The notes under the pieces were generated by a model. It made no database searches. It saw only the letters and a program-made list of their open reading frames with translations, and was not told the DNA's origin. From Saprospiraceae bacterium (GTDB lineage Bacteria; Bacteroidota; Bacteroidia; Chitinophagales; Saprospiraceae): 64,000 bases of DNA. Below, in pieces: positions 1-64,000 of this stretch. Numbering within the stretch: position 1 is the stretch's first letter; each line of letters opens with the position of its first letter. The position numbers were made by a program, and so were the translations under genes. The DNA lies in contig JABAQQ010000010.1 in assembly GCA_019187225.1 (NCBI GenBank), positions 94,866 to 158,865 on the forward strand, read 5' to 3'.

Positions 1-384
1 ACTCCGGCGCAGTCTGGCGACTGACGAACACTTCTTCCGCCAGATTGGGCTGCAGAACATCCTTCAATTTGCCGTTGAAATGCTCGTGGATCTGCTTAAT
101 GGCCTCCGGGCGGGCAATAACCTGGCGGTTGAGACGAAAAAATATACCGGGATCCAATTGGGCGGCCACTTCTTCCATCGTCTCATCCACTACGAAACGC
201 TTGCCGTCGCTGCGTACCAGCCAGGAAATGCCGCTGTTGGTGATGAAATAGGCGACCTCGGCGACCGGGACGGGCACCAATTCCTCGCGCCAGTTGACCA
301 AAAACCGCTGCCGGTAAGTCGGCTTTTGCTCCGCTTGAGGCGCGATGCGGCGGCGGCTTCGTCTTCTATGATGAAGATGTTCAT
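1..384 (-). pseudogene. LytTR response regulator with receiver domain deleted (partial at window edge)
   Basis: Seen: the minus strand starts at 384 with a typical receiver N-terminus (MNIFIIEDEAAAASRLK). The frame then changes around 330-343, and from there to the window edge another frame encodes a LytTR DNA-binding domain (FLVNWREELVPV, FFRLNRQVIARPEAI, KLKDVLQP). About 100 residues of receiver, including the phospho-acceptor Asp, are absent. The receiver start and the domain linker meet at a shared string, GCGCCTCAAGCGGAGC, read as SRLKRS in one frame and APQAEQ in the other. Known: LytTR regulators pair with LytS/YehU-type kinases, and one lies directly upstream. Inference: a deletion at short homology removed the receiver and broke the frame; an assembly collapse is the alternative. 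The C-terminus lies outside the window. Confidence 0.75.
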
Positions 385-424
385 GGCAGTTGAAAATGGT
401 GATTTGTTTAATTGGTGATTTGAT

Positions 425-1488
425 TCAATGAAGCGGAATTTTTACGGTAAAAAACGAGCCGCCGTTTTCAATCACCGGCTCCTCACCCGTCAAGCGCAAC
501 ACCCGCTCCGTGATGTTTTTCAAGCCGATACCGGAGGAATAGCCTTTGCTCGATTTGGGTTGCAAGTTGTTCTGCACCGTCAGCCATTGCCCGTCCGTCG
601 AAAGGCTGACGCGAAGGGGTTTTGAAGCGGTTAAAACGTTGTGTTTCACGGCGTTTTCCAACAAAAGTTGCAGGGTCATCGGCGGCAAATGTTTTTCCAA
701 ATCGGCTTCGACGATATTTTTCTCCACTTGCAAGGCCTCGCCGAAGCGGGTTTTCAGCAAAAACAAATACGAGTCGGCAAAGTCGAGTTCTTCCTGCACG
801 GTCACAGATTCGTGTTCGCGGGTTTGCAAAACGTAGCGGTAGACCTGTCCGAAACTTTTCAAAAAATCGAGCGATTGGGACGAATTGATCTCTACCAACT
901 CGGTCAAAGTATTGAGCGAGTTGAACATGAAATGGGGGTCCAACTGAGCTTTCAAGGCTTCGATTTGGGCTTCAGCGGCGGCAATTTTATATTGTGCAGC
1001 CTCCATTTGAGAAATGTGCCAATGGTGAAAAAACTCAAAGCCAGGTAAACGCCCGTTCCGAGAAGCGCCAAAAACGAGGTGATGATGCCGTTTCTGAGCG
1101 CCCCTTCCGACATGTGCGGCCGGATGAAATCGGGCGGCGCGAAAATCATAAAATAGACCTCTCTTCCCGCGATGCTTAGAAAAATGGTGAGGGCAACGAT
1201 CAGCAAAAACTGCACACCTGCCCGCTGCAGCGGCTGTTTGTCCCATTTCAAATGGCGATCGAGCCGGCGGCTCGCGGCGATGTTGAGTTCCACCATGACG
1301 ACCGCGCAAACCATACAAACCACAAAACTGAGCATCAGCGGATACGACCCCGACTCTCTCACGAGCTTTTCCAAAAGGTGTTGCGGCGAAGTGGAAATGA
1401 TAGCAATGTAAGAACTGATACCCATCGTCGGCGACACCACGAGGCGCATCCATTGTTCGGGCGAGAGTTTGAATCGCGGGCGTTTCAT
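425..1488 (-). pseudogene. LytS/YehU-type sensor histidine kinase, frameshifted
   Basis: Seen: translation from 1488 (MKRPRFKLSPEQW) gives a four-to-five-helix membrane domain down to about 1010 (FFTIGTFLK). A different frame then carries a coiled-coil linker, the His_kinase motif AQLDPHFMFNSLNTL with its phospho-accepting His, and an HATPase_c domain (LLLENAVKHN, GIGLKNITERV) ending at 425. The switch falls in GGCACATTTCTCAAATGG near 1000-1015 and needs one indel. Known: this class has membrane sensor, His_kinase (PF06580) and HATPase, about 350 residues, as here when joined. It is transcribed toward the LytTR gene 40 bp away, so the two form a two-component operon. Inference: the gene is inactive, or a base was lost in sequencing; the broken partner favours real decay or a locally poor consensus. 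Confidence 0.8.
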
Positions 1489-1517
1489 GCAGTAAAATTA
1501 AACTTTGACAAAGAGGT

Positions 1518-1561
1518 TTTCGCCTTATTCGGCGTTTTTTCAAATCAAACAAGGCGAAAAA
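1518..1561 (-). terminator. Possible terminator hairpin after the outer-membrane protein gene
   Basis: GTTTTCGCCTT at 1518-1528 and AAGGCGAAAAAC at 1550-1561 are complementary over about 10 bp with a 21-nt loop. The pair lies just past the stop of the gene at 1577-2182 when read on the minus strand and before the kinase start. T-rich tracts flank it on both sides. Confidence 0.4.
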
Positions 1562-1576
1562 CGCTTAGGACACTTA

Positions 1577-2182
1577 TCAATACTTCGCCCACAAACGATA
1601 CCCGATTCTTATCACGGGGGAGATGTCGGCGTTGGGAATGTTGTAGCGCGCCTCGCCAAAATCAAGGCTCTGGTCGCTTCGCAAATAGAGGTGCAAGCCC
1701 GGCTGAACATAAAAACAGCGACCGAAAAAAAACTGGTAACTCAACCCCGCGCCGTAATCGGTACTCTCCAAATCCTGATTGATGCCTGTGCTTTTTTGCT
1801 CGATGCTGAACGTGTGCAGTTCGATAAAACCATAGAGTTCGAGGTTTTTCCAGACATTATAGCCGAGAAAAATGCCCGGGGAGGTTTTGTAGTAGCGTTT
1901 GAACCCGTCCGAACTGTTGTTCACGCCCGCAGGCTCCGCGTCGTAGTCGCCACCGTTGATGACGCTGAATCGCACCCGGAATTTTTCGTAGCGGTAACCA
2001 GCCGCAAAATGGTAGCCACCAGTGAAAAACATCGGGAAAAGGCTCTCCCATTCAAAAGCCCGTTTCACCGTGTAATGCGGCGGATTGGGATGCCAGAAAG
2101 TGCTCTTGGTCGTGTCGGTTTGAGCGAACAAACCTTGCGTCAAAGGGACAAATGCTGCGAGTAGAAATGCTTTGTTTTTCAT
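1577..2182 (-). CDS. Hypothetical outer-membrane beta-barrel protein
   Basis: A 201-residue protein with a clear Sec signal peptide (MKNKAFLLAAFVPLTQGLFAQ, cleavage after the AQ). The mature part alternates aromatic and polar residues, as in an outer-membrane barrel: YHFAAGYRYEKFRVRFSV, LGYNVWKNLELYGFIELHTF, YGAGLSYQFFFGRCFYVQPGLHLYL. It ends PVIRIGYRLWAKY, with an aromatic near the C-terminus as many barrel proteins have. No family is recognised with confidence; it resembles the generic porin-like proteins common in Bacteroidota. It may be co-transcribed with the downstream sensor kinase, but a probable terminator separates them. Confidence 0.7.
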   Translation of the reverse strand: MKNKAFLLAAFVPLTQGLFAQTDTTKSTFWHPNPPHYTVKRAFEWESLFPMFFTGGYHFAAGYRYEKFRVRFSVINGGDYDAEPAGVNNSSDGFKRYYKTSPGIFLGYNVWKNLELYGFIELHTFSIEQKSTGINQDLESTDYGAGLSYQFFFGRCFYVQPGLHLYLRSDQSLDFGEARYNIPNADISPVIRIGYRLWAKY

Positions 2183-2216
2183 GCTGTTGAATTTTTAGAT
2201 TGTTTGAAAAATGGCA

Positions 2217-2330
2217 ACTATTACCACATAGGCCACATACAGACATTCACATAGGCCACATAGAGTTTGCGCAGCGATGGTTCTATGTTTTCTGTGTGAA
2301 ATTTTTTATGTGGTCTATGTGGTAAATAGT
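2217..2330. repeat. Intergenic inverted repeat, CCACATAG family, copy 1
   Basis: The outer arms at 2217-2239 and 2307-2330 are complementary over 22 of 24 positions with one indel (ACCACATAGGCCACATA against TATGTGGTCTATGTGGT). An inner pair of arms (TTCACATAGGCCACATAGA against TCTATGTTTTCTGTGTGAA) is also complementary. The whole element is therefore a long imperfect hairpin built from the word CCACATAG. A related copy lies at 17122-17229. Confidence 0.85.
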
Positions 2331-2361
2331 GACGAAAAATGATTTTTGACGAGCGATGAAC

Positions 2362-3471
2362 TTACCGAACAAACCACTCGACAGGCCGGCGCAAGGAGAC
2401 AGGCGCGGGATATTTGTCCAGATAACCCATCCGCAGGATAAACTGTATGTTGCCCGTGACGCCGAGCGATGGAGCGATGTTTTGGTTAAAAGGCGGCTCT
2501 TCCAGGATTTGTGTCATGGGGTGCAGGGCGATGTTTTTTTGCCGGATTTTCAGGAAAAGTCGCTGCATCCGCCGCCCGGTTTCTAAGAGCGTTGCCACCG
2601 TGTTGCCTTTGCTGGCAATGAGCATCCAGCCGCCCGATTGAGCGACTTGTTTTTTCACGATGTCCACGCCTTGTTTCCTGAAACCGGGCGCCGTCACGTT
2701 TGATTTTTTGTAAAAATTCCGAACAAACCAACCTGCGACGCCTTCGATTTCCATGCTGGCGACCGTCAGGCCATCGCAATATTTTTCCGCATCCCGGCTG
2801 GAAAATCGCATCCATTCCGACAGTTCCGTTTGAGCGTCGTTCCGGTCTGCTTGTGTCTGGTTGGCCTCGATGGTTTGCTCGTTGAGCAGTTTGTGTTCGG
2901 GACTGTTTTTTTCAAAAAACACGAAGCAATCGCGCTCGTTTTCCAAAAGAAAATCAAGGTCTGCCTTGCGCAGCGGGATGTCGCTGAAATGCGAGCGCAC
3001 CGTCCGCCGCAGTTTTATTTCGTTCAAATCGAAACGGGGCGCCGAACCTGTTTTTTTCAGCCTGACCGACACGACGTTTTCATCCTGGTTGGTTTGAGCC
3101 AGCAGTTCAAACGCGCACGAGTAGCCTAAGGTGTTGGCCGCCAATTCGAGGTTTTGCACAAATGCTCCGATGGACAACAGCGTCTCCCGCTGAGTGGGGT
3201 CCACCGCCGGGAGCCATTTGCTACGGTCGTTGCCGATAATCCAATGATAAGGCTCCAAATATTTGACAAACCAGGGCTGGGTGTTGTGCCCGCTCGGCGC
3301 GAGCGAAGCCATGTAGAGTATTTCGCGTTCGTCGGGAAGCAGGGGAAATTTCGTCGCGACGGCCCGGATGTCAGTTCTGACAAAATTTTTCCGGTCGCTG
3401 AGCAGGTAACCCGCTCCGCCTGCCGCAAGCAGCGTTCCGCCTGCTATTTTTAGAAAAGTCGCTCTGTTCAT
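2362..3471 (-). CDS. Acg-like nitroreductase-fold protein, membrane-anchored
   Basis: A 369-residue protein starting MNRATFLKIAGGTLLAAGG. The N-terminus is a hydrophobic anchor or Tat-like signal (one Arg before xTFLK rather than the twin Arg). I chose the start at 3471 because it places this segment at the N-terminus; the longer frame upstream has no coding character. The body matches the Acg family of FMN-binding nitroreductase-like proteins: LAPSGHNTQPWFVKY for the N-terminal flavin-binding segment, LRRTVRSHFSDIPL and MLIASKGNTVATLLETGRRMQRLFL in the second half, then PSLGVTGNIQFILRMGY. Known: this family has two degenerate nitroreductase halves and often uncertain activity. Substrate unknown. 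It stands alone between a repeat and the alpha/beta hydrolase gene on the same strand. Confidence 0.75.
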   Translation of the reverse strand: MNRATFLKIAGGTLLAAGGAGYLLSDRKNFVRTDIRAVATKFPLLPDEREILYMASLAPSGHNTQPWFVKYLEPYHWIIGNDRSKWLPAVDPTQRETLLSIGAFVQNLELAANTLGYSCAFELLAQTNQDENVVSVRLKKTGSAPRFDLNEIKLRRTVRSHFSDIPLRKADLDFLLENERDCFVFFEKNSPEHKLLNEQTIEANQTQADRNDAQTELSEWMRFSSRDAEKYCDGLTVASMEIEGVAGWFVRNFYKKSNVTAPGFRKQGVDIVKKQVAQSGGWMLIASKGNTVATLLETGRRMQRLFLKIRQKNIALHPMTQILEEPPFNQNIAPSLGVTGNIQFILRMGYLDKYPAPVSLRRPVEWFVR

Positions 3472-3593
3472 GGCTGTTTGAATCGAATTTGATAAGACAA
3501 AAATGTGGGTGAAAATGCTGAACACGCCGGACAAAGGTAGCGAGGCGAGGGTCAAGCGTCGGTAACAGCGAGTGAAATGTTGGAGTCGAAAGT

Positions 3594-4511
3594 TTACTGG
3601 ACGCCAGAATATTCCTGACAGTAAAGCGCAATCGTTTTCATCGCCTCGCCAAAAGTTTCTATCCCGTGCCCGACATTTTCAAAAACGATGACCTCTTTCA
3701 GCGAGCCTATTTTGACCTCGGCGTTTTCTATTGATTTTTCGTAGGGAAACAATAAATCCTTATCTCCCACGAGCAAAAAAGTGTCCACCGTCACCGCTTT
3801 CAATTCGTCGCCCATATAGTAGGGTTTTTGCGTGTTGTCCTTGTAGCGAACCAGCGCAAACAACTCGTAGTCAATAATCAGCCGTTCGTAAACACCCGAC
3901 AAGGCGTGATTTGGCTTACAAAAAACAGCGTTGTCCAAAAATCGGGAAACGTTTTTCGGGCTGGGAAACAGGATCGGCAACAGGTTGTAGTACAGGTTTT
4001 TGAACGACAACGAAAAAGGCTGCAGGCAACCCGGATTCAGCAAAAACGCGGCTTTGACCCGTTCAGGGGCGACAATAGCCAACTTCATGCAGACAAGCCC
4101 GCCGAAAGACGCACCCGCGACGACGGCGCTTTGAATGTTCAGTTTGTCCAACACTTCTGCTGCCCATTCACCATAGCCAAGCGAGTGAATATCGGGCGTG
4201 TCGCCGTCGCTCCCGTTGGGCAGGCCGTTGGTTTCTATGAGGTAAATTTTGAAACGTCCGTTCAGGTTATCCAGCCCCCGGTTGAAGTCCCAAAACAAAG
4301 CCGTCGTGCGCGCGCCGGGAAAAATGACGAGGGTTTCGAGGTCGTCATTTTCTATGTTCAGCCCCCAGACCTGCGTTTTGCCCAACGAGGTTTGCACCTC
4401 CATGCGGGCGTAGCGCCTGCCGTTGGCCAGTTCCAGTTCCGACACCCAGTTTTCAAACCAGCGCCCGTCCAGCGCGGGGTTTTTGAAGTGTGATTTTCTT
4501 TTTATTTCCAT
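3594..4511 (-). CDS. Alpha/beta hydrolase
   Basis: A 305-residue protein with the alpha/beta-hydrolase nucleophile elbow GASFGG at residues 133-138 (Ser135), a likely acidic member in LVGDKDLLFPYEKS, and the catalytic His in FENVGHGIETF. The oxyanion region is VIFPGARTTALFWDF. No signal peptide is visible, so it is probably cytoplasmic. Substrate unknown; the fold includes esterases, lipases and C-C hydrolases. It lies 120 bp upstream of the nitroreductase-like gene on the same strand and could share its transcript. The start follows an A/T-rich stretch with no obvious Shine-Dalgarno, as is normal in Bacteroidota. Confidence 0.85.
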   Translation of the reverse strand: MEIKRKSHFKNPALDGRWFENWVSELELANGRRYARMEVQTSLGKTQVWGLNIENDDLETLVIFPGARTTALFWDFNRGLDNLNGRFKIYLIETNGLPNGSDGDTPDIHSLGYGEWAAEVLDKLNIQSAVVAGASFGGLVCMKLAIVAPERVKAAFLLNPGCLQPFSLSFKNLYYNLLPILFPSPKNVSRFLDNAVFCKPNHALSGVYERLIIDYELFALVRYKDNTQKPYYMGDELKAVTVDTFLLVGDKDLLFPYEKSIENAEVKIGSLKEVIVFENVGHGIETFGEAMKTIALYCQEYSGVQ

Positions 4512-4753
4512 GATTTTCGACTATATTTTTGTCTGTTGAATTCAAAAACATTTTGGCGGTGCAAACTTGCCCCCTTCCGCTTTGAGCAGACAGATAATTT
4601 ACAATGAATAGTCGAAAACAGCAGGGTGAACCTTACAAATCGGCAGGTGAGTTTTCAGCCTGGCGCAGAGGACGGTTAACGAAAACGAGGAGCAGAATGG
4701 TAAAAAACAAGGCGAGAGGAATGCTAATCTATGATTGTCAACTGCTCACCCGC

Positions 4754-5029
4754 TCATTCGCGGGGGGAGGAGGCGAAATCTTTACGGTCGTTGATTTGAT
4801 GGATAAGTTCGTCCACAGAACAACTTATCAAGTCGTTCAGTGAAACGCCTACGAGAGCAGCAAAAATCTGAAGGTGCGGGACGGTGAGGCGGGTTTTTCC
4901 GCTTTCGAGTTTTGAGTAGGCGGGTTGGGTCATGCCCATTTCGCGGGCGACGGATTCTTGAGACAAGTCGCAGTAACTGCGCAGACGGCGGATTTTTTCG
5001 AGCAGGTCGGCGGGTGGGTGCGAGGTCAT
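4754..5029 (-). CDS. Xre-family helix-turn-helix regulator
   Basis: A 91-residue protein, start chosen at 5029 (MTSHPPADLLEKIRRLR) because the upstream extension of the frame is not protein-like. Residues 10-65 form a classical HTH_3 domain: LRSYCDLSQESVAREMGMTQ, PAYSKLESGKTRLTVPHLQ, AALVGVSLNDLI. The C-terminal tail is charged. Such small proteins are DNA-binding repressors, or antitoxins when next to a toxin gene; no toxin is visible next door. The divergently transcribed T9SS gene starts 239 bp away, so this promoter gap could be its target, but no clear dyad supports that. Confidence 0.8.
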   Translation of the reverse strand: MTSHPPADLLEKIRRLRSYCDLSQESVAREMGMTQPAYSKLESGKTRLTVPHLQIFAALVGVSLNDLISCSVDELIHQINDRKDFASSPRE

Positions 5030-5268
5030 GAAGCAGCGTTTGTGTTGATTGTTCAGATGGTGGGTTGGGTTGGCAAATATAGCAAATGTTTTTTGATTTA
5101 TTCCCTTTCCGAATAAAAAATAACCGGATTGAATAAAGTATAACCAATAGTTGTTGGAAGCGGCTTGACAGTGGTTTGACCTTTGGGGCTGTGTATGCGC
5201 ATCACGGTTGCCTCGGAGAACCGAATGTTTTTCAACCCGCTTTTTCATCTCAAAACTTTCTTCCGGTT

Positions 5269-7242
5269 ATGAAAAGACCAATTCTATTTGTGATTTTACT
5301 GGCTACTTTTGCAAGCATGGTAAAATCGCAAACACCGTACCCTGCCCCTTATGACCAACATTTTTTAGATGTAATGGCAGACACTTGTGATTTTCCATTC
5401 GTCAGGCTGGCTCCCGTAATTCATTATGCACAAGGCCCGGCCGCGTATGTGACATTTACAGAAAACGTGGGCGACATTCGGCTCAAGAGAACTGATGAGG
5501 TTTCATTTTCCACCATAGCCGTTGCCGGCCAAGAGAAACTATTTCAGGGTTTGGTGTCAAACAAGATTTATGAAATTCAGGTCCTGAATCGCTGTGGGCA
5601 ATATGTGGTGGCAGGTACCATTGACACCAAAACCGACGTACAAGAAAATCCCATCTTAGTCTCACCCGAGTTGTATGAAGCAATACGAGATTTCCAAAAT
5701 CAATCGGAAACAGCAAATACTCCGCTTGGTCAATTCTTAGAAGGTCGTCAGGACGTAGCCTTCTTTGAAAAAATCTACTTCATTCAGCGATATTTCCTGA
5801 ATGACCAGCCAATAAGTGCTTTTTCGCCCACCGAACTGCCTGATTTCATGCCCCCCACCATCTGCAACTGCAAGTTCGTGTTCAATATTTTGCAGAATGC
5901 TGTACCTGGCGAGATTGTAAATGGAGAGGTTATTCCTCGAAAAGAATTTCAACCTAAAAAGCGTTTGAACGGCAATGACAATACCGCTTTCTGGTGGAAC
6001 AGGAATACTAAAGGGGCTGCCAAATGGCATGTGCTCTTGACAGAAGGCTCAAAGGCCGGTGGCACCACTCATACTTGGCAAATGAGAATGGCCGATTCGA
6101 CAGCGACGTCGGGTACTCATTACGGCCATCTTCGCTACAACTTGTTTTGTACCAATTATCAAGAATTGCCGGGGGATTGCTCCTGCAACAAACCGCTCTG
6201 GTTGTACTGGCGCTACGATACCGAAGTGTGCGCGCACGCAGAAAAGCACCCCGAAGGTTGGGGAAGCAAGGCGGCAGTATCGGCTGCGGAAGATGTGGCA
6301 GTTGCCGTGATTCGCCGCGATGGCAACAATATACCAGTAGTGCCGGGCGGAGGCGGAAGGGTCATTCGAGCCACTTCCGAATGTGAGCAAACGGTAAACT
6401 CTCAATTTTGGGCAAATGCCGCGACAGTTGCCATAAACATCACAGCTGTAGCATTTGGGTTGGCTGCGGGCGAATCGCCCAGCCCGGCAGAGCAACAGTT
6501 GTTCAACCTCGGATTGAATGGGTTGACAAACAGCATTACCGAATTGATAAACACCCCATATTATTCCGCGAATTATTGTGAAAACACCAATTGCAGGGAA
6601 GAAAATGCTTGTATGGGCGATACGCTCGTCTATATGCAAGCCAATCAACCCATCAATCTTTACCTGTTCAGCAACTCAAGCCTTCTGGCAGGCGGCAAAC
6701 GGTCGTGGTTCAGTTGGAGCAGAACTCTGAGTGACTTTTATCTGGTTGGCTATGTACCGGGCGGATATAGCGCTCAGGAAGAGCCATACTGCTGTTCAAA
6801 AAAGTACGCCAACTGGGTACTCGGTTCGGAGTCAGGCCCGCACACAACCGACGAATTGAAAGGCGAAGTAGGGGTTATTCTCGGTGCTTGGGCGCCGTGG
6901 CCGCTTCCCTTAGACCCATGGACAGGTGCAGTGCAAATACCTTACGAAATTCATTCTATGGCAGTTCCCGTCGTAGAATGTCCGAACGGTGGAGGTTTTC
7001 ACGGCGGCGGCGATGACAGGAATGCTTTACAAGATGGCAATGAGTCTGTGCCACCAAACACCTACCGCCTATTAGTCTTCGATGCCTCAGGGCGGCTTCT
7101 GCTTCAAACAGGCCAAGAGAATCTTCCTACTGATTTCAGACAATATTTGCGAGAGATAATGCCATTCGCTGCAAGCGGTATTTACCTTGTGCAAGCACTT
7201 TCCCCTTCAGATAAAAAATCCTTCAAGGTTTTCCTTGACTGA
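5269..7242 (+). CDS. T9SS-exported hypothetical protein
   Basis: A 657-residue protein. I set the start at 5269 (MKRPILFVILLATFASMVKSQ) because it gives a clean Sec signal peptide. The C-terminus (YRLLVFDASGRLLLQTG, then FAASGIYLVQALSPSDKK, ending KVFLD) is a type A T9SS sorting domain, so the protein is exported across the outer membrane and probably surface-attached or released. The N-terminal 150 residues look like a fibronectin-type fold (NKIYEIQVLNRCGQYV). The middle is unrecognised and rich in Cys and Trp (TICNCKFVFN, PGDCSCNKPLWLYWRYDTEVC, EENACMGDTLVYM), which suggests disulfides. No enzyme motif is recognisable. Confidence 0.85.
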   Translation: MKRPILFVILLATFASMVKSQTPYPAPYDQHFLDVMADTCDFPFVRLAPVIHYAQGPAAYVTFTENVGDIRLKRTDEVSFSTIAVAGQEKLFQGLVSNKIYEIQVLNRCGQYVVAGTIDTKTDVQENPILVSPELYEAIRDFQNQSETANTPLGQFLEGRQDVAFFEKIYFIQRYFLNDQPISAFSPTELPDFMPPTICNCKFVFNILQNAVPGEIVNGEVIPRKEFQPKKRLNGNDNTAFWWNRNTKGAAKWHVLLTEGSKAGGTTHTWQMRMADSTATSGTHYGHLRYNLFCTNYQELPGDCSCNKPLWLYWRYDTEVCAHAEKHPEGWGSKAAVSAAEDVAVAVIRRDGNNIPVVPGGGGRVIRATSECEQTVNSQFWANAATVAINITAVAFGLAAGESPSPAEQQLFNLGLNGLTNSITELINTPYYSANYCENTNCREENACMGDTLVYMQANQPINLYLFSNSSLLAGGKRSWFSWSRTLSDFYLVGYVPGGYSAQEEPYCCSKKYANWVLGSESGPHTTDELKGEVGVILGAWAPWPLPLDPWTGAVQIPYEIHSMAVPVVECPNGGGFHGGGDDRNALQDGNESVPPNTYRLLVFDASGRLLLQTGQENLPTDFRQYLREIMPFAASGIYLVQALSPSDKKSFKVFLD

Positions 7243-7307
7243 ATTTTCTTGGACAATCGCCCGTATCAGTTGGTCGGCTGTCCCTTTTTTCAAAAAATTC
7301 AAGCATC

Positions 7308-7841
7308 ATGAAAATTTTTAAAAAGTCAAATTGGAACAGGCTGTACCCATCTTTCTTCTTTCTGATGGTTTTGACTGTGATGGCCTCCTGCAAAAAGAAC
7401 AAATGCCCCGAGGGTTTCGAGTCGGTTGATGACCAGTGCGTTTGCCCGGACGATAAATTTGTCGGCAACGGTATGTGCAGAGACCTCAAGCCTAATGAAT
7501 ACTACGCTTCATTGGCGCACTGCACTTGCGCTGATACTATTTTTGTTGAAATAATCGAACGAAATGACATTCACCTCAGAGTGCGCTTTGATTTGGGATG
7601 GGGATTTGAAGAAACAGGCTGTAGTCTTATGAAGATGACGGACGGAGATAGTCTATATACTGTGCCCAATTCAACTTTTACCTCAAGACTCGCTTGCCCC
7701 ATCAACGGGAAACTGGCGAACACGCAGATATTCGGGAAGTTCATCGAAAACGACAGCAAGATTCGCGTGACGCTGAAGTACATGAGGTATCCTGACTTTG
7801 AGGAAGAGTTGGGGAGGTGCGAGTTTGTGCTGCACAAATAG
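7308..7841 (+). CDS. Cysteine-rich lipoprotein
   Basis: A 177-residue protein with a lipoprotein signal (FFFLMVLTVMASCKK, lipobox MASC). Straight after the lipid anchor comes a short Cys-rich EGF-like segment (KCPEGFESVDDQCVCPDDKF, then VGNGMC and HCTCADT). The rest is probably a beta-sandwich. It follows the T9SS gene by 65 bp and may be co-transcribed with it. The IS1182-family element begins only 30 bp past its stop codon but leaves the reading frame intact. No specific function is recognised. Confidence 0.75.
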   Translation: MKIFKKSNWNRLYPSFFFLMVLTVMASCKKNKCPEGFESVDDQCVCPDDKFVGNGMCRDLKPNEYYASLAHCTCADTIFVEIIERNDIHLRVRFDLGWGFEETGCSLMKMTDGDSLYTVPNSTFTSRLACPINGKLANTQIFGKFIENDSKIRVTLKYMRYPDFEEELGRCEFVLHK

Positions 7842-7956
7842 CGCGATTTAAATTTTTCTTCAACAATAAATGGGGTTGTGTCAAAAGGGTAGGCGAGTAA
7901 AAAAAAGAGCGAGCAGTTAGATTTGTGGTTGGAAAAATTCACCTACCCACCCGCTC

Positions 7957-9594
7957 ATGGAAACAAAGATAGGGTTAGTCCGCAAGATATTGTTCAAGGA
8001 ATATGATCAAAACCAATTTGTTCGCCTGCCGATTCAAATTGAGGAATTTATAGCACCTGGTCATTTGGTTCGAATAATTGACGGAGTTGTTGAACAGATA
8101 AGGATGGAAGAATTAGAAGTGTTTTATGAGGGAGGTGGGCGCAGCCCCTACCATCCGAAGTTGATGATCAAGGTATGGGTATATGGTTATTGCACACGGG
8201 TATACACGACACGACCGTTGGCGCGAGCGATCCGGGAACAGTTGCCGTTTATGTGGTTGGCAGGTGGTCAGCAGCCAAACTTTAAGACTTTGAGCGAGTT
8301 TCGGGGCAATCGGATGCAGGGGATGATCGACCTGATCTTTAAAAAGGTATTGGCGATGCTGATTGAAGAGGGATATGTTGATTTGGCGGATTTATACGTA
8401 GATGGGTCGAAGTGGGAAGCCAACGCCAATCGGCACAAGATAGTGTGGGCCAAGAAGACGGCACGTTACAAGGCGGCGGTATTGGATCGAATTGAGGGGT
8501 TGTTAGATCGAGTCAGGCAGTTGCAGGCAGAAGAAGACCTGCGTTATGGTCAACGGGATTTGGAAGAAGTGGGCGAAGGCAAGGAAGTAGAAATCGTGCT
8601 CAACAGCGAGCGAGTGGGTGCATACCTGGTGAGTTTGAACGCCTTGATAGCGGAGGCTTCGGCAGATAAGGTTCGGCAAAAAGAATTGAAAAAAGCGCGC
8701 ACGGCGCTGGTGGGTGAGCAGGGAAAATTAGATAAATATGAGCAACAAGAGCAGATTTTGGACGGTCGCAACTCTTTTTCCAGAACCGACGTGGATGCCA
8801 CGGCGATGCGCATGAAGGATGAGCGGTTGTTGCCTGCGTATAATGTTCAGCATAGCACGAACAATCAATTTGTTGTCAATTATACAATAGAGCAGAATGC
8901 GTCGGACAGTGTGACGTTGGGGGCGCACTTGGGAAAAATGGATGAACGCTTTGAGGGGCTGTCTGTGCCGCAACAACAAAACCTGTGTGGCGATGCGGGC
9001 TATGGCAGCGAGGAGAACTATGATGTTATGGAAGGGCGAAACATAAAGGCTTATGTCAAATACCCTCTTTTTTACCAGGAACAGAGCGGAGCGTTAGTTA
9101 AGCGCAAATTCCGGCGAGAGAACTTTCCATACGATGAACAGGCGGATGAATTTACCTGTCCCAACAATCGAAAATTGAAGTACATAGGTGATCGAACGGA
9201 TAAAAGCACGACAGGCTATAAAAAATCATGGCGTTTGTACGAATGTGAAAGTTGTGCAAACTGCACTTTTGCAGCCGAATGCAAAAAGAGTGAAGAGAAA
9301 AACCGGACAGTTCGTTTCAGCCCCAAGTATGAAGTATATAAGGCTCAAGCCAAAAAATTACTTGAATCCGATAAAGGCTTGCAAATGCGCTCTGAGCGGT
9401 CTATAGAAGTAGAAAGTGGCTTTGGCGACCTCAAATACAATTTGCAACACCGACGATTTGTCCTGCGCGAGCGCAAAAAAGTGTACATCGAGTTCGGGCT
9501 ACTGGCTATCAGCCATAACCTGAGGAAGGTCTTTTGTGAAAAATCCGGAATCTGGGCGGCTTACTATGCCCAAAGAGCAAGAAAAAGGGCTTAA
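7957..9594 (+). CDS. IS1182-family DDE transposase
   Basis: A 545-residue transposase. The N-terminal DUF772 domain is visible (FVRLPIQIEEFIAPGHLVR, YHPKLMIKVWVYGYCTR). The DDE-type catalytic core follows: first Asp in DLYVDGSKWEANANRHK, a long charged coiled insertion, second Asp in CGDAGYGSEENYDVM, and the Glu in VESGFGDLKYN. A Cys cluster (CESCANCTFAAECKK) sits between the second Asp and the Glu, as is usual in this family. It ends AKKRA-like with a basic tail. The gene fills the element and looks intact, so the element should be transposition-competent. Confidence 0.93.
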   Translation: METKIGLVRKILFKEYDQNQFVRLPIQIEEFIAPGHLVRIIDGVVEQIRMEELEVFYEGGGRSPYHPKLMIKVWVYGYCTRVYTTRPLARAIREQLPFMWLAGGQQPNFKTLSEFRGNRMQGMIDLIFKKVLAMLIEEGYVDLADLYVDGSKWEANANRHKIVWAKKTARYKAAVLDRIEGLLDRVRQLQAEEDLRYGQRDLEEVGEGKEVEIVLNSERVGAYLVSLNALIAEASADKVRQKELKKARTALVGEQGKLDKYEQQEQILDGRNSFSRTDVDATAMRMKDERLLPAYNVQHSTNNQFVVNYTIEQNASDSVTLGAHLGKMDERFEGLSVPQQQNLCGDAGYGSEENYDVMEGRNIKAYVKYPLFYQEQSGALVKRKFRRENFPYDEQADEFTCPNNRKLKYIGDRTDKSTTGYKKSWRLYECESCANCTFAAECKKSEEKNRTVRFSPKYEVYKAQAKKLLESDKGLQMRSERSIEVESGFGDLKYNLQHRRFVLRERKKVYIEFGLLAISHNLRKVFCEKSGIWAAYYAQRARKRA

Positions 9595-9628
9595 ACGCCT
9601 TCTTTTTTGACTGTTTTTAACAAAAATC

Positions 9629-9660
9629 CTGCTGTGGCGCTCTATACGCCGCCACAGCAG
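9629..9660 (+). terminator. Hairpin after the transposase gene
   Basis: CTGCTGTGGCG at 9629-9639 and CGCCACAGCAG at 9650-9660 form a perfect 11-bp stem with a 10-nt loop, 35 bp past the transposase stop and inside the IS. No long T-run follows, so this is a probable but imperfect terminator, or an RNA fold that shields the element. Confidence 0.5.
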
Positions 9661-9743
9661 GACAGAAACACAATAACGGTTGTAAACACATCAGGGGAAA
9701 AAACAAAAGGCTGATACCCTTTTGACACAACCCCTCCTGCTGG

Positions 9744-9921
9744 CCCGAAACCTAAAAAGAATCGCCTCCCAAATAATCCCCCAACGGCGGCCCCACCGCC
9801 CACTCTTCGCGCCAGTCGCGCACGGGCAGCCGTTCGGGCAAGATGTTTTGCCAAAAGGAGCATCTGCTAACCAAATGACCTTGCGTTCTATGCCCAGCAG
9901 TTTATATTTGTTGACAATCAA
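9744..9921 (-). pseudogene. Gene remnant beside the IS, unrecognised
   Basis: On the minus strand two frames carry protein-like sequence that reads naturally as one chain: VNKYKLLGIERKVIWLADAPF in one frame, then WQNILPERLPVRDWREEW and AVGPPLGDYLGGDSF in the next, closing at a stop at 9744-9746. The join falls near 9850, where one indel would restore the frame. No start region or promoter is evident, so this looks like the 3' end of a lost gene. The family is not recognised. The rest of the 9735-10095 gap holds nothing else I can support, apart from one member of a 17-nt direct repeat at 10069-10085. Confidence 0.4.
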
Positions 9922-10068
9922 TCAGCCCGATAGTTATTCGCAAACCCTGCGGGTTTTTGTTCATCAAAACTGAGGATGACAATCATTATGCATCCCTTCA
10001 TTTTCCCGATTCTAAAGTGCACACGCCATGTCCGAACCGCTCACTCCGCCACTGATGTAGGCGCGGAC

Positions 10069-10085
10069 GCCAACATCGGCAGAAA
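10069..10085 (+). repeat. 17-nt direct repeat, left copy
   Basis: GCCAACATCGGCAGAAA occurs here, 10 bp before the start of the frameshifted T9SS gene, and again at 11548-11564, 22 bp after its stop. The pair brackets exactly one gene. Confidence 0.7.
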
Positions 10086-10095
10086 GTGAAAAACT

Positions 10096-11525
10096 ATGAA
10101 AATAAGACACTTAACCTTGTTTTTGCTATTTGCCAATTGCTCGCTCGCCATTGGCCAAGCCGCATTTGACGCGATAATTTCTAAGCCAGACACCATGGTG
10201 TGGCCGGTTGATGTCATCGAAGATGGCTCTGGGGGGTATTTGGCGCTGACCCAATTAAATGAGTTTATTCCCAACCCAGGCATCCCTATCGAAGGGACAC
10301 TGACTTACGGGAACATGGTGACGCACCTGACCGAAGGTGGAGTGACAGATTGGGAAGTGGCTTTGCCTACCTCTTTTTGGCAAAATCTGGCATCGTTTGA
10401 ATCAAGCGGATATACCCCAGCCAGCCAAATACACCTGAACGAGCAAGACGAATGGATTTTGCCCTACGCCATTCACTTGAATCTTGTGTCTTGCACGAAT
10501 CCACTCCAAGCAGCCCTTACGAATAAGATTGGAGTTGTCGGTGGGAGTGCCAGCGACGGGAGCGTTCTGTTCAACAATGTATTTTTCGGCGATACTACCT
10601 GTTCTAAGGTTAAGTTATCAAGAGTTATGTGTCAAGCAATTTCATTTATTTGCTGAACGACGACCAACTGTTGAATGTACTTGAGTTGATAAAAATAGAT
10701 TTTAATGGAAATGTCATATCAGTTATCAGCCTTCCACCCCCGGCGTTTATTGTAGATGCTGTGTTTTCTGAACAAGGATTGGTCATCTTAGAAAGCGACC
10801 GCGACAGCTTTGGCCTGCGGCACTTGAATTTGGGCGGTACTATGCTCAATCAAGTTGCGTTTTCTTGTCCATTGGGGGCCTTCCCGTCAAAGATAAAACT
10901 ACTTGAAAATGGAAACTACTTGTTACTTTTTAAAGAAGACAACCCTTCGACTGGCGAAACAAATGCTATCTTCTGGTTGCTGGACGGTTCTATGCAGCAA
11001 TTGTGGGAGGAGATGTACGAAGAGAATATCGTTGATTTTATCACGGATTCGGACCATCGAATCTATTTCGTAAGTAGGGCGGGCTTGTCGGCCACAAACA
11101 TAACCGCGTTGAACGCAGACGGCTCAAAGGCGAACCAGACGCAACCTGGTACCCCTGATTTCGTCCCTCGAAAAATTGCCCTGACCGAAGATGAATCTGC
11201 TTTGTTGATGGGCATTCGCTGGGAGTTGTCCAATCAAAAACCTGCGACCGAAATCATCAAAATTCCGTTAGACACCATCCTTTTGGCTCCTTTCCCACTC
11301 GCGCGTAGTGTCGAATTAAAACTCTCCCCCAATCCTGCCTCCTCCTTTGCACAACTGCCTTTTGCGCCCGACCGCGCGGAGGTGTTCAATATATTGGGTC
11401 AACGTGTCGGCGTGTCGTTTTCAAATGAAATGCTCGACGTGTCGGCACTCGCACCGGGCATTTACCAAGTTCTGGCTGAAAAAGATAGCGTGGTGTATGT
11501 GGGGAAATTGGCAGTAGGGCGATGA
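10096..11525 (+). pseudogene. T9SS-exported protein, frameshifted
   Basis: The first part (from 10096) has a signal peptide (MKIRHLTLFLLFANCSLAIG) and runs to about 10628 (FGDTTCSKVKLSRVM), where the frame closes. From 10629 a second frame continues directly (SSNFIYLLNDDQLLNVLELI) and ends at 11525 with a T9SS sorting domain (LSPNPASSFAQLPFA, FNILGQRVG, LAPGIYQVLAE). Together they would make about 476 residues, likely a beta-propeller-like surface protein (repeated GNYLLLFKED, HRIYFVSRAG blocks). One indel near 10628 explains the break. The second part could start at GTG 10629, but it has no signal peptide of its own, so two independent genes are unlikely. Confidence 0.8.
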
Positions 11526-11547
11526 AATTCCATTGACGAAATGTCTT

Positions 11548-11564
11548 GCCAACATCGGCAGAAA
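11548..11564 (+). repeat. 17-nt direct repeat, right copy
   Basis: Second copy of GCCAACATCGGCAGAAA (first at 10069-10085). It is followed by a short tandem duplication, GTCTCGCGCCAGCAGG, in the region 11600-11640. Confidence 0.7.
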
Positions 11565-11637
11565 ACGAATCGCGTCGGAGACGCAGCGATAAGCGGCACG
11601 AGACGGAGTCTCGCGCCAGCAGGGTCTCGCGCCAGCA

Positions 11638-11708
11638 GGTTATGAGGGGGTAACGCAGCAATAACCAAATCCACAATTAAATAAATAAACCGACTTATGA
11701 GCCTGATT
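11638..11708. repeat. Solo right half of a MITE-like element
   Basis: From GGTTATGAGGGGGTAACGCA through ATAACCAAATC to CGACTTATGAG, this segment lines up along its length with the right half of the element at 63665-63797 (GGTTATGAGGGTGTAACGCA, ATAACCAAATC, GACTTACGAG). The left half is not present here. It sits between two T9SS genes that face each other. Confidence 0.65.
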
Positions 11709-11757
11709 GAAGGAACGGCCAAAGATTTAAAGCCCAAACTCATGAAACACGCCCATG

Positions 11758-12471
11758 TCAGTGTTGCACCATGAATTGTTGGGCAACCCGGTGTTTGCCC
11801 GCCTGCAAAACAGCGATATAAACGCCATCCGACAAAGCAGCGGTCCCCACCGGTTTTGTCCAGATACCCGCCTGCTGTTCACCCAGCGGGATCGTTACGG
11901 TCATTCGCCCCAACGCATCGGTAATGGAAAGCGTCAGACTGGCTTTTCGCTTCAACTCCCAACTCAGCAGTATTTCATTGTTGGCCGGGTTGGGTACAGC
12001 TGGCAGGAAGCGCACTGCCTGGCCGCCAGGCTCCGGAGCAGCGACAGTGACTTCGCGTTTTACATAGGACGACCAGGGGCAGAAATAACCCACGGTTTGA
12101 AACCAATAGGTCGTGTCCGAATTTACGTCCGCGAAAGGAAGTCCGTCGCATACTTCCGCGCTGACCTCTGCGAATTGCCAATCGTCCGGCCCGAAATGCC
12201 AGTTGAACCAGAAATCGCTGTTGTGATTGAATCCTCCATGCCCGGCTTCCAGCAAACCGCTTACATGGCGGCGCTGTGCAATAGGTTTGTCGAGTTCGGC
12301 TTCAATTTCGGCAAGCAAGACCGAATCGCTTGCGGCCACAACAAACGCAGTGTCGCGCCAATCCCATCCGGGCGCCGGATTGCGCATCCCAATCTCAAAA
12401 TATTGTATGGTTTGGCTGTTTAGTCCGTTTCCAATCAAAAAGAGGGCGATAACTATTGTCTTGGCTCGCAT
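11758..12471 (-). CDS. T9SS-exported protein with BP74-like domain
   Basis: A 237-residue protein with a signal peptide (MRAKTIVIALFLIGNGLNSQ). Residues 22-135 (FEIGMRNPAPGWDWRDTAFV, GHGGFNHNSDFWFNWHFGPD, SAEVCDGLPF, YFCPWSSYV) resemble the N-terminal domain of BP74-type proteins, which carries a conserved EVCD and a CPWS motif near its end. The C-terminal 80 residues are a type A T9SS sorting domain (FLPAVPNPANNEILLSWELK, LSDGVYIAVLQAG). The pair implies a small secreted or surface-attached binding protein. BP74 itself was described as a eukaryotic calcium-related inhibitor; its role in bacteria is unknown. Domain assignment from memory of the motif pattern, moderate confidence. Confidence 0.7.
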   Translation of the reverse strand: MRAKTIVIALFLIGNGLNSQTIQYFEIGMRNPAPGWDWRDTAFVVAASDSVLLAEIEAELDKPIAQRRHVSGLLEAGHGGFNHNSDFWFNWHFGPDDWQFAEVSAEVCDGLPFADVNSDTTYWFQTVGYFCPWSSYVKREVTVAAPEPGGQAVRFLPAVPNPANNEILLSWELKRKASLTLSITDALGRMTVTIPLGEQQAGIWTKPVGTAALSDGVYIAVLQAGKHRVAQQFMVQH

Positions 12472-12628
12472 GGCAAAATAGTTTTTATGAAAATGTTTGT
12501 CTTTTTGTAAGACAACTTATCCCGCGGGGGAGGTTTGTTCATCGCTGTTAAACGTTCCTTAAAAATCGGTTGAGAAAGGTTGAAAATCAACCCATCCCAA
12601 CCTCATTATGAAACACCTTCCTCCAATG

Positions 12629-15600
12629 TCACTTCCCTATTGCCTTTTCCATTTCAATTCCTGCAATCAAATAATCGTAGAGCGCCTGCAGCTGGTTCGT
12701 CTGCGACTGGTTGAGCGCCAGCTCCGCGTCCGACACGTCGGAGAGTTTCGAGAGACCCGTTTTCCAGCGCGATTTCGTCAGTTGGAGGCTGCGCTCGGCG
12801 GCGGCGATGTTGGCCTGTTGGTTCCCGTAGCGTTCGCGGGCATCGCGCAGGTTGATGCCCGCCGACTCGATTTCGGTGACGACCATACGCTCTAAGTAAT
12901 TCTTTTGCAACGACAGCTGCTTGCGCGATACGTCAATCTGCTGCAACGCGGGCTTGATGGTCGGCGTAAAAATCGGCACTTTCAGTTTCAACCCCGTGAA
13001 AGCCGAGCCGACCCAATCGGCGTTCCAGGCTTCCAGGTTCGGCGACTGCGCGTTGTAGCCGCCTTGCGCAAAGGCCGTGAGCGTGGGCAGGTATTTCGTC
13101 CGTTCCAGCCGCGTCGAAGCGTCGAGCAAGGAGTTTTGGGCCGCGATCTGGAGGAACTCGGGCCGCTGGGCACAGGCCATATCGGCCAGTCGCGCGGCAG
13201 ATTCCGCCTGCTCGTAGTTTTGAAATTCTAATTTGTCCGTCAATTCGATGTCTGCCGAAGGCAAATCGAGCATGGCCGCGAGCGTTTCTTTCAGCACCAA
13301 AATGGTCTTCTCGCTTTTCGAGACGTTGGGCGTCAGGTTTTGCACCGAGACGAACGCCCGCAACGTGTCGAGGTCGAGCGCCGCGCCGTTTTTCCACAGG
13401 CCGCGCGTGTCTGTGAGCGTTTCTTTGGCGCGGTTGAGCGAAGCCTGGGCGAGGCGGTGCTGTTCCTGAGCGATAAGTATCTGCAAATACAACTTTTTGG
13501 TTTCAAATACTTTATCGCTTGTCTCAAACATCAAATCGGCCTCGTAGGTGGCGGCTTCGGCACGGGTAGCGGCGGCCGCGGCTTTGATGGAACGATTGAT
13601 CAAAGGCGTGCTTACCGTCAGGTTGGCCGAATAAGAATTTTTGTCGTAGGCGCGGATGGCATTGTACTCGTCGCCCGTCGAGAACTCGCCTGTCGCCGGG
13701 TCAATCCGAAAATTCGGCATAAAGATCACCGGCGACTCGATGTTATGCTGCAACTGGCTTTCCATTGCTACCGCCGGCATCCGTTGCGACCTGATCTCTT
13801 TTTCTTTCAATCTCGATTTTTCGATTTCCAGGCGGCTGGCGCGCAGCAGCAGGTTTTTGGTTTTCACCAATTCGACGGCTTCTTCCATCGAGAGTTTCTG
13901 TGCATCTTGCGCGGCGACGACCCCTGTATTGAAAAAAACGATAAGACCGACGACAATGGTTGCAACTGCGCTTTTAGCCAGTGTTTTATCAGAAATAATA
14001 TCATCAGAATCATCATGACGGTTCGATTTGAAAATTTTGGCAAACCAGGTTTTGAGTTTTTCAAAGTCGTAATAAATCGTCGGCACCAGCACGAGCGTGA
14101 GGAACATCGAACTGCTCAGGCCGCCGATGAGCGCCCAGCCGAGGCCGCGTTTGAGTTCGCCGCCGAGACCGTGACCGATGGCGATGGGCAACATCCCGAT
14201 TACCATGGCGAGCGTCGTCATCAGGATGGGGCGCAGGCGCGATTTGCCCGATTCGATGAGCGCGTCGTGTACGCCGATGCCTCGGCTCCGGTTGTCGTTG
14301 GCTCTGTCCACGAGCAGAATGGCGTTTTTCGCCACCAGACCCGTCATCATGATGATGCCGAAGATGGAGAAGATGTTCATCGTTTCGCCGGAAAGCGCGA
14401 GCGCAAGCAAGGCGCCGACCAACGCGACCGGGATAGAGAACAATACGATGAACGGCGACGACCAGGACTCATAGAGCGCAACCATGACCAAGTACATCAG
14501 CACGATGCCGGCCAGCAACGCCAAACCCATCGAACTGAAAGATTCCTCCTGGTTGGCAAGGTCGCCGAGGTATTGGATCTTGCAACCGTGAAGCGATTCA
14601 CCGGCGATTTTTTCTTTGAATTCTTTGCCGATGTCACCGCTGGGTCGCCCGACCGCCTGGGCATAGACAGTGGTAGAAACATTGCGCTCCTTGCGTTCGA
14701 GCGAAGCAGCCGCGAAGCCCTCGCTGATGTACGCTACCTGACTGAGTGACACAGGCTTACCGTAGCGGTTGGTCAACGTGAGGTGTTCGATGGCATCGAG
14801 ACTTTGAACGTCGTCGGAGCGAAGGCGGATGCGCAAGGGCGTTTCTGAATCGCCGAGGCGAACTTCCAGATCGTCGTTGCCCGACAATGCGATGCGAGTT
14901 GCCTTGCCGATGTCTTCCGTTGTGAGGCCGTGTTCGGCGAGCTTTTCGTGGTTCGGCTCGATGCGGATCTCGGGTTTGCGTTTTTGAGCCGACAAGCGCA
15001 GGTCCGACGCCCCGCTGATCTTTGACAAAATTTCGACCACCCGGTCGGCTGCGAGGCGCACGGAATCGCGATCGTCGCCTTGCAAGGCCAACTGGATCGG
15101 CGCGTCGTCGGCCTGACCGAAGAGGTTGATCGGCGAAGATTTGACCGTCGCACCGGGGATTTTCAGCGCTTTGAATTTCGCTTCCTGCGCCAGTTCGGTA
15201 ATCGTTTTCGCGCGTTCTTCTTTCGGCGAAAAAGTGATATTCAGTTCAAAATTAGTCGTTTGCGCGGGGCCGAACGTTTCGCCCACAGAACCGACATACG
15301 TGAAAATCTTGCGGATCTCGGGCATGGTCGCCTGCAATTCTTTTTCCAAATCCTGCGCAGCGCGGTCGGTCTCAGCGAGCGTGGCGGAGGCGGGCATTTG
15401 CACCGTCAATGCGATCTCGCCTTTGTCCATCGAGGGCACGAACTCGCTGCCGATAAAGCCGTTGCCGGGTAAAGTCATGACAAGGACAAACAGCGCGAAC
15501 ACGCCGGCTTGCACCAATCTCCTGCGGCGCAGCGAACCTGCGAGCAGGTTGCCGTAGGCGTTTTCCATTTTTGAAAACTGGCGTTCGAACCAGTTTCCGA

Positions 15601-17092
15601 AACGGCCGGGTTTTTCGTGTCTGGAAAAACGGGCGGCCATCATCGGGGTCAGGGTGAAACAAACGAGCAGCGAGAGCAAAGTGGATACCACGATCACGCC
15701 CGCGAATTCGCGCACGATGTCGCCCGCGATGCCTTCCACGAAAACGAGCGGCAGAAACACCACCACGTCCACCATCGTGATGGCCATGGCGGTGAAGCCG
15801 ATCTCGTTTCGGCCGTCCACAGCGGCACGGTAGGAGTTTTTGCCCATTTCGAGGTGGCGGTGGATGTTTTCCAGCACCACAATCGCGTCATCTACCAAAA
15901 TACCGACCACGAGCGACATGGCCAAAAGGGTCATCATATTGAGCGAAAACCCGAAAGCGTACATGAAAACAAAGGTGGATATCAGCGACGCGGGGATGGC
16001 GACCAGTACGATGAAGGCGTTGCGCAGGCTGTGCAAAAACACGAGCATCACGAGTGCCACAAGTAAAATTGCGAGCACGAGGTCCACCTGCACGGCTTTG
16101 TTGGCCGCCACGGTGAACTCGCTGCTGTCCTGCGCCACATCGAATTGCAACCCTTCGGCGGCAAATTCTTTTTCGAGTTCGTCGAGCGTCAAACGCATTT
16201 TTTGGCTTACTTCCAGCGCGTTGGCCTCCGTTTGTTTTTTCACGGAAATGCCGACCGCGCTCTTGCCGTTCAAACGGTTCGCCTTTTCCGGCGGTTTTTT
16301 GTCGTCGCGCAAGGTTGCCACTTCGGAAAGTTCCACCTGGTCGCCCGAAGGCGAGGTGGCTACCACGACCTCGTTCAAAGATTCGATGGCCGAAGCTTTG
16401 CCTTTGATGGTGACCGCAGTGCTGCCGGAGGGATTGTCCATGTTGCCGGCCGGCACGTTGAGGTTGGCCTGGCTCAAAGCGCCTACGACTTGCAGGGGCG
16501 ATACCTGGCGCAATTCCATGCGCTGGGCGTCGAGTTCCACCTGTATCTCTCGCTCTTCCAAACCGATAAATTCCACCTCGCCGACGCCTTTGATCTGTGT
16601 CAGGCGCGTTTTGATGGTTTCGTCGAGCAATTCGCCGAATTCTGTGCCGGTGATGTTGGCAGTGGCAGAAATGCGGAGAATGGGTAATTCGTTGGCGTTC
16701 AATTTCGACAGTACGGGCGTTTTGGCGCTTTCGGGCAAATCCGAGAGTATTTTATTGACCTGACGCTGCGCGTCTTCGAAGGCTTCGTCGGCATCCACTC
16801 CGGATTCATATTCGATGAAAACGGTGCTGACGCCTTCCGACGAGGTGCCGGTGATGTGTTTGATACCGTCGCTCAGAGCCACTGCTTCCTCGATGGGTTT
16901 GGTGAGCGACGATTCGATCTCATCCGGCGATGCGCCGGGGTAAATGGTGGTGATGTTGGTGAATGAGGTGCTGAATTTTGGCAGCAGTTCGTATCGCAGC
17001 TGCGTGTAGCCGTACAGGCCGAACAGACACAATACGAGAAAACCGACGAGTACGACAACCGGTTTTTTTATGGATAACTCTGTGAGTGACAT
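12629..17092 (-). CDS. RND (HAE1) efflux pump fused to TolC-like outer-membrane factor
   Basis: A 1487-residue fusion. Residues 1-1020 are a complete RND pump of the hydrophobe/amphiphile class: TM1 near 12-30, two large periplasmic loops, the proton-relay pair Asp401-Asp402 in GILVDDAIVVLENI, and Lys922 in GLVAKNAILLVDR. A second hydrophobic stretch at 1041-1060 ends VVAAQ and looks like an internal signal peptide. Residues 1066-1487 are an outer-membrane efflux protein of the TolC type, with two repeated helical halves (KLSMEEAVELVKTKNLLLRA, QKNYLERMVVTEIESAG). Known: similar fusions exist in Bacteroidota CusA/CzcA-type pumps. Inference: the chain is probably cleaved after export of the second half. 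The adaptor gene lies upstream on the same strand, separated by a repeat. Confidence 0.9.
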   Translation of the reverse strand: MSLTELSIKKPVVVLVGFLVLCLFGLYGYTQLRYELLPKFSTSFTNITTIYPGASPDEIESSLTKPIEEAVALSDGIKHITGTSSEGVSTVFIEYESGVDADEAFEDAQRQVNKILSDLPESAKTPVLSKLNANELPILRISATANITGTEFGELLDETIKTRLTQIKGVGEVEFIGLEEREIQVELDAQRMELRQVSPLQVVGALSQANLNVPAGNMDNPSGSTAVTIKGKASAIESLNEVVVATSPSGDQVELSEVATLRDDKKPPEKANRLNGKSAVGISVKKQTEANALEVSQKMRLTLDELEKEFAAEGLQFDVAQDSSEFTVAANKAVQVDLVLAILLVALVMLVFLHSLRNAFIVLVAIPASLISTFVFMYAFGFSLNMMTLLAMSLVVGILVDDAIVVLENIHRHLEMGKNSYRAAVDGRNEIGFTAMAITMVDVVVFLPLVFVEGIAGDIVREFAGVIVVSTLLSLLVCFTLTPMMAARFSRHEKPGRFGNWFERQFSKMENAYGNLLAGSLRRRRLVQAGVFALFVLVMTLPGNGFIGSEFVPSMDKGEIALTVQMPASATLAETDRAAQDLEKELQATMPEIRKIFTYVGSVGETFGPAQTTNFELNITFSPKEERAKTITELAQEAKFKALKIPGATVKSSPINLFGQADDAPIQLALQGDDRDSVRLAADRVVEILSKISGASDLRLSAQKRKPEIRIEPNHEKLAEHGLTTEDIGKATRIALSGNDDLEVRLGDSETPLRIRLRSDDVQSLDAIEHLTLTNRYGKPVSLSQVAYISEGFAAASLERKERNVSTTVYAQAVGRPSGDIGKEFKEKIAGESLHGCKIQYLGDLANQEESFSSMGLALLAGIVLMYLVMVALYESWSSPFIVLFSIPVALVGALLALALSGETMNIFSIFGIIMMTGLVAKNAILLVDRANDNRSRGIGVHDALIESGKSRLRPILMTTLAMVIGMLPIAIGHGLGGELKRGLGWALIGGLSSSMFLTLVLVPTIYYDFEKLKTWFAKIFKSNRHDDSDDIISDKTLAKSAVATIVVGLIVFFNTGVVAAQDAQKLSMEEAVELVKTKNLLLRASRLEIEKSRLKEKEIRSQRMPAVAMESQLQHNIESPVIFMPNFRIDPATGEFSTGDEYNAIRAYDKNSYSANLTVSTPLINRSIKAAAAATRAEAATYEADLMFETSDKVFETKKLYLQILIAQEQHRLAQASLNRAKETLTDTRGLWKNGAALDLDTLRAFVSVQNLTPNVSKSEKTILVLKETLAAMLDLPSADIELTDKLEFQNYEQAESAARLADMACAQRPEFLQIAAQNSLLDASTRLERTKYLPTLTAFAQGGYNAQSPNLEAWNADWVGSAFTGLKLKVPIFTPTIKPALQQIDVSRKQLSLQKNYLERMVVTEIESAGINLRDARERYGNQQANIAAAERSLQLTKSRWKTGLSKLSDVSDAELALNQSQTNQLQALYDYLIAGIEMEKAIGK

Positions 17093-17121
17093 GGCTGGAA
17101 TGTGTTTTTAAAATTGTGTAG

Positions 17122-17229
17122 TTACTACCACATAGAGCACATAAGAAGTTTCACATAGAAAACATAGACTCGTTTAGAGTCCAAGCCCTATGTGCTCTAT
17201 GTGAAAACCCTATGTGTCCTATGTGGTAA
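17122..17229. repeat. Intergenic inverted repeat, CCACATAG family, copy 2
   Basis: The left arm (ACCACATAGAGCACATA, then TTTCACATAGAAAACATAGA and CTC) is complementary to the right arm (GAGTCC, CCCTATGTGCTCTATGTGAA, TGTCCTATGTGGT) along about 50 positions with a few mismatches. It shares its word order with the copy at 2217-2330. It lies inside the efflux operon between the adaptor gene and the pump gene, so the hairpin would form in their common transcript. Confidence 0.85.
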
Positions 17230-17237
17230 AAAGATGT

Positions 17238-18299
17238 TTACAAACTCGGTTGTTCCCCCTCTTTCAGGCTGTCCTGGCCTTTTACCACGAGATGGTCTCC
17301 CTGTTGCAAACCGGAAAGGACTTCAATCATGTTGTTGTCCAATGAGTTGCCGACTTCGATGGCGCGTAGTTCCGCTTTTCCTTCGGCGTCGAGGACGAAC
17401 ACGGACGGCGTGGAAGCCAGACTGATAAGAGCCGTTTTCGGGATCGTCACGACGTTTTTACGCGTTGCGCCGCCGAACTGTACACGGGCGCTCATGCCGG
17501 AACGGATCTGACCGGATGCGTTGGGGACGGTGATCTCCACGTCGAAACGACCGGCCTGGTCGGCTTCGACAGCGATGTTGGACACGCGGCCCGAAGCCGT
17601 TTTGCCGGGCAGAGCGTCAAACGTGACTTTTACCGTTTGGCCGTTTTTGATTTTGATGATGTCCTGTTCGGAAAGCGGCACGATGACTTTGAGCGTCGCC
17701 ACGTTGGTCAGTTGCGCGAGCGACTGGCCGGGCTGAATGACCGAGCCGTGTTCGACGTTGCGTTTCGTCACCACGCCGCTGATGGGCGCGAGGATTTTGG
17801 CATCCTCGATGCGTTCTTTGCAGGTAGCGACGTTGGCGCGGGCTTGCTCCACCGAGTAAAGGGCGTTTTCCCATTCGGCTTCCGTGGTGTTGTTTTCGGC
17901 TTTCAGTTTTTCCAAACGCGCCAGCGTGCGCTCGGCTTGTCGCAGCGACGATTCGGCAGCTTCCAAAGAAATGCGGTGCAACCCGGTATCGGTCGCGGCA
18001 ACGACCTGCCCTCTGGCAACCGTGCCGCCCTCGCGCATGTTCAGCACGGTGATGCGCCCCGGATTTTCGGCGATGACAGCGGCTGAAGCGGAGGGTTCGG
18101 CTTTGCCTACGGCGTCGAGCGAATACCCGACCGTATGGGCCTCGACGACCATTGTTTCGACCGAGGGTGCGACGGTGCGCAGTGCCTCGGCCGCTTGTTG
18201 CCGGGCGTGGTCGCGTTTGGCGAACAAGGTCCAGATGGTCCCGCCGACAAGAGCGATGGTGAGGGTGGTGATGAGGGAGATTCTAAGAAATGTTCTCAT
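17238..18299 (-). CDS. RND efflux periplasmic adaptor (MFP/HlyD family)
   Basis: A 353-residue membrane-fusion protein. The start at 18299 (MRTFLRISLITTLTIALVGG) places a signal-anchor at the very N-terminus. Domains in order: lipoyl/barrel-sandwich half (AAVIAENPGRITVLNMREGG, VVAATDTGLHR), an alpha-helical hairpin (ESSLRQAERTLARLEKL to ATCKERIED), the second lipoyl half (ILAPISGVVTKRNVEHGSVI), a beta-barrel (LKVIVPLSEQDIIKIKNGQ) and a membrane-proximal domain. It links the inner-membrane pump to the outer-membrane factor. Here both are encoded by the single downstream fusion gene, so these two genes make a full tripartite system. The substrate cannot be predicted. Confidence 0.9.
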   Translation of the reverse strand: MRTFLRISLITTLTIALVGGTIWTLFAKRDHARQQAAEALRTVAPSVETMVVEAHTVGYSLDAVGKAEPSASAAVIAENPGRITVLNMREGGTVARGQVVAATDTGLHRISLEAAESSLRQAERTLARLEKLKAENNTTEAEWENALYSVEQARANVATCKERIEDAKILAPISGVVTKRNVEHGSVIQPGQSLAQLTNVATLKVIVPLSEQDIIKIKNGQTVKVTFDALPGKTASGRVSNIAVEADQAGRFDVEITVPNASGQIRSGMSARVQFGGATRKNVVTIPKTALISLASTPSVFVLDAEGKAELRAIEVGNSLDNNMIEVLSGLQQGDHLVVKGQDSLKEGEQPSL

Positions 18300-18464
18300 T
18301 TTCAAAGCAAATGTTTTTGTTAAACGATGGGGCAAAAGTGTGGGCGAGGGCGCGGAGTGCGCCGGATAAAGGCTGCCAAGCGTAGCGGGGCGAGGGTCAA
18401 ACGTAGGAAAGGGAGGGGTGAAATGCCGGGCGGTGGCGCGGTGGCAGCGACGGGGAGAGGGATT

Positions 18465-18590
18465 TTATCGGTGCTGATCGGGTGTGTCCATTTTGGCAGC
18501 AAAACCCCGTACGTCCCGGAAGAAGCGGGCCGTCTTTGGTATGTTGAAGGAGAGGTGCATGGGGGGAGGGTGAGGGTGGTACCCTTTCGT
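18465..18590 (-). pseudogene. VOC/glyoxalase gene remnant (duplicate of 20491-20844)
   Basis: On the minus strand a short stretch encodes SFNIPKTARFFRDVRGFAAK and MDTPDQHR before a stop at 18465-18467. It matches the N-terminus of the intact VOC protein at 20491-20844 (SFNMTETARFFRDVLGFAAV, MDTP). The DNA similarity extends upstream to about 18590, where the original start codon has been lost. Only the first 40 or so codons remain. The rest of 18300-18662 shows nothing I can support. Confidence 0.8.
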
Positions 18591-18662
18591 GCGCTGCAGC
18601 GTTAGGTTTGCGGGTTTGCATTGCAGGGCATGGTTTGGTATATGTTGTTAGGCATAGGCTTT

Positions 18663-19463
18663 TTAATTCAGTTTAACTATATATCCAATTTTTTCTAAAG
18701 ATAAAGAAATAGAGTCTCGTAATCTATCTTTCAGAGTATCTATGTTATTATAAAAAATTGTTCGGTTTTGATACATATCGAATGGTGAAATATTTTCATC
18801 CTTCGACGCTCTTTCTTTTTTAATAAGGGTCACTTGATCGTTGGTTTTCTTAACGAAAGAATAACTCAACTCAAAAATTACATTAGAGTTTGGATGCCAT
18901 TTGTTTTTACTGTCTCCCTCTTCATCAATTACTTTTGCCACATTAGTAATATCGGCGACAACCAACAGAGATCTATCTATTTCACGTTTCAGCTCATCCA
19001 CTATATTATTCGAACCGCTTTTTTCTTCCATTGAGTTCCTTAGCTCTATTGGTTGCCTTGGATTTCTATTCTTATTTATTGTCTCAATCACGTCTTTCAA
19101 GGCGGTCTCTATCTCTTGTCTGACCTCTGGGTAGTCGCTTTGCCAGATGTAAAATATCCATGGTTTATAACCAATTGGAATATTTAATCTTTCAAAGTAA
19201 ATCTCATTTTCGGACAAGTCAATATTGACTATTTTATATACACCGCTTCCATCAATATAAATCCAAACATCAATACCCAATAAGAAATCCCTATACCATT
19301 CCTGTTCCTCAACAAACGCTCTTTGATTGATTAAAAAACCTCTAAAGCCTGTCTTGAGAATGCTCTTCTTTATTATTTGAAAGTCATCTTCTCTTTGAGT
19401 TTCAATTTCTGTATCAATTATTTTTGCTGATACCTTCCAACATTTGATAGGGGTATATTTCAT
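18663..19463 (-). CDS. TIR-like/nucleotide-binding defence-type protein
   Basis: A 266-residue protein, markedly AT-rich compared with its neighbours. The C-terminal 150 residues carry a TIR-like flavodoxin fold seen in many phage-defence effectors: IFYIWQSDYPEVRQEIETAL as the first strand and helix (the WQSD motif), KSGSNNIVDELKREIDRS, LLVVADITN, then HPNSNVIFELSYSFVKK (variant of PNPNVxFELGYA) and FDMYQNRTIFYNN. The N-terminal 100 residues are unrecognised. Family members may hydrolyse NAD or bind a nucleotide; activity here is inferred only. It sits between the remnant of a duplicated VOC gene and a duplicated VOC-type promoter, so it looks like an insertion. No partner gene is obvious. 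Confidence 0.6.
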   Translation of the reverse strand: MKYTPIKCWKVSAKIIDTEIETQREDDFQIIKKSILKTGFRGFLINQRAFVEEQEWYRDFLLGIDVWIYIDGSGVYKIVNIDLSENEIYFERLNIPIGYKPWIFYIWQSDYPEVRQEIETALKDVIETINKNRNPRQPIELRNSMEEKSGSNNIVDELKREIDRSLLVVADITNVAKVIDEEGDSKNKWHPNSNVIFELSYSFVKKTNDQVTLIKKERASKDENISPFDMYQNRTIFYNNIDTLKDRLRDSISLSLEKIGYIVKLN

Positions 19464-19647
19464 TTTTTGATATTTTTATTTATACCTAACTAATATTTAT
19501 TGCAACTTTGGTTACAAATCTGTAGTTGCGGCTGCATAGATTTCGCCATTCACCCTAACACCTCTGTCAACATCATCCGACAAGAACAGGGGCGTTGCTA
19601 TTTGGTCGAGGTGTGAGCAGTTATGGCAAGTGTTATTTTCCTATGGT

Positions 19648-19678
19648 CAAAAATAGGGCAACATTATTTTTCCGCCAA
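19648..19678 (-). promoter_or_regulatory. Duplicated Bacteroidota-type promoter upstream of the TIR-like gene
   Basis: On the minus strand a TATTTTTG -7 box (19648-19655, fits TAnnTTTG) is preceded by TTG (19676-19678) at 20-bp spacing. The surrounding 50 bp (GTTATTTTCCT, AAAAATAGG, CCGCCAA, GAAAAA read on the plus strand) resembles the promoter of the intact VOC gene at 20925-20955. It now points at the TIR-like gene 185 bp away. The rest of 19464-19795 shows no gene. Confidence 0.55.
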
Positions 19679-19795
19679 GCACATCGCCCGAAAAAAGTAA
19701 TGCTGTCGAGCGGCTGGCCTTTTGAAAGGGCTGTCGTTTGGGTTCTTTTAGCTGAATCTCTTACCTTTCTCCCTCACAAAATCCGCTTCACTAAT

Positions 19796-20470
19796 ATGAA
19801 TCAAGACTATCAAACACTACTCGCCGACATCAAGGCGACCATCCGGGCGGGCCGTGCCAAAGCCATCCGCCAACTCTCGCGCTCCGTGATTGAATCTTAC
19901 TGGGACATCGGTCGGCGCATCCTCGAAAGCCAGCAGCAGCACGGCTGGGGCAAAGGCATTGTGGAACAACTCTCCCGCGACCTGCAACGCGAATTTCAGG
20001 GAACAGAGGGTTTTTCTGCCCGAAATCTGTGGAATATGCGCCTTTTTTATGAGACTTATGGCGGTTTCCCAAATCTGCAACAACGTGTTGCAGAAATTCC
20101 CTGGAGCCACCATTTGATTATCATGAGCAAATCCAAAACCCACGAAGAACGCCTCTACTATATCGAAGCCACCGCGAAAATGGCATGGAGCCGCGATGTG
20201 TTGCTCAACCAAATCAAAGCCGGGGCTTACGAGCGCCACCTGCTGCAACCCAAACAGAGCAATTTCGACCTGACCATGCCCGAAAATCTGGCGGAACAAG
20301 CGAACGAGGCATTGAAAAGCAGTTACAGCCTCGAGTTTCTGGGCATCGGTCGGCAAGTGTTCGAGTTGGAATTGGAAAACAGGCTGCTCCAAAAGTTGAA
20401 GGAATTCTTGCTCGAACTCGGTTACGGTTTTTCGTTCATCGGTAGACTTGGTAGAGAAGAAAACTTTTGA
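19796..20470 (+). pseudogene. YhcG/DUF1016 nuclease, C-terminally truncated
   Basis: A 224-residue product; start at 19796 (MNQDYQTLLADIKATIRAG) as is usual for the family. The N-terminal DUF1016 helical domain is complete (SYWDIGRRILESQQQHGWGK, FSARNLWNMRLFYETY, IPWSHHLIIMSKSKTHEER, MAWSRDVLLNQIKAGAYER). The protein then enters the C-terminal PD-(D/E)XK domain (LLQKLKEFLLELGYGFSFIG) and stops after FIGRLGREENF. The nuclease core that should follow, with VDLLFYH and the catalytic Asp/Glu/Lys, is missing; the convergent VOC gene begins about 20 bp later. Known: family length is about 330-380. So the nuclease should be inactive, although the helical domain could still be made. Confidence 0.85.
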
Positions 20471-20490
20471 TCGTTGTATACAAGGGCAGT

Positions 20491-20844
20491 TTATTTTTCA
20501 ATCTCCTGCCCGACGAACAGCAATGTGTTCGTCTGCGGGACTTCGATGTGCACTTCCCGCATCCCGTAGTCGCGGTCGAAGGGCGCCCTGACTTTGAGAC
20601 CCTGCACTTTGTTCTGGATGGAAGCCCAGAGGCCGTCGAGGTCGTCCACTTCCAGGTAGAACTCCATCTGACCTATGTCCTTGCCCGCCGGCAGTATGTG
20701 TATGGTGAGATTGTCTTTTTTATAGATGGCGTATGCAGGCGTGTCCATTACGGCAGCAAAGCCCAGCACGTCCCGGAAGAAGCGGGCCGTTTCCGTCATG
20801 TTGAAGGAGGGGATCATAGGGCTGAGGAAGAGGGCGCGGTACAT
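20491..20844 (-). CDS. VOC family protein (glyoxalase/dioxygenase-like)
   Basis: A 117-residue single-module VOC protein: MIPSFNMTETARFFRDVLGF in the first beta-alpha-beta unit, LTIHILPAGKDIGQMEFYLE in the middle, REVHIEVPQTNTLLFVGQEI at the end with the acidic metal-ligand position. Family members are small metal-dependent enzymes or antibiotic-binding proteins, active as dimers. The product may bind a small molecule; no substrate can be read. It has its own promoter and a broken duplicate 2.3 kb away. The truncated YhcG gene converges on it. Confidence 0.8.
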   Translation of the reverse strand: MYRALFLSPMIPSFNMTETARFFRDVLGFAAVMDTPAYAIYKKDNLTIHILPAGKDIGQMEFYLEVDDLDGLWASIQNKVQGLKVRAPFDRDYGMREVHIEVPQTNTLLFVGQEIEK

Positions 20845-20924
20845 GGGTGGGGGGATTTGTTTTTGTTGGAATAGGAAAAGACACAGTCACATGAACATAA
20901 ATCCGCCGGTTATTTTCCTCCTTC

Positions 20925-20955
20925 CAAAAATAGGAGAATAATATGTCACCGCCAA
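20925..20955 (-). promoter_or_regulatory. Promoter of the VOC gene
   Basis: On the minus strand TTG (20953-20955) and TATTTTTG (20925-20932, fits TAnnTTTG) are spaced by 20 bp, 80 bp upstream of the VOC start codon. A related copy is at 19648-19678. The rest of the 20845-21170 gap shows no gene or strong structure. Confidence 0.55.
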
Positions 20956-21170
20956 ATGCACCGGCTGAAAAACAGCATAGATCAAAAAAGTACTCCTTTG
21001 ACTTCCATCCATCCTAATCGAGCGTGTCATGTCGGGCGCAGCGAGACATCTGAGGACAAAGTCCTGCTTTATACCCGGAGGAAAGTAGTTTGCGAAAAAA
21101 TCGCGGTGAATAGTCATCGGATGACGGCATCCCGTCTATCACTCCATCTGAAAGACATTTACCTGAACCT

Positions 21171-22256
21171 CTATTTCTGAAACGCTGCGTCCAATTTATC
21201 CAAAAGCCGCTCGTCCGAAAAGCCGCTGCGATTCGTAAAAACCACACTGCCAAGCCCCGATCCGGGATACACCCGCAACTCGCAGTAAAAGCCACCGCCG
21301 CCGCCCGCATGACAGGAATATGGCTGCCCCCCAAGATTTCCCTTGTACCATCCCAGACTCATGCCGGAGGCTTTGCCGTCGTTCAGCCGGTTTTCCGCCC
21401 ACATCGTCTGTTTGCTTTCGGGCGACAACAGTTTTCCGTCGGTTTTCAACATATCCTGCGCGAAAGCGATGAAAGCACCCGGCGTACCAATCAGTCCGCC
21501 ATAGGCCGGGCCATTGACGTAAATGGGGAAAAAGTTTTTCCAGCCCTCCGTGCTTTCGCCCATGAAGCGCTTTTTGTCTAATAAAAAAGTGAGCAGCAAA
21601 TTGCCGAAACTCAGGGCCTTATGGTAGCCCGTAGCGACCTTCCAGTCCTGTTGCCGGGTGAAACCGATCTGTGCTTGTATGCCCAGCGGCGACAGGATGT
21701 GTTGTTCCACGTATTGCGTGTAGGGCTTTCCGGACACCCGTTCGATCAGTTGACCCAACACGATATATCCGAGGTTGGTATAAGCGAACTTGTCGTTGGG
21801 CAGCGAGCGGGCTTTGGGATTTTTTTGAAAAACCGCCTGAAAGAAACCGCCCTCGTCGAAACCGGCGTGGTCCTCCGCCCGGTGTATCCAACCGATGGGC
21901 AAGGGATTGGGCAGACCGGCGCTGTGCGCCAGCAGGTGACGGATCAGGATACTATCGCCGTAAACGAAGTCAGGCAAATGCTTTTTTACAGGGTCGTCGA
22001 GGTGCAACTTACCTTGTTCGACCAACTGCATGACCGCCGTTGCCGTGAAGGTTTTGGTCATGGAATAGCCATAAAAAGCAGTTTGCGCCGTCACCGGGAT
22101 TGACTTTTCCACGTCGGCTTTTCCACCTGTAAACTCGTACAGGATTTGCTCCGCATCGAAAAAAGCGTAGTACAGCCCAGGCGTTTTGCGGGCGCTGATC
22201 TGTTGCTCCAGTAAGGTTATGAGCAGTGTAGTGTCGGTGTTTTCGATTGCGATCAT
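21171..22256 (-). CDS. Serine hydrolase of the beta-lactamase/class C family
   Basis: A 361-residue protein with the three active-site motifs of class C beta-lactamase-like hydrolases: SMTK (Ser65-Lys68) in FYGYSMTKTF, the Tyr motif in KFAYTNLGYIVLG, and HAGGGGGFYCEL as the KTG-equivalent near the C-terminus. No signal peptide is visible, unlike the related gene at 55711, so it may be cytoplasmic or use a different start. Such proteins include esterases, D-aminopeptidases and carboxypeptidases; resistance to beta-lactams is not implied. Upstream (22291-22335) is a perfect 10-bp inverted repeat. Confidence 0.85.
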   Translation of the reverse strand: MIAIENTDTTLLITLLEQQISARKTPGLYYAFFDAEQILYEFTGGKADVEKSIPVTAQTAFYGYSMTKTFTATAVMQLVEQGKLHLDDPVKKHLPDFVYGDSILIRHLLAHSAGLPNPLPIGWIHRAEDHAGFDEGGFFQAVFQKNPKARSLPNDKFAYTNLGYIVLGQLIERVSGKPYTQYVEQHILSPLGIQAQIGFTRQQDWKVATGYHKALSFGNLLLTFLLDKKRFMGESTEGWKNFFPIYVNGPAYGGLIGTPGAFIAFAQDMLKTDGKLLSPESKQTMWAENRLNDGKASGMSLGWYKGNLGGQPYSCHAGGGGGFYCELRVYPGSGLGSVVFTNRSGFSDERLLDKLDAAFQK

Positions 22257-22290
22257 GGCATTGATTTAATTGCTGAATAATCAAGTATTC

Positions 22291-22335
22291 ACTTTACCGC
22301 AGAGGTACTTTCGCGCAGCAACTCCGCGGTAAAGT
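22291..22335. repeat. Inverted repeat upstream of the serine hydrolase gene
   Basis: ACTTTACCGC at 22291-22300 and GCGGTAAAGT at 22326-22335 are perfectly complementary with a 25-bp spacer. It lies 35 bp upstream of the serine hydrolase start and 90 bp after the end of the SDR gene, both on the minus strand. It may act as a terminator for the SDR or as an operator. Confidence 0.45.
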
Positions 22336-22427
22336 AACGATTGGGAACCGGTAGGATCACAGACAAGGCGCTTTTTGAAAAAGTGTCACTTCCCGCAAAA
22401 ATAAACCCTTTCAGAACATGCGCATTT

Positions 22428-23171
22428 TCACCGCTCCACCCTGTTCATGCTGTTGAACGCCTTTTCGGGCGATTGCAGGAACATCCGGTAAAACACCTCG
22501 GTGAATCCCGGTCTGATCTCAAAAACATCGTTCGAGAATCCGTCAAAAATGTCTTTCGCCACTTCGGACGGCTGCATTTTGTCGCCGGTCAATTGCTTGG
22601 AAAACTCGGTTTCCACCAAAGGCGGTAACACTTCAAAAACTTGGATGCGGGTGGATCTTTGCAGGGTCAGGCGGAGCGATTGCGTGTACGAATGCAAAGC
22701 CGCTTTGCTGGCGCTGTAGGTCGGCACGGCGGCACCGGGGGTATAAGCGGCGATGGAAGTGATGTTGACGAAGGCCGCTTCGGGCTGTCGACGCAACAAG
22801 GGAAGCAATTTTTCCGTCAGTCTGATGTTGGAAAAATAATTCGTCAGCATTTCTTCCCCGGCTTTTTCTGCCGTATCGGAGTGCTCCGAGATCAGGTAAT
22901 GATGCGCTACTCCCGCATTGTTGATCAGCACGTTCAGACTGCCGAATTCATCATAAAGCCGCTGCACCAACCTGTCCACATCCTCTTCGTTGGTGATATC
23001 GCAGATGATCGCCGTCGCATTCTTCAACCGCTGGGCCGCCGCGTTCAACTTTTCTTCATTTCTGCCACTGATAATGACGCGGTTGCCTTTTTCGGCAAAA
23101 ATCTTTGCCGTTTCGTAGCCGATGCCCGAGCCTCCGCCGGTGATCAGCACGGTATTGCCTTTTTCTTTCAT
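22428..23171 (-). CDS. Short-chain dehydrogenase/reductase (DltE-like SDR)
   Basis: A 247-residue classical SDR: cofactor motif TGGGSGIG at residues 11-18, NNAG at 84-87, catalytic Ser139, Tyr152 and Lys156 in YSASK. The Arg in VIISGRNEE at the end of strand 2 suggests NADP(H). The C-terminal part (LPPLVETEFSKQL, EVAKDIFDGFSNDVFEIRPG) is typical of the DltE/YqjQ-like branch, whose substrates are poorly defined. Probably a cytoplasmic oxidoreductase. It precedes the serine hydrolase gene on the same strand with a 170-bp gap containing hairpin structure, so joint transcription is uncertain. Confidence 0.9.
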   Translation of the reverse strand: MKEKGNTVLITGGGSGIGYETAKIFAEKGNRVIISGRNEEKLNAAAQRLKNATAIICDITNEEDVDRLVQRLYDEFGSLNVLINNAGVAHHYLISEHSDTAEKAGEEMLTNYFSNIRLTEKLLPLLRRQPEAAFVNITSIAAYTPGAAVPTYSASKAALHSYTQSLRLTLQRSTRIQVFEVLPPLVETEFSKQLTGDKMQPSEVAKDIFDGFSNDVFEIRPGFTEVFYRMFLQSPEKAFNSMNRVER

Positions 23172-23217
23172 GCTGTTGAATTATTAGGTGTTAAGTATGC
23201 GGACAAAGTAAATTGAC

Positions 23218-23278
23218 ATTAGACATTGGACGTTTGACCTTGACAACCAATCGTTTGGTCAAATGTCCAATGTCTAAT
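23218..23278. repeat. Intergenic inverted repeat
   Basis: Arms at 23218-23239 and 23257-23278 match in 21 of 22 positions (ATTAGACATTGGAC, then GTTTGACC against GGTCAAAT, GTCCAATGTCTAAT), with a 17-nt loop. The arm itself is built from the repeated word GACATTGGAC. It separates the SDR promoter from the end of the cytochrome gene. Confidence 0.85.
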
Positions 23279-23312
23279 ATCCAATGCTCATGTACTTAAT
23301 GGAAAATGATCA

Positions 23313-23903
23313 TCACAAGCCGGTTGGCTGCGGCACCACATTCTGAATGGGTTTCATCGTTTTCAGAAAAGCGAAGATCGCTTTCAGGTCGTCGTCAGTC
23401 ATTTGTCCGAACGCGGCCACCGGCATGGGCGGCAGGATAGGCCGGGCGCCGTCCAATCCTTTGGACTTGCCTTCCCGCATGGCTTTGACGAACTGGGTTT
23501 CGGTCCAGGCGCCGATACCAGTGTCGTCGGGTGTGAGATTGGCCGCATACGAAACACCCCAGGGACCTGCTGCCGCTGTCATGCCCGCATTGACAACACC
23601 GACGTGTTGTTCAGCGATCAGTTTTTGTATTTCCGCGCCGGCAATAAAGGATTCTCCGGCGGGATGCCCCATCAGGCGGCGGCTTATGTCGGGACGGGGG
23701 CCTCCGGAAGTCATGTTTTTGGGCGTATGGCAATCGTCGCAGCCGAGAATGGAGACGAGGTAAGCGCCTCGTAATTCGGGTGTCAGGGAAGTTGCAGGCG
23801 CCGCCTGCGCAGTATTGGGCATGCCGGGCGACTGCATTTGACAATTGGTCAGCCACAGGGTAAAGCCCACGATGACTGTGAAAACCGGAATATTGTATTG
23901 CAT
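23313..23903 (-). CDS. Monoheme cytochrome c lipoprotein
   Basis: A 196-residue protein; start at 23903 (MQYNIPVFTVIVGFTLWLTN) gives a signal peptide with lipobox LTNC. One heme c site, CDDCH in LVSILGCDDCHTPKN, and a likely axial Met in ILPPMPVAAFGQM. The C-terminal helix (TDDDLKAIFAFLKTMKPI) is typical of class I cytochromes. It should be anchored in a membrane facing the periplasm and carry electrons for an unidentified dehydrogenase. It follows the SnoaL-like gene on the same strand with a 143-bp gap; both may respond to the MarR regulator upstream. Confidence 0.88.
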   Translation of the reverse strand: MQYNIPVFTVIVGFTLWLTNCQMQSPGMPNTAQAAPATSLTPELRGAYLVSILGCDDCHTPKNMTSGGPRPDISRRLMGHPAGESFIAGAEIQKLIAEQHVGVVNAGMTAAAGPWGVSYAANLTPDDTGIGAWTETQFVKAMREGKSKGLDGARPILPPMPVAAFGQMTDDDLKAIFAFLKTMKPIQNVVPQPTGL

Positions 23904-23954
23904 GGACGTTAAGATTTTGATGGTTAGAAAATAGATAAAAGGATCATTATAAGC

Positions 23955-24024
23955 CATTGAGGCATTAAGGATTATGTTATAACCATTCATCTGCAGTTCT
24001 TTAATACTCCTCAATGACCTCAAT
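23955..24024. repeat. Intergenic inverted repeat of CATTGAGG words
   Basis: Left arm CATTGAGGCATTAAGGATTA (23955-23974) and right arm TAATACTCCTCAATGACCTC plus AATG (24002-24025) are complementary with two small gaps. The right arm holds the word TCAATGACC twice. The element lies between the cytochrome and SnoaL-like genes. Confidence 0.65.
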
Positions 24025-24046
24025 GACTTTCAATGCTGCCAACAAC

Positions 24047-24556
24047 TCAATGCCCCTTCTTCGGTGTCGGAAACGGCGTGTCGCCGATGAGCGTCCAGTT
24101 GCCGTCTTTTCCTTTCACGAGGTGCAGGAAAGAAGTGATGTCGGAGCGAACGCTGCTCGTTTTGACCTCGGCGGCGGCGATGGTATTGGCGATGGATACG
24201 GACACGATGTTGACCGTGCGCGGCACGCCGCCCCATTTTTTGCCGGCGATCTGCTGAAAGTATGCCGGGCGGTCAATCACGCGGAGCATTTCCATTCCGA
24301 GAACGCCCTGATTGACGACGACGCGGAATTGCGGGTGCAGAACGCCGGTCAGCAAAGTAGTGTCGGATTCGTCGCCGCCGCGCATGAAGCGTTTGATGGC
24401 GTCTTCAATAAGCGCCTGGTCAGACGGCGGAGCGGGCTGCGCTGCCGCAGCATCCGGAGCGCATCCGGGCAAAATTTCGGCTGTTTGCGATGCCAATTGG
24501 GTGTAAGCGGTGGCTCCGATCAGGAAGAGTGCGATGAAAAAAATTGTTGCTTTCAT
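24047..24556 (-). CDS. SnoaL/NTF2-like secreted protein
   Basis: A 169-residue protein with a signal peptide (MKATIFFIALFLIGATAYTQ). The mature part has the NTF2-like cone fold used by the SnoaL and lumazine-binding-like groups: ALIEDAIKRFMRGGDESDTT as the first helix, LTGVLHPQFRVVVNQGV, IDRPAYFQQIAGKKWGG and FLHLVKGKDGNWTLIGDTPF. No catalytic residues can be named. Upstream, a perfect 16-bp palindrome lies between its likely -33 and -7 boxes and matches one at the marR start, so this gene is a likely MarR target. It may be co-transcribed with the cytochrome c gene. Confidence 0.75.
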   Translation of the reverse strand: MKATIFFIALFLIGATAYTQLASQTAEILPGCAPDAAAAQPAPPSDQALIEDAIKRFMRGGDESDTTLLTGVLHPQFRVVVNQGVLGMEMLRVIDRPAYFQQIAGKKWGGVPRTVNIVSVSIANTIAAAEVKTSSVRSDITSFLHLVKGKDGNWTLIGDTPFPTPKKGH

Positions 24557-24590
24557 TGTTTGAAAAAATTTGATTGTGAAATGATTGATT

Positions 24591-24623
24591 CTAAAATAAT
24601 TGATATATCAATTTTTTAGTCAA
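24591..24623 (-). promoter_or_regulatory. MarR-type operator within the promoter of the SnoaL-like gene
   Basis: The perfect palindrome AATTGATATATCAATT (24598-24613) lies between a TTG box (24621-24623) and a TATTTTAG box (24591-24598, close to TAnnTTTG) on the minus strand. Its core TTGATATATCAA is repeated at the marR start. Binding there would block the RNA polymerase. Confidence 0.7.
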
Positions 24624-24632
24624 AAAAAATGC

Positions 24633-25094
24633 TCATGGAAAAACGTCCGGCCCGCCGGATCCCACATTGTACCGGATCTTATCCAGGATGCCTTTCAAAG
24701 TCCGGATATCATCCTGCGAAAGCCCTTGCACGATCTGGCTGCGTATCAGGTTGACAAGAGGCAGGTTGCGCGTTACGAACGCTTCGCCTTCGCCGGTGAG
24801 CGAGATCAGGTATTTGCGCCGGTCGTGTTCGTCGTCGATGCGTTGGATCAGGTCTTTTTTTTGCAACAGATCGAGGATGCGCGTAATGGAAGCGGTGTCT
24901 TTGTTCGACACCTGCGCCAGCTCTACCTGCGATATCTGCTTGCGCTCTTCGATGATCTTCAGCAATACCCACTGGTCAACGGTGATGCCCGTTTGAAGTA
25001 TATCCAGTTGCCGTTGGGCGTATCCCCTCATCTGCCGCACGGTTTGTTCCAGTAAAAAATTCACCACGTTGTTCAACTGTTCGTTCGACTTCAT
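24633..25094 (-). CDS. MarR-family transcriptional regulator
   Basis: A 153-residue winged-helix regulator: helical dimer segment at the N-terminus (LNNVVNFLLEQTVRQMRGYA), recognition helix region ISQVELAQVSNKDTASITRI, and the wing with the conserved Asp-Arg pair (IDDEHDRRKYLISLTGEG). MarR proteins bind palindromes and release them on ligand binding. Its start codon overlaps one perfect 16-bp palindrome and a second one with the same core sits in the promoter of the SnoaL-like gene downstream. So it probably represses itself and the SnoaL-cytochrome pair. The inducer is unknown. Confidence 0.92.
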   Translation of the reverse strand: MKSNEQLNNVVNFLLEQTVRQMRGYAQRQLDILQTGITVDQWVLLKIIEERKQISQVELAQVSNKDTASITRILDLLQKKDLIQRIDDEHDRRKYLISLTGEGEAFVTRNLPLVNLIRSQIVQGLSQDDIRTLKGILDKIRYNVGSGGPDVFP

Positions 25095-25149
25095 TGATAT
25101 ATCAATGTTTGATAGTGCAAATATATGGGGGCGTTTTCGGGTTTGTCAA
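25092..25149 (-). promoter_or_regulatory. marR promoter and autoregulatory operator
   Basis: On the minus strand TTG (25147-25149) and TATATTTG (25118-25125, fits TAnnTTTG) are 21 bp apart. The perfect palindrome CATTGATATATCAATG (25092-25107) lies just past the expected transcription start and overlaps the ATG of the regulator gene (25092-25094). Confidence 0.75.
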
Positions 25150-25248
25150 GGGGCAGGGGCAAAAAAATTTTTGCGATTTTTGAAAGAAATTGATTTTCAA
25201 GGGATTGGAAACAGGACTGCGGTGAATATTCCTCGCGCTCCTACCCGC

Positions 25249-28245
25249 TCAGGAGTGCCGCGAGGGCATCTCCGGCTCGGGCGCGCCCAATTCCCGCAAG
25301 TGCTTCTTCGCATTCTCCAACCCGTAATGGTAAGCCCAGGGCGGGCCGTCGCACCAGGCGAGGCGGTAGGCCTGAGTGGCCGCTTCGATGGCTTTTTCGG
25401 TATTGCCTGCGTCGCGTTCGAGTTGGCAGAGGACGTTGCAGGCGTCGGCGTGGTAGAGGGGATAGGGGCCGCGCTCAGCGGCTTCCCATACGTCGTCGAG
25501 ATATTCGCGGGCTTCTTCGGTTTTGCCTTGTTGGCGGCGGAGTTCGGCGAGGGCGATGAGAGCGGGCAGTTCTTCCTGTACGAAGTTGATAGCGCGGGCG
25601 CGAGTGAGGGCGTGGTGGAGGCGTTCGTCGGCGGTATCGAAATCGCCGAGACCAAGGGTTGCTTGCCCTTGGAGTCGGGCAGCGTGGATGAAGTGCCGTT
25701 CTTCCCTTCTATCGTGCGCTAATTCCCATGCACAGTTTGCAAAAGATAGCGCAGTTTCTGGCTTTCTTAAAAAAATTGAATGAAGGCTTTGAAAGGCACT
25801 GACAACTCCTTCTAACGCTAAATCCTCGTTTTCTTTATATCTTTGAAGTGATTGAGACAAGTGAGATTCAGCCGAATCGTTCTTCCCCATTAAAGAATAC
25901 AGAAAACCAAGAAAGGTAAAGGGCATTTCTTCATCAAACGGTAACTTTTTATTTTGGGCAAGATTCAGATTATGGAGTAGATTCTTTTCCGCTTTTTGTA
26001 ATTTGCCAACAGCGATTAATGCCTCAGAAAGGTTTAATAGACCGACGAATAAAACATCAAAATCTCTATTATTTTCCTCAATTTGATTGTTCTCCTCAAA
26101 AATTTTGATGCTTTTTCCCGGCTCACCCGCATAGCTATAACTTAATGCCAAAGGATTCCACATAAGCCGTTGAATTTTGATAATTCTTGCTCTAAACAGC
26201 CTTTGTTCCATGATTAAATCCTTAGAATTTAACCAAATTTCCTCAAGCATCTGAACGCGCAATCTATTTTTCCCTAGCTTATAAAGCGTCGCATCGTCTA
26301 GCCATCTCATAAATACAATTAATGCAGGCAAATATTTATGAAGACTTACGTGTATATAAAATAACTCAATAGCAGGGGTCAGATCTTCGAGGCTTTCCAC
26401 TTTCAAGTAATCATCAATTTTCGATGCCGCCTCTAAGTAGCCCTGTAAGGCGGTGTAGGCCTCTTTTTTACCCGTCTCGCTCACGCCGCTCCACACCACG
26501 CCGCGCACCACAGGGTGCAGGTCGTAGCGGTTGGCGCGGCGGTCCCAGCCCATTAAACCTCTATCTTCGAGGTTTTGCAGAATGCTATCTAGCTCATTTT
26601 CATTATCACAAATCCAAGTTTTATTTTTTTCAAATAGCCAACTCCAAATAGACTTCTTTCTCTTGGTTCTCACCAAAAGTGCCTGCAAAGTCTCGTATTG
26701 CGCCGGCATCCGAAAGGCAGCGATGGTGTGCAGGGCTTTTTGTTCGGCTTCGTTCAGGCCGTGCATGGAATGAAAAAGGACATGGCTTTTGGCCTGTTTC
26801 AGCGGCAAAGAGAAAGGATCGAAGTCGGGTTTGTCCTTCCTCCAGCGATCGAAATCGCCGGGAGCGAGACGGTAGCGGGCGATTTCACCCGCGAGCGCCT
26901 GGAGCAGCAGAGGATGATTTTCAAAAGTGCGGAACAGCCGCAGCAACTCGTCGCGCTGGCCACTCACGCCGAAGTTGCGCCAGAGGTCGAGGGCGTCGCT
27001 GTCGTTCAGCCCGCGCAGGAAAATGGCCGAGCAACCCGGCCCGGGGTCACCGTTGGGCATTTGCAAATCGAAAGGATAGAGCCGGCTGCTGACCAGAATC
27101 CGGCCGGCCTGGACGCGGGCGAGTTTGCGCAGGAAATTGCCCGCGCGCGGGTCGGCGGTTTTGCGCAGGCGGTGTTCGCCGGTGAAGGACTGGGCGGCGG
27201 ATTCGGGCAGGCCGTAAGCGCGGGCGACCCAGTTGGCGGTTTGTTTGTCGTAATCGTCGTCGGCGAGGTGTGCCGCGTCCATGCGCGCGTAGGCGATAAG
27301 GATGCGTTCGAGGCCGTCGAGCACGAGCAGGTGCGGCTCGCGGTCGAGGATGCGCAGCAGTTCGGCTTCGCGGTCCATGACGTTGATCTTTTGCGTTTCC
27401 TCGATGCTCCGGCGGCTCACATAGGCGAGCGTGCGGATGACAAAATTCTCGAAATAGGCGTCGCTTTCATAAAAACTCCACCAGAACCGGCCTGCGAGCT
27501 GGGGTTTTTCGAGCGGCACGACGTTTTCAAACCAGTGCCAGGTGAGGGCGCTTTTGCCCATGCCGCCGATCGCGATGATGTTGAAGATGCGCACATCGGC
27601 GAGCGGTCCTTTACCCGTAATCCAGTCGGTGAGCAGATTGAGTTCCTGCTGCCGCCCAAACAGTCCACGCGCCTGCAAAAGTGTATAGGGATGGGCAACA
27701 TAAGGCTCTGGCGGTGTGGGGATGGGGTGGACGTAGTGGAACTGGTGCGGCTTGTCGTCTTTCGGCAGTTGCGAGAGGCTGTTGATGACCAAGGAACGCA
27801 GCTCTTCCGGCGATTTGAAGAAGTTGACGATGTTTTCTGTGCCGACTTTCTCCTTAAAAATCTTGAGTTTTTCGGCGGATTCGCCCATTTCTACATCGTC
27901 GAAGGAAATAGGGTGGCCTTTGTCCATGATAAAAATCAGCCGGGGAATGCCGCGTTCTTTGGCGCGGCGGTACTCCATTTCGGTCACGGAAATCTGGTCA
28001 GGATTGCCGTCTTTCGGCACGTAGCCGTAGCAAAATGCGAACACACCAATATAAATGTCGGCTTCGTCCACCATTTTCAACGAAGCAGAAATCGCTTCGA
28101 GGTCGTTGGCGGGCAGATGTTCCATCATTTTCGGCAACATGGACTGGCGCAGGCAAGCGTCCATGACGTGCTTGCGATGTTCCGGTAGGTCGCGCACTGT
28201 GCTGGAAATCATCGCTTTTTTCACTTGCGTTGCTGAGGTGGACAT
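25249..28245 (-). CDS. DUF4062-STAND NTPase-TPR protein (NLR-like, defence candidate)
   Basis: A 998-residue protein; start at 28245 (MSTSATQVKKAMISSTVRDL) chosen because DUF4062 usually starts near the N-terminus. Order: DUF4062 at about 8-110 (AMISSTVRDLPEHRKHVMDA, ADIYIGVFAFCYGYVP, SVTEMEYRRAKERGIPRLIF); a STAND NTPase with Walker A GGMGKSA near 227-233 and Walker B LLVLDGLE near 305-312; winged-helix-like region; then TPR-like helical repeats from about 570 to the end. Known: DUF4062-STAND proteins belong to the NLR-like class linked to phage defence. Inference: the TPR part senses a trigger and DUF4062 acts. Residues about 608-835 are coded by AT-rich DNA unlike the GC-rich flanks, which suggests a swapped sensor segment. 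Confidence 0.82.
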   Translation of the reverse strand: MSTSATQVKKAMISSTVRDLPEHRKHVMDACLRQSMLPKMMEHLPANDLEAISASLKMVDEADIYIGVFAFCYGYVPKDGNPDQISVTEMEYRRAKERGIPRLIFIMDKGHPISFDDVEMGESAEKLKIFKEKVGTENIVNFFKSPEELRSLVINSLSQLPKDDKPHQFHYVHPIPTPPEPYVAHPYTLLQARGLFGRQQELNLLTDWITGKGPLADVRIFNIIAIGGMGKSALTWHWFENVVPLEKPQLAGRFWWSFYESDAYFENFVIRTLAYVSRRSIEETQKINVMDREAELLRILDREPHLLVLDGLERILIAYARMDAAHLADDDYDKQTANWVARAYGLPESAAQSFTGEHRLRKTADPRAGNFLRKLARVQAGRILVSSRLYPFDLQMPNGDPGPGCSAIFLRGLNDSDALDLWRNFGVSGQRDELLRLFRTFENHPLLLQALAGEIARYRLAPGDFDRWRKDKPDFDPFSLPLKQAKSHVLFHSMHGLNEAEQKALHTIAAFRMPAQYETLQALLVRTKRKKSIWSWLFEKNKTWICDNENELDSILQNLEDRGLMGWDRRANRYDLHPVVRGVVWSGVSETGKKEAYTALQGYLEAASKIDDYLKVESLEDLTPAIELFYIHVSLHKYLPALIVFMRWLDDATLYKLGKNRLRVQMLEEIWLNSKDLIMEQRLFRARIIKIQRLMWNPLALSYSYAGEPGKSIKIFEENNQIEENNRDFDVLFVGLLNLSEALIAVGKLQKAEKNLLHNLNLAQNKKLPFDEEMPFTFLGFLYSLMGKNDSAESHLSQSLQRYKENEDLALEGVVSAFQSLHSIFLRKPETALSFANCAWELAHDRREERHFIHAARLQGQATLGLGDFDTADERLHHALTRARAINFVQEELPALIALAELRRQQGKTEEAREYLDDVWEAAERGPYPLYHADACNVLCQLERDAGNTEKAIEAATQAYRLAWCDGPPWAYHYGLENAKKHLRELGAPEPEMPSRHS

Positions 28246-28269
28246 AGGCAGGCTGGTTTGGCAGCACAA

Positions 28270-28301
28270 AGAAGTGATACTTTTCAAAAAGTGTCACTTC
28301 T
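28270..28301. promoter_or_regulatory. Dyad between the STAND gene and the toxin-antitoxin pair
   Basis: AGAAGTGATACTTTT (28270-28284) and AAAAGTGTCACTTCT (28287-28301) are complementary in 14 of 15 positions with a 2-nt centre. It lies 25 bp upstream of the STAND gene start, in the gap from which that gene and the toxin-antitoxin pair diverge. This suits an operator. The same 15-mer AAAAAGTGTCACTTC also occurs at 22378-22392. Confidence 0.55.
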
Positions 28302-28443
28302 GCGCTGGTGTTTTTTCGTTTCGTCGTACTCTCCTTATTTCTCCCGCCACAAAATGCAGGAATGATGAAAAATGCTCCTTTGAGTTCGTCCACTTGTTTC
28401 TGAAAAAATAATCGTGAACCTTTGTCAAAAAATTAGCGTATAA

Positions 28444-28947
28444 GTGAATACTTTTGTTCGTTTCTCTGAACTGACCGAATTGAGCGGGCGAAAAACCCGT
28501 TTCTATACTGTCCGTTTCGAGCAGAAAACTCACACAGAATTTGAGGATTTCTTGCTTCGGCACGAAAACCGAAAAGATTTGGAAGAACAACTGAATGAAC
28601 TTATCGCTTGGCTGGACGAAATCGCGGAAAGAAGAGGCGCACTGAATTGGCTGTTTCGCCAGGAAAACAAAGCCCATGCCTTGCCGCCGAAACAGCGTTT
28701 GGATCATCTGGAAGTCAACAACTTGCGTCTTTACTGCCTGCGTTTGAGCGACCATGTCGTGATACTTTTCAACGGGGGCGTAAAAACCGCAGATGTCGCT
28801 CAGAATTGCCCCAACGTAAAGCCGTATTTTGTTCAAGCCAACCGTTTGGCGGGCGCTATTGATGAAAGTTTGCAAATCGATGAATTGAGAATCACTGACA
28901 ACGGAACTCGTTTGGCGTACCCACAAAATTTTGAACTTATCCTATGA
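28444..28947 (+). CDS. HigB/RelE-like toxin candidate
   Basis: A 167-residue protein starting at GTG 28444 (MNTFVRFSELTELSGRKTRF). Its C-terminal half is typical of Gp49-like or RelE-type toxins: NNLRLYCLRLSDHVVILFNG, GVKTADVAQNCPNVKPYF, QANRLAGAIDESL. It is coupled to the next gene by a 4-bp stop/start overlap (ATGA), as is common in toxin-first HigBA modules. Known members are ribosome-dependent mRNA nucleases. It is longer than the usual 90-120 residues, through an N-terminal region (DFLLRHENRKDLEEQLNEL). Function inferred from order and fold pattern. Confidence 0.65.
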   Translation: MNTFVRFSELTELSGRKTRFYTVRFEQKTHTEFEDFLLRHENRKDLEEQLNELIAWLDEIAERRGALNWLFRQENKAHALPPKQRLDHLEVNNLRLYCLRLSDHVVILFNGGVKTADVAQNCPNVKPYFVQANRLAGAIDESLQIDELRITDNGTRLAYPQNFELIL

Positions 28948-29330
28948 AAGAAAGCATCATCGAGCGCATCCGCGCCCGAACAAAGCCGGAAACTCACATT
29001 TATGTGCGTAAAAACTTGGACGTTGCCGTCCGAGTCAACGAACTATTGAAACAAAAAGGCTGGACACAAAAAGACCTTGCCAAAACGATGGGCAAAACTG
29101 AATCGGAAGTGAGCCGCTGGCTGTCAGGGCTGCACAACATCACTTTGAAAAGCATTGTCAAAATGGAAACCGTGTTGGGGGCAGATATTTTGGTTGTGCC
29201 TGCGAGTTCAGAAGCAACAAGTCCAGTAAGGGCGTTATTCGACAATAATATGCAGGGCATCGAACCTTTGCAGGCCGTTTCTGAACCTTCCGCCAAATAT
29301 GTAAAAGCAAAACGAAAGAGCAATGATTGA
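28944..29330 (+). CDS. HigA-like Xre antitoxin
   Basis: A 128-residue protein with an HTH_3 domain at about 28-85: VAVRVNELLKQKGWTQKDLA, KTMGKTESEVSRWLSGLHNI, VKMETVLGADILV. The first 25 residues and the charged tail may bind the toxin. It overlaps the upstream toxin gene by 4 bp. HTH antitoxins neutralise the toxin and repress the operon. A strong terminator 30 bp downstream closes this two-gene unit. Confidence 0.8.
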   Translation: MKESIIERIRARTKPETHIYVRKNLDVAVRVNELLKQKGWTQKDLAKTMGKTESEVSRWLSGLHNITLKSIVKMETVLGADILVVPASSEATSPVRALFDNNMQGIEPLQAVSEPSAKYVKAKRKSND

Positions 29331-29360
29331 CGCTGAAAGTGAAGCATGATTTCGAACAAC

Positions 29361-29403
29361 AACAATACCTGCCGGATACCGTACTTTGGCAGGTATTGTT
29401 TTT
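29361..29403 (+). terminator. Rho-independent terminator after the toxin-antitoxin pair
   Basis: AACAATACCTGCC (29361-29373) and GGCAGGTATTGTT (29388-29400) form a perfect 13-bp stem with a 14-nt loop, followed by a T-run (29399-29403). Confidence 0.88.
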
Positions 29404-29510
29404 AGTAAGTGTGGATTTTCGCGCTCGGTTTGAATTTGCATTGAACCTGAAATTTCCCATTCATTTCTCCCCACCCTCCCTATTTTTCCCCCCACAAAAT
29501 GCAAGCATCC

Positions 29511-31565
<2,055 letters not shown>

Positions 31566-31569
31566 TCTT

Positions 31570-32049
31570 TTACCGCCTTTCCACTTTGCAGATAAAACAA
31601 CACGCCTCCGAGTTGCGCACGTGCAGGTAAGCCGCTTCGGGATGTTCGTTGAAAACTGCTTCCAGGCGTTCGTCGATGTCTTTGTCGCCCACCAGTTCGG
31701 TGTACACCATGCGGTCGTCGGACGAGTAGCCGAGGATGGAGAGCGGGAAACTGGCTTTGTCCGCCTTGATCTCGGGCGGGAAGCGGTAAATGTCACTGTA
31801 CGTTTCCACCGGTTCGGCGTGGATAAAAATGGGACCGACCTGGTGATAGGTGTTGTTGCTTTCAAACGGCGTGTGCGACACGAGGATGCGCCGGTCGGCG
31901 CCGACTTTAAAGGGCTTCAATGACTGGCGGCAAGGCCCGGCGCCAGCGGCCACCGTTGCAAACAATTGGTTGCCGTAGTCATCCCTCATCGTCTGGCGGA
32001 TGCGGTTGCAGAAATTTTCCGCAAGCGGTACGATTTTGAAATTTGGCAT
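31570..32049 (-). CDS. DUF1203 protein
   Basis: A 159-residue protein; start at 32049 (MPNFKIVPLAENFCNRIRQT) since the upstream extension is not coding-like. It fits DUF1203: GPCRQSLKPFKVGADRRILV, SHTPFESNNTYHQVGPIFIH, AEPVETYSDIYRFPPEI, LGYSSDDRMVYTELV, HEAAYLHVRNSEACCFICKV-type ending. The family is cytoplasmic and of unknown function; the conserved Cys and the GPIFIHAE motif suggest a metal or ligand site. It is convergent with the GH65 gene, with only 4 bp between the two stop codons. Confidence 0.8.
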   Translation of the reverse strand: MPNFKIVPLAENFCNRIRQTMRDDYGNQLFATVAAGAGPCRQSLKPFKVGADRRILVSHTPFESNNTYHQVGPIFIHAEPVETYSDIYRFPPEIKADKASFPLSILGYSSDDRMVYTELVGDKDIDERLEAVFNEHPEAAYLHVRNSEACCFICKVERR

Positions 32050-32279
32050 AACAAAGTTGAATTTTAAGGCAAAATTCGACTGGCTGGGGCAAGCCGGCAA
32101 CCCGAAACTTGTGTTAATCATCATGCTGAAATTCTTCCACTGGCCCATCAGAACCATTGCAACCAGGTAACCGGCGTTGGAAGTTTCAGGTATTTTCACT
32201 GTTGCTGATTGGCGGTGTCATCTTTTTATGGAAGAAGGTTTAGATTTTGAATGAAGGTGATGCGCGTTCGATTTATAAA

Positions 32280-32287
32280 TATCTTTG
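32280..32287 (+). promoter_or_regulatory. -7 box TATCTTTG upstream of the coiled-coil membrane protein
   Basis: TATCTTTG fits TAnnTTTG exactly and lies 28 bp upstream of the ATG at 32316. A -33 TTG at the usual spacing is not evident. Confidence 0.45.
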
Positions 32288-32315
32288 CCCAGGTTCACTT
32301 CAAAGCATACAAACC

Positions 32316-32831
32316 ATGATCCGTACCCTTCTAAAAATCGGCGCGCTGCTGGTAGCCGGTATTCTTATTTACAACTATTTCTTCGGCACAAGCGCGGAGA
32401 AAGAACAATCGCGCAAGATCTTCGGCCAGGTGAAAGACGTGGTGGTTTCCGTAGGGCAGTTGGTGAAATCGGAAAAAACGAAGTTCGACGCAGGCAAATA
32501 CGACGCCGCCCTGGAGAAACTCGGCGGCGCTTATAAACTCGTCCGCGAGCAGGCAAAAAACCTTGATGATTCCTTCATCAAGCGCCTCGACGAATTGGAA
32601 AAGCGCAAATCCGCACTCCAAAGCGAGATTGACAGCATCGAAGTGCGCGACCGGGATCTGACCGCCGCTCCCGCTCCCAAAAAAGGCCTGAAGGCCGACC
32701 CGAAAGCCGAAAAAGCCAAAGCCGAAAAGGCCGCCGATCAGCAGCGCCGCAAAGAAGAGCTCCAGCGCGAACTGGATCAGTTGTTCAAGGACTCCGAGGC
32801 GCTGTTGCAGCAGGCACAGGAACAAGAGTAA
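32316..32831 (+). CDS. Small membrane-anchored coiled-coil protein
   Basis: A 171-residue protein starting MIRTLLKIGALLVAGILIYN, one N-terminal membrane helix followed by a long charged helical region. Residues 75-115 (YKLVREQAKNLDDSFIKRLD, KRKSALQSEIDSIE) and 140-171 (DQQRRKEELQRELDQLFKDS) have heptad character, and an Ala/Lys/Pro-rich linker (KKGLKADPKAEKAKAEKAA) joins them. No family recognised. The likely topology is an inner-membrane anchor with a periplasmic coiled coil. It precedes the TerC gene by 184 bp on the same strand. Confidence 0.75.
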   Translation: MIRTLLKIGALLVAGILIYNYFFGTSAEKEQSRKIFGQVKDVVVSVGQLVKSEKTKFDAGKYDAALEKLGGAYKLVREQAKNLDDSFIKRLDELEKRKSALQSEIDSIEVRDRDLTAAPAPKKGLKADPKAEKAKAEKAADQQRRKEELQRELDQLFKDSEALLQQAQEQE

Positions 32832-33015
32832 TGATTGGTAAGAATTTTGCAGGTGATTGGCCTTTGTGTCCGGCAAAGCGCTAAACGCCTTTTTTTATTT
32901 GTAGAATTGTCCGAAAATTGTCATTTTTGCAATCTTCAAGAGGCTCCATGCGACTTTTTGCGTCCAACACGCTCTAAACTTTGTTTTGTTAATCCTTATA
33001 ACGGAATGATCTGTC

Positions 33016-34026
33016 ATGACTGAATTATTGTCGCAAATACTCGGCGCTGATTGGGATAATGCGCTGATTATCATACTGAACCTCATCATCATTGAAAGCC
33101 TCCTGTCCATAGACAATGCCGCCGTACTGGCTACGATGGTCATGGACCTACCGCAACACCAACGCGCCAAAGCCCTGCGCTACGGTATCATCGGCGCTTA
33201 TGTTTTCCGCGGCCTGTGTCTCATTTTCGCCGCCTGGCTCATCAAGATCTGGTGGCTCAAACCCCTTGGCGGCCTTTATCTACTCTACCTCGCCTACGAT
33301 TATTTCCGGCGCGAAGCCACGCCACAACAGGAAGACGATCTGTTGGTGAAAGAAGAAAAGTGGTTCTATAAAATTTCAGTGGGCCTTATCGGGCCGTTCT
33401 GGGCCACGGTTGTTGCCGTAGAGATGATGGACCTGGCTTTTTCGCTCGACAATGTGTTCGCCGCCGTGGCGATCACCAAAAACATCTGGCTGGTGGCGAC
33501 GGGCGTTTTTATCGGCATCCTCGCCATGCGGTTTGTGGCGCAGTGGTTTGTCCGCCTGCTCGAACGCTATCCCTTTCTCGAAACGAGCGCTTTTCTCGTC
33601 ATCGGTATTCTGGGTCTGAAACTGCTGCTGTCTTTCCCCACTCATTTTTACGAACACACCACCTGGGCGAAAGCACTGAACGGCGAAATGGCCGACAGTA
33701 TCGTTTCATTTTTAACCGCCGCCTTTTTCTTTGTGCCTATCCTCACCGCGCGATTCTTCGGATGGCCCGGACATACGAGGCGGCAAAGCGACGCTGTTGC
33801 CAATGACAATGGTCAGGCACCGGCGCTCGCCCCTCAACCCGGCCCTCAAGCGATCGAAGTGGCCGAACAAGAAGCCGTATCCACTTCGAGAGAGGTCAAT
33901 AATGTTCTTTGGCAGCCGGGGCCGGCGTTTCGCCCGACCGTCCGCGCCGGCATCCATTTTCCAAACCGGTACGTACCTTTGACCCTGCCCTACTCCCGGC
34001 AAAAACCCGGATTCAGAGAGGTATAA
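33016..34026 (+). CDS. TerC/Alx-family membrane protein
   Basis: A 336-residue integral membrane protein of the TerC family with about seven membrane helices in residues 15-250. The conserved acidic pairs are visible: ESLLSIDNAAVLATMV in the first repeat and VEMMDLAFSLDNVFAAVAIT in the second. Known: TerC/Alx proteins take part in metal (manganese) export, tellurite resistance and metal loading of exported proteins. The C-terminal 85 residues (from about 250) are a Pro/Ala-rich extension not normal for the family, ending RQKPGFREV, probably cytoplasmic. The M16 peptidase gene follows after 6 bp and is almost certainly co-transcribed. Confidence 0.9.
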   Translation: MTELLSQILGADWDNALIIILNLIIIESLLSIDNAAVLATMVMDLPQHQRAKALRYGIIGAYVFRGLCLIFAAWLIKIWWLKPLGGLYLLYLAYDYFRREATPQQEDDLLVKEEKWFYKISVGLIGPFWATVVAVEMMDLAFSLDNVFAAVAITKNIWLVATGVFIGILAMRFVAQWFVRLLERYPFLETSAFLVIGILGLKLLLSFPTHFYEHTTWAKALNGEMADSIVSFLTAAFFFVPILTARFFGWPGHTRRQSDAVANDNGQAPALAPQPGPQAIEVAEQEAVSTSREVNNVLWQPGPAFRPTVRAGIHFPNRYVPLTLPYSRQKPGFREV

Positions 34027-34032
34027 AAAACG

Positions 34033-35271
34033 ATGGTCCCTTTCACCCGACAAATCCTCCCCAACGGTCTGCGCGTTCTCGTACACGAAGACGTGTCCAC
34101 TCCGCTTGTCGCTATCAACATCACCTATTATGTAGGCTCGCGCGACGAACAGCCAGACAAAACCGGATTTGCGCACCTGTTCGAGCATCTGATGTTTGCC
34201 GGGAGCAAAAACGCCCCTGATTTCGACGATCCGCTCCAACGCGCCGGCGGTGAGAACAATGCGTACACGACCAACGATTACACGACTTTTTACGAAATCC
34301 TGCCCGCCGAAAACCTCGAAACGGCGTTCTGGCTCGAAAGCGACCGCATGCTGGCGCTGAATATTTCCAAAAAAGCCCTCGACGTGCAGCGCAAAGTGGT
34401 GGTGGAAGAATTCAAGGAAACCTGTCTCAACGAACCTTACGGCGATTCCTGGCACCACCTGTCCGAACTGATGTACCACGCGCATCCCTACCGCTGGCCG
34501 GTCATCGGTCTGGTACCGGAGCACGTGGAAAAAGCCGAACTCGACGATGTGCGGTCTTTTTTCAAAAACTGGTACACGCCGAACAATGCCGTGCTTTCCG
34601 TCGCCGGGAACATCCGCCCCGAAGACGCTTTCCGCCTGGCTGAAAAATGGTTTACCGCTATTCCGAAGGGGCCGGAAATGCACCGTCAACTCATGCCCGA
34701 GCCGCCGCAGGACGCGCCCCGCCGCCGGGAAGTGCGTTCGTCCAACGTGCCGGTACCGGCGGTCTACCTCGCTTTCCGCACCCCTGCGCGGCTGCATCCC
34801 GATTTCTATGCCGTTGATCTGTTGTCGGATGTGCTGGCACAGGGCCAATCGTCGCGCCTGTACCGCCGCCTGTTGAAAGAACGCCATCTTTTTTCGCAAA
34901 TAGACGCCTACATCACCGCCAACATTGACCCCGGCCTGCTGGTCATCGAAGGCCGCCCGGCAGAAGGGGTGACACCGGATGCGGCGCTGGCCGCCATCTG
35001 GGAAGAACTGGAATCCCTCAAAAAGCAGCCGATTGATGCACGCGAATTAGAAAAGATCCAGCACCGCTTCGAAAGCACCGTCGTTTTTTCGGAGACCAGT
35101 GTGCTCAACAAGGCCCAGAACCTCGGTTTTTATGAGATACTCGACCGGGCTGAATTGATGAACGAAGAAGTGGATATCTACCTGTCGGTAACGACGGATG
35201 ATCTGCACCGCGCGGCGAATGACTTGTTTCAGGAGCGCAATTCGGCGACTTTGATTTACGTTCCTGCGTAA
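34033..35271 (+). CDS. M16 family zinc peptidase
   Basis: A 412-residue single M16 unit. The inverted zinc motif HxxEH is HLFEH at residues 48-52, with the distal Glu in VVEEFKETCLNEPYGDSWHH. The second, inactive-type domain follows (PAVYLAFRTPARLHPDFYAV, VLAQGQSSRLYRRLLKERHL). No signal peptide is visible, so it is probably cytoplasmic, unlike many exported M16 proteases; usual length for a one-unit member is 410-450. It lies 6 bp after the TerC-like gene and 23 bp before the outer-membrane protein gene, all on the plus strand. Confidence 0.92.
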   Translation: MVPFTRQILPNGLRVLVHEDVSTPLVAINITYYVGSRDEQPDKTGFAHLFEHLMFAGSKNAPDFDDPLQRAGGENNAYTTNDYTTFYEILPAENLETAFWLESDRMLALNISKKALDVQRKVVVEEFKETCLNEPYGDSWHHLSELMYHAHPYRWPVIGLVPEHVEKAELDDVRSFFKNWYTPNNAVLSVAGNIRPEDAFRLAEKWFTAIPKGPEMHRQLMPEPPQDAPRRREVRSSNVPVPAVYLAFRTPARLHPDFYAVDLLSDVLAQGQSSRLYRRLLKERHLFSQIDAYITANIDPGLLVIEGRPAEGVTPDAALAAIWEELESLKKQPIDARELEKIQHRFESTVVFSETSVLNKAQNLGFYEILDRAELMNEEVDIYLSVTTDDLHRAANDLFQERNSATLIYVPA

Positions 35272-35294
35272 ATCTTTAGTCCGTTCTCCGATTT

Positions 35295-36788
35295 ATGCTC
35301 AAAACCTCCTTCCGCTTCTTCGCGGCTTTTTCTGCCATTTACGCTGTTTTTCCCAATGCCCTTTTTTCGCAGGAACAACTTGGCATGCGCCTCGAACGCT
35401 ATGCCGGAATATACGGCGCTACCCTGAATCCCGCCAACACGGCTTTTAATCCCAACAACTGGGAGATCAGCCTTTTTTCGGCGGACGTTTTTTTTGAAAA
35501 CAACTACGCTTTTCTGCAAAATACAAGTTTGCCAAATGCACTCCGCAATTCGGACAAGATCATATCTGTGGCCGATACTTCTGCGGAAAACCCTCCGGCG
35601 CGGGATGCCATTTTCCTCGACTATTTCGATGCGAAAAAGAAAATGCGCGGCGTGGGGCAGAGCCGTGTCACCGGCCCATCGTTCAGTTTTCGCTTCGGGG
35701 AAAACAACGTGATCGGTCTCGTCACCGCTTTCCGCACCCATGCCAGTGCATACAAAATCCCTTCCGTGCTTTCCTACCGCACCATTACGGATGTGCCTGT
35801 GGGTCAAACCATTGACATCGCCCCAACCGGCGTGCAGACAATGGCCTGGGGCGAGATCGGCTTGCATTACAGCCGCCGCAACACTGACCGCGACGTGTAT
35901 ACGGCATTCGGCGTCACACCCAGGTTGCTGCTCGGATTGGAAGGCGCTTATGCGCGTTCGAACTCCGATCTTCAGTACACCGACCTGCCCGGCGACACCG
36001 TATCGTTCGGCAATGCCCGGTGGGACTACGCGCTCACGACCGGCAATTTTACCGACAACAGCGACTCCGTGCGAGCCCGGGTCCAGGGTGCAGGTTTCGG
36101 CCTCGACATTGGGTTCGTGTGGGCCATGCCCGCCGACGACGGCGACAGCGACGAAGATTACGCCTGGCGACTCGGCGTGTCGCTGCTCGACGCAGGTTTC
36201 ATGCGCTTTGGCAAAAGCGCTGAAAAACACCACCTCGAGTTCGATACAACCATTGCGGTGACCAATTCCGATTTCCCGGCTGCCGACGATCCGCACGACC
36301 GGATCGAAGACGCCAGCCGTGTTTTTTTGGGCGATCCCGCCGCTTCGCTGCAGGGACGGTCTTTTTCCATGGGACTACCGATGGCCTTGTCGGTGCAATT
36401 AGACGTCAAAGCGGCGCCGCATTTATATGTGAGCGGCTTATTGGTGCAGCGCATGAAAATGCTGAAAAACAGCCTGCAACGGCCCGGTACGCTGGCGCTT
36501 GTACCGCGTTTCGAGCACCGCTGGTTTTCTTTTTCGCTGCCGGTCGTGCTGAACGACTGGCGTTCGTTCCGGATGGGTGTGGCTGCCCGCCTGGGATTTT
36601 TATACCTTGGTACAGACAACCTCGGCAGTTTGTTCAAAAAAGAAAAACTGACGGGCGGCGATTTTTACGTGGGACTGAAGATCAACGCTTTTTCGTTTGG
36701 CAGCCGGGAAGGAAGCGGTTTGCGCAGCAGCAGCGGCGGGGGCAGGGGGCGACAAAAAAGGGGAAAGATCAAGTGTTACGATTTTTAG
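35295..36788 (+). CDS. DUF5723-type outer-membrane protein
   Basis: A 497-residue protein with a signal peptide (MLKTSFRFFAAFSAIYAVFP to ALFSQ). The mature start (MRLERYAGIYGATLNPANTA, FNPNNWEISLFSADVFFENN) is the hallmark of the DUF5723 group of Bacteroidota outer-membrane proteins. The body alternates beta strands (FSFRFGENNVIGLVTAFRTH, TAFGVTPRLLLGLEGAYARS). It ends with a Gly/Ser/Arg-rich basic tail (RSSSGGGRGRQKRGKIKC) that is unusual for a barrel and may be extracellular or periplasmic. Function unknown. Close spacing suggests an operon with the two genes before it. Confidence 0.82.
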   Translation: MLKTSFRFFAAFSAIYAVFPNALFSQEQLGMRLERYAGIYGATLNPANTAFNPNNWEISLFSADVFFENNYAFLQNTSLPNALRNSDKIISVADTSAENPPARDAIFLDYFDAKKKMRGVGQSRVTGPSFSFRFGENNVIGLVTAFRTHASAYKIPSVLSYRTITDVPVGQTIDIAPTGVQTMAWGEIGLHYSRRNTDRDVYTAFGVTPRLLLGLEGAYARSNSDLQYTDLPGDTVSFGNARWDYALTTGNFTDNSDSVRARVQGAGFGLDIGFVWAMPADDGDSDEDYAWRLGVSLLDAGFMRFGKSAEKHHLEFDTTIAVTNSDFPAADDPHDRIEDASRVFLGDPAASLQGRSFSMGLPMALSVQLDVKAAPHLYVSGLLVQRMKMLKNSLQRPGTLALVPRFEHRWFSFSLPVVLNDWRSFRMGVAARLGFLYLGTDNLGSLFKKEKLTGGDFYVGLKINAFSFGSREGSGLRSSSGGGRGRQKRGKIKCYDF

Positions 36789-36907
36789 GCTCACTCAAAA
36801 GATAAATATGAGATGCGCCAAAATGACAAAATGTATAACAAATTGACTTCTATTTTACGTAATAAATTTTACAAACGATAGTTTATGAGTAAAAAACCCT
36901 GTTTCGT

Positions 36908-38329
36908 ATGAAAGCAATAATGTCCTTACTGGCAACCTTTTTCTTACTGATCTCATGCAATCTGCCAATAATCCCCGATGACTCACTCCCCGAAGCCAGT
37001 TTCAGTATCCCAGGTCAGACGTTGTATCAGGGTTGTGAGATTTTTTTTCAAAATAATGCCCCCGCGTCGTTACAATTTCATTGGGATTTTGGAGATGGAA
37101 ATACTTCTACAGAAAAAGAACCGACCCATATTTACACCGCCGCCGGAAATTATAACGTCGAACTGACGGTAACGAACGGAGTGATCAGCGACGATACCAC
37201 TGTTGTTGTCACTGTCATCCAACAACCCAAATTTGACCTGAAGTTTGGCGATTATGATCTGGCTAATACCGGCGCATCAATCATCATAGACAGGGATGGA
37301 AACTTTGTATTGGTCGGGGATGCAACCGATATTTCCAACGGGTGGAATAGAAGTATTTATCTTGCCAAATTTGCTCCCGATGGAAATTTCATTCAAAAAA
37401 AGTATATCTCTTCGGCAGGATCTCCCCTCGGTTTTTCAATTATCCAGACAAACGACGGCAGATATGTAATAGTTGGATTGGTGGCGGAATCCAACGGCAG
37501 TGGGTACACTGACATGTACCTGTTGATAACAGACCCGAATTTTGATGTTTTGAAAGTAAAAACTTTTGGTGGGTCATTCAGCGACGCTGGTCATTCAGCG
37601 GTGGAGGCGCCCAACGGAGATTTATACATTGCCGGCTCAAAAGGAACCGGAGAATTCACCCGAAAAACATGGCTGGTCCGTACCAATAGCTCAGGTAGTT
37701 TTGAGAAAGAATATCTTTATGAAAAAAACGATCTATCCGGTCGCAATTCCATCATCATCACTCAAAACGGGAATTTAGCCATCGCTGCCACCATTGACAA
37801 CTTTAACAACGGCTCCTCCAGCGATATTTATCTAATGGAAGTGGGCATGGATGGCAGTGTAAAATCAAAAAATATCTACAATGAATTTCAAAACGGGGAT
37901 ACGGCGAACGATTTGGTTCAAACGTCGGATGGCGGTTATGCCATCACCGGATATACTTTTACCTCTTCTACAGGCGGCCCCGATGGATTTCTTATAAAAG
38001 CTGACAGCGATGGAAAACTGATTACTGCCGAAAACTACGGCGGTGATGGCTCCAATTACCTGAATGCCATTCAGGAGATGCACAATGGCAACCTTGTCAT
38101 GACCGGAAGCACGTACAGTTCAAACAACGGACAAGTATTTTTGGTAATTACGAATTCTAACGGACAAACCCAAAAAACAAAAACGTACGGGGGGAACCTG
38201 AATGATTGGGCTCAGGATATCGTGGTCACCATGGATTGCGGGCTGGCTTTTATTGGCACGAGCGACGCCAGCCCCTCTTCCTGTTGTCCTCGCTTTTATT
38301 TTTTCAAAACGGATTCTGAAGGTAATTAA
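36908..38329 (+). CDS. PKD-domain lipoprotein with beta-propeller-like repeats
   Basis: A 473-residue protein. Signal peptide with lipobox LLISC (MKAIMSLLATFFLLISCN). Residues 30-105 are a PKD domain (FHWDFGDGNTSTEKEPTHIY, NYNVELTVTNG). The remainder holds six or so repeats of about 55 residues with a TxDGGYxIxG-like core (IIDRDGNFVLVGDATD, QTNDGRYVIVGLVAES, QTSDGGYAITGYTFTSS, EMHNGNLVMTGSTYSS), a beta-propeller-like arrangement. The gene is less GC-rich than its neighbours. It is probably surface-exposed; binding partner unknown. No T9SS domain is present, so it relies on lipidation. Confidence 0.85.
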   Translation: MKAIMSLLATFFLLISCNLPIIPDDSLPEASFSIPGQTLYQGCEIFFQNNAPASLQFHWDFGDGNTSTEKEPTHIYTAAGNYNVELTVTNGVISDDTTVVVTVIQQPKFDLKFGDYDLANTGASIIIDRDGNFVLVGDATDISNGWNRSIYLAKFAPDGNFIQKKYISSAGSPLGFSIIQTNDGRYVIVGLVAESNGSGYTDMYLLITDPNFDVLKVKTFGGSFSDAGHSAVEAPNGDLYIAGSKGTGEFTRKTWLVRTNSSGSFEKEYLYEKNDLSGRNSIIITQNGNLAIAATIDNFNNGSSSDIYLMEVGMDGSVKSKNIYNEFQNGDTANDLVQTSDGGYAITGYTFTSSTGGPDGFLIKADSDGKLITAENYGGDGSNYLNAIQEMHNGNLVMTGSTYSSNNGQVFLVITNSNGQTQKTKTYGGNLNDWAQDIVVTMDCGLAFIGTSDASPSSCCPRFYFFKTDSEGN

Positions 38330-38469
38330 ATGCTTATCGCCGGAACTAAACCACCGCCAAGAGGGAAAACCTGACGACTGCTAAAATTGTGTTAAAAAAA
38401 GGGCATTGACCAAACGAAAAATGAAGGCGGTTCGTCACCCAGGTGAAATTGAACCAACCGCTTTCCCGT

Positions 38470-39516
38470 ATGAACAAATTATTTCCTTTTTTCGCGTTTC
38501 TCTTTTTCTGCCCCCCCACCCTTTTCGCTCAACTGCCACCCGAACTTCAGAATCTCGAGGGGGTGTGGTATCAAACAGGTCGTACGTCGGTCTGCTATTC
38601 TGTCTGGCAATTTTCGGACGACCAAACGCTGCACAACCGCACTTTTTCCATCGTTTGTAAGGACACAGTGGAAATCAGCCGCGCCACTGTCTCTCTTCGG
38701 GAACAAAGTGCCATCATGACAATGCAAGCTGATTCGACGGTCACCGAAGCACCGCAAACTTTCCTGCTTTCGCGTTACAGCGACGACGAACTCGCCTGGG
38801 AAAACACAGATCCGGACGGAACGCCCCGGCAGATCGAATGGATTTTTACCGGCCGCGGTTACGCTACCTTCCGGGCAGATGGCGAGGAAACGTACTTTCG
38901 ATTCAAACGCGCGCCGGTAAAATTGCAATTCAGCATCTCGGCGGGAATGAACCTGAGCACTTTTTCAAAAAACCACACACCCTATAATTTTCTCGCGATC
39001 AATAACGTGTCCGTCAACACCCTATCCTTCCAACGGTTGCCGGGCCAGGAACTGGCTTTTTCAACGGGATTGATATTTCAGGGGACAGCACTGCGGCTCA
39101 ACTTTGAGCTGGGATTGGCACACCGGCAGGTTGGGGTACACTCCGGTTTTATGGACGGGCCGGTTGCTTACAGCCGCAACGGGGTCTACGATTATTTTAA
39201 TACCTATTTTGCGCTTGCGCCGGAATTCATGGTTGGCCCTAAACGCAATTTCTCGTTTTCCGCAGGATTCTACTTCGATCTCGCCCAGCAGCGCAACTAT
39301 CGCGGCTCGAACACCGGCAGCGAGACCAATGCCGTTCATGCCGACCCCCGGCAGGATATTGATGTGGAAAGGGGAGTATTGGCCGGCGTTTCGTATCGCA
39401 TACCGCTATTTACCCGTCTCCAACCCGCTTTGTACATCAGGAATATGTTCGGATTAAATAATGCCCGGACGCGGGCGATCTCGCTCGGCCTGTCATTTCA
39501 AATCAACGACAAATAA
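38470..39516 (+). CDS. Outer-membrane beta-barrel protein with N-terminal lipocalin-like domain
   Basis: A 348-residue protein; start at 38470 (MNKLFPFFAFLFFCPPTLFA) gives a signal peptide. Residues 25-140 resemble a small lipocalin-like sandwich (LQNLEGVWYQTGRTSVCYSV, EWIFTGRGYATFRADGEETY). Residues 145-348 are an outer-membrane barrel of the PorT/OmpX-like type (LQFSISAGMNLSTFSKN, FSTGLIFQGTALRLNFELGL, AISLGLSFQIN). No specific assignment. It stands alone, 140 bp after the PKD lipoprotein gene, and converges with the ferredoxin gene. Confidence 0.75.
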   Translation: MNKLFPFFAFLFFCPPTLFAQLPPELQNLEGVWYQTGRTSVCYSVWQFSDDQTLHNRTFSIVCKDTVEISRATVSLREQSAIMTMQADSTVTEAPQTFLLSRYSDDELAWENTDPDGTPRQIEWIFTGRGYATFRADGEETYFRFKRAPVKLQFSISAGMNLSTFSKNHTPYNFLAINNVSVNTLSFQRLPGQELAFSTGLIFQGTALRLNFELGLAHRQVGVHSGFMDGPVAYSRNGVYDYFNTYFALAPEFMVGPKRNFSFSAGFYFDLAQQRNYRGSNTGSETNAVHADPRQDIDVERGVLAGVSYRIPLFTRLQPALYIRNMFGLNNARTRAISLGLSFQINDK

Positions 39517-39545
39517 CTGATTGTCAAAAATTTGAAAAGATCTCA

Positions 39546-39746
39546 TTACTCTTCCACGATCGAAATGGCCTGTGTGGGGCAACGCGGTACGGCCTCTTCG
39601 ACCTTGGGCATAAGATCATCGGAAGGGTATTCCTGCAAAATGTACAAAAAGCCGTCGTCGCGCACTTCAAATACTTCGGGTGCAATTTCCATGCAGATGC
39701 CGTTGGATTCACAGAGGTCGAAGTCAACTACGATGCGGTATGCCAT
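39546..39746 (-). CDS. Small ferredoxin
   Basis: A 66-residue ferredoxin, start at 39746 (MAYRIVVDFDLCESNGICME). Cysteines occur as LCESNGICME (CxxxxxC) and PRCPTQAI near the C-terminus, the pattern of a single-cluster [3Fe-4S] or [4Fe-4S] ferredoxin. It would act as a small soluble electron carrier; CxxxxxC...CP types often serve cytochrome P450 or similar oxygenases, but none is visible in this window. The DUF2723 gene starts on the opposite strand 148 bp away. Confidence 0.85.
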   Translation of the reverse strand: MAYRIVVDFDLCESNGICMEIAPEVFEVRDDGFLYILQEYPSDDLMPKVEEAVPRCPTQAISIVEE

Positions 39747-39893
39747 AATATCATTGGTTTGAGTGAAAAATAGATGATGCAATAATACGAATGGATGAAA
39801 AAACTTGGTGTTGGGCGGACTTTTTTAGTTTTGCGCTTCTTTTTAGTCGCCGCAGGCTTGCCTAAGGCGGCCCAGAGTTTAAACATACCAAAC

Positions 39894-42800
39894 ATGAATC
39901 TCTCCTTCAAAACACTCAACAACATCACCGGCTGGCTGGTATTCGGCATTGCGGCAATTGTATTAAGCATGGCGGCGGAGCGTACGGGCAGTCTTTGGGA
40001 CTGCGGCGAATTTATCTCCGGGGCGTATAAGCTTCAGGTTGTGCACCCGCCCGGCGCACCCATATTCCTGATGGTAGGGCGACTGTTCGCATGGATCGGA
40101 TCGCTGTTCTCTGATAACCCGTCGGACATTGCCTTCGCGGTGAACCTGCTTTCGGCGCTCTGCACGGCGGCAGCAGCGTTGTTCGTGTGCTGGAGTACCA
40201 CGATCCTGGCCCGGTTGGCCCTCGACGGCCGGGGTCACGAACCCGTTGGTGGCCATGCGTTCGCGGTGGCCGGGGCGGGGCTGGTGGCCGGTCTGACGAC
40301 AGCCTTCACCACTTCGATCTGGTTTTCAGCGGTAGAAGGCGAGGTATATGCTATGTCCACTTTTTTTACGGCCATGACCCTGTGGGCTGTATTGAAATGG
40401 TATAACCTGCCCGACACGGCGGATGCCGACCGCTGGCTCGTATTCGCTTTTTACTCGACAGCGCTTTCCATTGGCGTTCACCTGCTGAGTTTGCTGACAT
40501 TCCCTGCATTGGCGATGTTTTATTATTTCAAAAAAGCCAAAAAGCCGACGGTATGGGGTACGCTGCTCGCAGCAGGTGTGGGTGTGGTGTTTATTGTCGC
40601 CATTCAAAAGTTGATCATTGCGGGTATCCCGGAATTTTGGGCGTTTTTTGATAAAATGATGGTTAACAGCTTCGGGCTGCCCTTCTACTCGGGTATTGTG
40701 CCGGTATTGCTGATCTTCGGAGGCGCTATCTGGTTCGGTTTGCAGCGGGCAAAAAAAGCGGGCAACGGTCTGCTACAGCGTCTGATAGTAGGTCTCGGTC
40801 TGGTGGTGATCGCCTATTTTTCCTACGGCATGGTCATCATCCGCGCCACTGCCAACCCGCCGATCAACATGAACGACCCCTCCGATCCGATGCGTTTGCT
40901 GCCGTACCTCAACCGCGAACAATACGGCGAACGCCCGCTGCTGCGTGGTCCGCATTTCGATGCCAAGCAGAAGGATATCGTCGAGTTTAAAAGTGAACCC
41001 CGCTACGGGCGGGTCGGCGACCGCTACGAAGAAGTGGACGAAAAAATGGACGTGGTGTACTCGCAACGCGTACAGACGCTTTTTCCACGCATGGGCGATA
41101 ACACCCAGGGCCGCCCGGCGCTCTACCGCCGTTGGATTGACAAACCTTCCGGCGACCCGACCCTGGGCGACAACATCGAATTTTTCTGGAAATACCAATT
41201 GGGCTGGATGTACTGGCGCTACTTCATGTGGAATTTCGCTGGCCGGCAAAACGGCGAACAGGGTTATTTTTCCTGGGACCCCAGCGCCGGCAACTGGATT
41301 TCAGGATTTGATTTTATAGACGAAGGCAGATTAGGCAACCAAAAAGAATTGCCTGATTTCCAGAAGAATAACCAGGCGCGCAATAAGTATTACCTGATTC
41401 CCTTCCTGCTCGGCCTCCTGGGATTGTTTTTCCACTATCAACGCCGTCCGCGCGATTTTGCGGCCATCATGGCGCTGTTTATCATCACAGGTATCGGCAT
41501 CATCGTATACTCCAACCAGCCACCCAACGAACCGCGCGAACGCGATTACGTGTTGGCCGCTTCGTTTTTCACCTATGCGATCTGGATCGGATTGAGCGTA
41601 CTGGCTATATTCGATTTGCTCACCAAACGCCTGCGGCTTTCCGAAACGTTGGGTAGTGGAGCCGCCACTCTGCTGGCACTCAGCGCGCCGCTGCTGATGG
41701 TAACCCAGAACTGGGACGATCACAGCCGCCACGAGCACTACGCCAGCCGCGACTACGCCAGCAATTTCCTCAATTCCTGCGAACCCAACTCCATTGTGTT
41801 CACGTATGGCGACAACGACACGTACCCACTTTGGTATTGCCAGGAAGTGGAAGGTATCCGCACCGATGTGCGCGTGGTCAACCTCTCTCTTATTGCCGTT
41901 GACTGGTACATCAACCAGTTGCGCCGCGCGGTGAATAACTCACCAGCCATCGAGCTGAGTATTCCGCAGGAAAAAATAAGGGGCTACAAACGGGTGCAAA
42001 TACCTTTTTACAGCCCCAATGATGCTCCGGAACGCGAAATGCCACTGGCTCAGGTGTTGAAATTCCTTGGCGACGACCACAAACTTCCGACCCAGGGCGG
42101 TCGCGATTTCGATTCGTATCTGCCCACACGCAAAATATCCATCCCGGTGAATAAAGCGGAGATGATCGCCAATAAACTGATCTCGCCGAACGACTCGCTG
42201 ATCGCGGATACGATGCATTTCGACCTTGGTAACGACAAGGCCTACCTCATCAAGGACGAACTAGCCATTCTCGACATCATCAACTCTAATTTTTCTAAAC
42301 GCCCGATCTATTGGGCTGTGACATGCCGCGAGGACAAACTGCTGGGGCTGTCGGACTACCTGCAACTCGAAGGATTGACACTGCGCTTAGTGCCGAAACG
42401 CACGCCCGGCGCTATGGATGCCTATGGCATCATCGGCAGCGGCGGCGTGGATACAGAAACGGCCTATAAAAACATCATGGAAAAATGGCGCTGGGGCAAC
42501 TTCGACCAGAAACGCCTGTTCGTGGACCGATCCTATATGCCGAGCCTTCAAACCATGCGCGTCGTCTTTATCCGCCTCGCCCGCCAGTTGGTGGTGGAAG
42601 GCAAAAAAGATAAAGCCATTGCCTTGGTAGACAAGTATTTCGAGGTATTCCCGGAATACAATTTCCCCTATGACCAGTTCTCGGCTTTCCTCGCCGACGT
42701 CTATTTCCGCGCCGGGGCGAACGACAAAGCCGCTGCCAAGATCCGCGAGATCGCCAAAACGATCGCGCAATCCCTGCGCTACTATGAATCGCTTTCGCCG

Positions 42801-42977
42801 GACTTCCAGAAAGGCTATAAACAGGAAAACGACTTCGCACTCGGCACCGCCCAAACGCTCATGCGCATGGCCGACGATCTGAAAGACGAAGCACTGAAAA
42901 AAGACCTGCAGGAAACGCTCGGCGCTTATTTACCCAACCGGCCACAGTTGCCGGGCGTGCAGGGGGTGCCGCAGTGA
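39894..42977 (+). CDS. DUF2723 multi-pass membrane protein (TMEM260-like)
   Basis: A 1027-residue protein; start at 39894 (MNLSFKTLNNITGWLVFGIA). The N-terminal 600 residues hold ten or more membrane helices with the DUF2723 signature GSLWDCGEFISGAYKLQVVH and PPGAPIFLMVGRL, then SAVEGEVYAMSTFFTA. The C-terminal 400 residues are soluble, with NSIVFTYGDNDTYPLWYCQE and a TPR-like end (KKDKAIALVDKYFEVFPEYN). Known: DUF2723 is related to the eukaryotic TMEM260 protein O-mannosyltransferase and to the GT-C fold; the acidic pair in WDCGEF is consistent with a GT-C active site. So a lipid-linked glycosyltransferase acting on exported proteins is plausible. No partner in the neighbourhood. Confidence 0.85.
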   Translation: MNLSFKTLNNITGWLVFGIAAIVLSMAAERTGSLWDCGEFISGAYKLQVVHPPGAPIFLMVGRLFAWIGSLFSDNPSDIAFAVNLLSALCTAAAALFVCWSTTILARLALDGRGHEPVGGHAFAVAGAGLVAGLTTAFTTSIWFSAVEGEVYAMSTFFTAMTLWAVLKWYNLPDTADADRWLVFAFYSTALSIGVHLLSLLTFPALAMFYYFKKAKKPTVWGTLLAAGVGVVFIVAIQKLIIAGIPEFWAFFDKMMVNSFGLPFYSGIVPVLLIFGGAIWFGLQRAKKAGNGLLQRLIVGLGLVVIAYFSYGMVIIRATANPPINMNDPSDPMRLLPYLNREQYGERPLLRGPHFDAKQKDIVEFKSEPRYGRVGDRYEEVDEKMDVVYSQRVQTLFPRMGDNTQGRPALYRRWIDKPSGDPTLGDNIEFFWKYQLGWMYWRYFMWNFAGRQNGEQGYFSWDPSAGNWISGFDFIDEGRLGNQKELPDFQKNNQARNKYYLIPFLLGLLGLFFHYQRRPRDFAAIMALFIITGIGIIVYSNQPPNEPRERDYVLAASFFTYAIWIGLSVLAIFDLLTKRLRLSETLGSGAATLLALSAPLLMVTQNWDDHSRHEHYASRDYASNFLNSCEPNSIVFTYGDNDTYPLWYCQEVEGIRTDVRVVNLSLIAVDWYINQLRRAVNNSPAIELSIPQEKIRGYKRVQIPFYSPNDAPEREMPLAQVLKFLGDDHKLPTQGGRDFDSYLPTRKISIPVNKAEMIANKLISPNDSLIADTMHFDLGNDKAYLIKDELAILDIINSNFSKRPIYWAVTCREDKLLGLSDYLQLEGLTLRLVPKRTPGAMDAYGIIGSGGVDTETAYKNIMEKWRWGNFDQKRLFVDRSYMPSLQTMRVVFIRLARQLVVEGKKDKAIALVDKYFEVFPEYNFPYDQFSAFLADVYFRAGANDKAAAKIREIAKTIAQSLRYYESLSPDFQKGYKQENDFALGTAQTLMRMADDLKDEALKKDLQETLGAYLPNRPQLPGVQGVPQ

Positions 42978-42978
42978 T

Positions 42979-43121
42979 GGGGTTGGTCAAAAGACTTGAA
43001 AATTGGTCATTGTAAATTGTACGTTGAAAATTTTGATTTATAAATTATTAAATTTTAAATATAAAAATTTTCAATGTACAATGACCAATTTTCAATGTAC
43101 AATGACATTTGACGCAACCCC
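42979..43121. mobile_element. MITE-like element with IS1182-type ends
   Basis: A 143-bp AT-rich element. Its outer ends, GGGGTTGGTCAAA at 42979-42991 and TTTGACGCAACCCC at 43108-43121, match the first 14 bases of the IS1182-family ends at 7872-9734 (GGGGTTGTGTCAAA) apart from one base or gap. Inside, GAAAATTGGTCATTGTAAAT, TGTACGTTGAAAATTTT and the reverse words at 43064-43105 are complementary, so it folds into one long hairpin. No coding sequence. It starts 1 bp after the stop of the DUF2723 gene. Confidence 0.7.
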
Positions 43122-43239
43122 TACCCCAGGCTATTCGTTATGCCGGACCGTGTCGCAATCGCGAAAATATTGAATTTGAGGAATTTATATACCAAGCATT
43201 CAACCGCTTCGCGGTTGCGGCACGTGATTGAAGGCTTTG

Positions 43240-43260
43240 ACCCGGCATTTCAAGCCGGGT
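43240..43260. repeat. Short hairpin
   Basis: ACCCGGC (43240-43246) and GCCGGGT (43254-43260) pair perfectly with a 7-nt loop. It lies 45 bp from the stop of the Uma2 gene and may terminate its minus-strand neighbour weakly. A second small palindrome, AACCGCTTCGCGGTT, lies just before it. Confidence 0.4.
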
Positions 43261-43304
43261 TATTCTAACCCGACCCCTTCGGAGTCCTCGGTGTAGACAC
43301 AAGT

Positions 43305-43925
43305 TTATTCGACTACAATACCGCGTTTCTCCAGGTATTGGCCGATATTGAAGGTAAGGCCGGGTCGAATCTCGACGTCCTGGTTCCAGTCCATAAACTG
43401 ACTGGCGCGCGCATTTCGCTCTGCAATGATCACTTGTTTCGTTTCAGTTAGAATCCAGACTACTTTTTTCACGCCGAAGTCAAGCAGTTTGCGGATTTTG
43501 TGGTTCATATAGCGAAAATCGGATGCCTTTTCCAGGTCAATTTTGATGTCAATCTCAAATGCAAATAATGGTGGGACATCAGCATAAAATTTGCCGATTT
43601 TTCCAGGCGGGAGCGTTTGCGTTTCGAAGACAAAAATGTCTCCCGCCAGGTTGTTGCCTTTGCTGATATGAAGCCCTGCCTCGTTGGTCAAAATCCAATA
43701 GGCATCTTCAGGATAATTATCGAACAACAGACGTTGCAGGTAAAAAATAATAACGGATTGTAACGTACTGGCGCCCATGATGTCTTCTATTTTTTTGGTT
43801 CGGTTCAAAACGGACTTGTACCCTTTGCGATAGTAGGGCTGCCCCTCTATGGTTTCATAGACGAGTGCCTCAGGGATTTTCCGAACAGGTCTTTTCTTTT
43901 CGGTAGCAACAGCAGCGGCTTCCAT
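43305..43925 (-). CDS. Uma2-family restriction-endonuclease-like protein
   Basis: A 206-residue protein of the Uma2 (DUF820) group with a PD-(D/E)XK-like fold: ALVYETIEGQPYYRKGYKSV, TLQSVIIFYLQRLLFDNYP, NLAGDIFVFETQTLPPGK with the acidic position, PPLFAFEIDIKIDLEKASDF, and KIRKLLDFGVKKVVWILTET. Known: many copies occur in bacterial genomes, mostly without proven nuclease activity. The N-terminus (MEAAAVATEKKRPVRKIP) is longer than usual. It stands alone downstream of nadA on the same strand with 43 bp between, so the two may be co-transcribed. Confidence 0.85.
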   Translation of the reverse strand: MEAAAVATEKKRPVRKIPEALVYETIEGQPYYRKGYKSVLNRTKKIEDIMGASTLQSVIIFYLQRLLFDNYPEDAYWILTNEAGLHISKGNNLAGDIFVFETQTLPPGKIGKFYADVPPLFAFEIDIKIDLEKASDFRYMNHKIRKLLDFGVKKVVWILTETKQVIIAERNARASQFMDWNQDVEIRPGLTFNIGQYLEKRGIVVE

Positions 43926-43968
43926 AAGCTATAAATTTTGATGCAAGTTAAGTCTTTTTAGGATAAAA

Positions 43969-44988
43969 TCACCCCTTCAACCCCAATCCCGCCTTTTCCG
44001 AAATTTCCATCATCCTGTCGATGGACTTGACGCCCTGCTCGATCACCCACTGCGGCAGGATGATCTCCGGCATTTCGTATTCCATGCAGAGGTAGAGTTT
44101 TTCCATCGTGTTGCGCTTCATGTGCGGGCATTCATTGCAAGCGCAGTTGTTTTCCGGTGGAGCGGGGATGAAGGTTTTGTGGGGGCTGGCCAACTGCATC
44201 TGGTGCAAAATACCCGCTTCGGTAGCAACGATATATTCCTGCGCGGAGTCGTTAATCGTGTATTTCAGCAGACCGGTGGTACTACCGATATAGTCGGCCA
44301 TTTCGAGGATAGGCGCTTCGCATTCCGGGTGGGCGATGAATTTGGCGTTGGGGTGGCGGTTTTTCAACTTGACGATGCGCTCCTGGCTGAAAATCTCGTG
44401 CACCATGCAGGCGCCGTTCCACAGCACCATATCGCGGCCCGTTTTTTTGATGAGGTAGGCGCCGAGGTTTTTGTCGGGCGCGAAGATGATGGGTTTGTCT
44501 TTCGGGATGCTTTCGATGACAGCCACCGCGTTGGTGCTGGTGCAGCAGATGTCGGTCAGGGTTTTAAGTTCCGCTGTACAGTTGATGTAGGAAACGACAA
44601 TGTGATCAGGGTATTTTTCCCTGAATTTTCTGAACAGGTGCGGCGGACAGGAGTCGGCCAGCGAACAACCCGCCTTGAGGTCGGGCAGCAGCACTTTTTT
44701 ATTGGGCGACAACATTTTGGCCGTCTCGGCCATGAAGTGCACGCCTGCGAACACAATGATATCGGCGTCGGTAGCGGCTGCTTTTTGCGACAAGCCGAGC
44801 GAATCTCCGATAAAGTCGGCCACATCCTGGATTTCAGACTCCTGGTAATAGTGCGCCAGGATGATGGCGTTTTTCTCTTTTTTCAGGCGTTTGATCTCGG
44901 TCACAAGATCGAGTTCGGGGTCCACCTCGATGTCGAGGTAGCCGTTGCGGTCGAGTTTTTGGGCGGCGGAAGCGAGCGTTGCAGTCAT
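43969..44988 (-). CDS. nadA: Quinolinate synthase
   Basis: A 339-residue quinolinate synthase, start at 44988 ([20 protein letters not shown]). It condenses iminoaspartate with dihydroxyacetone phosphate in NAD synthesis. Motifs: [47 protein letters not shown], the [4Fe-4S] cysteines in [25 protein letters not shown] and [13 protein letters not shown], plus [12 protein letters not shown] and [12 protein letters not shown]. Length matches type with the three-Cys cluster. No nadB or nadC lies next to it. A TACTTTTG -7 box (45060-45067, minus strand) lies about 70 bp upstream. Confidence 0.96.
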
Positions 44989-45059
44989 GTCTGTTGTTGA
45001 TTTGCTTGCCCGCCATAGCCTTGGCAAAGGCGGGCCGTTTGTCGTTGTTTTTGTTGAAA

Positions 45060-45067
45060 CAAAAGTA
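45060..45067 (-). promoter_or_regulatory. -7 box of the nadA promoter
   Basis: Read on the minus strand, TACTTTTG fits TAnnTTTG. It lies 72 bp upstream of the nadA start, in the gap from which the methyltransferase fusion gene diverges. Confidence 0.5.
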
Positions 45068-45139
45068 AGGGATGGTGGGTTGAAATTTACCTTTAATGAA
45101 GACCTTTAAAGCCTTACTTTCGCGGAGAAAAATAGAGTA

Positions 45140-45895
45140 ATGGGCAAAACCTACCACAAAATCATCCGGGGCGACAGCCGTTGCATGAAAGAAGTGCGCG
45201 ACGAGAGCGTGCACTTAGTCGTCACTTCGCCTCCGTATTGGCAACTCAAGGATTACGACACGGAAAATCAGATCGGCTTTCACGACGATTATGAGACGTA
45301 CATCAACCACCTCAACTTAGTGTGGAGCGAATGTCATCGCGTCCTGCACAAGGGCTGCCGGCTGTGCATCAATATCGGCGACCAGTTTGCCCGTTCGGTA
45401 TATTACGGTCGTTACAAAGTCATTCCGATCCGGACGGAAATCATAAAGTTCTGCGAATCCATTGGTTTCGATTATATTTTCAAAGACCCGCTGCGTTTGG
45501 ACAAAAAAATAGACGTAAAAAAACTTCAGTTCGGCTCCAAAATTGACCAAAACGGTTCAGCGAAGCGGGAGGAATATTTCACCGTGAAAGAAGTCATCAG
45601 CCCGGAATTGGTGCGCCTCAGCAATGGTCTCGAAGTGCGGCTTATCGGCGTCCGTGAAAACCCGACGCAAAATGGCAAAGCGAGCGATTGGCTGCGCGAA
45701 AAAACCAAAGGGCAGAAGGTCTTTCTGAAATTCGATGCGGTCAAGCACGATGCTGAAAACCGGATCATGGCATACCTATATTTACAAAACAAGACATTTG
45801 TGAATGCGCATTTGATACGGTCGGGATTGGTGGGGGTGGATAATTCTTTGGATTTCAGGTATAAAATGAAGTTCGACTCTATGCACAATGGTTGA
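45140..45895 (+). CDS. DNA methyltransferase (motif IV half) fused to SNase-like domain; core missing
   Basis: A 251-residue protein. Residues 1-112 are the N-terminal half of a beta-class N4-cytosine/N6-adenine methyltransferase: motif IV TSPPYW in LVVTSPPYWQLKDYD, then RVLHKGCRLCINIGDQFAR and TEIIKFCESIGFDYI. The usual continuation (IIW.K, target recognition, then the SAM-binding FxGxG motif) is absent. Instead, from about 113 (FKDPLRLDKKIDVKKLQFGS), the chain runs into a staphylococcal-nuclease-like domain at 150-245: VRLIGVRENPTQNGKASDWL, KFDAVKHDAENRIMAYLYL, FVNAHLIRSGLVGVDN. Family methyltransferases are 300-400 residues. Without motif I, methylation is unlikely. It could be an internally deleted methyltransferase-nuclease fusion. 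First gene of a defence-like group. Confidence 0.7.
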   Translation: MGKTYHKIIRGDSRCMKEVRDESVHLVVTSPPYWQLKDYDTENQIGFHDDYETYINHLNLVWSECHRVLHKGCRLCINIGDQFARSVYYGRYKVIPIRTEIIKFCESIGFDYIFKDPLRLDKKIDVKKLQFGSKIDQNGSAKREEYFTVKEVISPELVRLSNGLEVRLIGVRENPTQNGKASDWLREKTKGQKVFLKFDAVKHDAENRIMAYLYLQNKTFVNAHLIRSGLVGVDNSLDFRYKMKFDSMHNG

Positions 45896-46073
45896 TCGCG
45901 ACTTTTTTACCTGAAGACAATGCTCCCTTCTTCTCCTTCCTATCCAAACTCAACTGTGCTCAATTGAAGGAGGTGGATGAGCTAGTGAAAAAATCAATCA
46001 GAAAACATTTTTTGTTTAAAAAACAATTTGTGTTTTAAAAATCATTCCTCACCTTTGCAATACCCATGAACAT

Positions 46074-47048
46074 ATGGGAAACTCTTCGGTAGCAGTCTTT
46101 GTGTTATTTCACGACCAGGATAAACTGGAAAAGGATACAATAGTGCGGCATTTGTCGGTGTTGAAAAGGGACGGAAAAATTTATCTGTGGGAAGAAGGCT
46201 TTGTGCTGGCCGGCGAGAACACGGAACAATTGATTCGAACGGAACTGGAAAAAGCCGATATAGTGCTTTTTTTAGTTAGCGTTGAATCAGTTGATTCTGA
46301 CAGGATTTGGAAAGTAGGTGTGGAGCGTTCGCTGGAACGCCAAAATATGAATCAACTGATTTTTATCCCTGTTATCGTACGGGATTGCGTTTGGGAGGAA
46401 ACACTTTTAGCTAATTTCAAACCGCTCCCCGAAAACGGCAAGCCTATCTCACATTGGACCAGAATTGATGAACCATGTAAGCAAGTTGCCGTAGTCGTCA
46501 AGAAGCATGTTGAGAAAATCATACGCCAAAAGCAGAGCGAGAACAAGCAGCAGGGCGCGATACCTTCTGAATTCAAGGAGATTAATGCCATTTTTGAAAA
46601 AATGCCCGACAAAAAAATTATGAATCACATTCTTTTTGCCGATCAGGAAGGCAAGCCTGCAAGTGCTGCCCATTTTTCAATTTATGCTGAGATGCTGAAA
46701 ACCATTCATGCACAAATGCTTGTCCGGGAAGCATATAATTTTTATTTCGACAACCTCACGGACGCAAAAAAGGTGGAGGAAATAGGTGCCTCGATAAAAG
46801 AAAGGTCAGAATTACTCAAAATTGATGTCCTATCGTTGGGATTGATTGCCGAAGAATTGGAGGAAGCATCACGCCAGTTCAGACTGGATTTTGGAGTGCC
46901 CGAAAACAGAAAAAAAGATAATTGGCAATCGGCCAAAATGATGTTTGTCGAACCATTTTGTAATGTAATTTTGAAAAATGCAAATAAGCTCGCTACTTTG
47001 TCAAAATTTTCAGTCAATATTGACTTTCCCGATTTATCTTCTAACTAA
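46074..47048 (+). CDS. TIR-domain protein, defence effector candidate
   Basis: A 324-residue protein. Residues 4-145 form a bacterial TIR-type domain: AVFVLFHDQDKLEKDTIVRH, DGKIYLWEEGFVLAGEN in the WDD-loop position, KADIVLFLVSVESVDSDRIW, KVGVERSLERQ with the Glu at the usual catalytic position, and LIFIPVIVRDCVWEETLLAN followed by LPENGKPISHW. Residues 150-324 are helical and unrecognised (FSIYAEMLKTIHAQMLVREA, ELLKIDVLSLGLIAEELEEA). TIR domains of this class can cleave NAD. A likely promoter (TTTG ... CACCTTTG) lies 20-50 bp upstream. The small membrane-type gene follows after 19 bp, probably one operon. Confidence 0.7.
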   Translation: MGNSSVAVFVLFHDQDKLEKDTIVRHLSVLKRDGKIYLWEEGFVLAGENTEQLIRTELEKADIVLFLVSVESVDSDRIWKVGVERSLERQNMNQLIFIPVIVRDCVWEETLLANFKPLPENGKPISHWTRIDEPCKQVAVVVKKHVEKIIRQKQSENKQQGAIPSEFKEINAIFEKMPDKKIMNHILFADQEGKPASAAHFSIYAEMLKTIHAQMLVREAYNFYFDNLTDAKKVEEIGASIKERSELLKIDVLSLGLIAEELEEASRQFRLDFGVPENRKKDNWQSAKMMFVEPFCNVILKNANKLATLSKFSVNIDFPDLSSN

Positions 47049-47067
47049 CTAATTGACAGGTCTTTTC

Positions 47068-47433
47068 ATGCCCGATGCCTCAACAAAAATATTGCAAGAG
47101 TGCGCATCGGAGTTAAATGAAATAGCGGCTTATTTGATGCAAAACAGGGCCATATTGGATTTGGGACATCTGCGAACAAAGCAATCACAATTATTCAATT
47201 TACGAGTTAAGGTATCTATGCATCTTTCAGTCAAACAACAGGAGCGTTTTAATGCTAATATGGACGAGGCCGAGGATATTTTGGATGGTCTGATACGCCA
47301 AATCACGTTCCAGAATCATACCGGAAAGAACTTTACTTCGGATGTCAGAGAACTATGTCGTTTTTTACAGGCAGCTGCATCTCTTATTTGGTCACTTGTT
47401 GCCTTGCTTATATCCATTCATTCCCACACCTGA
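47068..47433 (+). CDS. Small helical protein with C-terminal membrane segment
   Basis: A 121-residue protein, start at 47068 (MPDASTKILQECASELNEIA). Helical throughout (ECASELNEIAAYLMQNRAIL, RFNANMDEAEDILDGLIRQI). Its last 25 residues are hydrophobic (FLQAAASLIWSLVALLISIH) and could be a tail anchor. No family recognised. It starts 19 bp after the TIR gene and is very likely co-transcribed, so it may be the membrane partner or regulator of the TIR effector. Confidence 0.65.
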   Translation: MPDASTKILQECASELNEIAAYLMQNRAILDLGHLRTKQSQLFNLRVKVSMHLSVKQQERFNANMDEAEDILDGLIRQITFQNHTGKNFTSDVRELCRFLQAAASLIWSLVALLISIHSHT

Positions 47434-47493
47434 TCTGTCATTGATTTGACATTGCTTAAATTGATTATTTGGAATAAAAAGATAATCATTAGC

Positions 47494-47525
47494 TTGCATA
47501 AGTGCACTTTCGAGTTATATCTTTG
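47494..47525 (+). promoter_or_regulatory. Promoter upstream of the Abi gene
   Basis: TTG (47494-47496) and TATCTTTG (47518-47525, fits TAnnTTTG) are spaced by 21 bp. It lies 68 bp upstream of the Abi ATG at 47594. Confidence 0.6.
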
Positions 47526-47593
47526 CAATCAATAAGACCTGCCACGCTTCCCATCAGAACAGCGCACCCGGGCGGGTTATTTTTTTAGTCTGA

Positions 47594-48487
47594 ATGCAAT
47601 ACACCAAACCAGCGCTTCCCATTCCCAACCAAATTCGTTTGCTTCAAAGCCGGGGTTTAAATATCACCGACCTGGCTCAGGCGGAATCTTACCTCTCGCA
47701 CATCAGCTACTATCGGCTGCGGGCTTATACCTATCCATTTCAGGACAATACCAACGCAAATCACCCATTTCACCCAGGCGTTTCATTTGACGATGTACTA
47801 GACATTTACCGATTTGATCGAAAGCTACGCATTTTAGTATTCGATGCCATCGAGCGGATAGAAGTGGCACTGCGAACACAAATCATCTATCAGTGTTCTT
47901 TGGTGCATGGCAGTCATTTCTTTCAGCGTAAGTCATTGTACCACAATTACCTTAACTTCAAAAAAGACTTGAAAACGGTGGACAAGTAGATTCGACGCTC
48001 ATCAGAAGTATTCATCAAACATTATATCTCAAAATATACTACCCCGAAACGCCCTCCGGCTTGGATGGCGCTTGAAATACTTTCGCTCGGGACATTGTCA
48101 AAGTTGTTTGAAAACCTCCGTATTTCACCGGAAAAGAAGGCTATCGCAGCGCATTTTGGCTTGAACACTTTTGTGCTGGAAAGCTGGATGCACACGCTTA
48201 GTCATGTGCGCAACATTTGCGCTCATCATGGACGCATTTGGAACCGCACGCTCACGCAGATTCCCAAATTGCCAAAAAATCCTTCCTTCAAATGGATCGG
48301 CAACTCAACCATTTCACCCGACCGGCTTTATGCGACGCTCTGCTGTATTCAATACCTGTTGAATACCGTCGCGCCCAATCATACTTTCCACAATCGGTTG
48401 AAAAATTTGTTGCTGGAGTATCCTAAAACCGATTTGATGAGTATGGGTTTCCCTTCAGGTTGGGAAGCAGAAGCGTTTTGGAAATAA
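47594..48487 (+). pseudogene. Abi_2 family (AbiD/F-like) abortive infection gene with an in-frame stop
   Basis: Both halves are in one frame. The first (47594-47989) is ALPIPNQIRLLQSRGLNITD, SHISYYRLRAYTYPFQ, FDRKLRILVFDAIERIEVAL, and ends KTVDK at a TAG (47987-47989). The frame continues past it with IRRSSEVFIKHYISKYTTP, PPAWMALEILSLGTLSKLFE, LSHVRNICAHHGRIWNR (RNxCAHH motif of the family) to 48487. The joined product of 297 residues has the normal length and domain order of Abi_2. In other members this site is often Glu, so a GAG-to-TAG change would explain the break. Known: AbiD/F act in phage resistance. The gene is probably inactive, unless the stop is read through. Confidence 0.85.
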
Positions 48488-48494
48488 ATTTTCC

Positions 48495-50432
48495 CTACCA
48501 CACCACAAACTCCGTCCTCCGGTTCCTCCCCCTCCCCTCTGCCGTATCATTCGTCTCCACCGGCTGCGATTCGCCAAAACCCTTGTATTTCAGGCGTTCG
48601 GCGGCGATGTTTTTGGCGATCAGGCACTCGTAAACGGCCTTCGCGCGGGCTTCGGAAAGGCGCTGGTTGGAAGCATCGTCGCCTACATTGTCGGTATGGC
48701 CATTGATCTGGATTTTCAAAGTCGGCACTTCGGTCAGCAAGGCGGCGAGGCGGTCGAGTTCGGCGGAAGAAGCGGCTAAAAGCGCGGCGGAGCCGGTTTC
48801 AAAAAAGACGTTGCGCAGGGCGATCGGTTTGGAGGATGCGACGGCGGCGGCTTCGTCGCCAATCGGCTGCAATTCTATGGTCAGCAAAAAAGGCTTTTCA
48901 AAAGTCGCCGTTTCCACGAGGTTGAAATTTTCGGAATAGAACAGGTATTTGTCTTTGCTCACGTTTAGCGCGTAGTCTTTTCCAGCGGGCAGGCAAACGA
49001 GGAACGATCCGTCGGATTTTGTGTTGGCCGAAACGTGCGACTGGCCGGTTTTCAGGTCGGTGAATTCCACTTTCGCCACAAGCGGGTTGCCGGTGACGGC
49101 GTCTTTCACTTTCGCGCGGGCGTAGGTGACAGGTTGCGGCCGGGCGTTCGCGGGTAGTTCGAACTGGTAAATATCAATCCTTCCCTGACTGTCGGAACGG
49201 TTGGCGGCGAAATAGGCCGTGCGGCCGTCGAGGCTGACGGTCAGGGTGCCTTCATTGACTTTCGTATTGATGGGGTAGCCGAGATTTTGAGGCGCTCCCC
49301 AGGAGCCGTCGGGTTGGCGGCGGGCGAGATAGAGGTCGTTTTCGCCCATGCCCGGCAATCCGTTGGAGGTAAAATAGAGCGTCTGGCCGTCGGGATGGAG
49401 GAAAGGTGTCTGTTCGTCGCCATCGGTGTTGATGCCATCGCCGAGGTTCTCGGGTTTACTCCACTTGCCGCCGGGCTGGCGGGTAGTCATCCAAAGGTCT
49501 CTGCCGCCTTTGCCGCCGGGACGCATACTACTGAAGAACAGCGTTTTGCCGTCGGCGCTGATGCAGGGTTGGGCGTCCCAATCGGACGAATTGATGGCAG
49601 CACTGAAAGGTACCGGTTTTGTCCAGCCCGTGTTTTTTAGTTGCGACCAATACAGATCGCAACTGCCCTGAGAGCCGTCGTCGCGGCGGTTGCAAGCGGT
49701 AAAAACAAGCCATGAACCGTCGGGGCTGATGTGTTGAGCGCCTTCGTTTTGGGGCGTGTTGACGCCCGTGAGTGGCTCGGCAGTTTGCCAGGCGCCGTTT
49801 TTAAATTCGCTTTGATAAAAATTTTCGTCAATAAAATCGCGTCGGGTGAAAATCATTATGCTGCCGTCGGCGGTAAGGGAGGGCAGATATTCATCGGCAG
49901 GGGAGTTGATGCCGTTGCCGACGGGTCTCGGGTCGAACGGCACAGGTTTTTTCACGGCTTCGGCGGCAAAACGGGCGTTAGCGGCCAGGCGTTTGGCTTC
50001 GCGGACAATTTCGGCGTCAGACGAGTTCGATTTTAAAAATATCTCGGCGTGGAGAGCGGCTTCCCCGAATTTATCCTGCTCCCATTCGGCGAGGGCGAGG
50101 GTAAAAAAGGCGGCACGCTGGTAGTTCGCGTCGAGCGCGATGACTTTTTCAAAACCCTCTTCTGCCCGCGCGTAATCCTTGATCTTCAATTGCGAACCCG
50201 CCCATAGCAACTGTGCATCTATAAATGTAGGGCATGCTTTCAGCGCCCGTTCGAAGTAGCCGAGCGCGATTACAGTGTTGCCTTTCCGCGCTTCCATGAC
50301 GCCGTCGTTGTAATCGTTTTTAGCCTTGTTTGGCGCGCTTTCGACCGTGTAGTAGGGCGGCTGCGGTTTTTGAGCGATAGCGGCAGTTGCGTATACAAGC
50401 AGGGCGAAACAAAGGAGCAGGTTCCGTTTCAT
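48495..50432 (-). CDS. TPR-PD40-OmpA protein (PorE-like)
   Basis: A 645-residue exported protein. Signal peptide MKRNLLLCFALLVYATAAIAQ; TPR-like repeats at 30-150 (DGVMEARKGNTVIALGYFER, ALKACPTFIDAQLLWAG); a WD40-like PD40 propeller at 165-440 (YLPSLTADGSIMIFTRRDF, SPDGSWLVFTACNRRDDGS, SADGKTLFFSSMRPGGKGGR, HPDGQTLYFTSNGLPGMGEN); a carboxypeptidase-regulatory-like fold at about 440-525; and an OmpA-like peptidoglycan-binding domain at 530-645 (TLKIQINGHTDNVGDDASNQ, LKYKGFGESQPVETN). This order matches PorE of the T9SS and its paralogues, which tether complexes to peptidoglycan. An inverted tandem array ends 30 bp upstream of its start codon. Confidence 0.88.
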   Translation of the reverse strand: MKRNLLLCFALLVYATAAIAQKPQPPYYTVESAPNKAKNDYNDGVMEARKGNTVIALGYFERALKACPTFIDAQLLWAGSQLKIKDYARAEEGFEKVIALDANYQRAAFFTLALAEWEQDKFGEAALHAEIFLKSNSSDAEIVREAKRLAANARFAAEAVKKPVPFDPRPVGNGINSPADEYLPSLTADGSIMIFTRRDFIDENFYQSEFKNGAWQTAEPLTGVNTPQNEGAQHISPDGSWLVFTACNRRDDGSQGSCDLYWSQLKNTGWTKPVPFSAAINSSDWDAQPCISADGKTLFFSSMRPGGKGGRDLWMTTRQPGGKWSKPENLGDGINTDGDEQTPFLHPDGQTLYFTSNGLPGMGENDLYLARRQPDGSWGAPQNLGYPINTKVNEGTLTVSLDGRTAYFAANRSDSQGRIDIYQFELPANARPQPVTYARAKVKDAVTGNPLVAKVEFTDLKTGQSHVSANTKSDGSFLVCLPAGKDYALNVSKDKYLFYSENFNLVETATFEKPFLLTIELQPIGDEAAAVASSKPIALRNVFFETGSAALLAASSAELDRLAALLTEVPTLKIQINGHTDNVGDDASNQRLSEARAKAVYECLIAKNIAAERLKYKGFGESQPVETNDTAEGRGRNRRTEFVVW

Positions 50433-50463
50433 ACTTTTTTGATTTTGGGCAAAAACGAAAAGA

Positions 50464-50630
50464 GGTTATTGGTTATTGGTTATTGGTGATTGGTGGATTG
50501 GTGGATTGGTGGATTGGTGGATTGGTGATTGGTGGATTGGTGATTGGTGGATTGGTGATTGGTGGATTGGTGATTGGTGGATTGGTGATTGGTGGATTGG
50601 TGATTGGTGGATTGGTGATTGGTGGATTGG
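50464..50630 (+). repeat. Tandem array, left arm of a giant inverted repeat
   Basis: Three TTATTGG words, then several TGGATTGG units, then seven exact copies of the 15-nt unit TGATTGGTGGATTGG (50526-50630). The reverse complement of the same words forms the array at 50804-50925. The array begins about 32 bp upstream of the OmpA/PD40 start codon. Open frames across it are low-complexity (IGGLV/WWIGD) and not genes. Confidence 0.95.
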
Positions 50631-50640
50631 TTCCGTAAAG

Positions 50641-50760
50641 TTGACACAGTTATTTGAACACTCCCGTGTTTAATTTTTTTATGTTTTTTTTAATTTATTG
50701 AAAATCAGTATTTTAATATAAATTCACCAAGGAGATTGACACAGAATTTTGAACACCCTC
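50641..50760 (+). repeat. Direct repeat in the spacer of the inverted array
   Basis: TTGACACAG ... TGAACACTCCC (50641-50665) recurs as TTGACACAG ... TGAACACCCTC (50736-50760), about 95 bp apart, with AT-rich DNA between. After it comes GAACAATC three times (50761-50790). The 50433-50933 gap thus consists of two arrays and this spacer. Confidence 0.75.
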
Positions 50761-50803
50761 GAACAATCCCTGAACAATCGCGAACAATCCCATTTGAACG
50801 CTC

Positions 50804-50925
50804 CCACCAATCCACCAATCCACCAATCCACCAATCCACCAATCCACCAATCCACCAATCCACCAATCCACCAATCCACCAATCACCAATCCACCAATCA
50901 CCAATCCACCAATCACCAAGAACCA
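50804..50925 (-). repeat. Tandem array, right arm of the giant inverted repeat
   Basis: About nine copies of CCACCAAT followed by CACCAATCCACCAAT-type 15-nt units, directly next to the prfA stop codon (50934-50936). On the minus strand it reads as GATTGGTG words, as the left array does on the plus strand. A transcript running from prfA to the OmpA gene would fold it against 50464-50630 in a stem of about 120 bp. Confidence 0.95.
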
Positions 50926-50933
50926 GGAACCAA

Positions 50934-52004
50934 TTACCCCTCCTGTAACTTCGCCGCGTTGTCCGCGATCGTCAGCGCCTCGATGATCGGCTCCAGATCG
51001 CCTTCGATGACCTTGTCTAAGTTGAAGTTTTTGTTGTCGCCTTCCAGCCGGTGGTCGGTCACGCGGTTTTGCGGCCAGTTGTAGGTGCGGATCTTTTCCG
51101 AGCGGTCGCCGGATCCGACAAGGCTGCGGCGGGCGAAGGCGAGGGCCGAGGCTTCTTTCTGTATCTGTGCCTCACGGATTTGCTGGATAAGGCGTCCCAT
51201 GGCGATTTCGCGGTTTTTATGCTGCGAACGGCTCTCCGTGCTTTCGGCCACCACGCCGGTGGGGAGGTGGGTGAACCGCACACCCGATTCCGTCCGGTTG
51301 ACGTGCTGGCCGCCGGCACCCGAAGCGCGGAACACATCGGTGCGGATGTCTTCTTTGCGGATGTCTATGTCTTCGGGCTCCATCATAGGCAAAACGGCCA
51401 CCGTTGCCGCTGAAGTATGGACGCGGCCTTTGGCTTCGGTATCGGGTACGCGCTGGACGCGGTGGGCGCCCGATTCGAATTTGAGTTTGCCGTACACATT
51501 CTCGCCCCGCACTTCGAGCACGAGTTTGGCATAGCCCCCTACTGTGCCCGGGTTTTCGTCCACGACTTCCACTTCCCAGCCCTGAGCGGCGAAGTAACGT
51601 CCGTACATCCGGTAGAGATCGCCGGCAAACAACGCCGCTTCGTCGCCGCCGGTACCGGAACGTATTTCGAAAATCACGTCCTTTTCATCCTCCGGGTCTC
51701 TGGGGGTAAGCAGTGTTTTGAGTTCGGATTCGAGGATATCCAGTTCGGGTTCGAGGATTTCGATTTCGTCCTTTGCCAGGTCGCGCATGTCTGGATCGCT
51801 TTCGGAAGTCAGCATCGAGCGGGCGTTGTCGAGATTAGACAACACCCTTTCGTACTTGTCAGCGGCCTGGATGATCGGCTGGAGTTTTTTGTATTCCCTG
51901 TTTACTTTTTTGGAGCGTTCCATATCGGCCACGATACCGGGATCGGAGAGCTGCTCTTCCAAGTGAATGTACTTTTCGCGGAGGGCTTGCAGTTTGTCGA
52001 GCAT
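50934..52004 (-). CDS. prfA: Peptide chain release factor 1
   Basis: A 356-residue class I release factor. The catalytic GGQ is at 231-233 in RASGAGGQHVNRTESGVRF; the PxT stop-codon-reading motif is PDT at 187-189 in HRVQRVPDTEAKGRVHTSA, which is the release-factor-1 signature (UAA and UAG). N-terminal helical domain 1-110, core 110-300 (SGTGGDEAALFAGDLYRMY), C-terminal domain with KIRTYNWPQNRVTDHRLEG. It acts in the cytoplasm on the ribosome. Normal length. The presence of factor 1 is relevant to the TAG in the Abi gene: TAG is read as a stop in this organism. Confidence 0.97.
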   Translation of the reverse strand: MLDKLQALREKYIHLEEQLSDPGIVADMERSKKVNREYKKLQPIIQAADKYERVLSNLDNARSMLTSESDPDMRDLAKDEIEILEPELDILESELKTLLTPRDPEDEKDVIFEIRSGTGGDEAALFAGDLYRMYGRYFAAQGWEVEVVDENPGTVGGYAKLVLEVRGENVYGKLKFESGAHRVQRVPDTEAKGRVHTSAATVAVLPMMEPEDIDIRKEDIRTDVFRASGAGGQHVNRTESGVRFTHLPTGVVAESTESRSQHKNREIAMGRLIQQIREAQIQKEASALAFARRSLVGSGDRSEKIRTYNWPQNRVTDHRLEGDNKNFNLDKVIEGDLEPIIEALTIADNAAKLQEG

Positions 52005-52019
52005 TATGAGCGGAATTAA

Positions 52020-52073
52020 GGGTCATCGGGGGGGCATTAGGGATCATTAGGGGTCATTGGGGTCCTTATCTTC
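52020..52073. repeat. Short tandem words upstream of prfA
   Basis: GGTCATCGGGGGGGCATTAG, GGATCATTAGGGGTCATTGG and GGTCC: four imperfect copies of a GGTCATTAGGG word in a row, just before the prfA start (minus strand) and the divergent ASPIC/UnbV gene. Only one arm is present, unlike the hairpins elsewhere. Similar words form the hairpin at 63821-63889. Confidence 0.6.
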
Positions 52074-52228
52074 GCAGGGGGTGCAAAAATAAGGGAAAGC
52101 AACGAAAAGACTATACTTGACTGCGATCAGCCATTTGTCCGATTGATCCGGTTATCCGCGTATTTCAGCGTATCTATGCACCATTAAATTGCCTGTTTAT
52201 GATTTGCGCTGCGACTATGCATTTGCCC

Positions 52229-54448
52229 ATGCCACGCTCTTCTTTTTCCCGCCTTCTCGCAGGCGTATCGGCGCTGCTTCTGTTTACATACTGCAACAAC
52301 CAGCCGGATACAGCCAAAATCGCTGTGGCCCACGGGCATTCCCGAATGGTGGCCATCCTGGACAGTATTTATAAAAATGCCGACCCGCGTACCTGCTACA
52401 TCCTGAACAGCCGGGCCGCCGAAATGATCTTAAAACAGTTGGAAATGGCTCCCCCGCAGAACCAGCCTTCTCTCAAATTCAATTACGCATTTCAATTGCT
52501 GAAAGCAGGCAAAACGGAAGCGGCTACCGTCCACTTTTCGGAACTGATCCAGCAGGCGGGCGATCAACTGAACGACCAGACCAAGGTGCTGTACGATATG
52601 CTGGCATTGTGCTATTTGCGCTTAGGCGAACAACAGAATTGTATCCAAACGCATACGCCGGAATCGTGCGTGATTCCGATCAGTGGAGAAGGTATTTACA
52701 AGATGACCGCTGGCCCTGAAAACGCCATCAAAGTGTATAAGCGCATCCTCGACGCCTATCCCGACGATGTGCAAAGCCGTTGGTTGCTCAACCTCGCTTA
52801 TATGGCGCTGGGTCAATGGCCCGATGCCGTACCCAGGGAGCAATTAATGCCTGCAGATATATTTAAAAACAAAGGAGATACCCGTTTTCGCGAAATCGCC
52901 ATTTCGCTGGGTCTCGACGTCCGGGGCACTGCCGGTGGGGTTTGTATGGAAGATTTCGACGGCGACGGCAACCTCGACCTGTTTCTGACAAAATGGGGGC
53001 TCAACGAGCCTACCCGCTTTTTCCGCAACAACGGCGACGGCACTTTCAGCGAGCGCACCGCAGAAGCCAATCTGACCGGTTTGGTCGCAGGGCTGAATGC
53101 CATTCACGCCGATTACGACAACGACGGCGACCGCGACGTGTTCATCCTGCGGGGCGCCTGGATGATCGGTGGCACCCACCCCAATTCACTGCTGCGCAAC
53201 AACGGCGATGGAACATTTACGGATGTGACCATCGAAGCGGGGCTCCTGTCCTTCCACCCCACCCAGGCGGCTGATTGGGCCGACTTCGACGGCGACGGCT
53301 GGCTCGACCTGTTTATCGGCAACGAAACCTACACCCCGCAACAACCTCATCCCTGCGAATTGTACCGCAACAACGGCGACGGTACGTTCACCAACCTGGC
53401 GCCGCAGATCGGGGTGGACTTCATCGCTTTCATCAAAGCGGTGAGTTGGGGCGACGTCAACAATGACCAGCGCCCCGACGTCTATCTCAGCAACCTGATG
53501 GGACCCAATATACTCCTGATCAACAGGGGTGGCGCTTCGCCCGAAACCTGGAAATTTGAAGAAATGACCAATGCCGGCGTCGGCAATCCCGAAAACAGTT
53601 TCCCCGGTTTTTTCTTCGACTACAACAACGACGGCTTCGACGATATCTTCGCCACCAGCTTCGTTCTCAACCAGGAAGACCCTTCCGCCGCTCCTTTCAT
53701 CAACGAATGGCTTGGCCAACAACCCGAAGGCGACTGGCTCCGCCTCTACCGCAACAACGGCAACGAAACCTTCACCGACGTGCACCGCTCCCTCGGCCTG
53801 CACACCATTACCTATGCCATGGGCCACAACTTCTGGGATATCGACAACGACGGCTGGCTCGATATTTTCCTCGGTACCGGCAAACCCGACCTGCGCGCCT
53901 TGGTGCCCAACCGGGTGTTCCATAACCTCCAGGGTAAACGTTTCGAGGACATCTCGATGAATGGCTTCAGCCATATCCAAAAAGGACATGGTGTGGCCGT
54001 CGGCGACCTCGACAACGACGGCGACCAGGATGTGTACGTGGTGGTCGGCGGTGCGTTGGAAGGCGATGCGGCCAACAACATACTCTACGAAAATCCGGGC
54101 AATTCCAACCATTGGGTCACGCTTCTTCCCGAAGGCGTCAACTGCAATCGCGACGCCATGGGCGCCAAAATCAAAGTGACGGTATCGGATAAAAGCGGCG
54201 CCAGGCGACAGATATGGGCCACGGTTGGAACGGGGGGCAGTTTCGGCTCCTCCAGCCTTCGCCAGGAAATCGGGTTGGGACAAGCCCGAAAAATCGAATC
54301 CGTAGAAGTACAATGGCCCAAACCGGGAGTGCCCAACACCATTTACACCAACGTGCCGATGGACAAAGCGCTGAAATTGAAAGAAGGGAACAGTGTACCG
54401 GAAATAGTACTCCTGAAAAATATCTCTTTTGGGAAGGGGAACCAATGA
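52229..54448 (+). CDS. FG-GAP/VCBS repeat lipoprotein with ASPIC/UnbV domain
   Basis: A 739-residue protein; start at 52229 (MPRSSFSRLLAGVSALLLFT) gives a signal with lipobox FTYC; 52199 is an alternative start. Residues 50-200 are TPR-like (FNYAFQLLKAGKTEAATVHF, LLNLAYMALGQWPDAVP). Then come at least six FG-GAP/VCBS-type repeats with DxDxDG calcium loops: EDFDGDGNLDLFLTKWG, ADYDNDGDRDVFILRG, ADFDGDGWLDLFIGNE, FDYNNDGFDDIFATSF, WDIDNDGWLDIFLGTGK, GDLDNDGDQDVYVVVGG. The last 110 residues are an ASPIC/UnbV domain (MGAKIKVTVSDKSGARRQIW, SSSLRQEIGLGQARKIESVE). Known: a large Bacteroidota family of surface proteins, ligand unknown. Confidence 0.9.
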   Translation: MPRSSFSRLLAGVSALLLFTYCNNQPDTAKIAVAHGHSRMVAILDSIYKNADPRTCYILNSRAAEMILKQLEMAPPQNQPSLKFNYAFQLLKAGKTEAATVHFSELIQQAGDQLNDQTKVLYDMLALCYLRLGEQQNCIQTHTPESCVIPISGEGIYKMTAGPENAIKVYKRILDAYPDDVQSRWLLNLAYMALGQWPDAVPREQLMPADIFKNKGDTRFREIAISLGLDVRGTAGGVCMEDFDGDGNLDLFLTKWGLNEPTRFFRNNGDGTFSERTAEANLTGLVAGLNAIHADYDNDGDRDVFILRGAWMIGGTHPNSLLRNNGDGTFTDVTIEAGLLSFHPTQAADWADFDGDGWLDLFIGNETYTPQQPHPCELYRNNGDGTFTNLAPQIGVDFIAFIKAVSWGDVNNDQRPDVYLSNLMGPNILLINRGGASPETWKFEEMTNAGVGNPENSFPGFFFDYNNDGFDDIFATSFVLNQEDPSAAPFINEWLGQQPEGDWLRLYRNNGNETFTDVHRSLGLHTITYAMGHNFWDIDNDGWLDIFLGTGKPDLRALVPNRVFHNLQGKRFEDISMNGFSHIQKGHGVAVGDLDNDGDQDVYVVVGGALEGDAANNILYENPGNSNHWVTLLPEGVNCNRDAMGAKIKVTVSDKSGARRQIWATVGTGGSFGSSSLRQEIGLGQARKIESVEVQWPKPGVPNTIYTNVPMDKALKLKEGNSVPEIVLLKNISFGKGNQ

Positions 54449-54474
54449 TCGGGGCAAATCGAAGCAGCGGTTGC

Positions 54475-54876
54475 TCAACCGCGTTTGGTGATGTTGGCCA
54501 GCGTTTGGGCGAGGTTGGCACTGAGGTTCTTTTGTTGTTCCAGTTCGTTTTTCAATTGGGTGATTTCATCCCGCATGGCGGCAAATTGCTCTTTTAGTTG
54601 AGTGATTTCCATCAGACCGGCGGCATCCGGTGTATTGTACTTCGGACGCGGTTCTTCCACGACGTCCACTTTTTCTCTCAATGCTGTAAATAATTTTTCT
54701 GCATCTGCGAAAACCGCTTTTGCGACCTCCAGCCGTTTGTGCGGCAATTTGTCCATTTTATAGAGTTTTGGCAGGTATGACTTGTCAATACCCATGGCTT
54801 CGGCAATTTTAGTTGCCGATCTTTTGTCGCGTTTGAAGAGTATCAGCAAGATTTCCCCTTCTTTTAGTAAGGCCAT
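54475..54876 (-). CDS. HTH and coiled-coil regulator
   Basis: A 133-residue protein. The N-terminal 60 residues hold a helix-turn-helix (ILLILFKRDKRSATKIAEAM, GIDKSYLPKLYKMDKLPHKR) of the kind seen in phage-like repressors; residues 95-130 are a coiled coil (ITQLKEQFAAMRDEITQLKN, LEQQKNLSANLAQTL), probably for dimerisation. Two perfect dyads (54922-54940 and 54957-54975) lie in the gap to the divergent gene at 55018, and are the most likely binding sites. No family name recognised. Confidence 0.7.
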   Translation of the reverse strand: MALLKEGEILLILFKRDKRSATKIAEAMGIDKSYLPKLYKMDKLPHKRLEVAKAVFADAEKLFTALREKVDVVEEPRPKYNTPDAAGLMEITQLKEQFAAMRDEITQLKNELEQQKNLSANLAQTLANITKRG

Positions 54877-54921
54877 TTTCCGTTATTTAAACTTTTTATA
54901 CACAGCAATTCATATTTTAGA

Positions 54922-54975
54922 AAATTTTAGTCTAAAATTTGAATTTTTATTTGCAAATTTCCATTTGATGGAAAT
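54922..54975. promoter_or_regulatory. Two operator-like dyads
   Basis: AAATTTTAGTCTAAAATTT (54922-54940, 9+1+9, perfect) and ATTTCCATTTGATGGAAAT (54957-54975, 8+3+8, perfect) lie side by side, 16 bp apart, between the divergent HTH regulator gene (start 54876) and the gene at 55018. Confidence 0.7.
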
Positions 54976-55017
54976 AAATTTGTCTCGTTAATTTTCTGCA
55001 AGCAAACATACGCCATT

Positions 55018-55347
55018 ATGCCTGACATTCCGAATGAACATGGCCAAAATACCCCCGGGGTTATCAGCGAAATCGTGGCCTTTCGCTACAGCGACGAAGC
55101 CGGTCTGATGCTTGTCGGAGAAGCGGAACTGGCGATCGAACAATTGGGACATCAGACCGAAGCGGGTACCAATCTCTATTCTGTACGGGTGGATATCATC
55201 TCTCTGTATGATGCAGTGGGAAACGACGTATTTGCTCCGGCAATGAACAACAGGATTCTCAAACACGCCCTTGAAAAAACAGCACTCGATCATTATTTCC
55301 ACCCGCCGAAAGTTCCGGTTGGGTTGCCAAAGCGGACGGAATGGTGA
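55018..55347 (+). CDS. Hypothetical protein
   Basis: A 109-residue protein (MPDIPNEHGQNTPGVISEIV). It has no signal peptide or membrane segment. Alternating patterns (EIVAFRYSDEAGLMLVGEAE, TNLYSVRVDIISLYDAVGND) suggest a small alpha/beta or beta fold. No family recognised. It faces the HTH regulator gene across two operator-like dyads and is probably controlled by it. The reading frame has normal codon use for the region. Confidence 0.6.
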   Translation: MPDIPNEHGQNTPGVISEIVAFRYSDEAGLMLVGEAELAIEQLGHQTEAGTNLYSVRVDIISLYDAVGNDVFAPAMNNRILKHALEKTALDHYFHPPKVPVGLPKRTEW

Positions 55348-55594
55348 AGAACAACCATGGGATTGCGCAGAGGATGTAAGGAACACGCTTCATTCCACAC
55401 CTCTGACCCGAAAGGCGGCTTGCATCACTGCTTCTCAAAGGATGCGGCCAGATGCAATGTCGCTTCCGGGGATTCCGGAAAATGGACAAAAGAATAAAGA
55501 CGGGTTAGCGCCGTCAGGAAGTTGAGTGACGAAGCCCCCCTTTACAGTGGGACAGGGTTGGCCTCGGCGAAGAAGTTCGCCGGGGCCTTTTTTT
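55348..55594 (+). ncRNA. Candidate structured non-coding RNA or long leader
   Basis: The 363-bp gap 55348-55710 has no credible protein gene but contains several short complementary blocks (GCATC/GATGC near 55423-55466, CGTCA/TGACG near 55513-55529) and ends in a strong rho-independent terminator. It could be a small RNA of about 200 nt, the trailer of the gene at 55018, or an attenuating leader of the serine hydrolase gene that starts 117 bp after the terminator. No known RNA family is recognised. Confidence 0.35.
55560..55594 (+). terminator. Strong rho-independent terminator
   Basis: GGCCTCGGCGAA (55560-55571) and TTCGCCGGGGCC (55576-55587) form a 12-bp stem with one mismatch or wobble and a GAAG loop, followed by seven T (55588-55594). 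It lies 117 bp upstream of the serine hydrolase ATG. Confidence 0.92.
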
Positions 55595-55710
55595 ACTTCC
55601 TCTTTCTTCAAAATATACTTTTTTTGCACATGCTGCAACGTCCGGCAGCAAAGCGTTGTCTTGCTGGCCGTTCACAAAAACTACCGATCTTTTACCGTTC
55701 AATCAAAATT

Positions 55711-57375
55711 ATGATGAAATTCAATCCATTTCTGCTTGTTTTCCTTTGTATTTCTTTTTCAACAACCGCATTTTCCCAGGTACTGACGGCCGAATTCGAC
55801 AAACTCCTGCAAGAAACGTTCAAGCCCGGTCGCCCCGGCGCGGCAGTGCTGGTTGCCAAAAAAAGCCAGATTATTTACCACAAAGCCTTTGGCATGGCAA
55901 ACCTGGAACTGGACGTTCCGCTGAAACCGGAACACGTGTTCCGCATTGGCTCCGTGACGAAACAATTCACCGGAGCCGCTATCATGCAATTGGTGGAACA
56001 GGGCAAAATTTCACTTCAGGACGATCTCACAAAATTTATCCCCGATTACCCGACGCATGGAAAAAAGATCACCGTGGAGCATCTCCTGACCCACACTTCC
56101 GGCATTAAAAGTTACACGGGCATGAAAGAATGGACGGATGAGGTACGGCGCAAAGATTTCAGCGTCAGTGCCCTGATTGACTATTTCAAAGACCAGCCGA
56201 TGGATTTTGAGCCGGGTGCGAAATACGATTACAACAACTCAGGCTACATCCTGCTGGGCTTTATCATTGAAAAAGTATCAGGACAGACTTATGCTGAATA
56301 TATGACTGAGCACTTTTTCAAACCGCTGGGTATGAAAAACTCGTACTATGGCGATGTGGCGCCCGTTGTCAAAAACCGGGCGGCGGGTTATTCACAGGCC
56401 GACGTAGCCGGCACCTATACCAACGCCCCTTACCTGAGTATGACACAACCCTACGCCGCCGGATCGCTGCTCTCCACTGTTGAAGACCTGTATACCTGGA
56501 CAAAAGCACTTCACAGCGGCAAAGTGGTGAAACCCGAATCCCTGAAAAAAATGACTACGCCTTACCTTCTGACCGACGGGACGAACACCCGCTATGGTTA
56601 CGGCCTGCAAATGGGCAACCTGCTCGGCAGCCCGACCGTGGAGCACAGCGGCGGCATCAACGGGTTCCTGAGTGACCTGGTGTATCTCCCCACAGAAGAT
56701 GTCTGCGTAGCAATCCTGACCAACTGCGACTGCGAGCCGCCCCGCGACCTGAGTGCCAAACTCGCTGCACTGACCATCGGCAAGCCGTTTCAGCCCGCCG
56801 CTGTTCAACTGGAACCCAGCGCGTTGGATCAATATACCGGGGTTTATGAAAATGCCCAAAAAGAACAGCGCATCATCAGCGTGGAAAACGGCCAGCTGCA
56901 TTCGCAGCGTTCCGGCGGCCAGAAATTCAAACTCACGCCCTTTGGCCCCGACCAGTTTTTCTTCGAAGCATCTTTCGCACGCATCTCTTTCGATCGCGAA
57001 AAAGACGGCAGCAAAAAAGTAGTGAAAGCCATCGTCAGCGACCGCACTGCCGCCGACAATTTGTGGGTGAAAACGGACAAACCCCTGCCCGCAGCACGAG
57101 CGGAAATAAAAGTGCCGGAGGCAGACCTGGATAAATTCACGGGTGAATACCAACTAATGCCGGGCTTCAACATCGCTGTCACCCGCGAAGGCGAACAGTT
57201 GTTCTGCCAAGCCACCGGACAGCCGCGCTTCGAAGTGTACGCCGCTACACCCACGCGTTTTTTCCTGAAAGTGGTGCAAGCGGACATCGAGTTTTATCCC
57301 GATGAAAAAGGCGCAGTGAATAAAATGGTGTTGTTCCAGGGCGGGCAGGAATTAGAAGGTAAACGGGTGAAATGA
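55711..57375 (+). CDS. Exported serine hydrolase (beta-lactamase-like)
   Basis: A 554-residue protein, start at 55711 (MMKFNPFLLVFLCISFSTTA), signal peptide cleaved after AFSQ. The class C beta-lactamase-like domain has SVTK (Ser81-Lys84) in FRIGSVTKQFTGAA, YNNSGYILLG as the Tyr motif and EHSGGINGFLSDLVYL as the third motif. After about residue 370 come two beta-strand-rich DUF3471/lipocalin-like modules (DQYTGVYENAQKEQRIISVE, DKFTGEYQLMPGFNIAVTRE), a common C-terminal pattern in such hydrolases. It acts in the periplasm or outside; substrate unknown. Resistance to antibiotics is not implied. Confidence 0.9.
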   Translation: MMKFNPFLLVFLCISFSTTAFSQVLTAEFDKLLQETFKPGRPGAAVLVAKKSQIIYHKAFGMANLELDVPLKPEHVFRIGSVTKQFTGAAIMQLVEQGKISLQDDLTKFIPDYPTHGKKITVEHLLTHTSGIKSYTGMKEWTDEVRRKDFSVSALIDYFKDQPMDFEPGAKYDYNNSGYILLGFIIEKVSGQTYAEYMTEHFFKPLGMKNSYYGDVAPVVKNRAAGYSQADVAGTYTNAPYLSMTQPYAAGSLLSTVEDLYTWTKALHSGKVVKPESLKKMTTPYLLTDGTNTRYGYGLQMGNLLGSPTVEHSGGINGFLSDLVYLPTEDVCVAILTNCDCEPPRDLSAKLAALTIGKPFQPAAVQLEPSALDQYTGVYENAQKEQRIISVENGQLHSQRSGGQKFKLTPFGPDQFFFEASFARISFDREKDGSKKVVKAIVSDRTAADNLWVKTDKPLPAARAEIKVPEADLDKFTGEYQLMPGFNIAVTREGEQLFCQATGQPRFEVYAATPTRFFLKVVQADIEFYPDEKGAVNKMVLFQGGQELEGKRVK

Positions 57376-57382
57376 TTGCAGA

Positions 57383-57468
57383 TAGCACAGCGTTCACATT
57401 GTCCTGTTCAGGGCCATTCACGAGTGGGCCTGAAAGACTTCGATCACGGCGGTGTGAACGCTGTGCTA
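57383..57468. terminator. Bidirectional terminator-like hairpin between convergent genes
   Basis: TAGCACAGCGTTCACA (57383-57398) and TGTGAACGCTGTGCTA (57453-57468) are perfectly complementary over 16 bp. Inside the loop CAGGGCCATTCACGAGTGGG and CCTG form a second smaller hairpin. It lies between the serine hydrolase stop (57375) and the T9SS gene stop (57488), which converge. No T-run, so a structural or bidirectional stop is inferred. Confidence 0.6.
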
Positions 57469-57487
57469 CCTAAACCAAACTGTTTCA

Positions 57488-59023
57488 TCATTCTACCGTC
57501 AACTTTTTTCCCGCCTGTCGTCCGTCCGCGCTTTGAATACGGGCAAACAACATAACATTACTGCTCCATCGCGATACATCGAGTGATGTACTTGAAGCCA
57601 TTATCTCCTGCCGATGAAGGAGTTTACCCTGCGCATCAAACAGTTGCAGCAGGGCGGGCAGAGCTTCTGCCTGGATTTCCAATGTGACACTGCCGGAGGT
57701 GGGATTGGGGTATAATTGTACTTGCGCATTAAGTAAGGGTTCAGTAGTGGCGACAACGACACTGTCGCAAAATGCGGCGTCTACCCTGCTGTATTTCAGG
57801 ACGTTGTTTTCCCGAAAACAATTCAGAACAGAACCGACATCGGTAACTGCCGGATTGATGTATGAAGTAAACAAGCTATGGCCGCCACCGATGCCTTCCA
57901 GCCAGTAATAGGAACTGTCTATCTCGCCCAGTTCATTGGCAAAAAAGTAGCGGCGGCGCCAGGTGCCGTCATCCAACTGGATAGAATCGTTGCCCACGAA
58001 AAGATTGGGTTGCGGTTTCCAGGCGACGGATTCGCCCGGTTCGAGATCGAAATCATAGAGCAACTTGGTTTCACCGATGCCGGGAAGCGATGCGAAGTCA
58101 AGATTTACCGGGAAAATGTCATTCGTATACTTATACAACGTAAAATATACTTTTTTCTCCGCGATGTTCTGACTCAAAGCACCTATGAGTTCCAATGGCT
58201 CATGGAAAATGGTGGCAGATGGCGTGGGACAGGCGTGATTGCCCTGATAAGTGGGCCGATAATATAACTTTTTGGAGTTGCTGTACCCGGGCACTATGGT
58301 GTCTCCAATCTGCACGTATTGAAAACCCCAATAATAGCACCACCAGGAGTCATTCTCTTCACTCCACACTGCCGGGCTTGCGGGGAATTCCACATAGCCG
58401 GGATCATAAGTAAGGTCGCAATCCGGCAGTGGGTATTCGTCGTCGCGATAACAGGTCAGGTTATACTGTATCTCGCTTAACGGATAACCCATGCCAGCAG
58501 AAGGATAAATCAGGTATTCAGCGCCAACCCGTTCGTAAACCCTCGTGGAATAAGGTGGAATATCGGGTGGGATATTGTCATAAAACATCCGCCAATCCTG
58601 AAACCGCAACGGAATGCCCTGCCAGTTCGTTGTGCCGACGCTGTCGATGACGGCAAAACCGGGCGGTAAATAAGGGGGCAGATAGAACGTGTCGCCCGGC
58701 AGCAGGGTGAAATCATACAGGAGTTGGAAACCATTCTGCCACCAAAAAACGGAATCGTTGCGGGCAAATAAATAATAATAGCCGTGATCCTGATACCATC
58801 CCACCGAAAACTGGACATGGTAGGCGGTGCGATGAAGTTTCGTACATATTTCGCCGCCTATGACTTCGGTCCCCGCATCCTGGAAAACTTCCTCGCCAAA
58901 ACCGAGGATGCTTTCATACTGATATCTCCATTGACATCCGGGAACAAACCAGGTGGTGGTATTTTGAGAAAAAAGAGGTGTGCAGCAGCACGCTGCAAGC
59001 AGAAAGGGAAAAAGGTTTTTCAT
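57488..59023 (-). CDS. T9SS-exported hypothetical protein
   Basis: A 511-residue protein with a signal peptide (MKNLFPFLLAACCCTPLFSQ). The C-terminal 80 residues are a type A sorting domain (VQLYPNPTSGSVTLEIQAEA, LLQLFDAQGKLLHRQEI, SNVMLFARIQSADGRQAG). The body is rich in Trp and Tyr (WWCYYWGFQYVQIGDTIVPG, DHGYYYLFARNDSVFWWQN) and shows internal repeats of the form LLYDFTLLPGDTFYLP and LLYDFDLEPGESVAWKP, separated by about 230 residues, which suggests two related modules. No enzyme motif recognised; a surface or extracellular role is inferred from the sorting domain. Confidence 0.85.
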   Translation of the reverse strand: MKNLFPFLLAACCCTPLFSQNTTTWFVPGCQWRYQYESILGFGEEVFQDAGTEVIGGEICTKLHRTAYHVQFSVGWYQDHGYYYLFARNDSVFWWQNGFQLLYDFTLLPGDTFYLPPYLPPGFAVIDSVGTTNWQGIPLRFQDWRMFYDNIPPDIPPYSTRVYERVGAEYLIYPSAGMGYPLSEIQYNLTCYRDDEYPLPDCDLTYDPGYVEFPASPAVWSEENDSWWCYYWGFQYVQIGDTIVPGYSNSKKLYYRPTYQGNHACPTPSATIFHEPLELIGALSQNIAEKKVYFTLYKYTNDIFPVNLDFASLPGIGETKLLYDFDLEPGESVAWKPQPNLFVGNDSIQLDDGTWRRRYFFANELGEIDSSYYWLEGIGGGHSLFTSYINPAVTDVGSVLNCFRENNVLKYSRVDAAFCDSVVVATTEPLLNAQVQLYPNPTSGSVTLEIQAEALPALLQLFDAQGKLLHRQEIMASSTSLDVSRWSSNVMLFARIQSADGRQAGKKLTVE

Positions 59024-59137
59024 CTTAAGCCGTTGGTTGGTTTCGAATAGAACAAAACAAACGGCTTTTTAAAAACCCTACCGGGAAATTACAATATTGG
59101 GAAAAAACGGGCAACGCAAATGACAAAACTGTGCAAA

Positions 59138-60376
59138 TCAACGGCCAGAACTGGCCTGCAGCCGCAAAAAATGCTGTAAACCGACGTCGTCAATCACGCC
59201 GACCAGCTCGCCATTGTCCACTACGCCGACAATAGAATGGCCGCGCTGGCGAAGGTGGTAATAGATGGTTTGCAAGGGCTCATTGACGTGCACCAATTCC
59301 ACTTTCCGGAGGTACTGCGCGATACCGGCACTAAAATCGCGTTTTTTCATGGCTTCCAGGATATCGTCTTCTTCGAGCGCTCCCACCAGCCGGTCGTTCA
59401 GGTCGAACACGAGAAAATGCCGCTCGAGGCCTTGTTTCAACAATTCCACCGGCGTTTGCATCCAATCGGTCACAGTAAGGCGGGTAAAATTGGGACGCAT
59501 AAGATCACGGGCGGCGTATCGCTTGAGCAACGCATCGAGCCGCACCATCACATTTTCCGTGCGGGCATTCATAAATACGAAAAAGCCGATGAGGCCGAGA
59601 GTAAAGTTGCCCACCAAAAAACCCAGGGTAATGAACGCCACAGCCACTATCTGGCCGATCCACGAAGCCCATTGGGTAGCACGCACCCGCCCGAACCGTA
59701 CCGCCAGCAAAGCCCGCAGCACCCGGCCTCCGTCCATCGGGAAAGCAGGGACAAGGTTGAACAGCGCGAGGCCGAGATTAATGGACAGGAATGCCGGCAG
59801 CATTACCAGCAAAATGCCCACTTCAATGCCAGTTTCCGCCACAATCTCTTCCAACTCGGAGGGCGCGTCAGCCGAGAGCAGGAATTGGAAATCTCCGAAA
59901 GAAATCTGACCGATCAGAAGAGCCCATAAGTGTTGAAAAAAAAGTGCGATGGAACTGAAATAATCGCGGATGGTCGCGGTGAAAATTTCCCAATGAATAC
60001 CATCGAACAGCAGAGTGCCCAATCCGAAGAGGAGGAAAGCGATCACGACGTTCACGGCCGGCCCTGCAATGGCGACGAGAAATTCATGCAACGGTTTTTC
60101 AGGCATTCTTTCCAGACGCGCGATGCCGCCGATGGGTGTCAGGATGATGTCTTTGGTCCCGACGCCATAACGGCGCGCTGTAAGTGAATGCCCATATTCG
60201 TGCAACAAAACGAATCCGAACAAGGGTATCAGAATAGCTAATACCCACAACATTCCGAAAGAACCCAGATTATTGTCGTACCCGATCCAGAAAGCGTACA
60301 AAAAAATAAGTGCAAACGTCCAGTGCAGATACACCGGAATCCCAAACCAGGTAAATATTTTCAGAGAACCACGCAT
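59138..60376 (-). CDS. Site-2 protease (M50) with CBS pair
   Basis: A 412-residue intramembrane metalloprotease. The zinc motif HEYGH is at 59-63 (GFVLLHEYGHSLTARRYG); the third ligand is in LFNLVPAFPMDGGRVLRAL. Six or so membrane helices occupy 15-280. The C-terminal 130 residues are a pair of CBS domains (GLERHFLVFDLNDRLVGALE, HSIVGVVDNGELVGVIDDVG), which may bind a nucleotide and gate activity. Group 3 (SpoIVFB-like) site-2 proteases have this layout. Substrate unknown; often an anti-sigma factor or a membrane-bound regulator. No such partner is next to it. Confidence 0.93.
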   Translation of the reverse strand: MRGSLKIFTWFGIPVYLHWTFALIFLYAFWIGYDNNLGSFGMLWVLAILIPLFGFVLLHEYGHSLTARRYGVGTKDIILTPIGGIARLERMPEKPLHEFLVAIAGPAVNVVIAFLLFGLGTLLFDGIHWEIFTATIRDYFSSIALFFQHLWALLIGQISFGDFQFLLSADAPSELEEIVAETGIEVGILLVMLPAFLSINLGLALFNLVPAFPMDGGRVLRALLAVRFGRVRATQWASWIGQIVAVAFITLGFLVGNFTLGLIGFFVFMNARTENVMVRLDALLKRYAARDLMRPNFTRLTVTDWMQTPVELLKQGLERHFLVFDLNDRLVGALEEDDILEAMKKRDFSAGIAQYLRKVELVHVNEPLQTIYYHLRQRGHSIVGVVDNGELVGVIDDVGLQHFLRLQASSGR

Positions 60377-60440
60377 GATCAGTAAGCAGTAGACAGTAAG
60401 CAGTTTTACCCGCCGTACCCTCGGCGAAGGCGACTGGCAT

Positions 60441-61202
60441 TTAATTACCGCTTTCCACTTTAGTTTTTAAAGGTTTGACGGCCAGTACAATGTATTGATA
60501 ATCGAGTGCGTCTTTGTCAATCTTTTCGATTCCGAAACCAGCTGTGATCAATTCTTTTTCCACCTGGTTGAGCGCAACTTTGTATTCTTCTGGCGGACCA
60601 ATAGGCAGGTTGTTTTTCTTGAAATCAATGATGAGCAATTGAGCGCCGGGCGACATGCCTTTCGAAAGCGTTTTCAGGTATTGTATGCGGTTTTGTATAT
60701 AACCATAGGTATTGACCACAACGACCGCGTCGGCTTCACCGGGCTTTAACAGCGGATCGTCGGGTTTGGCAAGCCTGCTTTCGAAGCGTTCGCGGTATTG
60801 CGCGGGCAAACGAACATTCACGCTATCGAGGAAACGGATAAACCGCCGGTCAATGTCTATGCCAATGACTTTTTTGGCTTTCGGTACCAGGCGAAAAGTA
60901 AAATAACCTGTACCGGCGCCAATATCGGCCACCGTTTTGTCACCGAGGTCACCGAGGATCGAGATCACCAGATCGGGCTTTTGCCAAATGCCCCGCTCTT
61001 TGCTCTCGAAGTCGGCAACAAGACTTTCAAAATTGCCTGCGCCGGTTTTGGGCAGCGGCAGGGATTCGGATACCGTTGAAACGGGAGCGGTTTTTTCGCG
61101 CGTCAAGACAGGCGAATCAACCGCCGTTGGCGATTCATGGCTGCAACCGGCCAGCGCAAACGCTGCAATTATTACCGGGAAATATGGCAAGTAGATTTTC
61201 AT
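60441..61202 (-). CDS. Lipoprotein with SAM-methyltransferase-like domain
   Basis: A 253-residue protein; start at 61202 (MKIYLPYFPVIIAAFALAGC) gives a lipoprotein signal with lipobox LAGC. A Ser/Pro-rich linker is followed by a class I methyltransferase-like fold at 75-245: motif I VADIGAGTGYFTFRL, motif II KKVIGIDIDRRF, then DAVVVVNTYGYIQNRIQYL and GAQLLIIDFKKNNLPIGPPE. It would sit in the periplasm or on the outer membrane, where SAM is not expected. Either it is bound to another ligand, or the start is wrong and the real protein begins downstream. Related exported methyltransferase-like proteins are known in Bacteroidota. Confidence 0.8.
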   Translation of the reverse strand: MKIYLPYFPVIIAAFALAGCSHESPTAVDSPVLTREKTAPVSTVSESLPLPKTGAGNFESLVADFESKERGIWQKPDLVISILGDLGDKTVADIGAGTGYFTFRLVPKAKKVIGIDIDRRFIRFLDSVNVRLPAQYRERFESRLAKPDDPLLKPGEADAVVVVNTYGYIQNRIQYLKTLSKGMSPGAQLLIIDFKKNNLPIGPPEEYKVALNQVEKELITAGFGIEKIDKDALDYQYIVLAVKPLKTKVESGN

Positions 61203-61320
61203 GTTTATCTGAAATAAAACACGACAAAAGTAGAGAAGTTCGCCGAAACACACGGAGCCGGCCAATGCGTTTTGGATGATCGTGCGTAAACAGAGGACGA
61301 GCGGCGCAAAGAGTCTCATT

Positions 61321-61349
61321 TTGTGCATCGGTGGGACGCGGTATCTTTG
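61321..61349 (+). promoter_or_regulatory. Promoter of the O-antigen-ligase-like gene
   Basis: TTG (61321-61323) and TATCTTTG (61342-61349, fits TAnnTTTG) with 18-bp spacing. The expected transcription start is near 61356, so the TTG start at 61359 would be almost leaderless and the later TTG at 61428 is more likely. Confidence 0.6.
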
Positions 61350-61427
61350 CCCGCCTGATTGGCGAAAAAAGACGCGGCACAGAAAGCGTTTGTCATTGAT
61401 TGCCGAAGGCAAAAACAATCTAAAATC

Positions 61428-62741
61428 TTGAATTTCAATTATATAAATAAATTATACCTGCCATTGGACGGCCTCCGTGCCCGCCAGGCATTCACTGTTT
61501 TCTTTGCATGCCTGCTCGTCGTGAGCATGATGTTATCACCGTTTTTGCTGTCCATCAGTATGTGGGGTTTAGTGGCCGCAGCATTTTGGGAAGGCGCGGT
61601 GAAGTGCCGGGAGAACGGTATCGCAAGTGATCTGCGCACCCCCCCGGCATGGTGGCGTATTCTGGTTTGGTCGTTTCAAAACCTTTTCCGTCAGCGGGCA
61701 TACGCATTTTTTCTTTTGTTGCTTTTGATCCCTGCCATAAGTTTTTTCTGGTCGGCCGACAAGAGTTACTGGCTGGAAAGGACGCAGGTACGTCTGCCTT
61801 TTTTGGTTTTACCCTGGGCATTTGTCAACCTCCCGGAGCTTACCGGGCGACAATTGCGTCTGGTTTTGTACGTATTGGTATGGGCGCTGACGATCATTTG
61901 TGCAGGTGCTGCGATCAATTTTGCCCTGCATTTCGAAGAGGTTCTGGCTGGAATCGGCCGCGGCGACCCCGTGCCCGTTCCGCGCAACCACATCCGGTTC
62001 AGTCTTATGTTGGCTATGGGTATCATCACAGGCGGGTGGCTTTGGCTAGAGGGTTTTTACTGGCGCCGGCGCTGGGAGCAGTGGGTATTGGGAGCCGCAT
62101 TGATTTTTTTGTTTTTATTCATCCACGTCCTTTCAGTCAGAAGTGGTATTGCAGGATTGTATCTGACATTATTGTTCAGCCTGGTGTGGTTTGTTGTTCG
62201 CACAAAACGCTGGGGGACAGGGTTTGTAGCATTGATCCTCCTGTTGCTGTTGCCTGCCATTGCCATGAAAACAGTGCCCAGTTTTCAAATGCGGGTTTAC
62301 TACATGCTGTGGGACTGGCAACAATACCGTCAAAACGCAGGCAACACCTACTCCGACGCCGAACGGCTGATCTCCCTGCGCGTGGGATGGCAACTCTGGC
62401 AGACACAACCCTGGTTCGGCATCGGCACGGGCGACTTGCCAACTGAAGTACAGCGTGTGGTGAACGAGCAATATCCTCATTACAACGACTCCCCCAAACT
62501 CCCGCACAACCAGTTTCTCTATATCCTGACGGGAACGGGGATATTTGGCCTGGCATTCAGTCTGATCGCTTTTTTTGCACCCCTCATGACCTGGCGTTAC
62601 CGGGGGTTTTTCCTGTTCGCTGTTTTTCAGATTTTAGTATTTACTTCATTCTTAGTGGAATACACCATTGAAACCGCCATCGGTGTGGCGTTTTATTTGT
62701 TTTATTCGTTGTGGTTCATGAAAATGGCCGACAAAGATTAG
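61428..62741 (+). CDS. O-antigen ligase/Wzy-like membrane protein
   Basis: A membrane protein of about 437 residues with ten or so helices. It has no ATG near its start; TTG at 61428 (LNFNYINKLYLPLDGL) is the most likely start, TTG 61359 the alternative. The O-antigen ligase/polymerase family (Wzy_C-type) is suggested by the large periplasmic loop that follows LLLLPAIAMKTVPSF, with ISLRVGWQLWQTQPWFGIGT, GDLPTEVQRVVNEQYP, and the SPKLPHNQFLYILTGTGIFG motif, which fits the conserved (P)HNxFL. Known members join glycan repeats or transfer them to lipid or protein. Its glycan is unknown; no sugar-synthesis genes flank it. Confidence 0.8.
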   Translation: MNFNYINKLYLPLDGLRARQAFTVFFACLLVVSMMLSPFLLSISMWGLVAAAFWEGAVKCRENGIASDLRTPPAWWRILVWSFQNLFRQRAYAFFLLLLLIPAISFFWSADKSYWLERTQVRLPFLVLPWAFVNLPELTGRQLRLVLYVLVWALTIICAGAAINFALHFEEVLAGIGRGDPVPVPRNHIRFSLMLAMGIITGGWLWLEGFYWRRRWEQWVLGAALIFLFLFIHVLSVRSGIAGLYLTLLFSLVWFVVRTKRWGTGFVALILLLLLPAIAMKTVPSFQMRVYYMLWDWQQYRQNAGNTYSDAERLISLRVGWQLWQTQPWFGIGTGDLPTEVQRVVNEQYPHYNDSPKLPHNQFLYILTGTGIFGLAFSLIAFFAPLMTWRYRGFFLFAVFQILVFTSFLVEYTIETAIGVAFYLFYSLWFMKMADKD

Positions 62742-62840
62742 GAGGTTACAAGGTTTTAGAGGGAATCCTTGCGGTGCTCCTGCAATTTTGTAGCGCTGTA
62801 ACCTGACACCCTGAAACCCGCTCACCTAAATCCTTTCAAA

Positions 62841-63617
62841 ATGTACGCAAAAAAATCCTACGGCCAGCATTTTCTTAAGCACGACGCCATCGCAGCGCGT
62901 ATCGCCGACAGCCTCCGGCAGGCCGCGCATACCGGACGCGTACTCGAAGTAGGCCCAGGCATGGGGATTTTGACCAAATACCTGCTGGCGCACCCGGAAT
63001 ACAAGACCTATGCCGTTGAAGCCGACCGCGACATGGTGGAATATTTGCAAAAAAACTACCCGGAATTGTCCGAACGCCTGATCTTCAAAGACTTTCTCGA
63101 CTTTGACCCGGCGACAGTTTTTGGTGCCAACGAGTTTTGTCTTATCGGCAATTTCCCTTACAATATCTCCACACAGATTCTTTTTAAACTGCTCGACCAC
63201 CGGCAGCGAATCCCCGAAATGGTTGGCATGTTCCAAAAAGAAGTGGCCGACCGGGTGGTATCAAAACCCGGTTCCAAGGTCTACGGCATCACAAGTGTGC
63301 TGACACAGGCATTTTACCAAACGGAATATTTGTTCACCGTGGAACGCGGCTCGTTCAATCCGCCGCCAAAGGTGTTATCGGCCGTGATCCGGCTGACACG
63401 GAAAGAAAATTTTGAACTCGGATGCGATGAAGCACTTTTTCGTAAAATCGTAAAAATGGCTTTCAACCAGCGGCGGAAGATGCTCCGCAATACGCTCAAA
63501 CCTTTTTTCCCTCAGGAAAAACTAATGGAAGACCCTTTTTTCGAAAAACGCCCCGAAGTGCTGGGATGGGAGGAGTATGTGCGGTTGGCACAACAGGTAA
63601 CGGCCTTAAAGGATTGA
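62841..63617 (+). CDS. rsmA: 16S rRNA dimethyladenosine transferase
   Basis: A 258-residue KsgA/RsmA protein that dimethylates two adjacent adenosines near the 3' end of 16S rRNA. The N-terminus (KKSYGQHFLKHDAIAARIAD) is the family signature; SAM motif I is LEVGPGMGILTKYLL; motif IV is IGNFPYNISTQILFKLLD. C-terminal helical domain with FQKEVADRVVSKPGSKVYG, FNPPPKVLSAVIRL and KMAFNQRRKMLRNTLKPF. Normal length. It is on the same strand as the upstream ligase-like gene but 100 bp away. Confidence 0.97.
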   Translation: MYAKKSYGQHFLKHDAIAARIADSLRQAAHTGRVLEVGPGMGILTKYLLAHPEYKTYAVEADRDMVEYLQKNYPELSERLIFKDFLDFDPATVFGANEFCLIGNFPYNISTQILFKLLDHRQRIPEMVGMFQKEVADRVVSKPGSKVYGITSVLTQAFYQTEYLFTVERGSFNPPPKVLSAVIRLTRKENFELGCDEALFRKIVKMAFNQRRKMLRNTLKPFFPQEKLMEDPFFEKRPEVLGWEEYVRLAQQVTALKD

Positions 63618-63664
63618 CTTTTTGCACCGTATCCGGAGAAAATCAAAAAATATATCTAAATAAA

Positions 63665-63797
63665 AGAGGCTGTCTCATAAGTCGGTGATTTGTTTATTTG
63701 GTGATTTGTTTATTTGAAAACAACCCTGGTTATGAGGGTGTAACGCAATAACCAAATCACCAAATAAACGAATAAACAGACTTACGAGACAGCCTCT
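63665..63797. mobile_element. MITE-like element, 133 bp
   Basis: Terminal inverted repeats AGAGGCTGTCTCATAAGTC (63665-63683) and GACTTACGAGACAGCCTCT (63779-63797) agree at 18 of 19 positions. The interior, with GGTGATTTGTTTATTT twice and the reverse words at 63750-63778, is also self-complementary. The right half has a solo relative at 11638-11708. The GAGGCTGTCTC end resembles the ends of several IS families. No coding sequence. Confidence 0.8.
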
Positions 63798-63820
63798 ATT
63801 CCCTCAATTGCAATATCAGA

Positions 63821-63889
63821 AGTCATTAAGGGTCATTTTTAAAAAGGTTTAGCCCTCCTAAAAATGACCCTCAATGACCCTTAGTGACT
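63821..63889. repeat. Intergenic inverted repeat of GGTCAT words
   Basis: Left arm AGTCATTAAGGGTCATTTTT A (63821-63841) pairs with the right arm TAAAAATGACCCTCAATGAC and CCTTAGTGACT (63859-63889), the right one with an extra CAATGACC word. It lies 7 bp from the stop of the T9SS gene at the window edge. Confidence 0.75.
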
Positions 63890-63895
63890 ATTCAT

Positions 63896-64000
63896 TCACT
63901 TCGTCTGGATCATCTTCTTCGTCGCCGCGTCGGTCGCCGTTTCGAGTTTGTAGTACATCACACCCGTGGTGTTCAGCAGCGCGCGATCCACCGCGATGGC
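63896..64000 (-). CDS. C-terminal end of a T9SS-exported protein (partial)
   Basis: Only the last 34 codons are inside the window: AIAVDRALLNTTGVMYYKLE, TATDAATKKMIQTK, then a stop at 63896-63898. The pattern GVMYYKLET...KKMI is the end of a type A T9SS sorting domain. The rest of the gene lies beyond 64000, so nothing can be said of its main function. Confidence 0.75.
   Translation of the reverse strand, partial: AIAVDRALLNTTGVMYYKLETATDAATKKMIQTK

What the first reader, a model, noticed from the sequence alone, without database searches (positions are those of the whole stretch)
50464..50938. Giant inverted pair of tandem arrays between prfA and an OmpA/PD40 gene
Seven exact 15-nt units on one side and about a dozen complementary words on the other flank a 170-bp spacer with its own direct repeat. 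RNA from this gap would fold into a stem of about 120 bp ending 30 nt from the OmpA/PD40 start codon. Copy number can change by slippage and so could tune expression. No spacers, no coding and no transposase ends are seen.
Basis: partly seen in the sequence, partly recalled or inferred. Interest (0 to 1): 0.75.

Follow-up and report, generated by a model that had tools for sequence, protein, structure and literature searches.

The report
Mirrored repeat hairpins at gene ends
The gap between two genes holds a giant hairpin built from two mirrored runs of a short repeated DNA word; it is one of many such hairpins in this bacterium, related species carry them at the same gene ends with different words, and the G-rich run nearly always comes first, for reasons not yet known.

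Summary
Confirmed, with corrections. Window 50464-50936 holds two inverted tandem arrays (GATTGGTG words, then CCACCAAT words) filling the gap between prfA and an OmpA/PD40 gene, with 125 predicted arm-to-arm RNA pairs. The spacer holds IS256-type ends; one is identical over 25 nt to the end beside a Transposase_mut gene in this genome.

It is one of a class. In 1.596 Mb of the genome I found 69 inverted array pairs with many words: 64 have the G-rich arm first, 2 the C-rich arm, 3 are mixed. Hairpins without arrays show little bias (53:41 here, 30:17 in a relative). At rpoA-rplQ, 22 of 29 readable same-genus gaps carry such a hairpin, about ten word families, all G-first. After prfA itself the picture is looser.

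Sense-strand mismatches show no G-U preference, so I favour a DNA-level origin: slippage plus hairpin template switching, with IS256-type elements landing in loops. The same strand rule and inverted pairs are published for quadruplex-forming words in Xanthomonas and Nostoc (PMC4692102). Expression tuning is untested.

The parts
50934..52004 (-). prfA, peptide chain release factor 1; its stop codon lies inside the outermost array word
   Evidence: Pfam PCRF and RF-1; ORF; sequence
50804..50936 (-). First arm in gene sense: G/T-rich array (GGATTGG, GATTGGT words; outermost TAATTGG, TTCCTGG, TTCTTGG). Reads CCACCAAT on the + strand
   Evidence: TRF 14.9 copies of 8 nt over 50804-50919; repeats; outer words by eye
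50636..50803 (.). Spacer (loop), 168 bp, made at least in part of remnants of IS256-type elements
50750..50791 (.). Short tandem duplication, two 21-nt copies, overlapping the IS-type end and reaching towards the arm
   Evidence: TRF 2.0 copies, 85%
50736..50760 (.). IS256-type terminal sequence TTGACACAGAATTTTGAACACCCTC, same orientation as the other one
   Evidence: 3 mismatches to the search pattern; 81% alike to 50641-50666
50666..50735 (.). A+T-rich interior of the element remnant, similar by eye to cores at other loci
   Evidence: compared by eye with L060, L076 and C1:259912
50641..50665 (.). IS256-type terminal sequence, identical over 25 nt to the end that lies about 180 bp beyond a Transposase_mut match on contig C40
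   Evidence: six identical copies in the genome including this one; PF00872 at C40:4-345; context
50464..50635 (-). Second arm in gene sense: C/A-rich array. Reads GATTGGTG(G) on the + strand
   Evidence: TRF 11.2 copies of 15 nt over 50464-50631; eight exact units 50512-50631
50433..50463 (-). Leader of the OmpA/PD40 gene, similar by eye to the relative's leader (TTTTTGCCCAAA ... AAAA .. TATG)
   Evidence: compared by eye with L085
48495..50432 (-). PD40 + OmpA-domain protein gene (weak TPR match below the Pfam cut-off)
   Evidence: Pfam PD40 and OmpA

Best explanation
This is an 'array hairpin': a quasi-palindrome whose two arms are tandem arrays of the same short word. It is one of many in this Saprospiraceae genome. 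SHOWN: the arms of a locus usually share words; the words differ widely between loci and, at the same site, between species; the arm read first is almost always G-rich and C-poor, the second the reverse; the arms usually abut gene ends; IS256-type ends sit in the loops of some. INFERRED: words multiply by replication slippage; a nascent strand folds back on its own array and copies it, making or repairing the second arm (quasi-palindrome template switching); this keeps the arms alike while the words turn over. IS256-type miniature elements then insert into the loops, and their remnants are the spacer here. In RNA the result is a very stable stem between the prfA and ompA messages; any effect on expression is probably incidental. 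Why the G-rich arm comes first is not settled. My best guess is that G/T-rich 3' ends fold back and self-prime more readily than C/A-rich ones, and that pairs whose copied arm would run into a gene are lost.
For: Class: 394 intergenic arrays and 69 inverted pairs in 1.596 Mb; 64 G-first, 2 C-first, 3 mixed; 14 of 14 between convergent genes are G-first, where no start codon can impose a bias; 56 of 69 have an arm within 10 nt of a called gene end. Bias is mainly array-specific: hairpins overlapping arrays 38 G, 2 C, 9 neutral; other hairpins 53 G, 41 C, 36 neutral, in 800 kb of G000. Arms of one locus match: mean 7-mer containment 0.71 with the partner against 0.056 with other loci, 27 pairs. 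Word turnover at one site: rpoA-rplQ, 22 of 29 readable gaps with a significant inverted repeat, all 22 G-first, about ten word families by eye, 7 bare gaps. Similar after prfA: 12 of 30 same-genus loci, own included, have a significant inverted repeat. DNA rather than RNA: sense mismatches G-U 37, A-C 57; 11 and 11. Loops as landing sites: 13 of 15 intergenic IS256-type ends with the inner signature have an array on their outer side, against 6.6% of intergenic bases; exact 8-bp duplications at C1:203139 and L075, near ones at C4:302216 and C4:196155. Whole own genome, word GATTGCG: 21 overlapping G-first matches, 0 C-first.
Against: No strain or read data, so slippage and copying are inferred, not seen. 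Single-strand folding of the arms supports the self-priming guess only weakly: G-rich arm more stable in 26, equal 25, C-rich more stable in 13 of 64. For 13 of 27 arms some other locus matches as well as the partner, and 57 of 69 pairs chain into one word cluster, so pairs are not independent and dispersal between loci is possible; a few arrays are also counted in two pairs. In G009, hairpins without called arrays lean G-first too, 30 G, 17 C, 27 neutral. After prfA the polarity is looser: of 12, 8 G-first, 3 neutral, 1 C-first, and only 8 of the 12 have a clearly repetitive first arm. The loop at C2:218482 shows inverted flanks and no target duplication; C3:203062 and C1:259912 are unclear. 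Upstream of starts, C-rich sequence is the background anyway.
Confidence: 0.5

Rival explanations
1. RNA-level element: the hairpin is kept because it ends, insulates or stabilises transcripts (or, tunes ompA by copy number).
For: Very stable stem; arms abut gene ends and occur between convergent and tandem genes; in Xanthomonas, putative G4-forming arrays lie more often where assembled transcripts start or stop than control arrays do (PMC4692102 section 15); same-site recurrence at rpoA-rplQ in 22 of 29 readable gaps.
Against: No G-U excess among sense mismatches in tandem pairs or at rpoA-rplQ. No T-tract terminator here. It occurs between rpoA and rplQ, presumably within one operon, and 7 of 29 readable gaps there lack it. 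Ordinary hairpins show little polarity.
Confidence: 0.22
2. Foldback-type mobile element: the arrays are the long terminal repeats of a transposable element that moves as a unit, as in Drosophila FB elements (recalled).
For: Anatomy matches: long inverted repeats made of tandem words around a variable loop. Word vocabulary is shared between loci.
Against: At one orthologous site about ten different words occur, which one mobile family would not give. The clear duplications lie at the IS256-type core, not at the outer edge of the arms. Many loops are only 3-40 nt long (43 of 69).
Confidence: 0.1
3. End-healing: G/T-rich words are added to 3' ends at breaks near gene edges by an unknown polymerase or reverse transcriptase, and the two ends are then joined, giving the head-to-head (GT)n(CA)n order of a telomere fusion (analogy recalled).
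For: Polarity holds in 14 of 14 convergent gaps. Of 7 neighbouring arrays with unrelated words in one gap, 5 are still G-first. Three reverse transcriptase domains are in the genome.
Against: Arms share complex locus-specific words, in places in the same order, which points to copying between arms. No result here links the reverse transcriptases to arrays. Nothing shows breaks.
Confidence: 0.08
4. Assembly artefact of a repetitive gap.
For: 73-contig draft; exact copy number may be off.
Against: The same class occurs in G009, a 7-contig relative (4 of 4 pairs G-first in 400 kb), at orthologous sites in many species and in some of 80 named-species loci (20 pairs).
Confidence: 0.02

Closest known systems
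GGGAATC / GGGGA(C/T)T heptamer arrays of Xanthomonas and Nostoc (PMC4692102; passages and sections 10, 13, 15, 16 read)
   Same: Intergenic heptamer arrays close to gene ends; G-rich on the coding strand after stops and on the non-coding strand before starts; 70 and 75 inverted pairs in 'convergent orientation' in two Xanthomonas genomes; under-represented between divergent genes; function left open
   Different: One kind of G-quadruplex-forming word per lineage there, reported as generally not associated with insertion sequences; here many words, no run longer than GG in this locus, longer arms, IS256-type ends in loops, and word turnover at the same site
TAACTGA arrays of Beggiatoaceae, Cyanobacteria and some Bacteroidetes (PMC4679880; abstract, sections 9 and 10 read)
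   Same: Heptamer arrays often next to start codons, indels in 7-nt steps between strains, reaching Bacteroidetes
   Different: A single word; 169 sets of direct repeats of two to six copies and one indirect repeat in the main genome
BrickBuilt MITE of Porphyromonas gingivalis (PMC4596501; abstract and section list seen)
   Same: Intergenic tandem repeats together with a miniature inverted-repeat element; also a Bacteroidota (recalled)
   Different: There a 23-nt repeat lies inside the element; here arrays of 7-8 nt words lie outside it, in inverted arms
IS256-family insertion sequences and their miniature derivatives (family name and 8-bp duplication recalled)
   Same: Spacer end identical to the end beside a Transposase_mut gene
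   Different: Only remnants here; the two ends point the same way and make no intact element
Quasi-palindrome template-switch mutation (PMC7202029, PMC8794818, PMC8604942; search listing with abstract starts only)
   Same: Homogenises or creates the arms of inverted repeats
   Different: The listings speak of hairpins and short inverted repeats; tandem-array arms with a strand polarity do not appear in what I saw
Drosophila FB foldback elements (recalled, no call)
   Same: Long inverted repeats made of tandem short repeats around a variable loop
   Different: One mobile family with its own words; here words differ by locus and species

Membership tests
Xanthomonas/Nostoc G-rich heptamer arrays (PMC4692102) | Strand rule: G-rich on coding strand after stop, on non-coding strand before start, within 50 bp | tested here: met
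   Locus: G/T-rich in sense from the prfA stop, C/A-rich in sense ending 31 nt before ompA
Xanthomonas/Nostoc G-rich heptamer arrays (PMC4692102) | Inverted pairs in convergent orientation | tested here: met
   This locus and 64 of 69 pairs in the sample
Xanthomonas/Nostoc G-rich heptamer arrays (PMC4692102) | Unit GGGAATC or GGGGA(C/T)T, with GGG runs able to form G-quadruplexes | tested here: not met
   Units GATTGGTG(G); longest G or C run in either array is 2
TAACTGA arrays (PMC4679880) | Unit TAACTGA | tested here: not met
IS256-family element (spacer) | Terminal sequence shared with an element encoding a Mutator-type transposase | tested here: met
   25-nt identity; PF00872 match beside it
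IS256-family element (spacer) | Intact pair of inverted ends with an 8-bp target duplication | tested here: not met
   In the window the two ends are in direct orientation; paired inverted ends, two of them with exact duplications, occur elsewhere
BrickBuilt MITE | 23-nt repeat inside leader and tail with small inverted ends | tested here: not met
   Periods are 15, 8 and 21 nt and the arrays lie outside the element ends
Intrinsic terminator | Stem followed by a T tract | tested here: not met
   0 found in 50300-51100; shuffles mean 1.4; the scan covers loops of 3-8 only
CRISPR array | Repeats separated by unique spacers | tested here: not met
   Units are head to tail
Foldback mobile element | Moves as a unit, with target duplications outside the arms | tested here: inconclusive
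   No strain pair with and without the element at this gap; in ACE_BAC3 the gap holds other genes
Known structured RNA (Rfam) | Match above a family's gathering score | tested here: not met
   0 in the window

The most novel reading that the evidence does not exclude
A directional process, active in several phyla, builds head-to-head arrays at gene ends: G/T-rich 3' ends are extended by short self-templated words and fold back or are joined, so that pairs carry the G-rich arm first whatever the word. If so, the Xanthomonas and Nostoc G-quadruplex arrays and these many-word hairpins are products of one polarity-setting mechanism rather than G-quadruplex regulators.
Probability: 0.15. Interest if true: 0.85.

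Novelty: new variant of a known kind. Interest (0 to 1): 0.58.

Why it matters
Short-word arrays near bacterial gene ends have long been known (recalled; PMC4692102 and PMC4679880 leave their function open). Here one genome offers many words under one strand rule, and one site (rpoA-rplQ) offers about ten words in sister species. That separates the rule from any given sequence, weakens explanations tied to G-quadruplexes or to start codons, and makes the origin testable by mutation accumulation or by comparing strains. It also shows IS256-type ends lying mostly between such arms in the sample, so these hairpins may shape where mobile elements land.

Tried and rejected
Rejected: start-codon constraint as the sole cause of polarity. 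Array-free regions before starts are C-rich anyway (skew -0.197; strong regions 156 C, 11 G of 430), but after stops there is no G bias (31 G, 50 C of 342), convergent gaps are 14 of 14 G-first, and at rpoA-rplQ a conserved stretch separates the arm from the start codon.

Weakened by myself: an early count of solo arrays (81 of 95 obeying the strand rule). Several 'solos' proved to have a weak second arm, and single arrays filling a short convergent gap can be read either way, so I lean on pairs only.

Gave little: phylum-wide searches for two words in both polarities, 345 genomes each. Outside the own genome one of 344 had a G-first match and none a C-first match, so those exact words in close pairs are rare in that sample. 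Loci of named species, chosen by the OmpA gene and not by arrays, gave 20 pairs: 16 G-first, 2 C-first, 2 other. Self-folding energies of arms: weak. Rfam with a permissive threshold on three rpoA-rplQ loci (L253, L264, L276) gave four matches, all to microRNA models below their gathering scores and all on L253, taken as chance from the long stem. Synteny of 400 kb of G009 with the 800 kb of G000 then held gave 30 reciprocal best hits and three gaps with an array on one side; in one the same word stands at the same place in fewer copies. Mismatch counts in convergent pairs (G-U 15, A-C 9) and divergent pairs (9, 9) have no defined sense and were not used. Paper searches: (Saprospiraceae + tandem repeats + intergenic) listed none; some searches gave the leads cited.

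Script faults: the own locus L253 was cut at the wrong place and scored as not significant; redone it scores 32 against a shuffle maximum of 12, G-first. The rpoA stop of L270 was misplaced; read again its gap is bare. L256 is cut by its contig end and was left out. In L268, L279 and L280 the two arms lie 96-137 nt apart. In one search the rpoA-rplQ part returned zero pairs; it was redone on the 21 loci. In one search word clustering chained nearly everything together.

Full report
WHAT IS THERE. The window belongs to a 7.18-Mb, 73-contig genome; the best named match by identity of its OmpA/PD40 protein is Saprospiraceae bacterium ACE_BAC3, 74%. Both genes lie on the minus strand: prfA (50934-52004), then the OmpA/PD40 gene (48495-50432). 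Read in gene sense the 501-bp gap runs: prfA stop codon inside the word TAATTGG; a G/T-rich array; a 168-bp spacer; a C/A-rich array; a 31-nt leader; the OmpA start. The predicted RNA has 125 arm-to-arm pairs, -274.9 kcal/mol, z -18.4. The outermost words (TTATTGG, TAATTGG, TTCCTGG) are more varied than the inner ones, by eye.

THE SPACER. Yet 50641-50665 is identical to a 25-nt sequence that occurs six times in the genome, this copy included. One copy lies about 180 bp beyond a Transposase_mut (PF00872) match at the start of contig C40, so I take it for the end of an IS256-type element. A second, diverged end stands at 50736-50760 in the same orientation. The spacer is thus at least partly a patchwork of element remnants. 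In the sampled 1.596 Mb, 15 intergenic matches to such ends also have the inner signature I required; 13 of them have an array on their outer side within 60 bp, against 6.6% of intergenic bases. Ends mostly come two per element, so these are fewer than 13 elements. Exact 8-bp direct duplications flank the element at C1:203139 (TTGACATG) and at L075 (CATTGGAC), with near ones at C4:302216 and C4:196155; at C2:218482 the flanks are inverted instead, and C3:203062 and C1:259912 are unclear. I read this as insertion into the loops of hairpins that were already there.

A CLASS, NOT A SINGLE LOCUS. A first census of 800 kb gave 27 pairs, all G-first. The larger sample of 1.596 Mb, which includes the first, gave 394 intergenic arrays and 69 inverted pairs: 64 G-first, 2 C-first, 3 mixed; G-first are 39 in tandem, 14 in convergent and 11 in divergent gaps; 43 loops are at most 40 nt; 8 loops hold an IS256-like end. 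Words include GATTGGTG, TTGGTTA, GATTGCG, GACGGTG, TTGGACG, CAGTGG, GGTTTACG, GTTGATGAG and others. In 400 kb of G009, four of four pairs are G-first. In 80 loci of named species (899 kb, chosen by the OmpA gene), 16 of 20 pairs are G-first, 2 C-first, 2 other. In 800 kb of G000, hairpins that overlap no called array are 53 G, 41 C, 36 neutral; those that do are 38 G, 2 C, 9 neutral. In G009 the figures are 30, 17, 27 and 8, 1, 2, so a mild G lean exists there without called arrays. For the word GATTGCG the whole own genome gives 21 overlapping G-first matches and no C-first match; for GATGAAT 3 and 0.

SAME SITE, OTHER WORDS. I compared the rpoA-rplQ gap in 30 same-genus loci, the 30 best of 38 genomes with a match. 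L256 is cut by a contig end. Of the other 29, 22 have an inverted repeat better than every shuffle, all 22 G-first (21, the own locus). Seven lack one: L264, L267, L270, L276, L277, L278 and L282; there the array is absent while the rest of the leader is kept. The words fall by eye into about ten families; related species share words, so these are not 22 independent events. Between the hairpin and rplQ lies a conserved stretch of about 70-85 nt, so the start codon is not next to the arm. After prfA, 12 of 30 same-genus loci, own included, have a significant inverted repeat within 420 nt of the stop: 8 G-first, 3 neutral, 1 C-first; in 8 of the 12 the first arm is clearly repetitive. So the window's own gap is also a recurrent place, with looser polarity. 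In ACE_BAC3 prfA and the OmpA gene are 2.4 kb apart with two other genes and no array between them; in G009 and G007 the 1.5 kb fetched after prfA likewise shows no array.

HOW IT PROBABLY WORKS. Arms of a locus share words (mean containment 0.71 against 0.056 with other loci), in places in the same order (for example C4:219869). If an RNA stem were under selection, G-U mismatches in the transcribed sense should be tolerated more than A-C. They are not: 37 against 57 in tandem pairs, 11 against 11 at rpoA-rplQ. So I favour copying at the DNA level: slippage multiplies words, and hairpin template switching copies one arm into the other. This would explain like arms and word turnover. It does not by itself explain polarity. 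A nascent G/T-rich 3' end that folds back and copies itself gives a G/T arm followed by a C/A arm on either strand, which fits; but single-strand folding energies support this only weakly (26 lower, 25 equal, 13 higher of 64). Steps shown: class, polarity, arm matching, different words at one site, elements in loops. Steps inferred: slippage, template switching, order of events, cause of polarity.

LIMITS. The pairs are not independent: for 13 of 27 arms another locus matches as well as the partner, 57 of 69 pairs chain by shared 7-mers, and a few arrays are counted in two pairs. Genes were called by a simple codon-score script. Copy numbers come from drafts. There are no reads, strains or RNA data. 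The upstream side of starts is C-rich by background, so the start side of the rule proves little; the convergent gaps and rpoA-rplQ carry the argument.

COMPARED WITH WHAT IS KNOWN. PMC4692102 (passages, and sections 10, 13, 15 and 16 read) describes GGGAATC-type arrays in Xanthomonas and Nostoc with the same strand rule, and 70 and 75 inverted pairs in convergent orientation in two Xanthomonas genomes. It leaves the function open and discusses G-quadruplexes. The present locus has no G run longer than 2, the genome uses many words, and some loops hold IS256-type ends, so the rule can hardly rest on quadruplexes alone. PMC4679880 (abstract, sections 9 and 10 read) describes TAACTGA arrays, many next to starts. 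BrickBuilt (PMC4596501; abstract and section list) is a repeat inside an element. My searches listed no report of many-word, polar array hairpins, but that library lacks most subscription papers; an earlier paper on small repeats and heptamers in cyanobacteria that I recall is not held.

VERDICT. Real, very unlikely an artefact, and not unique: a new variant of a known kind, with a polarity that remains unexplained.

Noticed in passing
L253-L282, gap between rpoA and rplQ (for example L264, L276-L278): A conserved stretch of about 70-85 nt (GTGGTAACCGT ... GCCCCGGTGCTGCCACCTAAACAAAAGGTAC) precedes rplQ in the readable gaps; in the three loci scanned (L253, L264, L276) no Rfam family matched it. 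It may be an unlisted ribosomal-protein leader RNA.
   Followed up: partly
window 42996-43095: A second, shorter hairpin in the window (TTGAAAATTGGTCATTGTAAATTG with CAATGTACAATGACCAATTTTCAA), also G-skewed arm first; both arms lie in small called arrays.
   Followed up: partly
window 47594-47989 and 48065-48487: One Abi_2-like family matched by two consecutive ORFs covering different parts of the profile, so the gene looks broken.
   Followed up: no
window 46074-47048: Protein with a weak TIR_2 match below the Pfam cut-off, possibly defence-related.
   Followed up: no
window 45140-45895: ORF matching a DNA methylase profile and a staphylococcal-nuclease profile in one frame, an odd combination.
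   Followed up: no
L085 3758-5569: In the relative ACE_BAC3 two genes, the first with an ATP-binding-like GPNGSGKS motif, stand between prfA and the OmpA gene where the window has the arrays; RloB-like by recall, not tested.
   Followed up: no
L059 2050-2077 and L062 2185-2205: GATTGGTG-type words lie inside long ORFs and are read through in frame, so arrays can enter coding sequence.
   Followed up: no
G000 C2:218482-218777: An IS256-type element with perfectly inverted flanks (ATAAACA / TGTTTAT) and no target duplication, as if one flank had been copied around the element.
   Followed up: partly
L068, L070, L071, L072, L081, L082 (contigs C1, C18, C40, C51, C55): Several contigs end at or near the IS256-type element, so its full-length copies seem broken by the assembly.
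   Followed up: no
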